Of a stretch of DNA of 64,000 bases, positions 1-64,000 are shown piece by piece; the stretch's first letter is position 1; each line of letters begins with the position of its first letter. Source of the stretch: Eucalyptus grandis (lineage: Eukaryota > Streptophyta > Magnoliopsida > Myrtales > Myrtaceae); contig NC_052621.1 of NCBI RefSeq assembly GCF_016545825.1, forward strand, positions 15,798,910 to 15,862,909, written 5' to 3'. Made by a program: the position numbers and the translations under genes. Below the pieces are notes generated by a model. It had not been told where the DNA came from, searched no databases, and saw nothing but the letters and a program-made list of their open reading frames with translations.

Positions 1-1957
1 AAATAATTTTTTAGCTTTTTTTTTCTTTTAATCTAATTTAAATAATATTTGGATAAAAAATAATTTAAAAATACCTCATGAAAAATCAAAATTAATTTAA
101 ATATGCCATGTCAGTATTTTCTGTTAGTCAAATTGTCAATATTAATTTTAGGATTTGATTGTACCAATTTGATAATTTTTATGACCTATTTGTGTTTTTT
201 GTAAGTTTTATGACTCAATTACACTTTTGTGACAAGTTTTAGGACTTCTAATGTACATATCCCTCAAAGCCCTAATTGTTCCATTGATACTTTGGTCACA
301 AATTGTTCCATCGTACAATCTAATTGGTCATTGCAATCTATGGATTTCATATGAGCACCATAACTTCTATTCAATTACTTAAGTGTCATAATTTTTAAAA
401 AAACATTCATCACAAGTGTCATATCAGATTAGATATTCAATTTTTTTGTAAAATGTTTTAAAAAGGTTATGTCATTCAAATTATCAATGAAAAAGTTATA
501 ATACTCAAATGAATGGCCTATGAAGTTATGACTTTCAAGTGATCAAATAAAAAGTTGTAGCACTCACTAGTGCCACACAAAAATATGGTACTTGTGTCCT
601 TATCTTTATATGTGAGAGATGAACAAGTGTTACGTCCTTTGAAATACTTAAAAAAAGAAAAAAAAAGGAGGCTATTGAATAGGGTTATTAACTCCATGTT
701 GGACCATTCACAAGGCCAGAGCTGGCAATCATCAAGAGGCGAATTTAAGACGGTCGTCCCCATTGTCCTCCTTGCCCAATACGATTCTCGCAACCCACGA
801 GCCCCTTTTCTTCTCCTCTCATTCACACCCCAACACCCAACATTGAATGTATTTCCATGATCACCCTCCATTTTATTTTTATATTCCCAATTATGGGTCC
901 CTATAATTTGTCTTTTCATGCACCAAATCAATCAAGATTTTTCCCCACCCCCATAATAAATTCTCCCTCCTCCTCACTCCAGCACCACCATTTACACCTC
1001 CCATGTTCTCTCTATAATGAGAAGTTTCTTGAATGGAAGATGCCTAAGGTCTCCATCACCACCATAAATTGCCAACCTTTCTTGGCAGGGGGGAAATGCT
1101 TGGAGTTAAAGAGATCAGTGGCAAGTCAAATCCACATCAAATTGCGGGAGATGACACCGAATTAGGATCTTCTCGTACACTAATGTTAGCGAAAGATCTA
1201 CGTGGTACAAGATGTGATCTACATCTTTTTCCTTTTTTTTTTTTGAGTGCATGCAACTTTATGAATTAATCCTAAAGTCGCACAAATTTCGCCTTTTCGT
1301 ATTGGTAAAAAAATAGGAAAATGTGTAATTTGAATAAGTTTATTGAAAGAAAAATCATAAAAGTACGAATGGAAGGTTATGGTGGTCTAGGGGGAGGGAA
1401 ACGTATAAATTCAACGAATCAAAAACTTGCAATGTCACTCAGGAACAAGTCATTACTGTAAATGGAGTTCATCACAAAATCAGGATCACCTCGTGCCAGT
1501 CACTTTGATTGTCCAGTTTGTAATGATCGGTTGATCAAGGAAACTTGAATAACTTTGTACTTACTAGTGATGGAATAAGGTCATTATTAGAAGGGTTGGA
1601 TACCCAAAAGCCCTGCAAAGACTCCTCGCATTAACTTATCGAAGTCTAAAAACTTGTGGTAAAAGTAAATTTTAGATAGCGCAGTTAATTTTTCAAAACT
1701 AATAATAAAATGGTACAATCGATTTTTTTTTTCCTTTAAATGTGTCAACTTTGAATGAGAGAATAATTCAATGTGACGTTTTTTTTTCTTTATTATATGC
1801 ATTTTTCTTATCGGACACTTAACGCTTGGATGGTACTAAATAAATTCGATGCCATTATAACATAAAACCTAAAAGCTAATGATGAGAATTGCGTGTTTTT
1901 TTTTTGCCCAATTTCTTTTCATTTATTCTATGTCCTTTTTAACTTCTTAATCAGGTT
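1..1957. other. AT-rich intergenic sequence, no gene seen
   Basis: This stretch is AT-rich with many homopolymer runs. Short open frames on both strands lack recognisable domains and start contexts and look like chance. No RNA gene or clear repeat was recognised before the hAT-like element beginning at 1966. Confidence 0.6.
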
Positions 1958-1965
1958 GTTTTAAC

Positions 1966-3548
1966 TAGGGGTGGATAATGAGAATCGTTTGAATTGAAAA
2001 CTGTTCAAACCATACTAGGCTGGCCGATTTTGGGCCGTTCCCACTAGCAGTGGTCTAGTTCTTGATTCCTATTCTTGGAACAGGTGATCGGTCGATCCGG
2101 TTCCAGGTTCCAGGGTGGGAGCGAATCTCAAGAATTGGACTAACCGGAGTAGACGGAACAAACAAGGCTAATGTCACCATATTGTTTTACTGTTGTGCAT
2201 GTAGAGAGAATGTTTTGGCCTACAAGTCTACAGACAACCCTTATCAAGACGAAATGGTCTTAGATTCAATTTCATTTTGCCTCTCCACCAATTGGCCAGG
2301 ACACATGGGGTGTTACGGGAAATAAAAGTTGAATGGTGGTTATGCTTAGTGCCCTTGTTTGGATCGAATGCAATTGTGGAGGTCCTCTCCAGATGTTTGA
2401 GCAAAGTGGTTGTCGTACTATAACAACATGCCTTAGCTGTCTATGCTTGAGAGAACTAATCTGCAATGAAACATGATGGTACTTGAATACATGTGCTTTC
2501 TTGCACTAGTTATGATGCGTGATGGGGTGAGTGATTCAAGAATGGAGATTTTTTTTTTTTTTTGTGGGGATTTTTGTGGTTAAGTGTATGGAGTAGTGTA
2601 TACGGTAAAGAAACAAAGAGGAATAAGAAAAGATAGAACGATCTCCTCCCAAGGTATAAAGGCCACGCCACCAACCGAGGTTGAGGATCGAGATTTACGA
2701 AGCTCACCACCAAGGCCTAAAGCTTCCACCAACCAAGGATAAAGCACTTCGGGATAGGAGAAGCTCACCACCAAGGCCTAAAGATTCCACCAGCCAAGGA
2801 TAAAGGGCTTCTTGGCTCACCACCAAGGAGTGATCTATGCTCCAAGGATAAAGAAACCGAAAGGAGTTATCCACTCTCCAAATGAGTTCACTCAAGCAGA
2901 GGAAATCTCACCATTTTCATTCATGAAATTCGTATCTCCCCTACATTTGATAGTTTCCCCTACTTATAGGAGGATTTTAGCCTTAGGAAATATTAAAAAC
3001 AAACTTTAATAACCTAGGAATTAAACGTTTGACTCTTGAGCTACATAAAAATAAAAACAGCTAGGAACTTAATAAAAAACAATTATTAACACGGGAACTA
3101 AATGCCTTTAATCGTCGGCCTTCCACATTCTCGAACCGTTAGCTTTTCGTGTTCTTGAACCTTTGGCTTTCCATATTCTTGAACCGCATTCGTGAACTTT
3201 TAGCCTTCCCATAATTCGAACTCCTCCCTTGACCAGAAAATAATCCTCCTGAAACTTCATCAATTAGTCATACAAGACATCTAAAATGGCCTCTCATTAA
3301 TACCTATCGATATACCACAAAGTACTGATAAGTAATTAACATTATTCATTCAAAATGACCAATCGAATAACATAATGCCCAACTTCTTTATTGGCTTGGA
3401 TAAGCATTGATGGTTCTGAGTTGGTCGATGGAGCTACGTTGGATGCACCCGCATCAAGTTATCAGCAAATTGACCAGTTCCATGGGACTAGGCTAACTGA
3501 TCCTCAATCCTAGATATTGGAAATCGGATTGGAAACTGATCACTCCTA
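1966..3548. mobile_element. Non-autonomous hAT-like element
   Basis: The left end reads TAGGGGTGGA and the right end CACTCCTA, so the termini are short inverted repeats of the TAGGGGTG type common in plant hAT elements. The 8 bases just outside are GTTTTAAC (1958-1965) and GTTTCAAC (3549-3556), matching at 7 of 8 positions, which is the target-duplication length of hAT. No transposase frame is present, so it is non-autonomous. The interior holds G+C-richer sequence near both ends and an apparently foreign block around 2500-3300. Ends and duplication are seen directly; the superfamily is inferred from them. Confidence 0.6.
2702..2835. repeat. Short tandem repeat array, about 50-61 bp units
   Basis: Roughly two and a half imperfect direct copies of a unit beginning GCTCACCACCAAGG and continuing with a CCAAGGATAAAG segment start near 2702, 2763 and 2814. 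Downstream is a CCTACTTATAGG stretch that looks like a weak LTR-type promoter. The block is probably a piece of an older retroelement sitting inside the hAT-like element. No coding function is proposed. Confidence 0.45.
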
Positions 3549-3556
3549 GTTTCAAC

Positions 3557-4293
3557 AGTGGCCATTACCACTACCACTGCTACTTATGATCATTGACGCC
3601 GGCTACCCTTCATGCGCATTAATCTAATACGACCACCACTATCTGTTAACTGGTCACATTCTTCTAAGTCAAGATCTAATGGGTGGAGAAGGAATTGAAA
3701 AGTTCTTAATTGGGCAAATATCAGTTTTTGAACCCACGTTCTTCTTTGCTTTCTTAAATGCCCAAATTGCTCGGTCAACACGTTCATAAAAGTGCTTATA
3801 CCAATAAGACAGAGAATCGGTGTTTGTGGTAGTAAATAGGACTGACTGCGTCCACGATGGGGGGCGGTGGTCGCTTTGCCGAAGTAAGTTTTGTAGGACA
3901 ATAGAGAAGGAGAGAAAACAATGAAATAACCAGAAACAAAAAATATATAAAAAAATCCTTTGAATGTTAGGGTGAATTGTACTTTTTTGGCACCACGCGC
4001 TAATAAAAAGCGCATGATAGAAAAAAAATCACATTAGATTTTTTCATCATCCAATATTAATAGAATCAACGAAGAAATTTGAATTTATAAATTTTAAATA
4101 TAATATAGCTTAATTATAATAATATTTTTTTTGGTCGAAGCTTAATTATACTATTTAAAACTTTAGGAATTAGTCAAACTTTTGGTACACATTTCATATG
4201 ATGCACTTATCCCTGAAAATCTCGTTATTAAATAGTTCAATGATTGAAGTGCGTTTACATATCGATTCTATGAAGAATTTTAGGGGAATAAGG
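3557..4293. other. Intergenic, no recognisable gene
   Basis: A 141-codon open frame on the - strand (3590-4015) has no recognised domain, low-complexity stretches and no sign of a gene structure. I regard the stretch as non-coding. Confidence 0.5.
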
Positions 4294-4309
4294 GTCATAT
4301 TACACATTA

Positions 4310-4551
4310 TTATTATTTTTTTTTGATGATCAATGATCCGCCGAGAATGCCATTTTTGGCTTACGCCAATTCGGGGTCTCACGAGCCTCCGCAATGGAAG
4401 CCCAACGGCGACTATATCTCGGAGGAAGCTGGCCCAGCAACCCATCGCCGGGTTTCCCTCACTTAAATTACTAGCACCGTGGGGATTCGAATTCTCGACC
4501 GCATCGAAGCAGAGGAGAACGAATACCAGCGCGGCTATCCACGGATGGGTA
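4310..4551 (-). mobile_element. tRNA-derived SINE with 16-bp target duplication
   Basis: An exact 16-bp direct repeat, GTCATATTACACATTA, lies at 4294-4309 and 4552-4567 and brackets about 242 bp. Just inside the left copy is a T-rich run with TTA triplets, that is, an A-rich tail on the - strand. Read on the - strand, the 5' part contains TAGCCGCGCTGG, close to a pol III A box, and about 50 bp further AATTCGAATCC, close to a B box. Tail, long target duplication, size and boxes together define a tRNA-type SINE. It has no coding capacity. Confidence 0.8.
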
Positions 4552-4567
4552 GTCATATTACACATTA

Positions 4568-5214
4568 GTTCGGGCTAGCCCATCCCAAGAAGTCCCTCCT
4601 CCACCGGTTATTCGTAACCAATCTTCTTCTGAGGTATTATATGGTTCACTTGTCTTATTTTTGTTGTTGTTTGGTGCCCCTTGTTCTTCTTCAACTTCTT
4701 GAAAGTATCAAACATGACTGTTTGCACGGCTCGTTGTTCTCTTAGTTATGACATTGAAAATGACGGATATAGATGTTGAGATAGTCCTTTTGATCATCTT
4801 CCCTTATAATGTCATTTTTGAAGAAAGCATAATGTTCTCGTTACTTTTTTCATTTGATGCTATTTTTCAGAAGGTATTAAACATATTGAAAATATTTATC
4901 ACTTTACTCGACATTACCTTGATCGAGAACTCTGGAATCTTAATTTTGTCCATGTCCTTTCGGCTATTGCGGACGGTTTTACGATTACTGTTCATCCCGC
5001 CCTGTTTTCTCTATTTTCTCTCCCAAATTCCACCTTGAATTTGAATAGGGTGCTAGAGATTCTTACATTTTAAAAATAAAAGTTCTTGGAGATATTTTGC
5101 TATGTGTAGATATTTGGGTAATGCTAAAAGTACATCTGCCATCATTTAGGATATCTTTTTCTCGTTTGATTTTTGTATAGTCTCTATAAAGATTATACTT
5201 AATATACATGCTTT
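4568..5214. other. Intergenic, no recognisable gene
   Basis: AT-rich sequence with a 96-codon + strand frame (4748-5038) rich in hydrophobic residues but with no known motif and no flanking gene signals. Nothing supportable was seen here. Confidence 0.45.
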
Positions 5215-5955
5215 GTTCGTTTCATGGAAAATAATTTATTGGAAAATATTTTCAAGATTTTTTGGCATTTGTTTCATGGAAAATGAACTAGTGAAGAAAT
5301 ATGTTTTCCACTATTGGAAAAAACACTTTTAAAAGTAGGAAAAAGGATTTTTACTTTTTAAATGGAGAGCATTTTTCATAATTTCTTTCACTTCACTTTC
5401 TTTCGCCAAACAAATTTTCTTTTTATTTTTATGTTTTATTTTATTTTTTTTTAAATTGAGTTTTTAATTTTTTTTCCTTTTTCTTTTTCCCTTTTTTCTT
5501 CTTCTTCCTTGAACAATTCTCGGCTAGCAACTGGCTATTGGCGAGCTTTGGCCTTGCCATAGGCTAGTGAGGCTCGACTAGCGACTGGCTATTGATAAGC
5601 TCACTCGAGGTTGGAGCTCGCCGATGGCCGTTGCCATAGTCGATGACCGGCCAAGGCCAAGGAAGAAGAAGAATAGGAAAAAAAAAAAAAGAAAAGAAAA
5701 GGCCAAGGAAGAAGAAGAGAAAAAGAAAAAAAGGAAGGAAAAAATTAAAAATTGAAAAATCGATTTTAAATGTAAAAGTAATAAAAAATTATTGAAAATG
5801 AGTGCATGCAAGAAAATATTTTTCTTATCAAATAGCGAAAAATATTTTCTAGTTCATTTTCAAATTTTAGCCGAATATTGAAAAATATGGTTATTTTCCT
5901 GGAAAATGGCTTCTTCGAAAACAATCTCCAGAAACACTACATTTTCTGCAAAATA
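5215..5955. mobile_element. Foldback/MITE-like repeat with GC-richer core
   Basis: The outer parts are imperfect inverted repeats: both arms contain GAAAATGAACTAG followed by an A/T-rich stretch and CTAT, in opposite orientation. Between them are T-rich and A-rich (AAGAAGAAG) arms around a core of GGCTAGCGAC/GGCCAAGG-type words. The same overall plan (AT arms, purine/pyrimidine spacers, GC-rich core) is seen in the element at 25880-26605. A clear target duplication was not found, so the ends are approximate. Confidence 0.45.
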
Positions 5956-6813
5956 AGGGGAGAAATAAGTGAATGATATTTAGTTGTTTTCTCACATATT
6001 TTATCTTGATAATTTTCATTAATTAAAAATTACATTACATAATGCACAAAGAAATAAGTTAGAAACAAAAATTACAACAGATAATATTACTTTTTTCAAA
6101 TTTTGCAGCTCAAATAATCCGATGTTTGCGTAACATGAAAGGTCCGATACTTTTCAAGCCATATTTTTTATGGATATTATCTTTTACAGTTACGGTTTGA
6201 AAGACGACTCAAATTTTGGTGGGAAAGTACAAAAAGTAATTTGGAGATTGGGCGTCCTCAAAAGTTACTTGTGAAATCTATATAGGTTCTTCAAAATTTG
6301 AAAATAAAAAATGTTTTGAGTCTAAGAAAATCATATAAAAAAATATATACAATCATACATGTCAGGATTTAAATATTTTTACAGTATTAGATATTTAGCG
6401 TCAAATAAAATTCAATGATGAGATGTGTGAATTTTGCAAATAGTTTGAAGTAGAATTCATCCCAAATAAGTTCGCAAAATAACTAACCTCTTCCAACCAA
6501 AAAACATAGGAGCATTAACGTAAGTGATGACGATGGAAGCACTCAGTTTCATTCTTTTGGAGCAAGTCTTATATACACCAAGCACATTTGAGCCAATTTT
6601 ATCTCAATTTTAGATTACGTGAACGGATTCATACCATCAATGGTCCAATCTAGAAAAAAACAATTTAGGATCTGAAGAAAGAGGGTTTAGCATATTTGCT
6701 CAGCGAGTATACACACGCATACATACAAAACGTCGGCATCCTCTGCGACCGTATTAATTTCTTTATCCCATTTATGTCGCTGACCTTTCTTCCCCGCCCA
6801 TCCCTCCATAATT
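5956..6813. other. Upstream intergenic region of the MYB gene
   Basis: AT-rich sequence without recognised repeats or genes, grading into the MYB promoter. A CT microsatellite lies at 6814-6830, a common feature of plant core promoters and 5' leaders. Confidence 0.45.
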
Positions 6814-6848
6814 CCTCTCTCTCTCTCTCTGGTAGTGACTGTTGCAAT

Positions 6849-6859
6849 TTATATAAACA
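6849..6859 (+). promoter_or_regulatory. Candidate TATA box of the MYB gene
   Basis: TTTATATAAAC lies 52-62 bp upstream of the MYB start codon and just downstream of the CT run at 6814-6830. If used, transcription would begin near 6880-6890 and the leader would be only about 25-30 nt, short for a plant MYB, so an upstream start is also possible. Confidence 0.4.
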
Positions 6860-6910
6860 GAGAGAAAACTGGTTCAATCGGCTTTTGGTTTTTGGTGATT
6901 TCGGGGGCAA

Positions 6911-7367
6911 ATGGGTAGATCCCCGTGCTGTGACAAGGTGGGATTGAAGAAAGGGCCGTGGACACCTGAAGAAGACCAGAAGCTCCTCGCTTACATCGAA
7001 GAGAACGGCCATGGAAGCTGGCGTGCTTTGCCTTCCAAAGCTGGTATCGTGTGCTTTCCCTCATCTTTCCCCTAAATTACTCTCCGAGAATACAAGATAA
7101 AATATCCCAGCAATTCTTCATCTTTCTTTCTTTTAGGGTTCCTTTTTTTCCCCAGTTTGTCGGTTTTGCTCATTATTGCTGCCTCTTCTTCTTGCTCCTC
7201 CTCCTCCTCCTCCTCCTCCTGTGCACTAAACATAGGTCTTCAGAGATGCGGGAAAAGCTGTAGGCTAAGATGGACTAATTATCTTAGACCTGACATCAAG
7301 AGAGGGAAGTTCAGCTTACAAGAGGAACAGACCATAATTCAACTCCATGCCCTTCTTGGCAATAGGT

Positions 7368-7404
<37 letters not shown>

Positions 7405-9013
7405 TACCAACGTTCTTCCATCTTTTTCTTTTTGGCTTCATCATAAATCAAAGGATTCAACCTCCACCTTTAGCAGTTCAGTTCGGAGGTCATTACTGAT
7501 TTTCTTTTTCCTTTTGCGAAAAATCATGTGTGTGACATTTACAGTCTAAGATATCCTCGCTCATCGCCCATTCTTTTTTTTTTCTCCCAAAAAATGGAGC
7601 TGATGAGCAGTTTACTGCAACTTGTGGAGATGGATGTGATAGTCTGATCCTCTCAGTAACTCTCAGCTACCCAAGACAAGAATGGCGATCTCCGCGAAAT
7701 CTCATGGAAAGATCAGCTTTTTGATTTCTCGGTTTCAGAAAGTTTGCTAAATTTGTTTTACCAACGAACAAATTTGTTTGTGTACCAAAAAAGTACAGAA
7801 AAACAGTTTTTTATTGTGCCTGAATGTTCTGATGACAGAGACCCTGATTTTCAGTCTGGTGCCTAAATTTGCGTTACCAAGAAAGGGAAAGAGTTTTGCT
7901 CTTTCATAAGCATTCTTAAACTAAAGTTGAGATGAAGAAAAAGAGCAAAAATCCTTCAAATGATTAGTTTCAGCACCTACCAATATTATCGTGTTTTTTT
8001 TTTGCTTATTAATGTCCTTTCTGCGGCTATTTCTCCTTAGGTGGTCGGCCATAGCAACTCATTTACCGAAGCGAACAGACAACGAGATCAAGAACTACTG
8101 GAATACGCATCTGAAGAAGAGATTGGCGAAAATGGGAATTGACCCAGTGACCCATAAGCCTAAAAATGACGCCCTAGTCTCTAGTGACGGTCAATCCAAG
8201 AGCGCGGCTAAGCTCAGTCACCTGGCTCAGTGGGAAAGCGCTCGGCTCGAAGCTGAAGCCAGATTGGCTAGAGAATCGAAATTACGTTCGCAGTCATTCC
8301 AGCATCACCACAGCAGCAGCAACAGCAGCCAGGTTTATTCCGCGGCTTCCGCTTTGGCTTCCACTTCAGCTGCACCGCCCGGCCTCGTCAAAAAAGCCAC
8401 CGCCCCACTGCCACCATCATCACCGCAGTCTCTTGACACTCTCAAAGCTTGGACCGGTAGCTCATGGCCGTCAACCAAGTCCGGCGAAGGTAGTGGCGGT
8501 GCTGGAGGTTCAGCCAACGGGATCGCTGGCGATCTTGAGTCTCCTACTTCGACACTCACTTTCTCCGAGCCTATGAACGTGCTTTGTGAGAATCCCAAGC
8601 AAATGATCGAGTTTGTCGGTTCGTCGGGGTCATCCGACTCCGGGATGATCAAAGAAGAAGGTGAACAAGAGTGGAAAGGCCTTGAAAGCTCAATTACGTT
8701 GCCAGAGTTCAAAGAGGGTATGGGGAACAACGCGGTCTCATTTACATCCACGTTCCCTGAAATGACAATGTCCCTAGAAGGTCCCTGGACTCCGGAGTCA
8801 CTGAGGGCGAGTAGCGTGCATGGTAACGTGGAAAATAACGACATGGAAGAAGGGTTCACTAGTCTTTTGCTTAATAGCTCCGGCGACCAGAGTTTATCAG
8901 ATGGCGGTGGTGAATCTGACAAACGTAGTGATTACTATGAGGATAACAAGAATTACTGGAATAGCATCCTTAATTTGGTGAACTCTTCGCCATCTGAGTC
9001 CCCAATGTTCTAG
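6911..9013 (+). CDS. MYB106: R2R3-MYB transcription factor, MIXTA-like (MYB16/MYB106 class)
   Basis: Three exons, 6911-7043 (133 bp), 7236-7365 (130 bp) and 8041-9013, encode 411 aa; the first two lengths are the canonical R2R3-MYB sizes and all splice sites are GT-AG. The start [18 protein letters not shown] is the standard N terminus. R2 spans about residues 14-62 and R3 about 67-115, with the usual Trp spacing and the recognition segment [17 protein letters not shown]. The motif [19 protein letters not shown] (about 150-168) marks subgroup 9, and the C terminus [19 protein letters not shown] matches MYB16/MYB106. The bHLH-interaction signature in R3 is absent, as is usual for this clade. 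Family members act in the nucleus and promote conical or papillate epidermal cells and cuticle and wax synthesis. MYB16 and MYB106 cannot be separated from sequence alone. The gene appears intact. Confidence 0.93.
7366..8040 (+). other. MYB intron 2 with CT microsatellite
   Basis: This 675-bp intron starts with the GT donor at 7366 and ends in TTAG at 8040. A pure CT repeat occupies 7371-7400 right after the donor. Intron 1 (7044-7235) contains a CTC/TCC-rich repeat near its acceptor (about 7194-7220). Both are length-variable sequence close to splice sites. Confidence 0.75.
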
Positions 9014-10880
9014 AAATCATAAATTAGTAAGCTTCACAAGCTTCTCCATGATTTGTGTGTGAGGAAAAACTCTTGTGCAAGTCCCCCTTCCTCAATCATA
9101 GCACAGCCGAGAGCCCTAAAGTGACTTTAAGCTGTCATATTAGTGAAGTGAGATTCATAGGAAAGGTAATCATTTGGTAGCCAACAAGCTCTTGGTTTCT
9201 TCCACAGGTTTCAACATGAGATACATATCGATTTCCCTGAGCTGGAAAGGAACAAAAGCTGCTTGTGAAGCTTGTCTCTCAAGCGAAATGTTAATAGTTC
9301 AGTTCAGCCTCCCCTTTCTTCACTGCTACTTGTTTTTTCTTTTCAGAATGATGTAAAAAACTTGACTCAGCTTTTTCTTTGGGCAAGAAAACTCGACTCA
9401 GCAGCGAACTCTTTATCGTTATCATTATTACAACTTTCTTTTTAAGGGCTTGTTAATTATTTATTTTATTAGAGGGTTCGTTTCTTGATTTCATCATCTC
9501 CACATCTAGCTTCTGATGGTTCAGGGGGTGCGTGGTCCAACTACTTCATATAGAAACTTACTGTATAAGTAGGGATGTATGAAAAAAAGAGAAGAGAGAG
9601 TAGGGATGTATGAAGTGAACAGCTCACTGCACATTAATAAATATGTGCTTCATATTAATAGTTCATGGAGTGACCATCTGCCATAATAATTTATGATGGA
9701 GTCTGTTTCTGATGGTTGGTTATACGTCACATTCTGGCTCAAAAGAGTGTTAATGCAAGAAGACAGAACTTGATTGCTGTTTCTTTGTTCTCAAGGAACA
9801 GAAATCACCATCATCAATTTCAGAAAAAAATAAGGCGACATTAAAGTCCACACGAAGTTCTATATAAATGGTTCAAATCACACTTAACATATAGAAAAAG
9901 GAAGATCAAAATTGGGACATGTGTTTATCACACATCGAATTCTCCTGTACTCTTGTAAGCTGAAGAGTGGACCTTTGTGGCATTGGGGTGAAGAGTGACT
10001 GATTAGAAAGGATGATATAATTGATTTATAGGAGTCGCATCATGATGATTGTGTTAGAAGTTTTAAGCTAAGACGGTTATTAACTCTGAGGAGTTTTGAA
10101 AGAGAGGTTGATTTCTTGTGCATAAATTGGCCGGAGCTGATGTCTCTCCTAATGAGGCTATGATAAGCTAAAAAAGTTGTTGTGAAGTGTTCTGTATGTC
10201 TTAATCGAGGGAATTGATGCCCAAGCTAGATTGGGTGTGATATAATTCGGTGTGAAGATGTGATTTGACATACTATTATTAAGAACAATTTTTGGAAGGA
10301 AGACCAACCTGGTGTTTTCAGTTCACCAAGCGCCTCACAGGCTATTCCACGATGAATAATCTGTTAGCCCATGACAAATGTTGAGCACATTGTGAGATCG
10401 AATACTAGACAGGTGAAATGACCATTCCGTAAAGAAAGAATAAAAATTGTACCATGAGGAAAAACACAGATATTCAAACCTTATAAACTTAAAGCTTCGT
10501 GAATTGCCGACATGTTCTGTGTTCATCATCATCCAGCATTGGTAGCTGAAACGATATTAAAGAAATTCTGCACGGTAAATTTTAAAAGATGTGTCCATTG
10601 GGAAAGGAACATGATGTTACATATCATTTTATAGTAAGAGAATTTGATGTTATATATAACGAATAATACTCATCTTGACAACAAGACAATTCGAACCCTA
10701 TTGCTTGACTAATGGTCTAAATAATATATTTACATATATATGCGTATATATATAATGTTTTTGGTTAGTAACTAGTGTGGCACCATTTAAGTTATTATTT
10801 TAAAATGTAGATTTGAAGCAAAAGGTTGTGTTCTTTTATTTGTCAATATAGAAACCCCACTATATGAGTTGATAGCGTTT
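9014..10880. other. MYB 3' UTR and intergenic region
   Basis: The first few hundred bases are probably MYB 3' UTR, with T-rich stretches and possible polyadenylation words. Beyond about 9500 the sequence is ordinary AT-rich intergenic DNA. A short direct repeat, GTAGGGATGTATGA, occurs twice near 9570-9615. No other gene was recognised. Confidence 0.5.
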
Positions 10881-11878
10881 TGCCGGTTTTGTTTCCCGGG
10901 AAAGTCTTTTACCAAACATTGCATTTTAGGTTTTTTAGGAGACTCGGGTTCTGTGTTGAATCCAAAAAGAGAATGTCAAAAGCAATGGTAAATTTTATTT
11001 TCAACTTGTATGTACAGCCTTGACAATTGATATTCAAATGACTCAAAGACCAATAGCTTCCGAGTACAAATTACACCGGAATTTAATCAACAATATAATT
11101 TGAACACAAGTAGTTAGATAGCCTATATTTCGAACTCAAATAATGTCGGAATTAATCTACAATGCAGCATGTTTTAGGCGTATAGTTGGAATCTAATCAA
11201 TAGCGATACCTTTGGATAGGAAACACAATGCCAAAATTTAATCAACGACGCTGAGCTTGTGGAACAACATCGAAATTCAATTGATGATGTTGAACTAGAT
11301 AAAGACACGTCGGAATTTGATCAATGATGGGAATCTTGAAAAACTACAACTAAAATGCAATAAAGTAAAATTAAAGTAAAGATAGTTGTTGTGTTGTTTG
11401 AGGGGGTTCTCGTTGAACAAGTTGCAGTATTTATAGGGCAAATTGGTAGCCATTAGTCGATTACTTCTCCTTGGGCACCACTCTCCAAACTCTCCATGTT
11501 TTCCTTTTCTTTTGTCAACCTCATCCATAATCAATTGTTTCTTGACTTGTCGATGACGCTCCCACGACTTGCCCATCAAGTAAATAATGGCTTCCATATT
11601 TTTATGTGCATTTTGCGCAACAATTATTCTTGCCTGGGCTTTGATGCTAATTCCACTGAAATTCCAAGTTTGATGAATTACTCCCATAGCCTGACACATG
11701 GCAATTAATTACCTTGCCATCACCTCTAATATTTATGTCTAGAATCCTATCAACACTTAGCTCACATAACCTTCATAAATGCTGATTGCTCTCAGCTTCC
11801 ATGAACAAAATGAGGCATTTCACTTTTATTATTCCCTTCGTGGCCAACATGTGACAACATGGGTAATTTTGGGTATCA
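10881..11878 (-). repeat. Candidate 3' LTR copy of the Tat element
   Basis: This block is clearly similar, in the same orientation, to 39633-40602, through shared segments such as ACTCAAAGACCAATAGCTTC and GGGCACCACTCT. On the - strand it could run from TGATACCC to CGGCA, the expected TG...CA ends. The adjacent internal sequence shows no convincing polypurine tract. The two copies differ at many positions, so if they are a pair the insertion is old. Confidence 0.5.
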
Positions 11879-13430
11879 ACATATGACACATTCTAAAAGA
11901 AATAAATTTGAATTTATTTCTTCTAAAGATATATCTCGTCTTCGTGTGATTTTCCAAGGTGATCATACCTTTTTGTCTTCCGACATCTTTTCCTTGATAT
12001 GGATTTCTATTCCTTGTGTTATCTCGACACGTCTCTTCTAATTTCACAAACAACTATTTCCTTTTTTCCCAAACCGTCATCTTCTACTAGTGTCTTCTTA
12101 GGGATTACATTATTGCATTTCGTCTTCTTCCCCAATTTCCAGATCCTCCTCCATCATTCTTTTCATCTTCACTTCATCATCCTCCATGGCACCAAAGAAA
12201 ACCTACAAATATGACTCAGCAACCTATATAAAAATTTTGTCGCTCTCTAAACATGGGAACATACCAAAGATTGCCGTTTTAGTCTACTGGATACTATGGA
12301 GGGCATGACGGGTTGTTTTCTTTTGGGTCCCAATTTAATGGATCACAACAAGATCCCTCTTTCACTCCAAGGTTGGTTTCCTACTAGGCATGGTGAGACT
12401 GTGGCCTTCCATATTGCTCCTTTCGAGACATCTAGTCTTCAGATTCTCCTCGATTTCATGGGTTTCCTTGATTTGAAGCTAATTTTCATAAATGGTATCT
12501 TTGACTAAGGGATAATGATATGATTTGACTTACTTGGATAGGTGCGGGTATTGAGAAAGCACTTGCAACTAGTATGTCTTCTCATGATATATCCCGATGA
12601 TTGGTAGGATCTACAGTAAATTTTTGGTCCTCTTCAACCAATTATTTCTTTTTTTCCTTGGGGATCCATGGCTATTACCCTTCTGGATATGCACACCATA
12701 ATAGGCTTCCCATTGATTGGCCATTCTTTTGAGAGATTGGTCACATTTGAGACCTTTTTATCCTAGACGAAGTTATAGTAAATTCCTTGAATGGTAGGGT
12801 TAGGCGACCGAACCTATTGATGATAAGGAACGTATCACTTTCCTACTATAATGGTTGTCAAGATTCATATTCTCTGGCTAGCTAGGAATCTCGTGCATGG
12901 TAAACACATTGCTCTTGCTCTAGTTGTTCTTGCTTCCTTATATAGAGGGTTCACCCATGCTTCATTGGTAATGAAGTCTAAAGAGAGTGGGACTATCTCT
13001 GGTCCCTTTTGGGTTTTACAAGTATGGTTGGCTTTATAACTTTTGAGGTTTTTTTTTTTTTAATGACCTTGGCTCTTGCAACCTTCCTTATTACCCCATG
13101 CTAGGTGTTGTATCAAGAAGACTTCATCTAGGTCATTGACTCTTGAACCGCCTACCTAAGAAGGTATTTTCAGACATTTCTCATTTCCTCTATTTGGAAG
13201 TCGATCATAGGGATATTGACTTCTTCCCTTATGAGAGTGAAGAGCATTATTAACTTTTTGATCCTAATCGACTAAATTCCTTTCAAGACTTTGGGTTTGG
13301 GTACTATCTTTAGTGGATCTTCCGTTATGGTTGTCTTTGAAGGGCAGGTTCTATTTGGGCTTTGAGATATATTCCTCTCACTACTATGAAAGGAAATTTG
13401 GATTCTTTCAAGCCATTCCTATGCCTATCT

Positions 13431-16400
13431 TGTAACACCCTCGATTCCGACCCCGTAAGGATCATCCATAAGGTCTTGATGGATCGACCATGGGCCATTG
13501 GCCATGAATTGATTAGTTTGATCAGTAAGGAATTAAGAAACGGTCATGGTCCGACCGATCGACCAATCACGAACTGGTAGAGGTGTTGGCCGTGAATTAT
13601 AGATCAACCATACCAATGGGATAAGATCACTAACTCATAAGATAACTTTTTGATCATTAGGATTGGTCACGGATGATTTTGGATTGGCGGATGACCATGG
13701 GTTGATCCGACCGATCATAGTGCCTGACCACGGGATTTCGCCTGGTTATGCACTGATACACGGACGATCTGACTTGACCAAATGTGATAATCTTTAGATA
13801 AAAAAATGTATATTTCCTACTTAATTCTTAGTGATAAGAAAGGAATCTAAAATTGGTGATATCTTATTGTGGATCAGTAATGCACCGACCATGAACCATA
13901 CGGATGGATCGGGTCCTAATCGGAATGAGCTTAGGATAAACCCTACTATTCTGTCACTAATTTTAAGGTCCATGAATGCATTGACTTAGTGCTAGATCAT
14001 GGGTAGCTTTAGGATTGGCCTTGAATTGATCCAAGGGAAATTGACCATTTAGGTAGGCCGGCCAATTGACCGTGCAAAGGAACGGTTCGGGCGAGCATGG
14101 AGTGTGATGGCCGAACCTCGAGTGTACGTGAGTTGTATCTAATGATCCCTTCTTTGGCCCCGGAACCAACTTAGATGATGGAATTCTTTAGACCACATTC
14201 TTGAGGAAGAAAATGACAAAATAGAGAAAACTTTAGAACACCCTAAGTTCTTCAAGAGGTAGGGTGACTCATCATTCTACTTAGATTTTTCTAGATTTGG
14301 CCATAATTTTCAAAGATCTACCTTGGGGATCAAGCAAGGAATCTAGGCCAAATGTCTCAATGAAAATAAGACATCTTGAGCAAATGATGGCTAGCCTATG
14401 GCCTAGATGCTAGCTCATCGTTTTAGAGTGCCACTCATGCATAATGACTTGTCCCTTAATAATGAGCAAAGTGCTCTTGTGGCCCAATGAAATGGAGACA
14501 AATAAGGCTTCAATTAATGACACTAGGTCATTAGATCTCCACCTCATAAGCCTAGGTGTCTATATGAAGATTTGATAATGATGGCTTGAGATTTTCCTTG
14601 GAGAAGAAGTTGATGATTTGTAAGCTTAGGTGTCATCTAGAATCTTAGGTTATGATGAGCCTAAAGGATAGCCTTGGTGAATAAGGCAAAGGCCAACCAA
14701 TCAAGAGAGGACATTAGGCATCAAATGGCTTCATGTGTCCCTTAGGACCATAGGCACATCATGAGCCTAAATTGAGCCTTGAAGAGCAAGCCAATAGGTG
14801 GTTCGATAAAAAGATGGCAAGTGTTCTCTTAGGACCCTAGGCATGCCACCTTGCAAAATAGGATGGCCACCTTGATGCCATACCCATGCCACTCTAAGAA
14901 ATGTGATTGGACCGCTTGGATGAGTAATGATTAGCTTGGTGTTTATAAATAGGGGATGCTCACATTTATTTCCACCACTTTACACCCCTTGCCATTCACA
15001 CCTACCGTCCTCCCCTTTCTCCTTCTTCTCGACCTCGCATCCTCAACCCACCAAGCTATCTAGGTTGGTTTTCAAGTTTGCCGAGGTAAGTAAGATCCCT
15101 ATGTCTCCTCTAGGGCAGTAGTCTCTATTGTCGAGTCTAGTTAAGTGCTCATTTGTCAAGCTATGGGTAGGATGTTGGATCTTTTGTATGGTTTTGCTCA
15201 TCTTTGTGCTTGAACGTGTGCTTGAGTTGTTCACGCCCAGAATGAGGCCAAGGTTCATCCGAGTTGAGTTCATCACAAGGCAAGGTCGCCCCAAGCCATA
15301 AGGCCTTGGTTTTGGCATAAATAGGATGCAGGGTTCAAGTCTCGCTTGGTGTGGGGGTCGCCTAAGGCCGCAAGGTTCCAAGTCAACATTGAGGTGTGTC
15401 GATCTTATGTCTTGATAAGTACAAGAATCGTCCAAATCCACGAGGTCTTGGTAAGCACCAAGGCATGTTGATTTCTATAGTCCAAGTGGACGTGTGGACT
15501 TTGTGCTTGGTGTTGGATCAAACCGCGAGCTGAGGGTCATTCTCAATACATGTGCATTCACATCAGGTTGGAATCGAGGTTCGTCAAGTTTGGGATCGTC
15601 ACTAAAGCGAGGTTTACCCAAGCCTCGAGGTCTTGGTTCAGCATTGAGGCGTGATGTTTCCGAGCCTTGTCCGGTGCGGGGATCGATGCTAAGTGATCGG
15701 TTCAAGTTACATACCAAGGATCGTTCCTGGCATGTTTGTTAGAGTAGTGCAAGAACTCATGACACACACGACCGAATGAGCATGCCTTTGAACCATGCAT
15801 GTGTCGGCTAAGAGAAAGGACAAGAACTAGCTTGTATGATGCATTTATGCATGCATTTAAAGAGGAAAAAGCGTCCGTTACTACAGAGCGTTGGCGGCGA
15901 TGCCTCGTTCATTGAACGGGATGCCTTAGTTGATCTGGGATGCTTTGGTTGAGCTAGGATGCCTGGGTTTTGAACTTGGAAGCCTCGGGAAGCTAGCCTC
16001 GAGAAGCGTCGGTCAAGCCGAGATGCCCTAGTCCAACCAAGAAGCCCAACAAGAAGCTAGAAGTCTCGGTTGAGCCGGGAGGGCCTAATCGAGCTAGGAT
16101 GATGCTAAATGAATTTGCATGAATGCTAGTATATGCATAAGTATGATATATATATTTATCGATAAGCCAAATGTAAGTATACAATGAAGTATGTTGCGAT
16201 GGACATTTGCATGTAGTCAAGGGTAGCAACAAGTTTGCTATCAATTTGCCATTGACACTGTTTACAAGTGTTATACTTGCTAGGCTTTAATGATGAGATG
16301 TTTTTCTAATAGAGAACTATGAATTTTACTTAGTTTCCTTGAAACTCATCCTAATCTTATAGTCTTATAGGTATGGAAGTCTCACGTCAGTTTTGAGAGC

Positions 16401-16704
16401 TACAGTCACGCTAAATGAGATAGGATTTCCTTTGGCCTATGTGGAAAACTTGTACTGTGATGTAAAAAGAAAAGAGGGCCTATAAAGAAAGGGTTTGTAA
16501 AAGTACCGTAATAATATAAATCAATGTGTTCTACTTGATGTAGGTCCCGTCTTCCAGCTATTGTTTGTTTGGGGAGTTGTTTATTCATTTTCTGCATGTG
16601 AATGATAATAAGATAAAAAGAATCGGGACAGCAACAAGCCTGGGATGTCCTTAAAAATAACCCTTATCCCTCGTGACCCTAGAGATGGGGTTGGGGTCGT
16701 GACA
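13431..16704 (+). mobile_element. Solo LTR (3.27 kb) of a Gypsy element, inserted in PMD relic 1
   Basis: The block starts TGTAACACCC and ends GGGGTCGTGACA, typical TG...CA LTR termini. It is flanked by TATCT (13426-13430) and TATCC (16705-16709), a 5-bp target duplication with one change. An LTR-type TATA box is at 14944 and A-rich polyadenylation-like sequence lies near 16608-16620. No internal retroelement domain is present, so it is a solo LTR left by recombination. Several internal segments repeat a CCTCGAGGTCTTGG-like word. Confidence 0.7.
14944..14951 (+). promoter_or_regulatory. LTR TATA box
   Basis: TATAAATA followed by GGGG, about 1.5 kb into the solo LTR and next to a pyrimidine-rich leader, is the best candidate for the U3/R promoter of this LTR. 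Confidence 0.55.
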
Positions 16705-18839
16705 TATCCCTCATTTGATGGATTTTTCTCGGGTAAACAAGAGGAAGTATGACCTCGAGGACCGCAGTCCCTTAGCCTACTATTTTGAAATATCCAAGGT
16801 CATGTATGCTTGATGTTCCCAAATTTGAATAGAAATTTCCAATCGTGTCCTAGCTATAATTCTAAGTGGATGACATGGTGGGTTGGTTTTACTCATGAAG
16901 GTCCTTATAAAGAAGGCATCATGACAGTAGTCGATCAAGTTAAACATAAGGGAAAATCGAAGTAGGGTAATGAAATCATTAATCCTACTCCCCGTTTATC
17001 TTGACTGCACTTGATTACAACATTTTGCCTAATAGTCCTCTACTCGAACCAAGTAACCCTCTACCCGAGCTTCTACCCAGCCTTAGTGAACTTGAAAGAT
17101 CTGACAATGAGGTCATCAGCTTTCCTGATGACTCAGATTAATGTACTCTATTCCTATTTACTCATCATAGTCTTTGGCCCTTCATGTTCCTCCTTTTGTG
17201 TACATCCTTTACTTATAAAGGGCTGTATTTTTCATACTCAGATAGAGGGACACTGGTGCAATTAATACCATAGTTGAAGAAAAGGTAAAAAACTTCCCCT
17301 GTCTCTCCAAAAAAGCAACTTAAAACACTTCCTGATGTTCCTGCCTTAACTATTTATGCTTCGCTGAAGAAATCTTTAGCAATTGATGCTTCAATAGTAG
17401 TAATCACTTTAAAGGAATCTACTGTAGACAATGTTCTAATCATTTCCACCTCTTGGACAGAGCTTCTTGGCACCATTGACGATGCTGTTTCTTTCAATCC
17501 CATCATCTACTCTCCATCTCTGTCGGAACATGATAATCCTAATCCTTTTGCACTAGTCGTTTATTGTAAGTTCTATTCGAATATGATTTAGCAATAGTTG
17601 TACCATGTGTTTTATAGTAACCTTCTGTTATGGATGATAGCTGAACTCATCACTGTGACTAGTGACATTGCACATGCTGAGGCTCTTACCACTTGTCTCC
17701 ACTGCACAAGCTTCGTATTCAAGTCCTAGTATCTGTTTTATCTTGTTATTATTAATCATCTCACTTTGTTAAGATCTCATCCCCCTTTTATCTTCCTTTT
17801 TATTTATTTATTATTATTGCACTCTTACCAACACCTGATTCGACAATCAATCTACTATTACTAGCTTGTCCTACACCTATTGTCCCTACTATTGAGGCCT
17901 TGCCATCAGCTTCTCAAACTGAATCTCAGGTGAACATACCTTCCTAGATTGAACTTCAATCTTCTCCAACATCAACATTGCAAGCACTAAACAAGGCCAA
18001 GCTTATTTTGGGAGTCAACCCCGACGATTTAACTCCTGGTCTGTGTCCCTAGTTCCATAAACAGAGACAAGATGAACATCGAGCTATCAAAGTTCTTAGA
18101 TCTATTGACACGAGGGATTTGCAGAATCCTACTCAACCAGGATACTTCTTATCAACTTGAGGTTCTATCAAGTCAACTTGGTGATGAAAGTAATGAAATC
18201 AGTGCTATCCTCCTTGAGAGCTTAAAGAGAAATTTCAGAAGTTCTTCGAGGACTATCATGATATATTTAACAAGTACTATTACCATCTGACCCAAGTAGA
18301 GAAACTGACTCTTTCTAGGACAGTAATGCAAGATTTGGCGTTACCTTCACGGAACTTAGTCAAATTGTGTTGGAATGTAGTAGATCCTTAAAAACCATCA
18401 TGGATGAAATAACTAAGTTCAATGAAGAAAAAGCTCACCTTATGAAAGCACTAGAAGATGTCTGTCAAAAAAGAGAGCTCAAGCCTAGACAACAAATGGA
18501 AATAGAGGTCAAGTTGAACTATCAAGTGTTGACACTCCAGGATCTAAAAAAGAAAGAACATCTCTAAATGGTGGATTGAGAAATGCAGCATAGAATTCAT
18601 AAGAACAAGCATCTCTCGCAAATGAGCACTCTTGATCTAAGGATAATCTGTCTTCAAAACGATGTAAAATCTTTCTTGTACCCCAAAAAAGGAACTAGTA
18701 AATAAAATAAATTCTTTTTTAATTCTCCACTTTTGCATGAAATTTGCGCCACCCATATCAGGTGGGTTCCTAATTTGATGCTCCCATGTTCGCACGAATC
18801 TCCTCAAAATAGGGGAAATAGTTATTAGCCAGGCCTATT

Positions 18840-21099
18840 TATACTTAACCGCCGCACATAGATGCTTACAACATTGCTATCCATTATGACTGATTCTGAT
18901 GCCTCCGTGATCAGTGTCCAAGCTGCGCTTTGTGTACATTGCTTCGAGACTCTCCAATCATGTTAGGCTCAAGGGCGACTCCCCCTCTTATAAATGTATT
19001 ACAACCCGAACACCCAATGTGTTACTCTAGGTCCATTCTTCAAGTTGACGCCTCCACCATATACTCTCACCGAGCATTTCCCACGTTACTACAAAGAAAT
19101 CTTCCCCATCAAGCAATCACATGTTTGCATGCGTGTTTGGTCATCACCCAACTTTCGTTTCAATTGATATCATTTTTTTGACAAACGTCTCTTCTCGTGG
19201 TATAAGAGACTGAAGCAAGAGATGTCGGACGTATGGAAAGCAGCTAAAATTGAGGAGGCACTTTCCTTCAACTGCGTGGCGATTGATACCCATGGAGTAT
19301 GGGCTTATAGGAAGCTTGTTGCTTTTAGTCACCGTGGACCAATTGCTTCTTCTTGCCAACTGGTCCAATAACAGTCACTTTACTTGATATCTGGTCCTTA
19401 ACTAGATTGTCTCCCTCATAGACTTCTATGGCCAATGGCCACATACTTGTCTAGATTTTTATGGCACTTCATTTATTGACTTACTATTTGATGACTTTAT
19501 GGACAAAGTTACCAGGTCGATTGGACCTATTTCCTCCTAAGAGCATGTAACATTCCTATTATATTGGCTTTGCTGTTATATATTTTGTTTGCCCATTGCT
19601 TCTGTGTCTCAAGAATTTATTGATATAGCATATGCACTTTCTAATGACATCAATGTTGGTCTTGACTGTACGATGCTTGGTGCATGGTGAAAAGGCCTCA
19701 CCGACGCATAATCTTCTCTATTCAGTACTCATCCTGCGCCATTCTTTGGTCCTTTATGGATTATGTATGGATGGCTGTGTGCACACTTTTCCCAATTATT
19801 TCCTGAAGGCAAAATCACTCCAATTCACTAGACTGAGGCGCATGAGACTCTGGCTAAGAATGTGGTCTTTAGCAATTCTGTAGTATACTTATCCCAACTC
19901 CTAAAGGATTCTCAGTCTTCAAGTGTTTCCTCGGCTCTCTTCTTTCTTTAGAAAGCTTTACTTTCTATAGGTTCAGTGTTGACTTCACATGCAGTACTAC
20001 CTCAGCCCAACATGATATGTTTACATTTAGGATGAACGTTCTCATCCCTAATGACTTCATGCTAGATTTCCATTTCGGGGAGTAGTATACATCGAGCTTT
20101 GAAACTTACAATCCCCCTATTGTGCTTGTCAATTTGGGCTGAGTCAAGGTATGCGTATGCCTATCGTGTATTCCATGAATTTTCTTCTTGTCTTGGCTGA
20201 AGAGAAGATTGCCGCTATGTGTTACAATGAGATTACCCAGCATATCATAAAGAAGTTCAAATTCTTTAATCACTTTGGGGTTCCACGTAGCTCCGATATC
20301 TTCAATCAATGGTGGGAGGACTCATTTTTCCAAAAAAACCAAGTTTAGTGATATAAAAAATTACTTAGTGTCCAATAGTAATATTATATCCTTTCAAGAG
20401 GCTCGGAGTACCAAATCCTTACCATCAACACCTGTGAGGAGTTCATTTTCGCCTAATGAGTACATTGATGATTTAATGCGTCAATCACAATTTGTTCAAA
20501 ATACTCATTCTATTGGCATACTGTCTGTCAATGGTGTTTATGCCTTTAGGATGAACAATCCCCCAGCAGAGAAAACTCTTCCATCGATCGACTATGATGA
20601 AATCCAGAATAAATGGGTCAATCTTCATAATTTATTGCAAGAAGGGTACGACACTATATGTGAGGTTCTTGAGACCGAGAACGAGATTAAGTCCTTGTTT
20701 GCATATTTGACTAACTTGCCTTATCCCTTACCATGTCATGCCTTGGAGTTCGCCATTAATGATTTTTTTACTTTCTTCAACTTTGTCCTAGAGGCTTATA
20801 AAGCAAATATAAGGTCTACTAGTGCTGTCGAGGAGCAAGAAGAGGCGTTATTTCTCAAAGAGGAGGAGCTAGCATACTCATACAAACTTCTTGATGCATA
20901 TCGCTGCAATACTAACATCCCATTACATGCTCTGCTCAATCTATGTCAAGTGATCTCTGAGATTAAACCCACTTGCAAGTCAATGACGCAGGAACTTTCT
21001 AATGATCATGCCCAAAAAGACAAACTCTTCGAAGCCAATTGTGATAAGGAATTAAAGTCCAATGACTTCATTTTGGAGCTTCGGCAATACTTCATGTGA
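18840..21099 (+). pseudogene. PMD-like gene relic 2 with C-terminal coiled-coil region
   Basis: Broken + strand segments resemble the second half of a PMD protein: EMSDVWKAAKIEEALSFN (about 19220), then AYALSNDINVGLDCTMLGA with GPLWIMYGWLCAHFSQLFPE (about 19628-19810), then HFGVPRSSDIFNQWW (about 20270-20320). A frameshift near 20330 leads into a 274-codon open frame ending at 21099; its last 120 residues are rich in E, K and L and could form a coiled coil. The order parallels relic 1, so the two may be tandem copies or ORFs of the same antisense transcription unit. The function of such proteins is unknown; the domain call is by eye. Confidence 0.45.
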
Positions 21100-21672
21100 T
21101 GTTCTAGGCTGCACATTATTCCATTACCTTTGATGTATGATCTTTCCTTTGATATGTTACTTGTTGATGTCATTGCTAGCCCACGTCTATCTGTTGCATG
21201 CTTCTTATCTATGGCTATAATATCTCTCCATTTGTGATCTTCAGCAAATAACTTTCCCCATATCCGAGGCATATTTTATGATGATTGGAAATTCAATCTC
21301 AATAGGTTGTACTGACACTTTAATCCACGCCTTGTCGCAGTACTCTTCATCATAATAAAGATCTTGAGACACGTGTAACGTAGTAGATGGGTATTACCAT
21401 TGACCGGCAGCTTCTCAACATCATTTTGTTCCCATAATAACCCTGCAATAATAAGTGCGCATTACTTGCGGTGTTTTCGTCTCTCCTCTGACCATGATAT
21501 GCCTGCCAAATCTTGTACGTTCACTCCGGCGAATTATCAAGTTCGACTTTTGAACTCTTTCCTCTATTATATAAACCCTGCCGAGTGCTTGCAAAACTCC
21601 TCATTAGCTCAAAGTTTTGATCATTTAGGGTTTTAGCTGAAACTTCCCAAAGCTTTCCTAATTTCAGCAACC

Positions 21673-22376
21673 ATGGCAAGCTCGTCTTCCTCCTCTTCCA
21701 GCATTGTGTTCTTCGGGGGTGGTTTCTTGAATCTCTGGAGAAAGTTGATTGCGAAGCTCGTTCTGACCTTCGTGTTCTTGCTTGAACATCCGGAGAATCT
21801 CGCAGATGTTGTCAACCTCGTTTATAACGGCAAGCCTACTCACCTGCCTCCCACACATTGCTTTAGTGTAGACTACTGCGAGTTCCGCCTCTTTTTCTAC
21901 AAGGCACTAAACTTGTTCATCAAGAACTAGAAGACCACCATTTCTTACCACAAGCTGGAAGAAGAACACAAGGAGATGATGACTTCAGTTGACGACTTTA
22001 GAGGGTTCATGACTGGTGGTGCAAGATTAGGGATGACACCCATAAGATGGTGGAGGGAACGTTGGCCTCCAGAGATGATGTAGCCAGGAAGCTGGCGGAA
22101 GTTCAAGTATGGAGTCCTAACACCAGTGCACCCTATGAGCTCTCCAATTTATCGACCATTCCCGAAGAGGAGGTCACCATCTGTTAATAGATAATGACAA
22201 GTCATGAAAACAGAATCAAGGCCTGTCGAGAAGCTCTTATGGACTTAGAGGAGACTTGTTCCAAGACTCACTCGACTATAGAGGGCAAATATCTCGCCCA
22301 CCACCAAGCTACCGAGGAGAATAGGGACATAAAAAACACCCGACTGATTTTGTTTCGAGATTTAGGCGTCACATAG
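21673..22376 (+). pseudogene. Small unknown ORF A (Ser-rich start), antisense in the Gypsy element
   Basis: An 85-aa frame (21673-21930) begins with a run of serines and continues FLNLWRKLIAKLVLTFVFLL. A TATA-like ATTATATAAACCC lies about 105 bp upstream near 21567. After the stop, other frames continue with acidic, K/E-rich segments (to about 22376) suggesting a longer coiled-coil protein broken by mutations. The N-terminal part resembles the frame at 22766-23023 (LTLWRDLLAKLMLIF). No known family was recognised. Confidence 0.4.
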
Positions 22377-22765
22377 GTTTAGATAAATAAGCCTTCGTTT
22401 GTACTATTCTCTTGTAAATATGGCGGCAAATGAATGACAGTTTGGTCTTTAATATTTTAGGCTACTTAAAAGACAAATTTACAGGCTCGTTCAAATAGGC
22501 AAACATTAATTAATGTTTGTGCTTTTTAAATAATGTCCTAATACCAACTTGTATCAATGTCCAATATTCGCGACGCTTCAAATTCTTTAGATTCATCAAT
22601 AGGCATCGCATTTTCCCAAGAAGTCCATTTTGATGATTAGTTTCAAAATTGCATCTTTTTGAATCCCTGCTATTCATCTTCATATAAAGGACTGCGCACG
22701 GGATGAACCTTTTTATCAATACACTTAAACCTTCAAATCATTCTGCTTTCATTCCATTTTTCAAA

Positions 22766-23513
22766 GCTATGGCAGGTCGTTCCTCCTCCTCTCCTTCTTC
22801 TTCCCCAAGTGACAATTCCCTCACTCTGTGGAGGGATCTACTTGCTAAACTGATGCTGATTTTTACCGTAATCTCTACACAACCAAAGACTATCCAGGCC
22901 ATTCAAAGACTGACCTCACAATGCCGGCCCAGCTATGTCTCCAATGACCATCCTTTTCTATGTAGATACGAGGAATTCATGATCACCTTTAGTCATGACC
23001 CCGCATCTTACCAGGCTGACTAGTCCACCATCAACTTGCATGGGCGCGAAGCATGCACACTAGTGCAAGTAAGAAGAAATAGGGTGTGCAGAAATAATAA
23101 ATGATGAACTGGTGAACACCCGAAATTTGCTCGACATCATGCACACCCAATTTTTGCGTCTTTACGACTTCGTGATAGCTAGGGTGAAGGACTTGGATGA
23201 GGAGTTGGAAAAGGATCTGAATCCGTTGGAGAGGACATAAGCCACACATGACAAGACAGTGCAAACGAATACCTTAAAGCTTGTTAACCCCCACCCCCAA
23301 TTAAGGACATTAGTGCCCTTATCAATTAGATCAACAATCTTATTGAGTCCCAAGTTGCCATCCTAGAAGGCTTGGAAAGGGAGTGCCGAAACATATCCGA
23401 GGTTATGTGTGATTTGGAGAAGGCCAGTGACTCACCAATCCAAAGGAACAAACTCCTTGAGTCTCGCCTTACCTATTTCGTCATCGATGTCAAAAGGTAT
23501 CTAGGATTTGAAT
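22766..23513 (+). pseudogene. Small unknown ORF B, paralogue of ORF A
   Basis: This frame starts MAGRSSSSPSSSPSDNSLTL and aligns with the 21673 frame through a serine-rich start, LW-L-AKL-L-F, a central YxSxxHxFxxxYxEF-like part and similar length (86 aa). A TATA-like ATATAAAG lies about 80 bp upstream (near 22682). K/E/D-rich segments after the stop (for example FVIARVKDLDEELEKDL, about 23170) suggest the same coiled-coil continuation. It appears to be a duplicated antisense gene, now broken. The function is unknown. Confidence 0.4.
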
Positions 23514-23639
23514 GATTTGGTTATGGTTATACATATGTAGTGTTCTTTAATAATAGCACCCGTTTTCCTTGTGGCGTCATTCGTTTCCTTGCATTTCCCA
23601 CATAGTTGGCTAATATATTATCAAGAATTTTCCATTAAT

Positions 23640-24700
23640 CGTACGTGGCAACTCTTTGCCTTTCACCTCTATTAATCGATAGGCATTTCTACTAAAGACG
23701 TCAATAATTAAATATGGTCCTTCTAAGATTGGTGACCATTTGTCAAATTTCTCATTGTCCATGTTTTGTTGGTAAAATAGTTTTTCATATTATGTCACCA
23801 ACCTGTTTCTCTTTTACATGCTTATTATAGGCTTTTGCAGTTTTGTTCTTTTGAAGGACCAATTTCTATAAAGTGGCAGCCCTGCTCTGGCATAATTCTT
23901 CAATATTGCTATACGTAAATTCATCAAATTATTCTTTGACTAGCTCTCCCAAAAGTCTTACCCTTAATGACTATACAGTAATCTCAAAAGGTAGTACAAC
24001 CTTCTAGCCATATGTCAACATATATAGGTTAACCCCAATCACGGATCTCTTAATTGTTCGATAGGCTCATAATACTGTTCATAATAAAGAATCGCACTCC
24101 CTTGGGTTTTCCTCCAAATGCTTCTTAATTCGGTTAATAATTATTTTATTGAAAGCTTTGGCCTAGCCATTGGCTTAAGCATAATAAGGCATTGAGTGGA
24201 TCATCTTAATCCCTCTTGACTTAGTAAAATCCAACACCTCACAATTAGTAAATACTGTCCCTTGATATGTAGTTATAGATTCTAGGATGCCAAACCTATG
24301 GATGATATGTTCTAGTAATATTTTTATACGATGCAGCCTCAACCTCTATTTTGTAAAATAATCCGTGGCTAGTAAGATAAAACTATGCTTTTTAGATGAG
24401 AGTTGATATATTTTCCCAATTATATCCATTGCCTATCCTCTAAATGTTTAAAGTTTAATTATGGGTTTTGTTACCGAGGCTAGCACCTATTGAACAGGGC
24501 CATGCTTTTGAAATGTTTCACATTCCTTGGCATAGTCAGTACAAACCTAAATGATGGTTGGCTAGAAATAACCATGTCGATGCAACAGCTATTTCATCTT
24601 GACCCTAGCCACATATTCCTTCATGTACTTCGGTCATTATAAGCATAAACTCGTGTTCCCCTAAACACTTCAGTGACTAACCGTCTATATTTTTTGGTAT
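23640..24700 (-). pseudogene. Gypsy integrase relic
   Basis: Reading the - strand gives EVHEGICG, then the core segments AMDIIGKIY, FILLATDYFTK, HRFGILESITT, GIKMIHSMPYYA and AYRTIKRS, in the right order for a Tat-type integrase from the zinc-binding end through the DDE core. Numerous stops and frameshifts interrupt it. It lies immediately downstream of the second RNase H in element orientation. Confidence 0.75.
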
Positions 24701-25044
24701 AAATCATCGCCAATCAACAAATATTTAATTGCTTTTCTTTTAAATTTTTTATCATTGGCAACACGATTCTTCAAATACTCAATAAATGGAGTTCTCCAAT
24801 CTTGGCTCACCGCATCTTTACCTAGTGCTTGTGTATCTTGAATCAAGATGATTCTAAATATCAATCGAAGGCAATGTCCTTACTCGGGTAATAATATGAT
24901 TTGCTAATTCTTTAGATATTTTGTAACCGGATGCCAAATGAGCTAACTCATTGGTTTCCTCATTTTGATTCCCCTTGACATAACTCAAAATAGTCAAAAT
25001 GGTCCAAGAGACATTTGGCTAACGTATGATAAGAAATGATATTT

Positions 25045-25422
25045 TCATTGAAGCACTAGTATTCTCTGAACAATTATTTTATAACTAATTGGGAGTCCTA
25101 TTACCTTGATGAATCGTGCCTTCATGTTAGCCAAAATATTTAAACAAACAATTAATGCCTCGTATTCAGCTTGATTATTTGAACAGCTAAAGTCAAGCTT
25201 AAATATCATTTTGGTTATATGCCCATGAGGAGAAACTATTAAAATTCCAACTTCTGCTAACCCAGCAAAATACAAGGTCCAAGGAACTACTTGGATATAC
25301 CCTTCAATATGATCTTCATTTTGGATGCCTAGACATTCTATAATAAAATATGCTACTATTTGTGCCTTTACTGCCCCAAGTGGGATGTATACCAGGCTAA
25401 TTTCTGAGAGTGTAAATGTCAA
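25045..25422 (-). pseudogene. Second (archaeal-type) RNase H domain of the Tat element
   Basis: A 125-codon frame contains PWTLYFAGLAEVGILIVSPH and then SCSNNQAEYEALIVCLNILA, the NNxAEYEAL signature of the additional RNase H of Tat-lineage elements. One catalytic position in the first strand looks altered (FAG where FDG is usual). The presence of this second RNase H is the main reason for assigning the element to Tat. Confidence 0.7.
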
Positions 25423-25499
25423 TTTGACAATTCGACCTTTTATTATTGGTTGAGTTAATATGTTTTTGATTCGTTTGTTTTACATATTACATGTACTGT

Positions 25500-25870
25500 A
25501 ATTGGCAGCATATAATGACGTAACTTAGTACAAGCATGATACAATAATAAGCACAGTTTCTCAATAATTGTGTATCTTGTCTCCACATCGTTCAGTATTC
25601 GACTCAAATAATAAATTGCTTGATCTTTCCCCTAAATATTTTCTTGTGCTAGCATGCGCCCAATTGTAATATCAGTGATCGACAAATACAGCTTCAACTG
25701 TCTACCCACTTTGGGCGGCATCAAAACTGAAGGGTTGTTGAGATACTTTTTTATTCAATCGAATGCCTGTTGATGTTTGTCTTCCCACACGAACTCCTCT
25801 TGATTTTTAAACTTCAATAATGGGGAAAATACTTCGATCTTTCCTAACAAGTTAGCAATAAATCGACACA
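25500..25870 (-). pseudogene. RT thumb/first RNase H segment of the Tat element
   Basis: Reading the - strand gives PSVLMPPKVGRQLKLYLSIT, then IGRMLAQENI and GKDQAIYYLSRILNDVETRY, the conserved start of the ordinary Gypsy RNase H. The Tourist-like MITE ends the preserved part at 25880. Confidence 0.7.
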
Positions 25871-25879
25871 AGACATTTA

Positions 25880-26065
25880 GGGCATGCATGGTTGTATTCA
25901 TTTGTTCTGTTTATGAACAAAATTTTTGTTTTTTTGTTCCCGGGAACAAAAATTTTGTTTTTTTGTTCTCCGGGAACAAAAAAAGAATAGAAATGCGTTT
26001 GTTTGCGTTTTTGTTCAAAATCTGTTTTTTTGTTCCCGAAACAAAATTGGAACGGAAATAAGAAA

Positions 26066-26108
<43 letters not shown>

Positions 26109-26605
26109 TTTTCGAAACACTTTTGAAGAACAAATTTTCTCTCTCCTTTCTTTTCTTCTCATTTTTTTCTTCTTCTTTTCTTCTTCTTTTTCCTTTGGCC
26201 GGCGACCTCTCCGGAGCATTGCCGGGCCCCCGGCGACACTCGACCTCGCCTAGCAAAGGCGAGGCCGAGCCTCGCCGTGGCCGGGCGAGGCTGCCGGCCC
26301 CGCTCGGCCGGTCGCCGGCCTCGGCATGGCCGGAGATCGGCCAAAAGAAGAAAAAAAGAAAAAAAAAAAGAAAAAAGAAAAAAAAAATAAAGAAAAAAAG
26401 GAAAAATAAAATAAAAATATTAAAAAATTAAAAGAAACAAAAAAATAATATAAATTTACCAAACGTGTTTTTATTCATTTTTATTCCCGAACAAGTTTAC
26501 CAAACACGTCTTTTCGGTCAAAAATTGTTCCTCGGAACAAAAATAATTTTTTCTATTTTTGTTCCCCGGAACAATTTTTAAACAGAAACACAAACAAACG
26601 CATCC
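25880..26605. mobile_element. Tourist-like (PIF/Harbinger) MITE with GC-rich core
   Basis: The ends are GGGCATGCATGGTTG and, on the other strand, GGATGCGTTTGTTTG, flanked on both sides by TTA (25877-25879 and 26606-26608), the PIF/Harbinger target. Inside are repeated GTTCCCGGGAACAAAAA-type words, a long T run (about 26070-26107), a GC-rich core of GGCGAGGC/GGCCGG words (26200-26340) and an A-rich run. Open frames in it are low-complexity artefacts. Confidence 0.7.
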
Positions 26606-26639
26606 TTATCTTCCCGAATATCATTTGAAGCTACTTTTT

Positions 26640-27603
26640 AATAGCTAGTGGTGTTAAGACTAGAATTATTTTAACCTTACTTTTTATGTATTTTGATTCC
26701 TCTTTGATTAACCAAGAATCCTAAAACATTATTAGCCCTAACTCCGAAAGCACATTACAAAGGTTTCATCTTTAATTTAAATTTCTACATCCTAACAAAT
26801 GTCTAGGTTAAATAAAGCAAGTGACTTACTTGGTCTATTTAACGATGACGTCATCAGCATAAACCTCCATGAAGTCACCAATCATGTTGGAAAATGAAAT
26901 TCATCACCTTTTAGTATGTAGTGCCTGCATTTTTCAATCCGAAAGGCATGACTAACCATTTGAAAGTGCCAATTGCTCCTAGACATCTAAACGCAATCTT
27001 ATGGACATCCTCCTCTATTATGAATATCTAGTTGTAGCCTGAATGGCTGTCCATGAGTGACATAATCTTATTACCAGAGGTTGAGTCAACTAGCATGTCA
27101 GCCATTAGCATCTGGTATTAATCTTTGGGTGTGGCCGCATTTAGATCGTGGAAATTTATAAACACCCTAAGCTTTCCATTCTTCTTTTTTACTGGAATAA
27201 TATTTGAGAGCCACTCAACATATCATGCTATTCTTATAAAGTCTGCAACAAGCAATTTTTCGATTTCTTCTTGGACTTTTTGCATAACTTTTGATGTAAA
27301 TTGTCTTAAAGGCTGTTTATGTGGCCTAAAACCCTTTATATCAATAGCCAATGCTGAAATACATTTCTACCCAATTTAGGCATTTCGTGATAGTCCTAAA
27401 TAAAGCAGTCTTTGTACTTCTTTAAAAAGTCTACTAATCGAACTTTGAGTTCATTGTCAAGTAAGGCACTTACATAAATAGGGTGTTGATCAATGTCTAT
27501 GCCAAGATTGACCTTTTCAAATGGGTTTTGAGCTTCAATCACTTTATTATCATCCTTCAATAGTTTCGATGTTTTGCTTTGCTAGTTTGGCCCATAGGCT
27601 GAG
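26640..27603 (-). pseudogene. Reverse transcriptase relic of the Tat element
   Basis: The - strand reads SLMDSHSGYN, then IIEEDVHKIAFRCLGAIGTF and KWLVMPFGLKNAGTTY, the classic Gypsy RT palm, with the expected YVDD region degraded near 26850. A solo copia-type LTR at 27604-28558 separates this part from the upstream protease region. Confidence 0.75.
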
Positions 27604-28558
27604 TGATAGGGCTAGTAAGAACACCTAGATGGGGGTGAATAGGTGTTAAAGAAGTTTTTACAAGACTCAACAACTTAATTCGACTTTTAAGAGAATATTA
27701 GACTGAAGATGTAAAAAACTGTAAACAGTTATGTTAGACTACTTATTAAAGTAAAGAGTTTAAGGAAAGAAAATTGAAACGCAAAGTTTATAGTGGTTCG
27801 ACTTAGACCAAGCCTACGTCCACTCTCCTCTGCTGACAGTCCACTAGCTGAATTCCACTATGAATCAAGAGAGATTTTTACAGTCTCACTTCCTTGATTC
27901 CATAGTATAGAAACTCTACTACACTTCCTCAAGGTCTCACAAGTATTTAATTTCTCTTTTGAGTACAACTTAAACTCATCGAATGAATAAGCAAAGAACT
28001 AGAAGCTTCAGACTTTGGAATTTTTCTTTCACGCACACACTCGAATAACTTGAGCGTCTTCCTTATATATTCCTTCATGCCATTATAACCGTTGGCACCT
28101 TCCAAAGGAGTTATTCCAATCTACCTGTTGGACAAAATCAATTAGGAAGATCTCGAGTTATTTAAGGAATGTGATGATAGCCCACCAATCCTGCTCGTTC
28201 ATACAATCAGAATCTAGGTTTTCATAAGTAGAACATTCCAAGTATACTTTGCCAATCAACAGATCTAATTATTCAAATTGGTTTTAATAAGAATAATTGA
28301 TCACTAGATGATATCTCCAGCCGTGAGATCTTCTTCAACCGTACGAATCAAATCCTTAAAGATATACTTGCATCTAGATAAGTCTTCTTCATCGAAAAAA
28401 TCTTTTCTACGTCAGTCTAGAAGCTATCAGCGAGGGTAGACTTTAAATCTTGAGTTTGGATGTCTTCAGACTTTGACGATATAGTCTGTAAGTCTTCAAA
28501 CTAGACTAATGAAAATGTTTTGTCAACTTCAAAATAAATAAGGAAGTTTTCTCCAACA
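27604..28558 (-). mobile_element. Solo LTR of a copia-type element
   Basis: On the - strand it begins TGTTGGAGAAAACTTCCTTA and ends CTAGCCCTATCA. It shares GAGTGGACGTAGGCTTGG, a CCACTATAAA box and the terminal CACCTATTCACCCC/CTAGGTGTTC motif with the LTRs at 31483 and 34381, so it is a diverged relative of that family in opposite orientation. The flanks CTGAG (27599-27603) and CCGAG (28559-28563) form a 5-bp target duplication with one mismatch. Confidence 0.7.
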
Positions 28559-28993
28559 CCGAGTACCTTCTAATAAGGTCTTTTGATAACATAAGATTCT
28601 TCATGGACAACTTTATCAAATTGCTTCGCCAGTTGATTCTTTAGGACCCACTCAACTACTTCTTTGTCAAAATGGCAGAATACAATATTGTTGGGATTTA
28701 TAAGTGGGGGTCTGCTCAAATAGATATTGTCTTCTGATACCCCCGACATCCCATTATTGTTTATGACGCTTGTGACCAAACCACTTACGGCTTAGTATTT
28801 GCTTTAACATACTCTACATTATCACCATTCTAGAATGCTAACATCTAATGAAGAGTCGATGGTACACATTGGTTATCATGAATCCAATCCCTTCCTAAAA
28901 AAAATGTATGATCCATTAGTGTTGACCACACAAAAAGAAGCTCTAGAAGTCTTAAACCCTAAGTCATATCAGCCATAAATATTCCTTCGACCT

Positions 28994-29209
28994 CTAAGAT
29001 ATCCTTAGTAAAGTCTGACGATTGGATGTTTGATTGAATAATCTCATTGTCTTTCCTCCTAATTTCTTGTAAAAGCGATAGGAGATGAGATTCAAGGTAG
29101 ATCTCCCATCGACTAGCACTCTAGATATCAGCCGACCATTAATCCTGGCGTTAATATTTAATGTCCTCAAGTGATTCGAACTTTGTGCATGAGGCCTCTC
29201 AAATTCCAT
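28994..29209 (-). pseudogene. Gypsy protease (retropepsin) relic
   Basis: The frame contains LNINARINGRLISRVLVDGR followed by STLNLISYRFYKKLGG; LVDGxST is the active-site region of Tat-type retropepsins. A short conserved linker continues at 28779-28570. Between here and the gag remnant (29210-30466) the - strand is degraded gag-pro linker with no clear domain. Confidence 0.65.
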
Positions 29210-30466
29210 TATTTTCTCAATATCAAAATAGAACTCTATCCCCTTTATTCATCTACGATGATTTCCTCACATGATTTCGTACCAAGCACAACTATGTGAA
29301 ATTCATTAGGAAGTTTTGCTTGCACCATGCATGAGTTCAATGATGATGCAAATCTTGACAACAACCTCTCCTTTTGCTCTAGTGATTGAACAACTGCTTT
29401 TGTGGCCAATCTTTGTTGGAAGTTGTATTCTCACCATGTGGCTTTCTCCTCCATATTAGGTTATTAGGCTTGGTTTCCTTCAATTCTTTGGCCACCATCG
29501 AAGTTGGCTTGACCTAAATAATGCGAACCTAGTTGAGTTGCTTTTGGAGCAAATGTATCTTCTTCTTTCTTTGCATCCTTTTTCTATTTGAACATGTCAA
29601 GCTATTCTTTATGGGTTGGATCCTGTTATCCTTATATGATTTGTCGGCAAGCGGATCATAGAGTATCTTTAAAGTTCGCTGACGGTAATAACCAGTTTTT
29701 AACTTCATATTTTCATCATCGAACTCTAATCCTCATTCAAATGGACTAAATACTCAAGGGTGAGTAGCGAGTGGATTGTAACCAACATAATAGTCATACT
29801 TTCCACTATGTTCTTCCAAAGTTATGATGTTAAGATCTCTCTCATCATATCTCCGTTTGAAAGACTTATCAGTCACTCAACGAATATGAAATTTCTCATA
29901 TGGCCTCGTTTCATATAAAATAGGCTCTCTTTGATTAAAGTTACCCGAATTATATACCTCACCAATGACCATAGTATCATGTTGATTATAATGCCCCTTG
30001 GAGTAGTACTTCTACTACCAAACCAGCTGGCTACACCTTAAACACAATTTAGGAGCTTGATATTCTTAGATTTAGAGTCCCACAGAGCAACTCTTCTTTT
30101 TTCAATAAGCATGATGCTTTCTAGGGTAAGCTAGCTCATTTGGAATTATTCTTTTTGGAATTAGGTAGTCGAGCCTGAGTTATATATCTTGCTAGTGGCC
30201 CTTTGGCTAAATTGATAATTCTGGCAATTGGGATTATCTTCTTCCTATCTAATTACTTGCTTACATCTTGCACAGAATCGAAGCTGCAAGTAACTCCCAA
30301 GTTTAGGTCCGACCCTTGATGATATTATTTCAATCATAACAGGGAATGGGCTCACATTGACTTCCATAGGAACTTTATTTTTGTCATTAGCAAACTTTAT
30401 TTTCCTCTACTTGATCGCGTCTTCAATGTTTCTTTTGTAGACCATGCAATCATTGGTATTATGACT

Positions 30467-31127
30467 TCATGAATGATACCACTTGTAATATTCCTCCTCT
30501 AGTTCTTCATCTAATTCTATAGAATTAGTCCAATTAATATTTGTCCGTCTACCATGCCTCTTGTCTTTTTCCTTGAGCAAGCTCTCATGATTGGTGGTTA
30601 TGGTGGACAGCTGAAATAAATTAGAATAGGGATGCCCAACCATTCTTTCTCGATCGAACTTCAAGTTGTTAAAAGTAAGATCCCCAAAGTTTTTTTTTTC
30701 CAGGTAAGAGGGATTATACATTTATTTATGGCTCTCTTAAACTTAGAAAAAAAATTGGTCAAATGACTCATTATGCAGTTGTTTCGTGGTTAACAAGTCA
30801 GCTGCTAATTTTTACCAAAAAAAACAAGTCAGCTGCTAATAGATTTAGGACGGCTCTTTGGAACTTGGTATGGAATAATCTTTCCATTTGTTTCCATGAA
30901 TTAACCGAGTTTGGTAGAAATGTCATATACCAAGTAAAGACAGTTTTTGATAATGAAAATGGAATAACCTTAGTTTCCAATAGTTTACATGTGCGGCATT
31001 TCCACATTATGCTAAGAAACGGTTAATAAGCTCAAACGTTGACTGATCGTCTTTACCAATGAATAGAGTAAACTCGGGCATGTTGAGACCTTTCGGATAT
31101 GGTATGGTATCCATCTAATTTGGATAT
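30467..31127 (-). pseudogene. Gag relic of the Tat element, C-terminal part
   Basis: The - strand reads MPEFTLFIGKDDQSTFELIN, then SLSKTVFTWYMTFLPNSVNS and WKQMERLFHTKFQ, the retrotransposon gag core, followed by a degraded linker (30721-30467). The upstream half of gag lies at 38497-39632, displaced by the solo LTR whose 5-bp duplication ends at 31127. Confidence 0.7.
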
Positions 31128-31482
31128 TGTCACGCCCCGAATCACGAGCGCGTGCACACATCTCTTGGTGGTCGATAAAATTGCGACATCCCAGGAAGCG
31201 TCGCCGACCCACTCATTGTATTGCACATGCGGAAACGAATAAACAAATCCCCTAACAGCAAACAACATGTGATAGAAAAGTAGGATAACAAATTCACAAC
31301 TAAAACATACTTTTATAAACAAACTAGGTTTATATACAAAACTAGTCTGTCTACCAAAAAGATCGGCCCTAAAAAGAGAAACTGTCCTACGACCCACTAG
31401 TTGGACACATTCACTGATCCTTCAGACTCCACAGGCTCCGGGGGCATCGGGTCCTCCACAGCACCATCAAGAGGGTCAGCTG

Positions 31483-32654
31483 TGTTAGGGAAATCCCTTA
31501 TGATGTTTTGAAGATGACAAAATAAATCAAAGGCTACTAACATGTTTAATGGTTAAGTAATAGACCATGCAGATGATAGAACATGTAAATGATATTGTCA
31601 AAGTGTGAAGACGACCAGAAGACTGAACGTAACATATGTCCAAAGTATATTCTGAAAATTTCTAGACTTCTGTGTCAAAGTCTGAAGACTGCCGTGTCAA
31701 AGTCTGAAGACTGCCAAACTTTAGTGTCAAAGTCTGTTCTATATCGTAAGTCCGCTCACTCGACAAATTCCATCGAACGTGAATGATGAACCAAGACAGA
31801 CTCTATGCCGAAGCCGAACCGGGTACGATCTTAAAGCTAAATCAAGCTTAGAAGCAGATATGTTCAGACCTAGATTGTAAAGTCTACAGACTCAGATTGT
31901 AAAGTCTATTGCTCTCGAGACTTTACATCCGTTCGATGAAACATAACTCAAGCCCAATCATATAATGGCTAGTGATCTGGTTTGGATTCCACATCAAGAT
32001 TGATTTGATTGATTCAATCTAATTGATTGACGATTGGATCTTGAAGACAAGAACTTTCTATACGAAGAAACTTTACTTATGGAAACCAAGATTCCGTTTG
32101 TATAGGCGATCGGAATCAATTTGGGATTCCACCTTTGTCACTCAACGGCTACCAAATCTTCTAGATACAGAGCTGTCTAATGGGTATATTGGAAGACGAT
32201 TCTCCGAGATGCTGTCCAACGGCTAGTTTGGAAGTGGAGGAGTATTTAAGGAGATGAAGGATCGATGAGCAAGTAAGAGACAGAGCGTAGAATTTATAAT
32301 TCCAAAGTCTCGAGCGACTTTCGATCATACTTGTCTCTTGAGAGCTTAAACGTTTGTAATCGTGAGAGAAATACCAAAAGAGTGACTTAGTGAGATAGTG
32401 TAATCTACTACTAAGTGTTTGCACTCGAAGTTGTAATCTCTTGTTGATTGCATAGTGGAATCTAGCCAAGAAAGCTGTTAGCGTGGGAGAGTGGACGTAG
32501 GCTTGGATTAAGCCGAACCACTATAAATCTTGTGTTCTTATTCTCTTCCCTAACTCATTTATTTTACTCGAAATTTATTTTATTCCGCATATATTTGCCA
32601 AGGTTTATTTTATACACCTATTCACCCCTCTAGGTGTTCATACTAGCACTCTCA
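31483..32654 (+). repeat. 5' LTR of the gag-only element
   Basis: The 1172-bp LTR contains three spaced copies of a GTGTCAAAGTCTG word at about 31672-31735 in the presumed U3, a TATTTAAG box at 32243, and ends with the TATTCACCCC/CTAGGTGTTC motif. Confidence 0.88.
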
Positions 32655-32655
32655 A

Positions 32656-32668
32656 TTGGTATCGAGCC
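32656..32668 (+). promoter_or_regulatory. Primer-binding site (initiator Met tRNA)
   Basis: TTGGTATCGAGCC, one base after the 5' LTR, is a slightly altered form of the TGGTATCAGAGC site used by most plant copia elements. Confidence 0.8.
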
Positions 32669-32717
32669 AAGTGCTCGCTTTATAAAAGTGTTTTTACTTT
32701 TGAGCTAAAGATTCTTT

Positions 32718-33455
32718 ATGGCTAGTATTTTGGCACCAGGACTTATGGAAGGGCAAAGTAACATAAGGCCACCATATTTTGATGGAAAGGAATACGACGT
32801 GTGGAAGAACAAAATGAAAGTATTCCTAAGATCCAGAGATCCCTTGCAATGGGATGTTGTGGAAAGAGGAATCAACCCCATTGCTGCGTCTACATCAAAT
32901 AAGAATGGCAAAGACAAAAACACCAAAGCCCCCGCTCCTATGTCTCGGACGGAATTGTCCAAAAGAGAAGCGCTTGATGCAAAAGCTATTTATTATTTAT
33001 ATTGCGCCTTGTCTCCTGTTGAATATAACAGAATCTCTTAATGTGAAACAGCAAAAGAAGTTTGGGATAAACTTCATGTTACATATGAATGGACTGATCG
33101 TGTAAGAGAGACAAAAGTAAACTTCTTGCTTGGCAAATATGAATCCTTCAAGATGAAGCAAGGAGAATCGATTGGAGATATGTTTAGCCGTTTTACAGAA
33201 ATTGTAAATGGTTTAGCATATCAAGGTCAGCAAATTTCTGCCCCAATGAAGGTCAACAAACTCTTGCGAGGTCTCTCAAAAGATTGGAACCATGTCAAGA
33301 CCTCAATCCGGGAGACTCAAAGGATTATGCCACTCTCCGTTGATGAATTGATCGGCACTCTTCAATCCTATGAAGTGGAACAACTTAACGATGAAGATCC
33401 CGAAGACTCAGAATCCGATGAGGAAATCGAGATGAGTTATTTTTGCAGGATATAA
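32718..33455 (+). pseudogene. Copia-type gag with one in-frame stop
   Basis: Frame 32718-33455 would encode 245 residues but is interrupted by a TAA at 33039-33041 (after NRIS, before CETAKEVWDKLH). It starts MASILAPGLMEGQSNIRPPY, includes FDGKEYDVWKNKMKVFL and VRETKVNFLLGKYESFKMKQ, and ends in an acidic D/E-rich tail. These are the conserved blocks of the UBN2-type gag of copia elements. Downstream frames to about 33780 hold a basic K/R-rich stretch that may be the remains of a nucleocapsid tail. Gag forms the particle that packages retroelement RNA in the cytoplasm. A single stop codon means the copy decayed only mildly. Confidence 0.8.
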
Positions 33456-34366
33456 AGAAGAAAGAAGAAAGAGAGTTTGGGAAATGAGTTGATTGTAGGA
33501 AATTCTTTAAGGGAAGGATGATTGCGAATCTACGCAAATTTTGGTGCAATCAGAAAATATCTCCTGCGACAATTGGTTGAATTTGAGATGAGCTTGATTG
33601 AAGAAAATAAAATTTTTGCCTCGAATTTCAAAATGCAAGTGATCGTTGCGGATGTTGTTGCTACAAAGGAAATAATGGAAATATATTCTATTCAACGTGC
33701 ACAAGCAACAATTCTATTTGCAAATATTGCCATGATCACAGGGGGAGAAAGCAAATCCAAAAGAAAAGGAAAAGAATCGTGATCATCTCAAAAAGGCAAC
33801 AAATTGAGGGGGAGCTTTGATCAATTATGGAAAAATCTTTTTTGATTGATCGTGATCTTGTTATGAAAAGAAGGAAGGTAAATGTGTCAGAATTGTTAAG
33901 ATCTACAAAATCCGGTTAGTGCATCTTTTATTACATTTTGTCATTAACAAATCTCTTATTGATATTATCATTTTATTATGACAAAAATGGTACGTAAATT
34001 TTATGATGCATCCGTGATTTTTATTGGATATTTGCTGATATAATCGAAGTGAGCTATATTGCATATCTTTAATATTCGATAAAAGCTGATTTTTGGAAAT
34101 TGTGATTCATGCAAGATATTTGTTATCATTCTCTACGTGAATCCATTATTATTCCTTTTTGATTATGACAAAAAGGGAGAGAATATATGAATATGCATAT
34201 ATGTTGATTGATTGATATTATCTATGGCATAATATTGAGCTATGATTATTTTTCTATATATTGTTATGCTCAATCTATTTGCTATCTTTTTATATCATTT
34301 GATTTAAAAACATCTTTAAAAGTATGTTTACAAATCTGCATATTCAGAGATTGTTTTGTCATCATC

Positions 34367-34379
34367 AAAAAGGGGGAGA
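34367..34379 (+). promoter_or_regulatory. Polypurine tract
   Basis: AAAAAGGGGGAGA lies one base before the 3' LTR, the usual place for plus-strand priming. A second purine block (AGGGGGAG) occurs about 560 bp upstream, near 33810. Confidence 0.75.
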
Positions 34380-34380
34380 T

Positions 34381-35490
34381 TGTTAGGGAAATCCCTTATG
34401 ATATTTTGAAGATGACAAAATAAATCAAAGGCTACTAACATGTTTACTGGTTAAGTAATAGACCATGCAAATGATAGAACATGTAAAGGATATTGTCAAA
34501 GTGTGAAGACGACCAAAAGACTGAACGTAACATATGTCCAAAGTATATTCTGAAAATTTCCAGACTTCTGTGTCAAAGTCTGAAGACTGCCGTGTCAAAG
34601 TCTCAAGATCGCCAGACTTTAGTGTCAAAGTCTGTTTTATATCGAAGTCTGCTCACTCGACAAATTCCAGATGAACGTGAATGATGAACCGAAGACGACT
34701 CTATGCTCAAGCCGAACCGGGTACAGACCTTAAAGCTAAATCTGTCTCGTAGCGATATGTTCTGCACCATTGTAAAGTCTACAGACTCAGATTGTAAAGT
34801 CTATTGCTCTCAGACTTTACATCCAGATTCGATGAAACATAACTCAAGCCCAATCATATAACGGCTAGTGATCTGGTTTGGATTCCACATCAAGATTGAT
34901 TTGATTGATTCAATCTAATTGATTGACGATTGGATCTTGAAGACAAGAACTTTCTATACGAAGAAGCTTTACTTATGAAAACCAAGATTCCGTTTGTATA
35001 GGCGATTGGAATCAATTTGGGATTCCACCTTTGTCACTTAACGGCTACCAAATCTTCTAGATACAGAGCTGTCCAATGGGTATATTGGAAGACGATTCTC
35101 TGGGATGCTGTCCAACGGCGTAGAATTTATAATTCCAAAGTCTGAGCGACTTTCGATCATATACTTGTCTCTTGAGAGCTTAAACGTTTGTAATCGTGAG
35201 AGAAATACCAAAAGAGTGACTTAATGAGATAGTGTGATCTACTACTAAGTGTTTGCACTCGAAATTGTAATCTCTTGTTGATTGCATAGTGGAATCCAGC
35301 CAAGAAGGCATGTTAGCGTGGGAGAGTGGACGTGAGACTTGGATTAAGCCAACCACTATAAATCTTGTATTCTTATTCTCTTCCCTAACTCATTTATTTT
35401 ACTCGAAGTTTATTTTATTCCGCATATATTTGCCAAGGTTTATTTTATACACATATTCACCCCCTCTAGGTGTTCATACTAGCACTCTCA
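34381..35490 (+). repeat. 3' LTR of the gag-only element, with promoter deletion
   Basis: Nearly identical to the 5' LTR but 62 bp shorter. The main difference is loss of about 63 bp after GTCCAACGGC, which removes the segment containing the TATTTAAG box. Other differences are scattered substitutions and small indels. Confidence 0.85.
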
Positions 35491-38400
35491 AGCTGCACCC
35501 TTGTCTAGAGCGGCGTCGACTAACACAGCGGGGATCTCAAAACCCTAGAGGTGACCAACTCTATATCCATTGAGCCTGTGGCGAAATCACGCCCTAAATT
35601 GATGAGGTACCCTCTGAGGTAGGCCCTCATCGACCCAGATAGTGGTCACTACGAGCTCATAAATCCAGTGGCCTTCGGGAACAGGGAAGTCAGTAATTAG
35701 CTCAAAAACCCTCCAAGGTTGACCATAACATATTGAAGGGGCCGCCATCTAAGGACTTGAAAAGATTGAGCCCATGACGGGGTGAGACAATGTCTTAGTA
35801 AGTTCACTTCCTAAACTTCGATTAGGCAAGAAATACACCTAAAGGAAGTCTATACACACAAAATAGAGGACTTCCCTCGCCTCAGTTCCCTCCTACATAT
35901 CAGTACAATTCACATACTCAATCAATCAATTCAATCAATACAATCGATCAATCAATCCATCAATCACAGGGGTCCCAATTATAAGTTCAAATTATTATGA
36001 CGCATCTCATACTGTGCCACACAATTTTGTCCCATAGTCTAACGCTTTAATTTCAATCAAACACGCGTTCCAACTTGATTATTGCCCGCACAGGCACAAT
36101 ATACCGACACACATTGGTCTTCTGGCGTAGCTAGGCTTCGTCTCACTCATTTGAGCACGGCAACACCGACTAACACACACATCGGGGACAACATTCCCGA
36201 AGGAACATCGGTTCAGAATCTACTGCGACCAGCTTCCGTTGTTTAAGGGCATCTCATATAGGGGCTACATCCTATTGACGCACATCGGGGATGGGTTCAC
36301 TTAGCCATCACATGATCAATCAATCCCAACAAAAAATATTGTGCTTTGCACTTAAATGCCTCAATTAAAATAATGACTTAGCATGTTTTCTTCATATTAA
36401 AAACATCCGATAAAAATAATCGTGCATGAATACATGGTCATTTGAGCCAAAAATGCAATATCTTCCTTTTAAAAATCACACTATTTAATATAGCACATAA
36501 AAAGATTTTTGGCGATAAAAACCGATGCCTCGATATTTTCTTATTAAATACCAAAATTTTCGATATTTGAAATAATAACTCAAAATCACAATCACCACCC
36601 AATTTGCACAAATTAGCATTCAATTACATAAACTAAGCACACCATTACAATCAGCACGAAATTTCGGTCATCGGCTATCTCGGTATAATTTCTAGAAAAT
36701 ATAAAATAATTAAATAAATATAAAAATAATTAAATAATGCAAATTAAATCCAATAAATACTAACTTAGGCCGAAAACGCTACTCTAACCACCTAAACGGG
36801 CCTAGAAAATTATTGCACCCATTTAGATAAATAGTATAATCTATTTAGCCCTTACTTAGTCTATTCTAACTACCTAACATGCATAATTAAGCAATTAAAT
36901 CACTAATCTAAACTAACAACCACTTAATCCCTAATTAGCCTAAACTAATTATCCACTAAGCGTCCTTAACTCCCTAAGCAGAGTTTAGCAAGTAAACTTA
37001 CCGATTTAACGGGTCGGTGAGTCCACGGCGATGGCGACGCAGAGGAGAGCGATAAACAAGCCTGCAACAACACCAACGGAGGTCCGGACGAGCCTTAGAA
37101 TGGGCTTAGAAGTTCAAGAACCCTTGCTAGCCTTTGGCCTCTATCCTTGGGCCGAAAGGGGTTGGGCAAGGTGGCTGGCTGGGCTGGAATGGGCCAGGTA
37201 GGCGGCGGCAGGCTACAATGACTCCAGGCGGGCAACGGTGGTGGCTGGAAAGTGACGTACGGCGGCCAAGCGATCTCAATGGCAACCAGGGTAGCTCGGG
37301 ACGGTGGCTGGGCGCGAGCAAGAGGAGGGACGAGCACGCTGGTGCGAGGGACGCGCGGATGGCTTGTGGGTGGTGTGCAACGGGTCTAGCGGCTTTCGGT
37401 GGCGGTTGACGGCAAGGGGGAGGTTGCTAGCTGGTTCTCTGGTTCTCTCAATCTCTCAAATGATCTCAACAATGGAGAAAGGAGCCAAGGGAATAAGAAG
37501 AAGGTTGCTAAAGCAAGAGGGTCCCAATTGCCCCAAAAGTCCACCAAAATATCCCATTGTGCTCATTGCTTGCCCCCACCAACCATAGCTGTCATCCTCA
37601 ACAAATTTCCCCTCCATGGCTTCCTTAAGAAGTCTCCCAAATGGTTCATAAAGTTGCAGCACCCCCTAGTTACGAATTTTGTGGCATTTGGCCTCCAATC
37701 TCATTCAATTCCCCTCTAATTGGTCTCAAATTGGAGTCCATAAATCTAGCCAAGGTGCCATCGTCCATCTCATGATTTTTCCTCATCAATTGAACCAACT
37801 TGACGGCAAAAAATGGGACAAAAATGGCCCCCTAATTTCCTAGTCCAAAAACGCCTAAATTTGATTTTTCGCCGAAATCTCGGGTTTGCAGAAAAATCTT
37901 CGGAGGATAAGTTGACGTTCCTAAAATGAATTGCGACATAACAGAACTTTCAATTTCTAAAATTAGGTTTAAATTCGTGGTTAATTTCAACCGGGCGCAA
38001 TTTTAGCGTGACCTAACCTACCGAGTAGCTTTTATGAATTTTTGGATCAATTGACCCGTGGTTGATTATTTTCGAGCCACATTGTACATCTTCAACTCAT
38101 TGGCGACTCTCGGTTGTCATAAAAATCTTGATATTTTAAATACGGACACTGGATACAGAAATGACAAAAAAATCGGTTTATTGCCGTTCGATAGAAATTT
38201 TGCAAACAGGTGGAATCACTCACACACTAATCACACACCTTTGTTGAATCGACCTATCTCCGGTCTCAGATCGATTTTGATGGTGTCATAATGACCCTTA
38301 CAGATTAGCACAGTCGAGTAATCAATTTTTAGTTGAATTCTCAAGTCTATTGCATTTAGATTCCTTAACAGCTTCACCTGGTAGACTAGTTATCCCGTGA

Positions 38401-38496
38401 GCGATCAGCTCAAGGAAAAAAATTACCGGCATGTCAATGAAAAGCCCAACTTATTCAATCGAAAACAGAACTTGAAAATCAGGATGTCACAGATAT

Positions 38497-39632
38497 GGTT
38501 TTTTGTAAACATTGGGTAAGCAAACAATATTATTGCCATATCCCCTTAATGCCAGTTCGACTATTGGTTGATTTTGAATCGGACTCATATGAGGGAATCT
38601 TGCAACTTGTTGTAACCATAATTAGGCTACAATGTCAGGTTTGCATTTTGTTGCGTTTACAATTGAAGCCCATCGAACTAATGCTATGGTGGGATTAAAG
38701 ATTTTGGGTTTATTTGTGGGTTGGAAATATTCACTTGAGTAGGGGGAAGAGGTTGCTGCAATATTTGAGGTTGAACATTTGGAGGTACTAGGGGCTGGAT
38801 TTTAAGAACTTGTTGAATATTAGAAGCCCCATTTGGGGTACCTGCTCCTAAGTGTTCAACTGTTGCAATTGGTCATACCCCCTAGCTAGAGTCATTATGA
38901 CTTTAGGGACCTCCACTATGACAAGTAATACATTCGTCTGAGACACTAGAATGGGTTTCAGTTAAGTTAGCCTACCTTAGAGCATTCTCAAATGATGTAT
39001 TTTGTTGAGTCACTAGTGAAATAGATACCGCAGGACCTCGATCAATGTTGGCAAGGACATATGAATTAACAAACCCATCAACTTGTGTAGCTGTGAGAAC
39101 TTTTTCACTTTGCAAGATTCTAAAAGGGGCCAAGTCGACGCAACTTGTTCAGCATTAATTAATGTCACTTGAGAAGCTAGCGATACAAGAATGTACCTAG
39201 TTGAAATAGGGACTTGCCCTATTTGAGGCTGAGCTGGTCCTGTTGAGACTCCATGTTGTCCTGGGGCACATTCATGATAAGTATTAATGATTAAAGGCCT
39301 AACCAAATTAGTCATTCATCTAATCATATAATCAACAAACTCATTTAAAGTTTCTACAATTGTTCGCCTCATAGTAGCGAGCATAATTGGTGTGAGGTTT
39401 GCTTGTCTTCTTTCTTCTACACGCTGCATTGAAACACGCCTCCTTCCACTCGATTTGCGGTCTCATGCTGAGGAGGTTGGGCTAATAATGACTCAGCTAA
39501 TGCATTGTTCTTAGCCATTAGTATTTGTTCATTAGTGGCACTATTCAAGTTGATTTGGCTTCGGGTTTGTGGCATAACACTCTCTTGACTCAACACAATA
39601 GTTTCATTATGTGTTCCATAAAGATGTTTCAT
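38497..39632 (-). pseudogene. Gag relic of the Tat element, N-terminal part
   Basis: The - strand frame from 39632 reads ...MPQTRSQINLNSATNEQILM and AKNNALAESLLAQPPQHETA, then P/Q/G-rich segments. This is the low-complexity N-terminal part of a plant Gypsy gag. The frame runs up to the edge of the LTR-like repeat at 39633. It continues, after removal of the solo LTR, into the gag core at 31127. Confidence 0.6.
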
Positions 39633-40602
39633 CGGTTTTGTTTCCTACGAAATTATTTTCACCAAATGTTGCGTTTTGGCTTTATTATAGGAGACTTAGG
39701 TTTTGTGTTGAATTTGGAAAGAGAAGTTCAAATGCAAGGGTAAATTTTATTCTCAACTTGTATGTACAATTTTGACAATTGATACTTAAATGACTCAAAG
39801 ACCAATAGCTTCCTAGTACAAATTACATCGGAATTTCATCAACGATGTAATCTGAACAAAAATAATTAGATAGGCTACACTTCGGACTCAAACTATGTTG
39901 GAATTTAATTTATGACACAGCTTGTTTTAGGCGTATAGTTGGAATATAATCAACAGTAATACCCTTGGATAGGAAATACAACACTAGAATTTAATCAATG
40001 ACATTGAACTCGTGGGACAAGACCAGAATTAATCGACAATGTTGAACTGGATAAAGACACACGCCGGAATTTAATCTTTGATGTGAATCTTGAAAACTAC
40101 AACTAAAATGCGATAAAGTAAAGATAAAGAAAGGTTCTCATTGAGTAGGTTGTGTTATTTATAGGGCGAACAAATAGCCATCAGTTGGCTACTTCTCCTT
40201 GGGCACCACTCTTAGCATTCTGCACGTTTTCCTTTTCTTCTTGGCAACCACATCCATGATCAATTGTTTCCTAACTTGTTGACGATGCTCGCGTGACTTG
40301 CCCATCAAGTAAATAACGGCTTCCCTATTTTTATGCGCATTTTATGCAGCAGTTATTCTTGATTGGGCTTCAATGTTCCACTTAAATTCCAAGTCCGATG
40401 CATTGCTTTCATAGCTTGACACGTGGTAATTAATTACCTTGCTATCAACTCTAGTATTTATGTTTAGAATCCTGTCGACACTTTGCTCAAGTACCCGTCA
40501 CAAACGCTGGCTGCCCTCAGCTTCTATGAATAAAATGGGGTGTTTCACATTTATTATTCCCCCGTGATCAGCACATGACAACATGGATAATTTTGGGTGT
40601 AA
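39633..40602 (-). repeat. Candidate 5' LTR copy of the Tat element
   Basis: Diverged direct copy of 10881-11878, lying directly upstream of gag in element orientation, where a 5' LTR should be. The shared words include CAACTTGTATGTACA, ACTCAAAGACCAATAGCTTC and CATGACAACATGG. A standard primer-binding site is not evident next to it. Confidence 0.5.
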
Positions 40603-41429
40603 ATAGATACCTTTTTCAGGAAAAGTTTAATTATATTTGTTTTGCTTCAGATGATGCTTTTTCATCGATTTGTATATAATAATTAAGGAAGCTTTTTTTT
40701 TCCCTTTCTTTTGCATGCTCGAAATTGAAGCTTCACCTAGAATTTTGAATCATTTTAAAAGGTAGACAATGTGATTCTAAGATGTATGTCCAGATACCAT
40801 GATTCTAATAATTTTGATTGTAATGCAATCAAGTATATGAACTTGCATAAGTTTTTCCACTCAAATCACTCCATCAATTCCTGACAAGTTAATTAGGACT
40901 GGGCAAAAGTTTGATATTAGAATAATCATCTCCTCGATAGAATGTAAATACATTAAAAGTTGGATCGATTTTATCTTTACTTATTGTTCATGTTGAGTGA
41001 TTGTCGGAGACATATTATTTGATCGTCCACGATGACAATAATTGCACCAAAGGAAAATCAGTCTCACAAAAATTTTGTCTTTATTTTCAAAAATCCTTAA
41101 ATTGACTTGGGGTCGACCATAAAATGACCAAGATTTGAGCGATGACGCACAAAGCACAAAATGATTTTTATATATAAAAAGTGGGTTTTCTCATCATATT
41201 TTTCGACACCCACATGGCCATCCAAAAATTTTGACACCCCAATTTACTGAGTGGTATGTGAATGATGAAGAAGTGATTCACCATAAGGCCTCTGAAAATG
41301 ATACGTTGAGGGAAGACCGAGTGTTCTGGCTCATCGAGGGCTACATAGGTTCATCTCGGGTCAAAAGGGTTTTGGCTCATGACATGTGGAGGCTAAACTT
41401 CTGAGGTTCTACAAGAAGATAAAAAAGTA

Positions 41430-41488
<59 letters not shown>

Positions 41489-41983
41489 TGGGTGTGCTAT
41501 GGTGGATAATGAGGATGTGATTGGCTTTACCGTCTTCGAGAACGATATATCGAGTGAAGACCGACCTTGTTTTTCAGCTCATAAAGCACCAGGGGCTTGC
41601 CTTCGCTTGGAAAGTTTTGGCCCACGACATGTGCAAGCTATATAATAAAAAAGACCCGAGCTTTTTCCATTCCTTTTTTTGACTCTTGACACTATCTATT
41701 ATCTAGAATTGATCGTATAATATTCCTTTAGATCTCACTCTTAATTTAATATTATTTCTTGCCTTTTTTCTTCTCTCTTTTTTTTTTTTTTGTTTCAATT
41801 TTTTTAAAAGACAAAACTATCTATGCTCTTCTCACACAACTTTTTTTCACCCTCACCGCTTCTTCCACATCCACTATATTTGAATGTTTCCTTCATGTTC
41901 GTCTTCTTCTTAACTTATTCTCATTGTCCACTTGCACAAGAGTTTAACCGATAGTTGTAATTTGAGCAAGCACTAATCATATA
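40603..41983. repeat. Repeat-rich intergenic stretch with AT microsatellite
   Basis: A pure AT dinucleotide run occupies 41433-41485. On either side are two diverged direct copies of a roughly 150-bp unit (about 41245-41400 and 41495-41645) sharing GAAAATGATA/GAGAACGATA, a GAAGACCGA word and TTTTGGC(T/C)CA(T/C)GACATGTG. No gene was recognised in the remaining AT-rich sequence. Confidence 0.55.
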
Positions 41984-44110
41984 TTGGAGTTAAGAAAGGT
42001 TAGTTTTATATGCACATTATTTACTTTATTTCCCCTAGATTCTCCTCATAATTGTGAATTTTCCAACTTTGATTTCCATTACAAATTTACAATGATTTGC
42101 TCAAAGATTGATTATTGTGGCGAATGTATGCATTTTGTAGAATGTACTCATATTTCAATGTATTATATTTTGAAGTATAGTCTCTATGAAAGGCAATATT
42201 TGAGGGGACCCAAATTGGATCAATGTATCTATTATCATGATGAAAACACGAATGGAGAAGAGCAATCAATCGTGTCAACAAGTTCATTTGAAACTTTATT
42301 AGTAATTATTTAACTTGAGAGGATCTTCTGAGTAGTGTGCCGTGGCATCTTCTTATTCAAGGCTATGTTGTCTCCAACAAAAGGTCAAAAGAGACAAATA
42401 TGTTTTTCTTGGTTGTGATGGATGATGTAATTATTGTGATTGACATAATATTTCTATTGCATTTAGAGAAGAAAGACTGTATCTCGTGTGATTTCCATTT
42501 GTTCTTTGGAAGTTCATTGCTTTAAAAAGAACATATCATAGTCACTCAAAATATTAAAGGAATCACATACATGATCTTTTGAGTGATATATTCGGACATC
42601 CTACTTGTTGTTGCTTTTCTGAAGTTGAAGCTTTGCATGTGAAAGAGATGTGTAAAGTTGGTATGTCTCCTTGCAAATTCTTTCCACCTTTGAGACAAAG
42701 AAATTCCAACATTCAGGCTATTGTTGAAACTGTTTATGACATGAAAGCGAAATTTGTCATGAATATTTCAATAGTTGCTCTATGGTCCGAGCTTTTTTAT
42801 TGGATGAGCTTAGTGGAGGCAAATCTATCTACAATTTTAAACATGTTGCTGAGGGCTCACTTGATACATCTATTTTCTGTTATCCCAGCTTCATGGCACT
42901 AATGAAGAGCTTCTGAAGCGTTTTGTAATGGATTGTACTTACAATACCAATAGATAAAAAAGGCCTTCGTTGGATATTATTGGAGTTTCCAACTTTAATA
43001 CTTCTTCTAGTCATGCTTTATATATATATTTTTTTTTGAGAAAAGAAGAAGAGAAAGATTATGTTTGGGCTTTGACAATATTGGTAACATAATGGGTGCC
43101 GATTGTCAACCTTAAGCTATTGTCACTAATTGAGAGTTGGCATTGATGAATGCCGCCTCCATTCATTTTTTTTTTTCCTAAAAGTGCAAACTTATTGTGC
43201 ATTTGGCACGTTGAGAAGATAAATCTCAGTTTGAAGAATGAACAAATTGAGACTCTTTTATGTAAGATTGGTTCAAGGTTTTGAGCTCCACGAGTGAAGT
43301 GGAATATGATGAAAATATTCAACAATTTGACAATTGTTGTAGGAAACGCCATTGGTTCTTAATTGCATTCAAAAGACATGGCTTCCTTCAAAGAGTTATT
43401 TGTGTGTGCTCAAACAAACTTACACATACATTTTCGGGAATCATGTTACTTCAAGAGCTAAAGGAGATTATTCAACTTTGAAATCACAATTACAAATTTC
43501 AATAGGGAATTTAATCTACTTGAAAAAGATAATATGCCTTGCAGTTGAGAATCGGTTTTAGAAATCAAAACCAAATTGTCAAATAAAAAGGTAAGAGCTC
43601 CTCTTCCTCTTAATATTTTTTTTTTTCATGAACTTGATTATTCGCGTGTCAATATTTGTTTTAAACAAGCTCTTGAATATGAGATTACTCAAAGTTGGGT
43701 TGAGATACTAGGCATTTTATGTAATCCATGGGCCTTCCTTGTGCACATGAGATAAAATTTAGGTATTTCGATGATTTGCCTCTAGATATAATTAATCCGT
43801 AATTGATATAAGGTTTCTTGATTGTGATATTACTCAAAATAACGAAGAAGTTCATTTGCGCAAGTATTTCATGAGTTGGAAAGGAAGGGGACCCTTTCCA
43901 AAATGGAAGTTGTTTGAAAGCAAATTGAGCAATTTGCATGAGCAAGTAAACCTTTCTTATATGAACCCCTAGCTACATTGCATAAAAGTCATTGTTTTAG
44001 TTCAAAAGCTAAAGGATAATTAACTTCTACAAGATGTGATTCTTCTGCATTTGAGATTGCTGAAAAGAGGAAGAGATGCGATACTTGTAAATGTTATGGC
44101 CATAAATAAT
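41984..44110 (+). pseudogene. MULE/FAR1-type transposase relic
   Basis: Broken + strand frames match, in order, the plant MULE/FAR1-related family: EALHVKEMCKVGMSPCKFFP and LRQRNSNIQAIVETVYDMKA (42615-42750), LIHLFSVIPASW (about 42865), a DIIGVSNFNTSSSHA segment (about 42977-43020), EKDYVWALTIL (about 43050), and the SWIM-zinc-finger-like MGLPCAHEIKFRYFDDLPLD (about 43728-43790). The first block lies downstream of a possible N-terminal part (41984-42313). Stops and frameshifts throughout show it is dead. FAR1/FHY3 regulators descend from the same transposases, but the decay argues for a transposon. Confidence 0.7.
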
Positions 44111-45210
44111 AGTTGGATGTGTAAAGCAAAAGACAAAGTTCTCGGATTAACACATTCTAGGATCATTGAAATTCATCGTGGTGAAATCATATAGTTAGAG
44201 AGGACTCATGCACGCAAAAATTCAACCTGAAAGAAATATTCTGAGGTTGGAGCTTCGCACACTATAACATTGAAAATAATTCCCTCATATTCATATTCAT
44301 TCATTTGTTTTTAAGTAAATGACGACTCTTATTGATATGATTGAAAATTTTAATTGTCTCATTTGGGTAAAAAAATCTGTTCCGAGAGTAGCCTTTATAT
44401 CCATCCTGTGATTATTGCAATAAATTAGTACTTCGAAGATTACTTTTCTTATCTTGAATGGCTCTATGGAAATTTTGGTGCATTTAGAATTGACCAAAGA
44501 ACAGGTTAATAATGGTTTGAATGTGTTGTCTTCTAATATAATTACAATTGTCATATTTATCTTGTTAACAAGTAATTATTTCATGAGATTAAAGCAAGGA
44601 TAATATTAAATATAAGTTTTTTTTTTAAATGGATCTTTAGAACTTTTAATGCAATTGATTTTAATGTTTTGGAGAATATCTTTAAAAAATCATGTAGTAA
44701 TGTCATGAAAAATAGATGAAAATTGGACTATCAGATCCATGAAACAAAACGAACGTTCATCAATTAAAATACACGTATCAAAACATAATAACACAAATTA
44801 AAGTTATAATTAAATTGAATGCATTTATTTTGATTAATAGATGATTCTTTTGACTTTTACTTGTTTTTAAGTTATTACAAAATAACCGGGAGTCATCTGC
44901 CAAATTAAACTTTTTTTTTTTTTGGGGGAAAAGGGGACCCTACTTTGGTCCAAGATGGGAAAAAACAAGCAAAGATAGAAGAGAAGAAAACAAAAGTAAG
45001 AACTAATTTTAAATTAAGAGTACGCCACACATTTGATCCTTGTTGTTTAAGAGGAAGATGGGTAGATTTGTCTTGTACTAAAGTTGAAACCAAAAAGATA
45101 CGGAAATATTTCATGCCTAACTAAATATTTTATACCACCTCGCACGATGCACACGCTTTTGAAATTCGAAAAAGGTAAGCCTAACAAAGGTAAGCCTAAC
45201 TAAATATTTT
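44111..45210. other. AT-rich intergenic, no gene seen
   Basis: Only short frames without domains are present, and there are A/T homopolymers near 44617 and 44910. No RNA gene or element ends were recognised. Confidence 0.5.
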
Positions 45211-45248
45211 CCGCGGCAAAGGTATGAAATGATGCGGCAGAGGCCTAT
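45211..45248 (+). repeat. Direct repeat flanking the gene-capturing element, left copy
   Basis: CGCGGCAAAGGTATGAAATG and the following GCGGCAGAGGCCTA form an imperfect direct copy of 55272-55303 on the other side of the 10-kb element. It lies just outside the TIR and is too long to be an ordinary target duplication. Confidence 0.55.
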
Positions 45249-45256
45249 CTATTTCT

Positions 45257-46533
45257 GGAGAAAATATTGGGTGGTCCGGGACCTCCACGTCAGCGTGGTC
45301 CCGGACCACTCACGCGGCGCCACGTGGAAGTGTGGGCCCCTTGCTGTCTCTCCACCTCTTCTCTCCGACATCGTTCCAATTCAAACCAACGCGCGGGCAT
45401 TCTCTCTCCTCTCTCTTCTCACTCTATCCCCTCTTTCCTGACCCGACGACTCTCTCCCAAATAGCGCTCGCTCTCCGACGACGGCCGCGCTCTCTCCGAC
45501 GACGGCGACGCTCCCTGCCGACGACGGCCTGTCTCTCTACTCGCCGGCCTCTTCGCTCTCCGACGACGGCCGCCCTCTCTTCGCTCTCCGACGACGGCCG
45601 CCCTCTCTTCGACGAAGGCGACGCTCCCTCCCGACGACGGCCGTGCTCTCTTCGACGACGGCGACGGCGACGCTCCCTCCTGACGACGGCCTCTCTCTCT
45701 ACTCCACGGCCTCTTCGCTCTCCGACGACGGCGACTCTCCCTCCCGACTACGGCCCCTCTCTCTACTCGACGGCCTCCTCCTCCCGACCTCTTTGTTCCC
45801 GAATCGCGCTCTCCTGACGCTGGGCTTTCTCCGACGAGGGCCGCGCTCTCTCCGCTATGGTCAAAGCGGTCTCTCCCGAGAAGCCCTAGATCTGCGACGA
45901 CAATCCCCGCTTCACTTCGTACAGGGCCGACGAGGTCCTTGGTCGGAACTGGTGAGTTGGTCCCTCTCGTGTCGATTTGATTCGTGGGGCTTTTCCCGGC
46001 CGCCTCTGTTTTGGTCGGTCTAGCGGGTAGTGGAAATGGAGATGATTTATGGGCTCTGCTCTTCTTTTGTTTTGCTGTATAGGGGTATTCCTGGGATCTA
46101 TCTGTCGGATGAAGGAGAGCTTGTTGTTTTGAAGTTTGAGATATGTTGTAAAGGAGCGATTTTTCCGGCTGCCTCTGTTTTGGTCGTTCTAGTGGGTAGT
46201 GGAAATGGAGAGGATTTCTGGGCTCTGATCTTCTTTGTCTTACTGTTTGGGGTAGTCCTGGGATCTATCTGAAGAATGAAGGAGAGCTTGTTGCTTTGAT
46301 GTTTGAGATTTGTTGTAAAGGAGCGACTTTTCGTGGAGGGTACGTGTTAACTCGTTTGGTATGTGAGAGAATTTGAAGGATAGAAGGAATACGAGGTAAG
46401 AGATGTTGATTGGTGTACCAGAGAGCGTGAAAATAGGGCGGTTTTATTGGTACATCATCAGTAATAATTTCAATTTGGGGCGTGGTCTTGTAATATAGAT
46501 ATAGCGTATTTAATAGGCAGACCAATCAGAATA
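45257..46533 (+). repeat. Left terminal inverted repeat (about 1.28 kb)
   Basis: The arm starts with a near-palindrome (GTGGTCCGGGACC at 45271-45283, GGTCCCGGACCAC at 45297-45309). It continues through a G+C-rich minisatellite of TCTCCGACGACGGC-like units (about 45430-45780), a LOV-like exon (45857-45946) and two imperfect copies of a segment containing GGTAGTGGAAATGGAGA (about 46025 and 46195). The long Arg/Ser/Pro frames here are by-products of the minisatellite. Confidence 0.85.
45857..45946 (+). pseudogene. LOV/PAS-like exon fragment within the TIR
   Basis: From ATG 45857 the frame reads MVKAVSPEKP, a TAG, then ICDDNPRFTSYRADEVLGRN. YRADEVLGRN resembles the strand just before the photoactive cysteine of plant LOV domains (GRNCRFLQ). 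The sequence then has TG followed by a good GTGAGT donor, so a cysteine codon would be split across the splice, as if the exon had been captured with its 3' boundary. The right TIR carries the same sequence inverted. The match is short and the source gene is not identified. Confidence 0.4.
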
Positions 46534-46959
46534 TTTTCTCTCTTTTCATCCAATTAACCACGCTGCCGCCTTTGCCTTGGCCACCTCCGACCAAAAGCTC
46601 CTCCAGTCTCACTCCCCAATTTAGCTGCCGCCTTGCACAACGCGAAGGATTACTTTACATGGCTGATCGCATTGCTCATAACTTGAAGGGTTCACAAGAT
46701 TCTGGTTTCGCTGATCTTAACTTGTTTCGATTTTAAGATTCTGGTTTAGCTGCTGCCTTATGATTGAACTTTCACACTTCTTGAGATGTTGCTGTTTATC
46801 TTACATTGGCTTGATAACAGGGTCTGCTATTGATATGATGACCAGCACCATAACTGTTGGTAGTCAAACCAACTGTTGCTCATAATGCTGAGGAGGATTT
46901 AACTGCTGTAAAGAATAAAATTTGGGATAGTCAAACCAGAAGGTGGCAAGCAATTGGCA

Positions 46960-47660
46960 TGCTAAGGCATGTTCTGTTCAGCTACTCTACCTTGGAGATT
47001 AAAGAAACATGCCATTGACTTCTTGCTTTGCACCACGGAAGGAGATATCTCACAGAGAGTGAGAGTGAAACTCTAGATTTCTCATAATTTGTTCCTAGCC
47101 ATTTTGCTGCCTTGTAGGTATTATAGTGAAAGATGTTGATTTTATGCCATTTAATTTGTATATTCTTCTTATCATTAAAGTGCAAAACATAGGGGATTGA
47201 GACGTCATCATGTACACATTGGATGCTGTGCTAAGGAAGAAAGCTTTTGATGTACTGGAAAGGGTTAGTGTTTTTTATTTAAGATCCTCTGCTCTTGCAT
47301 CACTAAACAGCTCGTCGCTCTTGATTACAAATTCTAACTCTTCCTTTATGGTAACGGCATTAAAGCCTGCTTAAATGACATAAGGGTATTTTTTCTTTAC
47401 ATGGAAGGATGCATAATGTGACCTGATTGCCTACAACTTGTGTAGGTAGCCATCCTTCTAGATATTGTTAGAAAAGTGAGGCAATCCAAAACTACAAACG
47501 AATTGTTGCAAGGAAATGTTGATAAAGTTTTCCATGAGACACCACTTTGGTTTGCTGAAGTGCTTGAACTGGTGGAATTGGTTCGGAAGCCTTCTAAGGG
47601 AGGCCCTCCAAGTCTTCTTGAACAAAGTGATGCGGTATATATGACTCCTTATTATTGATT
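46960..47660 (+). pseudogene. Captured ALF4-like gene fragment
   Basis: Three exon-like pieces with intervening intron sequence: ATLPWRLKKHAIDFLLCTTE (about 46980-47040), then TLDAVLRKKAFDVLERV (about 47215-47265), then ILLDIVRKVRQ...ETPLWFAEVLELVELV with RKPSKGGPPSLLEQSDAV (about 47446-47637, acceptor TAG before it and GT after it). The pieces resemble ABERRANT ROOT FORMATION 4 of plants as I remember the family, a protein needed for lateral root initiation and SCF regulation. Stops interrupt it, and the N-terminal and C-terminal thirds are missing. It lies next to the left TIR inside the element. Confidence 0.5.
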
Positions 47661-48121
47661 ATTCCCATACTGTCTCCTTCCTTGGATGATGGCCGCTCCT
47701 TATTTCTTTTTAGGTTGTGACATTTTCCATGGTGTAGACTCTTCTGAATGGGTTTAAAGGTCATTGGTTTTCATAAGACCATTGAATGCTCAAAATGAAT
47801 AGGAATAGCAAGCTGAAAAAGCCAATTCAAAAGTATCCATTTTTCAATGTTAACTTTTGAGATGCGTAGTTGAGGGAAGTCTATATTTGCATGTGATGTG
47901 CAATAACACTATCCCAATTTCTTTTTTAGATAAAGCAAACACATTAGAAATGAGTTCACGATTGTGAATGGTAATTTTTTGTGGCATTACTTGAGTTAGG
48001 TAGAAGGAGTCCTAATCTCTAGCTTGCTGCTAAATTAGCTTTCTAAGAATTCAACCCGGCTTGAGGCCTGATGTCTAAGTTAACTTTTTATTAGTTTCTG
48101 ACTTCTATGGTTGTTGCCTTA

Positions 48122-48537
48122 TAGGATATTGCTTGCTCTAGGCCTGATATGAAGTTGCTTATTTCAAGTGCCAAACTAGATGTGGACAAGTTCAGTGATT
48201 TTTTTCACTCCACCCTGATATTTAGATATCCAGGAAGGCGGTATCCAGTTGAAATTCTTCACACCAGTGCACTTGAAGCAGATTACTTGGATGCAGCTAT
48301 TGTTACTGCTCTTCAAATACATGTGCAGCAACTGTGTGGCGATATTTTGATTTTTCTTATCAGTCAAGAGGAAATTGAAGCATCGGAAGAGCTTTTGAAG
48401 CATATGTAAGGGGTTTTGGCTCCAAAATTGCCGAACTCATAATATGCCCAATATATGCTAATTTGCCTACAGATCTTCAGGCAAAGATATTTGAACCCAC
48501 GCCAGAAGGTGCTCGTAAGGTGGTCCTTGTGACAAAT
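48122..48537 (+). pseudogene. Captured DEAH-box RNA helicase fragment
   Basis: The frame reads RPDMKLLISSAKLDVDKFSD, then FRYPGRRYPVEILHT and EADYLDAAIVTALQIHVQQL with GDILIFLISQEEIE, and after a frameshift near 48400 KIAELIICPIYANLPTDLQA and KIFEPTPEGARKVVL. This is the end of RecA domain 1 and start of domain 2 of a spliceosomal DEAH helicase (PRP2/PRP22 type). Motif III SAT has become SAK, and the usual TGQEEI is SQEEI, so the fragment is non-functional. It covers only about 135 residues of a roughly 1,000-residue protein and is followed at once by CDPK sequence. Confidence 0.8.
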
Positions 48538-48573
48538 AGTTTTAAGGTTGTATTTTTAATTGACTTGTGCAGA

Positions 48574-49757
48574 GCATAAGTGGATACAGAATGTGGACAG
48601 GGCTCCCAACGTTTCACTAGGACAAAATGTCCAGACAAGGATAAAGCAATTCTCTTTGATGAATAAGTTCAAGAAGAAAGTTCTCTGAGTGAGTCCTTGG
48701 ATATTGCCTTGTTGGATTTCAGTGCCGTTCTTAGTGCAAAGTTAAACTTGAATCATGTTTCCCTCATTGTTAATGTAGGTAGTAGCAGACAATTTGGCTG
48801 ATGAGCAAGTGGATCATATCAAAGAGATGTTCCACGTGATGGACACCGATAAAAATGGAGATCTGACATTTGAAGAGTTGAAACATGGCCTGCACAAATA
48901 TGGACAGCAAGTTGCTGATCCTGATGTGTAGATGCTGATGGATGCAGTAAGATCACCTATTCAACAGCTTAGCACATTTTTTTTTTTTTGACATGGTTTA
49001 TGTTTTCTTCTTCCATGTCAACGCATTGTATGCTGTGAAGTGCATGATTTTGCTTAAATTGCAAGGCATTTGGAAGATTAAGGATGGATTACATAATACG
49101 GAACTATGTTTTTCATCAGTTAGTCAAAGATTTGATCATGAGGTTGTATCACCATTTCACATAATTGATAGAACTTCTTGCAAAATCAAATGGATTTCGA
49201 TAATTTGATGAGTCACAATTTCTTGTGTTAGCATCTAAAATAGAACTCCATCTTATATGAGAATAGGCTGATGAAGATGGAAGTGGAACGCTGAACTGTT
49301 AGGAGTTTGTGACTATGTTAGTTCACTTGAGAAGGATTGGTAGCGATGACCACCTTACTCGAGCTTTTGAATTCTTTGACAAGAAACAAAGCGGATATAT
49401 TGAATTCGATGAGTTGAAAGACGCTTTGATAGATGACAATCTTGGTCCGAACAATGAAAAATTTATTGAAGACATCATTTTCAATGCTAATCTAGATAAG
49501 GTAATACATAACCAGAACAACCTGCAATTTGGAATCTGTGTAATCTTGTTCATATACGAAATAGAGTCCTCATTTTGTGGTGGATGTATTTCAGGATGGT
49601 TGGATCAGTTATGATAAATTCAAGGCCATGATGAAAACAAGCACGGACTGGAAAATGGCTTCACGCCAGTACTTGAGAGCAATGCTAAACGGGCATTGGG
49701 AAGGAGGCATTCTTCCCTCAGAGGCTAAAAGATGTTCCACCCATGGCTTCTTAATTT
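48574..49757 (+). pseudogene. Captured calcium-dependent protein kinase (CDPK) fragment
   Basis: Exon-like pieces with introns retained: 48574-48687 (APNVSLGQ...[15 protein letters not shown], junction/autoinhibitory region), 48780-48947 (DEQVDHIKEMFHVMDTDKNG, EF-hand 1), 49267-49500 (GSGTLNC..., FEFFDKKQSGYIEFDELKDA, EF-hands 2-3) and 49595-49757 (DGWISYDKFKAMMKT, EF-hand 4, then DWKMASRQYLRAMLN). In-frame stops occur in the first and second EF-hand pieces. The kinase domain is absent. CDPKs couple calcium binding to phosphorylation; this piece cannot. The C-terminal MASRQY motif suggests the CPK7/8/10/13/30/32 group. Confidence 0.8.
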
Positions 49758-49759
49758 GA

Positions 49760-50930
49760 TCCAGATGAATCGAGAAGAAACAAAATCGAAGTCTCATCAA
49801 AAGGGTATTGGGAAGGAGGCATTATACAAAATCATTGCATTGGTTTGCTACGTAGTGACATAAATGCTTTGTGAAAATTTTGAATACATGGGGTCTAAAT
49901 AGTCAGATTCCTATGCCGCTTGGCATTCGAATTCTCTTTTTATGTTTTTATTTTCCGTAATTAAAGGGAAAATCAATTGAAACTACTAATCAGAGTTGGT
50001 TTGCAATGCCTATCCTAATCAACTTGAGGAATTTGAAGGCCCATATTGTAGCAACCTAACAATCTCCATGAGCATATGGTTTTTGGTGTTAAATGCAAAG
50101 CAATGTCATCGTAAAGTTGCATATTAACTTGCAAATCTCACATTATAGGATACTAGATCTTCTAGCTCATATCAAGTGAAATTGTTGCAAGTTTGAATAC
50201 AAACACAAGATATATTGTAAAACTCAGCCACATCTGTCAATTTCATGAAGTGAATTCACCTCTTGAGCCCCTCCATAGATCATAGTTCAAATAGAAAATG
50301 TTGAATGATTTCATCTAGGCGTGTATATCAAATATATTGACCAAATGAAGCATTAGATATTTACTCATATAAATCAAAATTTCAAATCGTAACTTGAATA
50401 TTGCAAATAAACTAAACAAATTGAGCTCATCCATCAATACTAGGAATCTATTAAAATTAAGATATATAGCTCTTTATGCTTCGCAACATTCAAATAAAGC
50501 TCCTAAGAGACCCATCCAAGCTTCAAAGCAACTATTGTTGTTGTCCACAAACGTGTCATGTTCCCATTAAACTTACATTGCTTTTTCATGTAATAAATGA
50601 CCGAACCCATGTGTTCGTGTTGATTGTGCACATTCATATGAGAACTGCAATTATACTTCAGAAAAATTCTCTGTTTGAAGCACATCATACACAAGCAGAA
50701 TCATCCTTTCGGTTTTTCGAACCGTCTGAGTTAGAGCACCCCCACGCATCCAACATAATACAAACTCCGAAGTAATTCCTTTCAAAATAAGGATCAGATG
50801 AGCTCCAAGAGACAAAGTAATATGCAAAATATAATACAAACGGAGTACATTTGCCTCTTCCAACAACAAATAGATGAAATATTAAATGATTGGTGACAGT
50901 CACTATTTCTTTTTCTTTGCCAAATTAGTA
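49760..50930. other. Element interior without recognised gene
   Basis: AT-rich sequence between the + strand gene fragments and the - strand ARIADNE fragment. Short frames on both strands show no domain. It may be captured intron or intergenic sequence. Confidence 0.45.
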
Positions 50931-51227
50931 TGGTACCGACAATGAAACCCTACAGCCTATATACATGGGCCGGCATTATAGGCCACCGCCATCAACACAC
51001 AACAAGAGTAAACACAGGCCGAAAGCTGCTGCTGCTCGTGCTTGAATCAGTCATCACACCACACCAACAATTAAGCCTCCTAATAATTGATATGTCACTG
51101 GGAACTTGAACGATTCATACCAATAATCCTTTTATAGGACACTGCCCATGCGCTTGAACTGGTTCCTTGTCCATGAAAGTCGTGTTTCTGGAGAAAACCA
51201 TCCTTCTTTGTAAATTTTCCGTCACTG

Positions 51228-52945
51228 CCCTCATTTGCAATGCTGGCACATCTGGCAAGTGGTTGCAGATTTAACATTAACATACATCGGTTCAGCTGGA
51301 ACCAGCTCGAGTGTTGGTAGTTCCTTTTCCCCTTCCACCACCTCTACTTGCCTTGCTGCTCCCTCCATTCTTAGAGCTCGCTGCCCTGCTGCAACCACCA
51401 TGGGAATCCACATCTGATAGCCCATTCTCCAATGCTCTCACGAGGTTGTCAAAGTAGTTTCTGGTCACACTGTAGCAACAAAAACAGATGCAAGAAAGTC
51501 AAAATGCATGTCTATGTGCACACATGGGTGCTACTTCTGGAAGTCACAACAGAGGCTATTAAGAAAAGTGTCTTTGTAAACTACATTGCAGCTGAAGTAG
51601 AGAGGGCCACCAATCTTTTAATAAAAGGAGAGATGTGTTTGTGATAGAAAAACAGCTCCAAGAATTATTGTTTCCCACTAATACTCTATGAACTTAAATA
51701 AATAAACAAGTAACGGTCCATCAGCCTTATAACAACCAACCAATGCCATATGCACTGGAAGATGATATTCTTGGTAAGTCCATTGTCCAGGTTTGACTTT
51801 CGAATCAACAATCTTTTTAGCATAAAAATCCAGTCAAAAGAACTAGTGAGAATGCTTTTGGCTCGATCAGCTTTTAAGTTAACAATAAACTGCAGAGTCA
51901 ATATTATTCCATAAAGTAAACTTTGAAAGCTTGACAATAAAGAGCAGGATTAGAAATAGGAATGCTATGCTCAGGATGAGTCATGAGCTTCGCCAGAACT
52001 TTTTTACATAATATATGAAGCCAAAAAGAAGATTCCGCAGAATATTACATACACTAATTTATCAGAAGAAGCTGCTCATTGGTACATATCATGCTCTCTC
52101 CAAAAACAATAAAGCACATTTTTGGCGAAAGGAATGTAATCACCAATTCCAATATTAGTATTTTCATGTGCTATTCAGGAAAAAAATGGGCAGGCATTCG
52201 CCTATATGACAGAATGCCTATCCCCCCTCCTTTATGAGACACTTTTTTTTTAATCGTAGCCTAACTATTTCCCATTTCATAGATGGATATCTAGGGACTC
52301 AAGTCTAAATAAAATTGACTTTACACAATTGTAATTTGTACTAGACATATTTTACTCGACTAATTATGAAAATTGAATCTGACAAGAAGATACCTAGTAA
52401 GTCCAGCTAACTTGGTGCGGAAGTCATTAAAGTTACTAGAAGGATTCTCATCACTAAGGAACTGGTGAAGTTCCTTCTCTGCACACTGATGAAGCCTTTC
52501 CAATCTGAACTCTGCCTCACCTAGTAAAGAAACCATTTCATGTAAGTAAATAGGAAAACAAGAAGGATATGCACGGCCATTGTCTATCCACAATCCTACT
52601 CTCCAATACAAACCTTGCAAATACTCAAAAAATTGTTTCTTAGCATGATCATATTTTGGTAGATAATAACCATATGCATGTCCACTTGAGCACTCGCCTA
52701 CACTCAACTATCTGCAAACATCAAAGGAACCTAATTTAGTTTCACAGAATCAGGTCAGGATAATAAATCAAAAACACTCAATCAGATTTTAACCTATATA
52801 ACAGCTGTATTTACATTCCAAACCGAAAATCACATAAATCATATTTAAGTTGAATTAAGTAATAAAACCTGTTGTCGCCTCTATGATGAACTTCAACTGT
52901 GACTCACTGGCATTGTGTGTCACTAAGCTTATTGAGCTGACAAGA
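51228..52945 (-). pseudogene. Captured ARIADNE-type RBR E3 ligase fragment
   Basis: On the - strand, ESQLKFIIEA (about 52890) is followed by [10 protein letters not shown] (about 52690), then in a shifted frame [20 protein letters not shown], an intron, [20 protein letters not shown] and [12 protein letters not shown] (52524-52394). After another intron comes VTRNYFDNLVRALENGLSDV (about 51468), a Ser/Gly-rich linker and a frameshifted NVKSATTCQMCQ end. This order is the C-terminal Ariadne region plus the last zinc-ribbon-like motif of plant ARI7/ARI8. Frameshifts (a 2-base loss near 52670, and one near 51280) and loss of the RING region show it is broken. Splice sites are preserved, so it was captured from DNA, not from mRNA. 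Confidence 0.75.
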
Positions 52946-53789
52946 AGAAAAGACAAAACCTTATTTAATCAATAGCAAAAGGTCGGGAAGCATCAGCAGA
53001 CAACATAATTAAACCAGATGAATAGAAAAGCCATGCATCTTGCTTCCTATCACAAGAAAACAAAGATCAATTTATTAATTTAACATCATAAGCAGTTTAT
53101 CGCAACTCAACCTGCCCTGTTGCCATCTAGCATCAACACATTTACCCAAGATAGATTCTTTCTTCAGACACAACTGCAATCCTAGTGTACTCAATACCCA
53201 TGACCTGCCGACTAAAATGTTAGCCCAAGTACGAGAGGCAACCACATACGAAACAAAGATCTTCCTGGTCTTGTAGCACTCCTTAATACAGCAATGTGAA
53301 CCTAAGATCTATTTCTGCAGAAGTTACAACTGAATACATTTGTCACAAAGACTCTTAAGTAATATTATTAATTAATAGAAAATTTGGCTGTCAAGTGATG
53401 CAAAATGCTGTGAAATTAAATAACTGATATGGAATACTATTGATTTAGTAAGCGCTTCATCCTCTTCCTCCAATTACCTTTTGTGTCACGGCAACAATTG
53501 GAAATGTTGCCGCAAGAAAACAAAAACCATATACACACAGCAATCGCAAATCAAAGTATGTTCTACTCCAGAGAGAACAAAATACTGATGAAGAAAACGT
53601 CATAAAGAAAGTTTCCTCTTGATGCTGCATGTAAAAACTGAGAAAAGAAGGACAAGTTGGGCATCGCTGATTCAATTCACCCTAAAAATCACATGACAGG
53701 ATATGTGCTGACTGCTGAGTAGTTATGATGAATTCGCTTGTAACTGCGGAAAAGCTTTCCTTGAGTCCTACAAGCGAAATGTAATCCTG
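52946..53789. other. Element interior next to right TIR, no gene assigned
   Basis: This may be upstream intron sequence of the captured ARIADNE gene, but no coding segment was recognised with confidence on either strand. Confidence 0.4.
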
Positions 53790-55260
53790 TATTCTGATTG
53801 GTCTGCCTATTAAATACACTATATCTATATTACAAGACCACAACCCAAATTGAAATTATTACTGATGATGTACCAATAAAACCGCCCTATTTTCACGCTC
53901 TGGTACACCAATCAACATCTCTTACCTCGTATTCCTTCTATCCTTCAAATTCTCTCACATACCAAACGAGTTAACACGTACCCTCCGCGAAAAGTCGCTC
54001 CTTTACAACAAATCTCAAACATCAAAGCAACAAGCTCTCCTTCATTCTTCAGATAGATCCCAGGACTACCCCAAACAGTAAGACAAAGAAGATCAGAGCC
54101 CAGAAATCCTCTCCATTTCCACTACCCACTAGAACGACCAAAACAGAGGCAGCCGGAAAAATCGCTCCTTTCAACATATCTCAAACTTCAAAACAACAAG
54201 CTCTCCTTCATCCGACAGATAGATCCCAGGAATACCCCTATACAGCAAAACAAAAGAAGAGCAGAGCCCAGAAATCCTCTCCATTTCCACTACCTGCTAG
54301 ACCGACCAAAACAGAGGCGGCCGGGAAAAGCCCCACGAATCAAATCGACACGAGAGGGACCAACTCACCAGTTCCGACCAAGGACCTCGTCGGCCCTGTA
54401 CGAAGTGAAGCGGGGATTGTCGTCGCAGATCTAGGGCTTCTCGGGAGAGACGGCTTTGACCATAGCGGAGAGAGCGCGGCCCTCGTCGGAGAAAGCCCAG
54501 CGTCAGGAGAGAGCGCGATTCGGGAACAAAGAGGTCGGGAGGAGGAGGCCGTCGAGTAGAGAGAGGGGCCGTAGTCGGGAGGGAGAGTCGCCGTCGTCGG
54601 AGAGCGAAGAGGCCGTGGAGTAGAGAGAGAGGTCGTCGTCAGGAGGGAGCGTCGCCGTCGTCGAAGAGAGCACGGCCGTCGTCGGGAGGGAGCGTTGCTT
54701 TCGTCGAAGAGAGGGCGGCCGTCGTCGGAGAGCGAAGAGGCCGGCGAGTAGAGAGACAGGCCGTCGTCGGCAGGGAGCGTCGCCGTCGTCGGAGAGAGCG
54801 CGGCCGTCGTCGGAGAGCGAGCGCTATTTGGGAGAGAGTCGTCGGGTCAGGAAAGAAGGGATAGAGTGAGAAGAGAGAATGCCCGCGCGTTGGTTTGAAT
54901 TGGAACGACGTCGGAGAGAAGGAAAAATATTGGGTGGTCCGGGACCACCACGTCAGCGTGGTCCCGGACCACTCACACGGCGCCACGTGTATGGGGAAGC
55001 CGGAAAAGGACGAAACTCGGGGCCCACTTTTCTGACGCTCTCTCTCCTCTTTCTCTCTTTTTGTCCCCTCCCTCCTATGTGGCGCCATATGAGTGGTCCG
55101 GGACCACGCTGACGTGGCGGTCCTGGACCACCCAATATTTTCTCGAAGGAAAAAAGAAGAGGTGGAGAGACAGCAAGGGGCCCACAATTCCACGTGGCGC
55201 CGCGTGAGTGGTCTAGGACCACGCTGACGTGGAGGTCCCGGACCACCCGATATTTTCTCC
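53790..55260 (-). repeat. Right terminal inverted repeat (about 1.47 kb)
   Basis: Reverse complement of the left arm, including the GC-rich minisatellite (about 54500-54840) and the LOV-like exon (about 54378-54465). Its outer part is interrupted by the nested 217-bp element. Differences from the left arm are few, apart from that insertion and small minisatellite changes. Confidence 0.85.
54928..55144. mobile_element. Small element related to the TIR family, nested in the right arm
   Basis: Its ends TATTGGGTGGTCC and GGACCACCCAATATTTT are inverted copies of each other and match the termini of the 10-kb element. An exact 10-bp repeat, GAAGGAAAAA, flanks it (54918-54927 and 55145-55154). The left arm of the large element lacks the insertion at the matching place (near 45360), giving a natural empty-site control. 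It is therefore a MITE-sized relative that jumped after the arms were formed. Confidence 0.75.
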
Positions 55261-55271
55261 TATTTCGAGAA

Positions 55272-55303
55272 CTGCGGCAAAAGTATGATACGGCAAAGGC
55301 CTA
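55272..55303 (+). repeat. Direct repeat flanking the gene-capturing element, right copy
   Basis: TGCGGCAAAAGTATGATACG and the following GCAAAGGCCTA match 45211-45248 in the same orientation with a few differences. Confidence 0.55.
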
Positions 55304-55369
55304 ATCTGATATCTATATCAAGGCCCGAGTTTAAAAAGCCCGAGCCACAAGACAAAGAAGTAACATTTA

Positions 55370-55731
55370 GGTCCTCCTCTGCACGTTTCTCCTTCGTCAT
55401 CGTGGTTCTCTTACCTAGGGTTTGCAGGCGGGCGCGACTCTTCTCCGCTGTTTCTACCTCTCTCGTTTGGCAGCCATGGGAGAATCCAGGTGCGTTCCGT
55501 ACGTACGACATGCACAATCGTTATTAGCGACTGTTCTTTTCCTTTCTTTTTGATTTATGCCGGAACGTTCGGGACGCCTTAGTTATGATACGCGATCTGG
55601 AACTTGCGATCCAGATCGGAGATTGCCGGGCGAGTCGGTGATTTCTGGTAACGGCGCCTACTCGAGCGAGCGTGGATCTTGAAGAGGTGGGCTGAGATTG
55701 TTTTCTGCTCGATTGAAATAGGAGAGGAGAG
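55370..55731 (+). promoter_or_regulatory. Probable SnRK1 5' leader with an intron
   Basis: A good donor (CAG followed by GTGCGT, cut after 55489) and a good acceptor (AAATAG, ending 55721) suggest a 232-bp intron in the leader. Splicing would join an upstream ATG at 55476 in frame to the main start at 55732, adding MGESRRGE. The transcription start is not visible; T/C-rich sequence begins about 55370. Confidence 0.5.
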
Positions 55732-63266
<7,535 letters not shown>

Positions 63267-64000
63267 GAAGAGAAGGGTGAAGATATCCACGAAAAGTCCT
63301 GCCAATAAAACTTGTGAATAACCATTGGAGGTGTGTACATATAACTTTGTCCCTAAGCTTCTCTGTTCTTTGTATTGGGTAGACCTTTTCAAATTGGAGT
63401 TCAACTTGGGGAATGTCTAGTTGGCCGGTCTCTGCGCAATTGAGGTGGATATTTACTAATTATGGTGGAAGAATTGACCATCCCTAAGACTGGTACCTCG
63501 TCATGCAAGAGGCATTTAGATTATTCCCAAGGGTTATGTTATATGTAGTTTCTTCTTCCCCCTTTTGCCAAGATGAAAAGTATGTAGTTCGATGTTCTTC
63601 TGTCAAATCAGAAAAAAATTGTTGTCATCGGAGTGCATTTTTTCTTTTGGTTAGTCTACTTTTTACTAGTATCTTAGATGGTGTCCCAGAGTCTATCTAA
63701 TCCGATGATGCTTCCTTTTATTAACCTCAGATATCACTTTTTTTTTTTTTTTTTTCGCAAACAAAGACAGCTTCATACCGAGCATTATATCTGGAACAGT
63801 AAAAGAAAAGGTTGGAATCATGAGTTATTCGTTTTCATGTTTTTGCAGGATTTTAGGCGTTCAACATTCATCAGGAAATTGATATCAAGCTTTTTGTTCT
63901 ATATCAAAAATAAAATGTTAAAGAAAAACTCGTGGAAAATACAGTTTTGTACCAACTGACGAGATCGTTTCAGATGTTGTGTACTTAATCGAAAGTGATC
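63267..64000 (+). other. SnRK1 3' UTR and downstream sequence
   Basis: Follows the TAG stop at 63264-63266. The first few hundred bases are probably 3' UTR; a T run lies at about 63738-63756. No other gene was recognised before the window end. Confidence 0.5.

What the first reader, a model, noticed from the sequence alone, without database searches (positions are those of the whole stretch)
45257..55260. A 10-kb element with very long inverted repeats that has collected four or more host gene fragments on both strands
The two arms (about 1.28 and 1.47 kb) are inverted copies of each other, and between them lie ALF4-like, DEAH helicase, CDPK and ARIADNE fragments, with introns kept and reading frames broken. 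Three fragments are on the + strand and one is on the - strand. Pack-MULEs are known to capture genes, but four unrelated donors in one element with TIRs of more than 1 kb is an unusually rich case and may be an undescribed family.
Basis: partly seen in the sequence, partly recalled or inferred. Interest (0 to 1): 0.88.

Follow-up and report, generated by a model that had tools for sequence, protein, structure and literature searches.

The report
Gene-collecting jumping element with giant ends
This 10-kb stretch of a Eucalyptus grandis chromosome is a Pack-MULE-like transposon that carries broken pieces of four plant genes between mirrored ends more than 1 kb long; its cargo was likely put together in steps, and it is predicted to be moved by a transposase made elsewhere in the genome.

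Summary
Window 45258-55259 (10,002 bp) begins GAGAAAATATT and ends in its inverted partner. The arms (1,276 and 1,470 bp) are 98.6% identical over aligned columns; the right one carries a nested 223-bp piece with the same termini. Inside lie ALF4, DEAH-helicase and CDPK fragments (+) and ARIADNE exons (-). It is a Mutator-type Pack element: the terminal 26-mer has 333 genomic matches (control 0), and 7 of 13 end pairs have perfect 9- or 10-bp target duplications (this copy 7/9). The interior is not private: five two-armed copies share parts of it, and many other places hold the composite with no arm match found. Source loci lie elsewhere: DEAH on C11, ALF4-like on C3. One place joins ALF4 to a longer DEAH piece with no CDPK hit, which points to stepwise assembly. 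Two sister elements have arms over 1 kb of another sequence; passages that I read give 14-500 bp for MULEs. Multi-gene capture itself is known. A public ALF4-DEAH gene model matches four window exons exactly, but two of three other copies are broken and changes fall on all codon positions. No transposase was found; that genome search did not complete.

The parts
45258..55259 (.). whole element, 10,002 bp, GAGAAAATATTGGG...CCCGATATTTTCTC
   Evidence: flanking 9-mers CTATTTCTG / CTATTTCGA (7 of 9)
45258..46533 (+). left arm (long terminal inverted repeat), GC-rich outer half with GACGACGGC-type repeats
53790..55259 (-). right arm (inverted copy of left arm), longer through a nested insertion
54922..55144 (.). 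nested 223-bp piece with the same termini inside the right arm; no clear target duplication (5 of 9)
   Evidence: six pairs of termini about 200-250 bp apart in the part of the list shown
46534..46754 (+). segment A, source unknown; present in 8 of the 18 other sequences compared
46755..47936 (+). ALF4-like fragment with introns; source-like locus C3:26.2517-26.2533 Mb (120 of 1,169 bases substituted)
48081..48538 (+). DEAH-box helicase fragment, part of an intron plus a truncated exon; source locus C11:32.0157-32.0162 Mb (35 of 458 bases substituted)
48756..49873 (+). CDPK fragment (EF-hands, introns kept, frame broken); intact source not found
51231..53514 (-). ARIADNE (ARI7/ARI8-like) C-terminal exons and introns, frame broken; the part beyond about 52950 is assigned by continuity only; intact source not found
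53515..53789 (.). segment G; next to an arm here and also next to a partial arm on the ALF4 side at C7:25.073 Mb, so probably once part of the arm
47210..48580 (+). public E. grandis gene model 'DEAH1-like' (P0001, 176 aa) reproduced exactly by exons 47210-47263, 47446-47634, 48125-48405, 48573-48580 with GT-AG introns: ALF4 exons joined to a DEAH exon

Best explanation
The window holds a 10,002-bp Pack-MULE-like element whose 1.3- and 1.5-kb arms are inverted copies and whose interior is a patchwork of ALF4, DEAH-helicase, CDPK and ARIADNE fragments; it was likely assembled in steps and is predicted to be moved in trans by a Mutator-type transposase. Shown: the arms, the shared termini, 9- or 10-bp target duplications at sister copies, four donor gene types, source loci on other chromosomes for two of them, two-armed copies elsewhere with internal deletions, and one locus with ALF4 joined to a longer DEAH piece and no CDPK hit. 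Inferred: the transposase; that new pieces enter by template switching during repair of gaps left by excision or replication; that ALF4 and DEAH were joined before CDPK and ARIADNE; and that arms grow because one end is copied onto the other.
For: Arms and termini. Terminal 26-mer with up to 3 mismatches: 165 forward and 168 reverse matches, control 0. Perfect 9- or 10-bp target duplications at 7 of 13 end pairs; two of the seven (L013, L014) share flanks, so six independent sites. Five two-armed copies: window, L009, C8b, L013, L014; L009 and C8b lack different internal blocks, L013 and L014 lack the same one. DEAH source with an open 361-aa frame on C11, Helicase_C and HA2 domains; ALF4 source-like locus on C3. 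Substitutions against the sources 10.3% (ALF4) and 7.6% (DEAH), against 2.2-4.4% between the window and five arm-bearing copies from ALF4 to the ARIADNE part, segment G excluded (0.7-2.2%), and 3.9-5.8% for the armless C5 copy: capture came before amplification. At C1:8.323 Mb the DEAH piece runs about 350 bases past the window's cut point along the C11 gene (404-bp alignment, 82.9%), and the CDPK query has no hit there (37 of 37 candidates scored); arm-like sequence of 75-89% lies on its ALF4 side. Inner-arm tree: the two arms of L009 group together (90) and both sides of the L013/L014 insertion group together (97), not by side. Both ends of sister L018 match the right end of L025 over about 570 bp but only 105 bp of its left end. 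Sister arms of 1,587 bp (L015) and 222 + 1,594 bp (L016) match these arms only over the outer 109-160 bp.
Against: This copy's own target duplication is imperfect (7 of 9), and 6 of 13 pairs lack a perfect one. No MURA transposase was seen, and the genome search for it did not complete (ten tries). Many copies of the composite have other flanks and no arm match, so the arms may be a late addition. In the arm tree the split of the window's pair has 71 and the C8b pair 56, and inner arms differ by only 1-2% between elements, so conversion between arms is suggestive, not proven. L018 against L025 can be read backwards: long ends first, one end lost later. L015 and L016 arms resemble each other (78.7-85.0% over their matching blocks), so they are one long-arm lineage, not two. 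CDPK and ARIADNE source genes were not located.
Confidence: 0.78

Rival explanations
1. The composite is an older repeat of another kind (for example a Helitron-like or other Pack element) and these MULE arms closed around part of it later.
For: L047, L048, L033 and L037 share about 0.85-1.5 kb upstream of the ALF4-side start that the window lacks; L047 and L048 also leave the ARIADNE side at other points. Copies with the same internal gaps recur at C5:26.10, C5:26.44 and C7:33.37 Mb, with no arm match there (40 of 80 candidates scored).
Against: C7:25.07 Mb has a partial arm plus segment G upstream of that extra DNA, and C1:49.53 Mb has segment G about 3.6 kb from it, so the extra DNA may simply be interior that the window form lost. 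The termini of L047 and L048 were not reached.
Confidence: 0.27
2. One event: this element caught all four fragments at once, and every other copy is a deletion product.
For: The window copy is the fullest arm-bearing one that I read; L009, C8b, L013 and L014 lack internal blocks.
Against: Source loci lie on C3 and C11; the C1:8.32 locus has more DEAH than the window and no CDPK hit. Divergence from the sources differs between fragments, which alone proves little since fragments may evolve at different rates.
Confidence: 0.12
3. Host segmental duplication or assembly inversion.
For: C5:20.954-20.960 Mb holds 6.1 kb of the interior contiguous and without arms; L013 and L014 have the same flanks in opposite orientation and are not independent insertions.
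Against: The C5 copy ends at a run of 100 N; five two-armed copies have the same arm structure; source loci of two fragments lie on other chromosomes; sister copies have target duplications.
Confidence: 0.02
4. The ALF4-DEAH chimera is a working new gene and the element persists because of it.
For: A public gene model of 176 aa matches window exons exactly with canonical splice sites. The parts read at C1:8.32 Mb are open too.
Against: Substitutions against other copies fall on all three codon positions (4/7/6 and 3/6/6 in the DEAH exon), the C5 copy has a frameshift with stops and the C7 copy has stops. No transcript data were examined.
Confidence: 0.04

Closest known systems
Pack-MULEs (passages of PMC8903248 and PMC4858842; PMC3310237 outline and results part 1)
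   Same: Inverted-repeat ends, 9-10-bp target duplications at sister copies, host gene fragments with introns, several donors in one element, broken frames, chimeric gene models.
   Different: Arms of 1.3-1.5 kb here and about 1.6 and 1.8 kb in two sisters; ranges that I saw in passages are 14-500 bp (PMC6446971) and 100-500 bp (PMC3903597). Parts of the cargo recur in rearranged form at many loci with no arm match.
MULEs with multiple or tandem TIRs (Ferguson and Jiang 2012, PMC3310237)
   Same: Additional terminal sequence lies inside one end.
   Different: Here the extra piece is a complete 223-bp two-ended unit like the short pairs, so nested insertion is likelier than tandem duplication, though its target duplication is unclear.
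Gap-filling and FoSTeST models for Pack-TIR elements (PMC8277862, passages)
   Same: Template switching joins unlinked loci inside an element that then multiplies.
   Different: Those data are from animals; here the order of steps is inferred from relatives in one plant genome.

Membership tests
Pack-MULE | 9-11-bp target site duplication | tested here: met
   7 of 13 end pairs perfect (four of 9 bp, three of 10 bp); the window copy itself 7 of 9, so for this copy alone the test is inconclusive
Pack-MULE | Long terminal inverted repeats of Mutator type | tested here: met
   shared termini at 333 matches. Assignment to Mutator rests on arm length, duplication size and recalled motif style, not on a transposase
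Pack-MULE | Fragments of host genes inside | tested here: met
Pack-MULE | No own transposase | tested here: inconclusive
   Nine translated pieces gave no transposase domain; not an exhaustive scan
Pack-MULE | Mobilised by a related MURA transposase with the same ends | not tested
   PF10551 search did not complete (ten tries)
Pack-MULE | Empty site in a related accession | not testable with these tools
   No second accession held
Tandem-TIR MULE | Second TIR copy on the ends without own target duplication | tested here: inconclusive
   One internal 223-bp two-ended piece in the right arm, flanking 9-mers 5 of 9

The most novel reading that the evidence does not exclude
A Mutator-type family that rewrites its own ends: subterminal and captured DNA is copied from one end onto the other, so that terminal repeats grow to 1.2-1.8 kb in at least two separate arm lineages and captured DNA becomes part of the terminal repeat, while gene cargo is assembled serially and passed in rearranged form among elements with different ends.
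Probability: 0.3. Interest if true: 0.7.

Novelty: new variant of a known kind. Interest (0 to 1): 0.5.

Why it matters
How transposons take up several unrelated genes, and why Mutator ends vary so much in length, are open questions. This family offers, inside one genome, source loci for two fragments, a likely intermediate (ALF4 joined to a longer DEAH piece), the full composite, deletion derivatives, and sister elements with short and long ends, so the order of steps can be tested by phylogeny. It also shows how such cargo is entered in public annotation as a chimeric gene, and this copy sits just upstream of an SnRK1-like kinase gene.

Tried and rejected
Assembly artefact and plain segmental duplication were considered and rejected (see rivals). 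L053 (C5:51.37 Mb) looked like the CDPK source but its frames are broken. L054 (C1:758 kb, 76% over 664 bp) looked like the ARIADNE source but showed no intact ARIADNE exon in the 1.4 kb read. PF08568 as a genome query gave nothing, in the controls either. Pfam and PDB searches of joined ARIADNE exons gave only a weak hit to a bacterial coagulase, which I take as chance. Different speeds along the element: inner arms and segment G differ least and outer arms most in nearly every comparison; I found no firm reading.
Full report
Where it is. The window is G000:C10:15798910-15862909 of a 616.5-Mb assembly in 36 contigs. A public protein found with the ALF4 piece is named for Eucalyptus grandis and its longest contig is 38,819,584 bases, the length of C10; a second such protein has the length of C7. 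I therefore take the plant to be E. grandis.

The element. It spans 45258-55259 (10,002 bp). Inverted arms: 45258-46533 and 53790-55259; 1,213 of 1,230 aligned columns are identical. The right arm is longer because of a 223-bp piece, 54922-55144, that has the same termini itself. The flanking 9-mers CTATTTCTG and CTATTTCGA agree at 7 of 9 bases.

The family. The terminal 26-mer with up to three mismatches has 333 matches (165 and 168 by strand) and none for the reversed control; in the part of the list that was shown, six pairs lie about 200-250 bp apart, like the nested piece. I examined 13 end pairs: 7 have perfect duplications (9 bp: L013, L014, L015, L027; 10 bp: L017, L018, L025), and 6 do not (window, nested piece, L009, L016, L024, C8b). 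L013 and L014 share flanks in opposite orientation, so they count as one insertion site. Ends, duplication size and cargo fit Mutator-like Pack elements. No transposase was identified: the PF10551 search did not complete.

The cargo. In element coordinates (window minus 45257): A 1277-1497 (source unknown), ALF4 1498-2679, B 2680-2823, DEAH 2824-3281, C 3282-3498, CDPK 3499-4616, then unassigned DNA, ARIADNE exons on the minus strand up to about 8257, and G 8258-8532. DEAH: the translated piece matches DHX16, DHX8 and PRP2, and the DNA matches an open 361-aa frame with Helicase_C and HA2 domains at C11:32.016 Mb, 35 of 458 bases substituted. ALF4: collinear locus at C3:26.25 Mb, 120 of 1,169 substituted, whose exons joined by hand hit PF08568; only 2.2 kb of that locus was read, so its integrity is not proven. 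CDPK: EF-hands and CDPK structures. ARIADNE: ARI7/ARI8 homologues, without a Pfam or PDB hit.

Not one element's private catch. Two-armed copies: window, L009 (8.3 kb), C8b (6.1 kb), L013 and L014 (4.7 kb each, the same missing block). L019 and L038 show one arm in the DNA read. The interior queries had 66, 48 and 42 matches (40 of 49, 37 of 37 and 40 of 71 candidates scored). Many of these places have no arm match (58 matches, 40 of 80 candidates scored, so arms may be missed). L047 and L048 carry extra DNA upstream of segment A, shared with L033 and L037, and leave the ARIADNE side elsewhere. L049 has DEAH, 43 bp of ALF4 and ARIADNE in another arrangement. C5:20.954-20.960 Mb holds 6.1 kb contiguous at 92.2%, with no arms in the 14.1 kb read, and ends at 100 N.

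Order of events. Divergence from the sources (10.3% and 7.6%) exceeds that between the window and five arm-bearing copies from ALF4 to the ARIADNE part (2.2-4.4%; segment G 0.7-2.2%), so capture came first. At C1:8.323 Mb, ALF4 is joined to a DEAH piece that continues about 350 bases past the window's cut point along the C11 gene, and the CDPK query has no hit there. The simplest reading is ALF4 plus DEAH first, then CDPK and ARIADNE. Deletion from a larger ancestor is not excluded.

The arms. Only about the outer 90-160 bp are common to the wider family. L015 has arms of 1,587 bp and L016 of 222 + 1,594 bp; these two resemble each other (78.7-85.0% over matching blocks) but not the window's arms beyond the outer part; L018 has 627 bp, and L017, L024, L025 and L027 have about 100-130 bp. 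Both ends of L018 match the right end of L025 over about 570 bp, and only 105 bp of its left end. In the inner-arm tree the L009 arms (90) and both sides of the L013/L014 insertion (97) group together; the window pair has 71 and C8b 56. I infer that ends are copied onto each other; the reverse reading (loss of one long end) stays open. Ranges that I saw in passages are 14-500 bp (PMC6446971) and 100-500 bp (PMC3903597).

Sister cargo. L025 carries a GH17 fragment (1.9e-21); L016 an AP-endonuclease fragment (2.9e-26) and a weak RF-1 match (0.0015, below the curated cut-off).

The gene model. P0001 (176 aa, 'DEAH1-like') is reproduced exactly by four window exons with GT-AG introns. Against other copies, changes are spread over codon positions; the C5 copy has a frameshift and the C7 copy stops, while the parts read at C1:8.32 are open. 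I take it for a fortuitous model; no RNA was examined.

Literature. Multi-locus capture is known: PMC8903248 (passages) cites rice Pack-MULEs and Arabidopsis Pack-CACTA, and finds that larger elements hold more loci; in its own rice set a significant number of multi-locus elements was reported only for Pack-Mariners. PMC4858842 (passages) gives 5-10% of MULE-derived putative genes with at least two parents. PMC3310237: outline and part 1 of the results. PMC13317346, PMC8277862, PMC1852403, PMC3903597 and PMC6446971: passages only. Jiang et al. 2004 was not read.

Noticed in passing
window 56106-59164: An SnRK1-like (AMPK alpha) kinase gene lies just downstream: kinase exon at 56106-56510 (best solved relative AMPK alpha-1, 6.9e-24) and a UBA-domain exon at 58889-59164. 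The element ends under 1 kb from the kinase exon. That it is SnRK1 is my reading of kinase plus UBA.
   Followed up: partly
window 52004-52418: A piece of about 415 bp inside the ARIADNE part matches alone at five other places (C2:26.668, C11:4.649, C1:10.668, C6:24.667, C2:40.713 Mb), so it may be an unrelated repeat inside the ARIADNE fragment.
   Followed up: no
L010-L012 (C8:67.022-67.045 Mb): A further arm with an identical 20-bp flank in inverted orientation lies about 16 kb from the two-armed copy C8b: probably a large inverted duplication, which may also explain why C8b shows no target duplication.
   Followed up: no
L025 2685-3446; L016 5949-6224: Sister elements carry GH17 and AP-endonuclease fragments.
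   Followed up: partly
L037 about 2600-3600: Possible hAT-like short insertion between segment G and the extra upstream DNA (motif style recalled, not tested).
   Followed up: no
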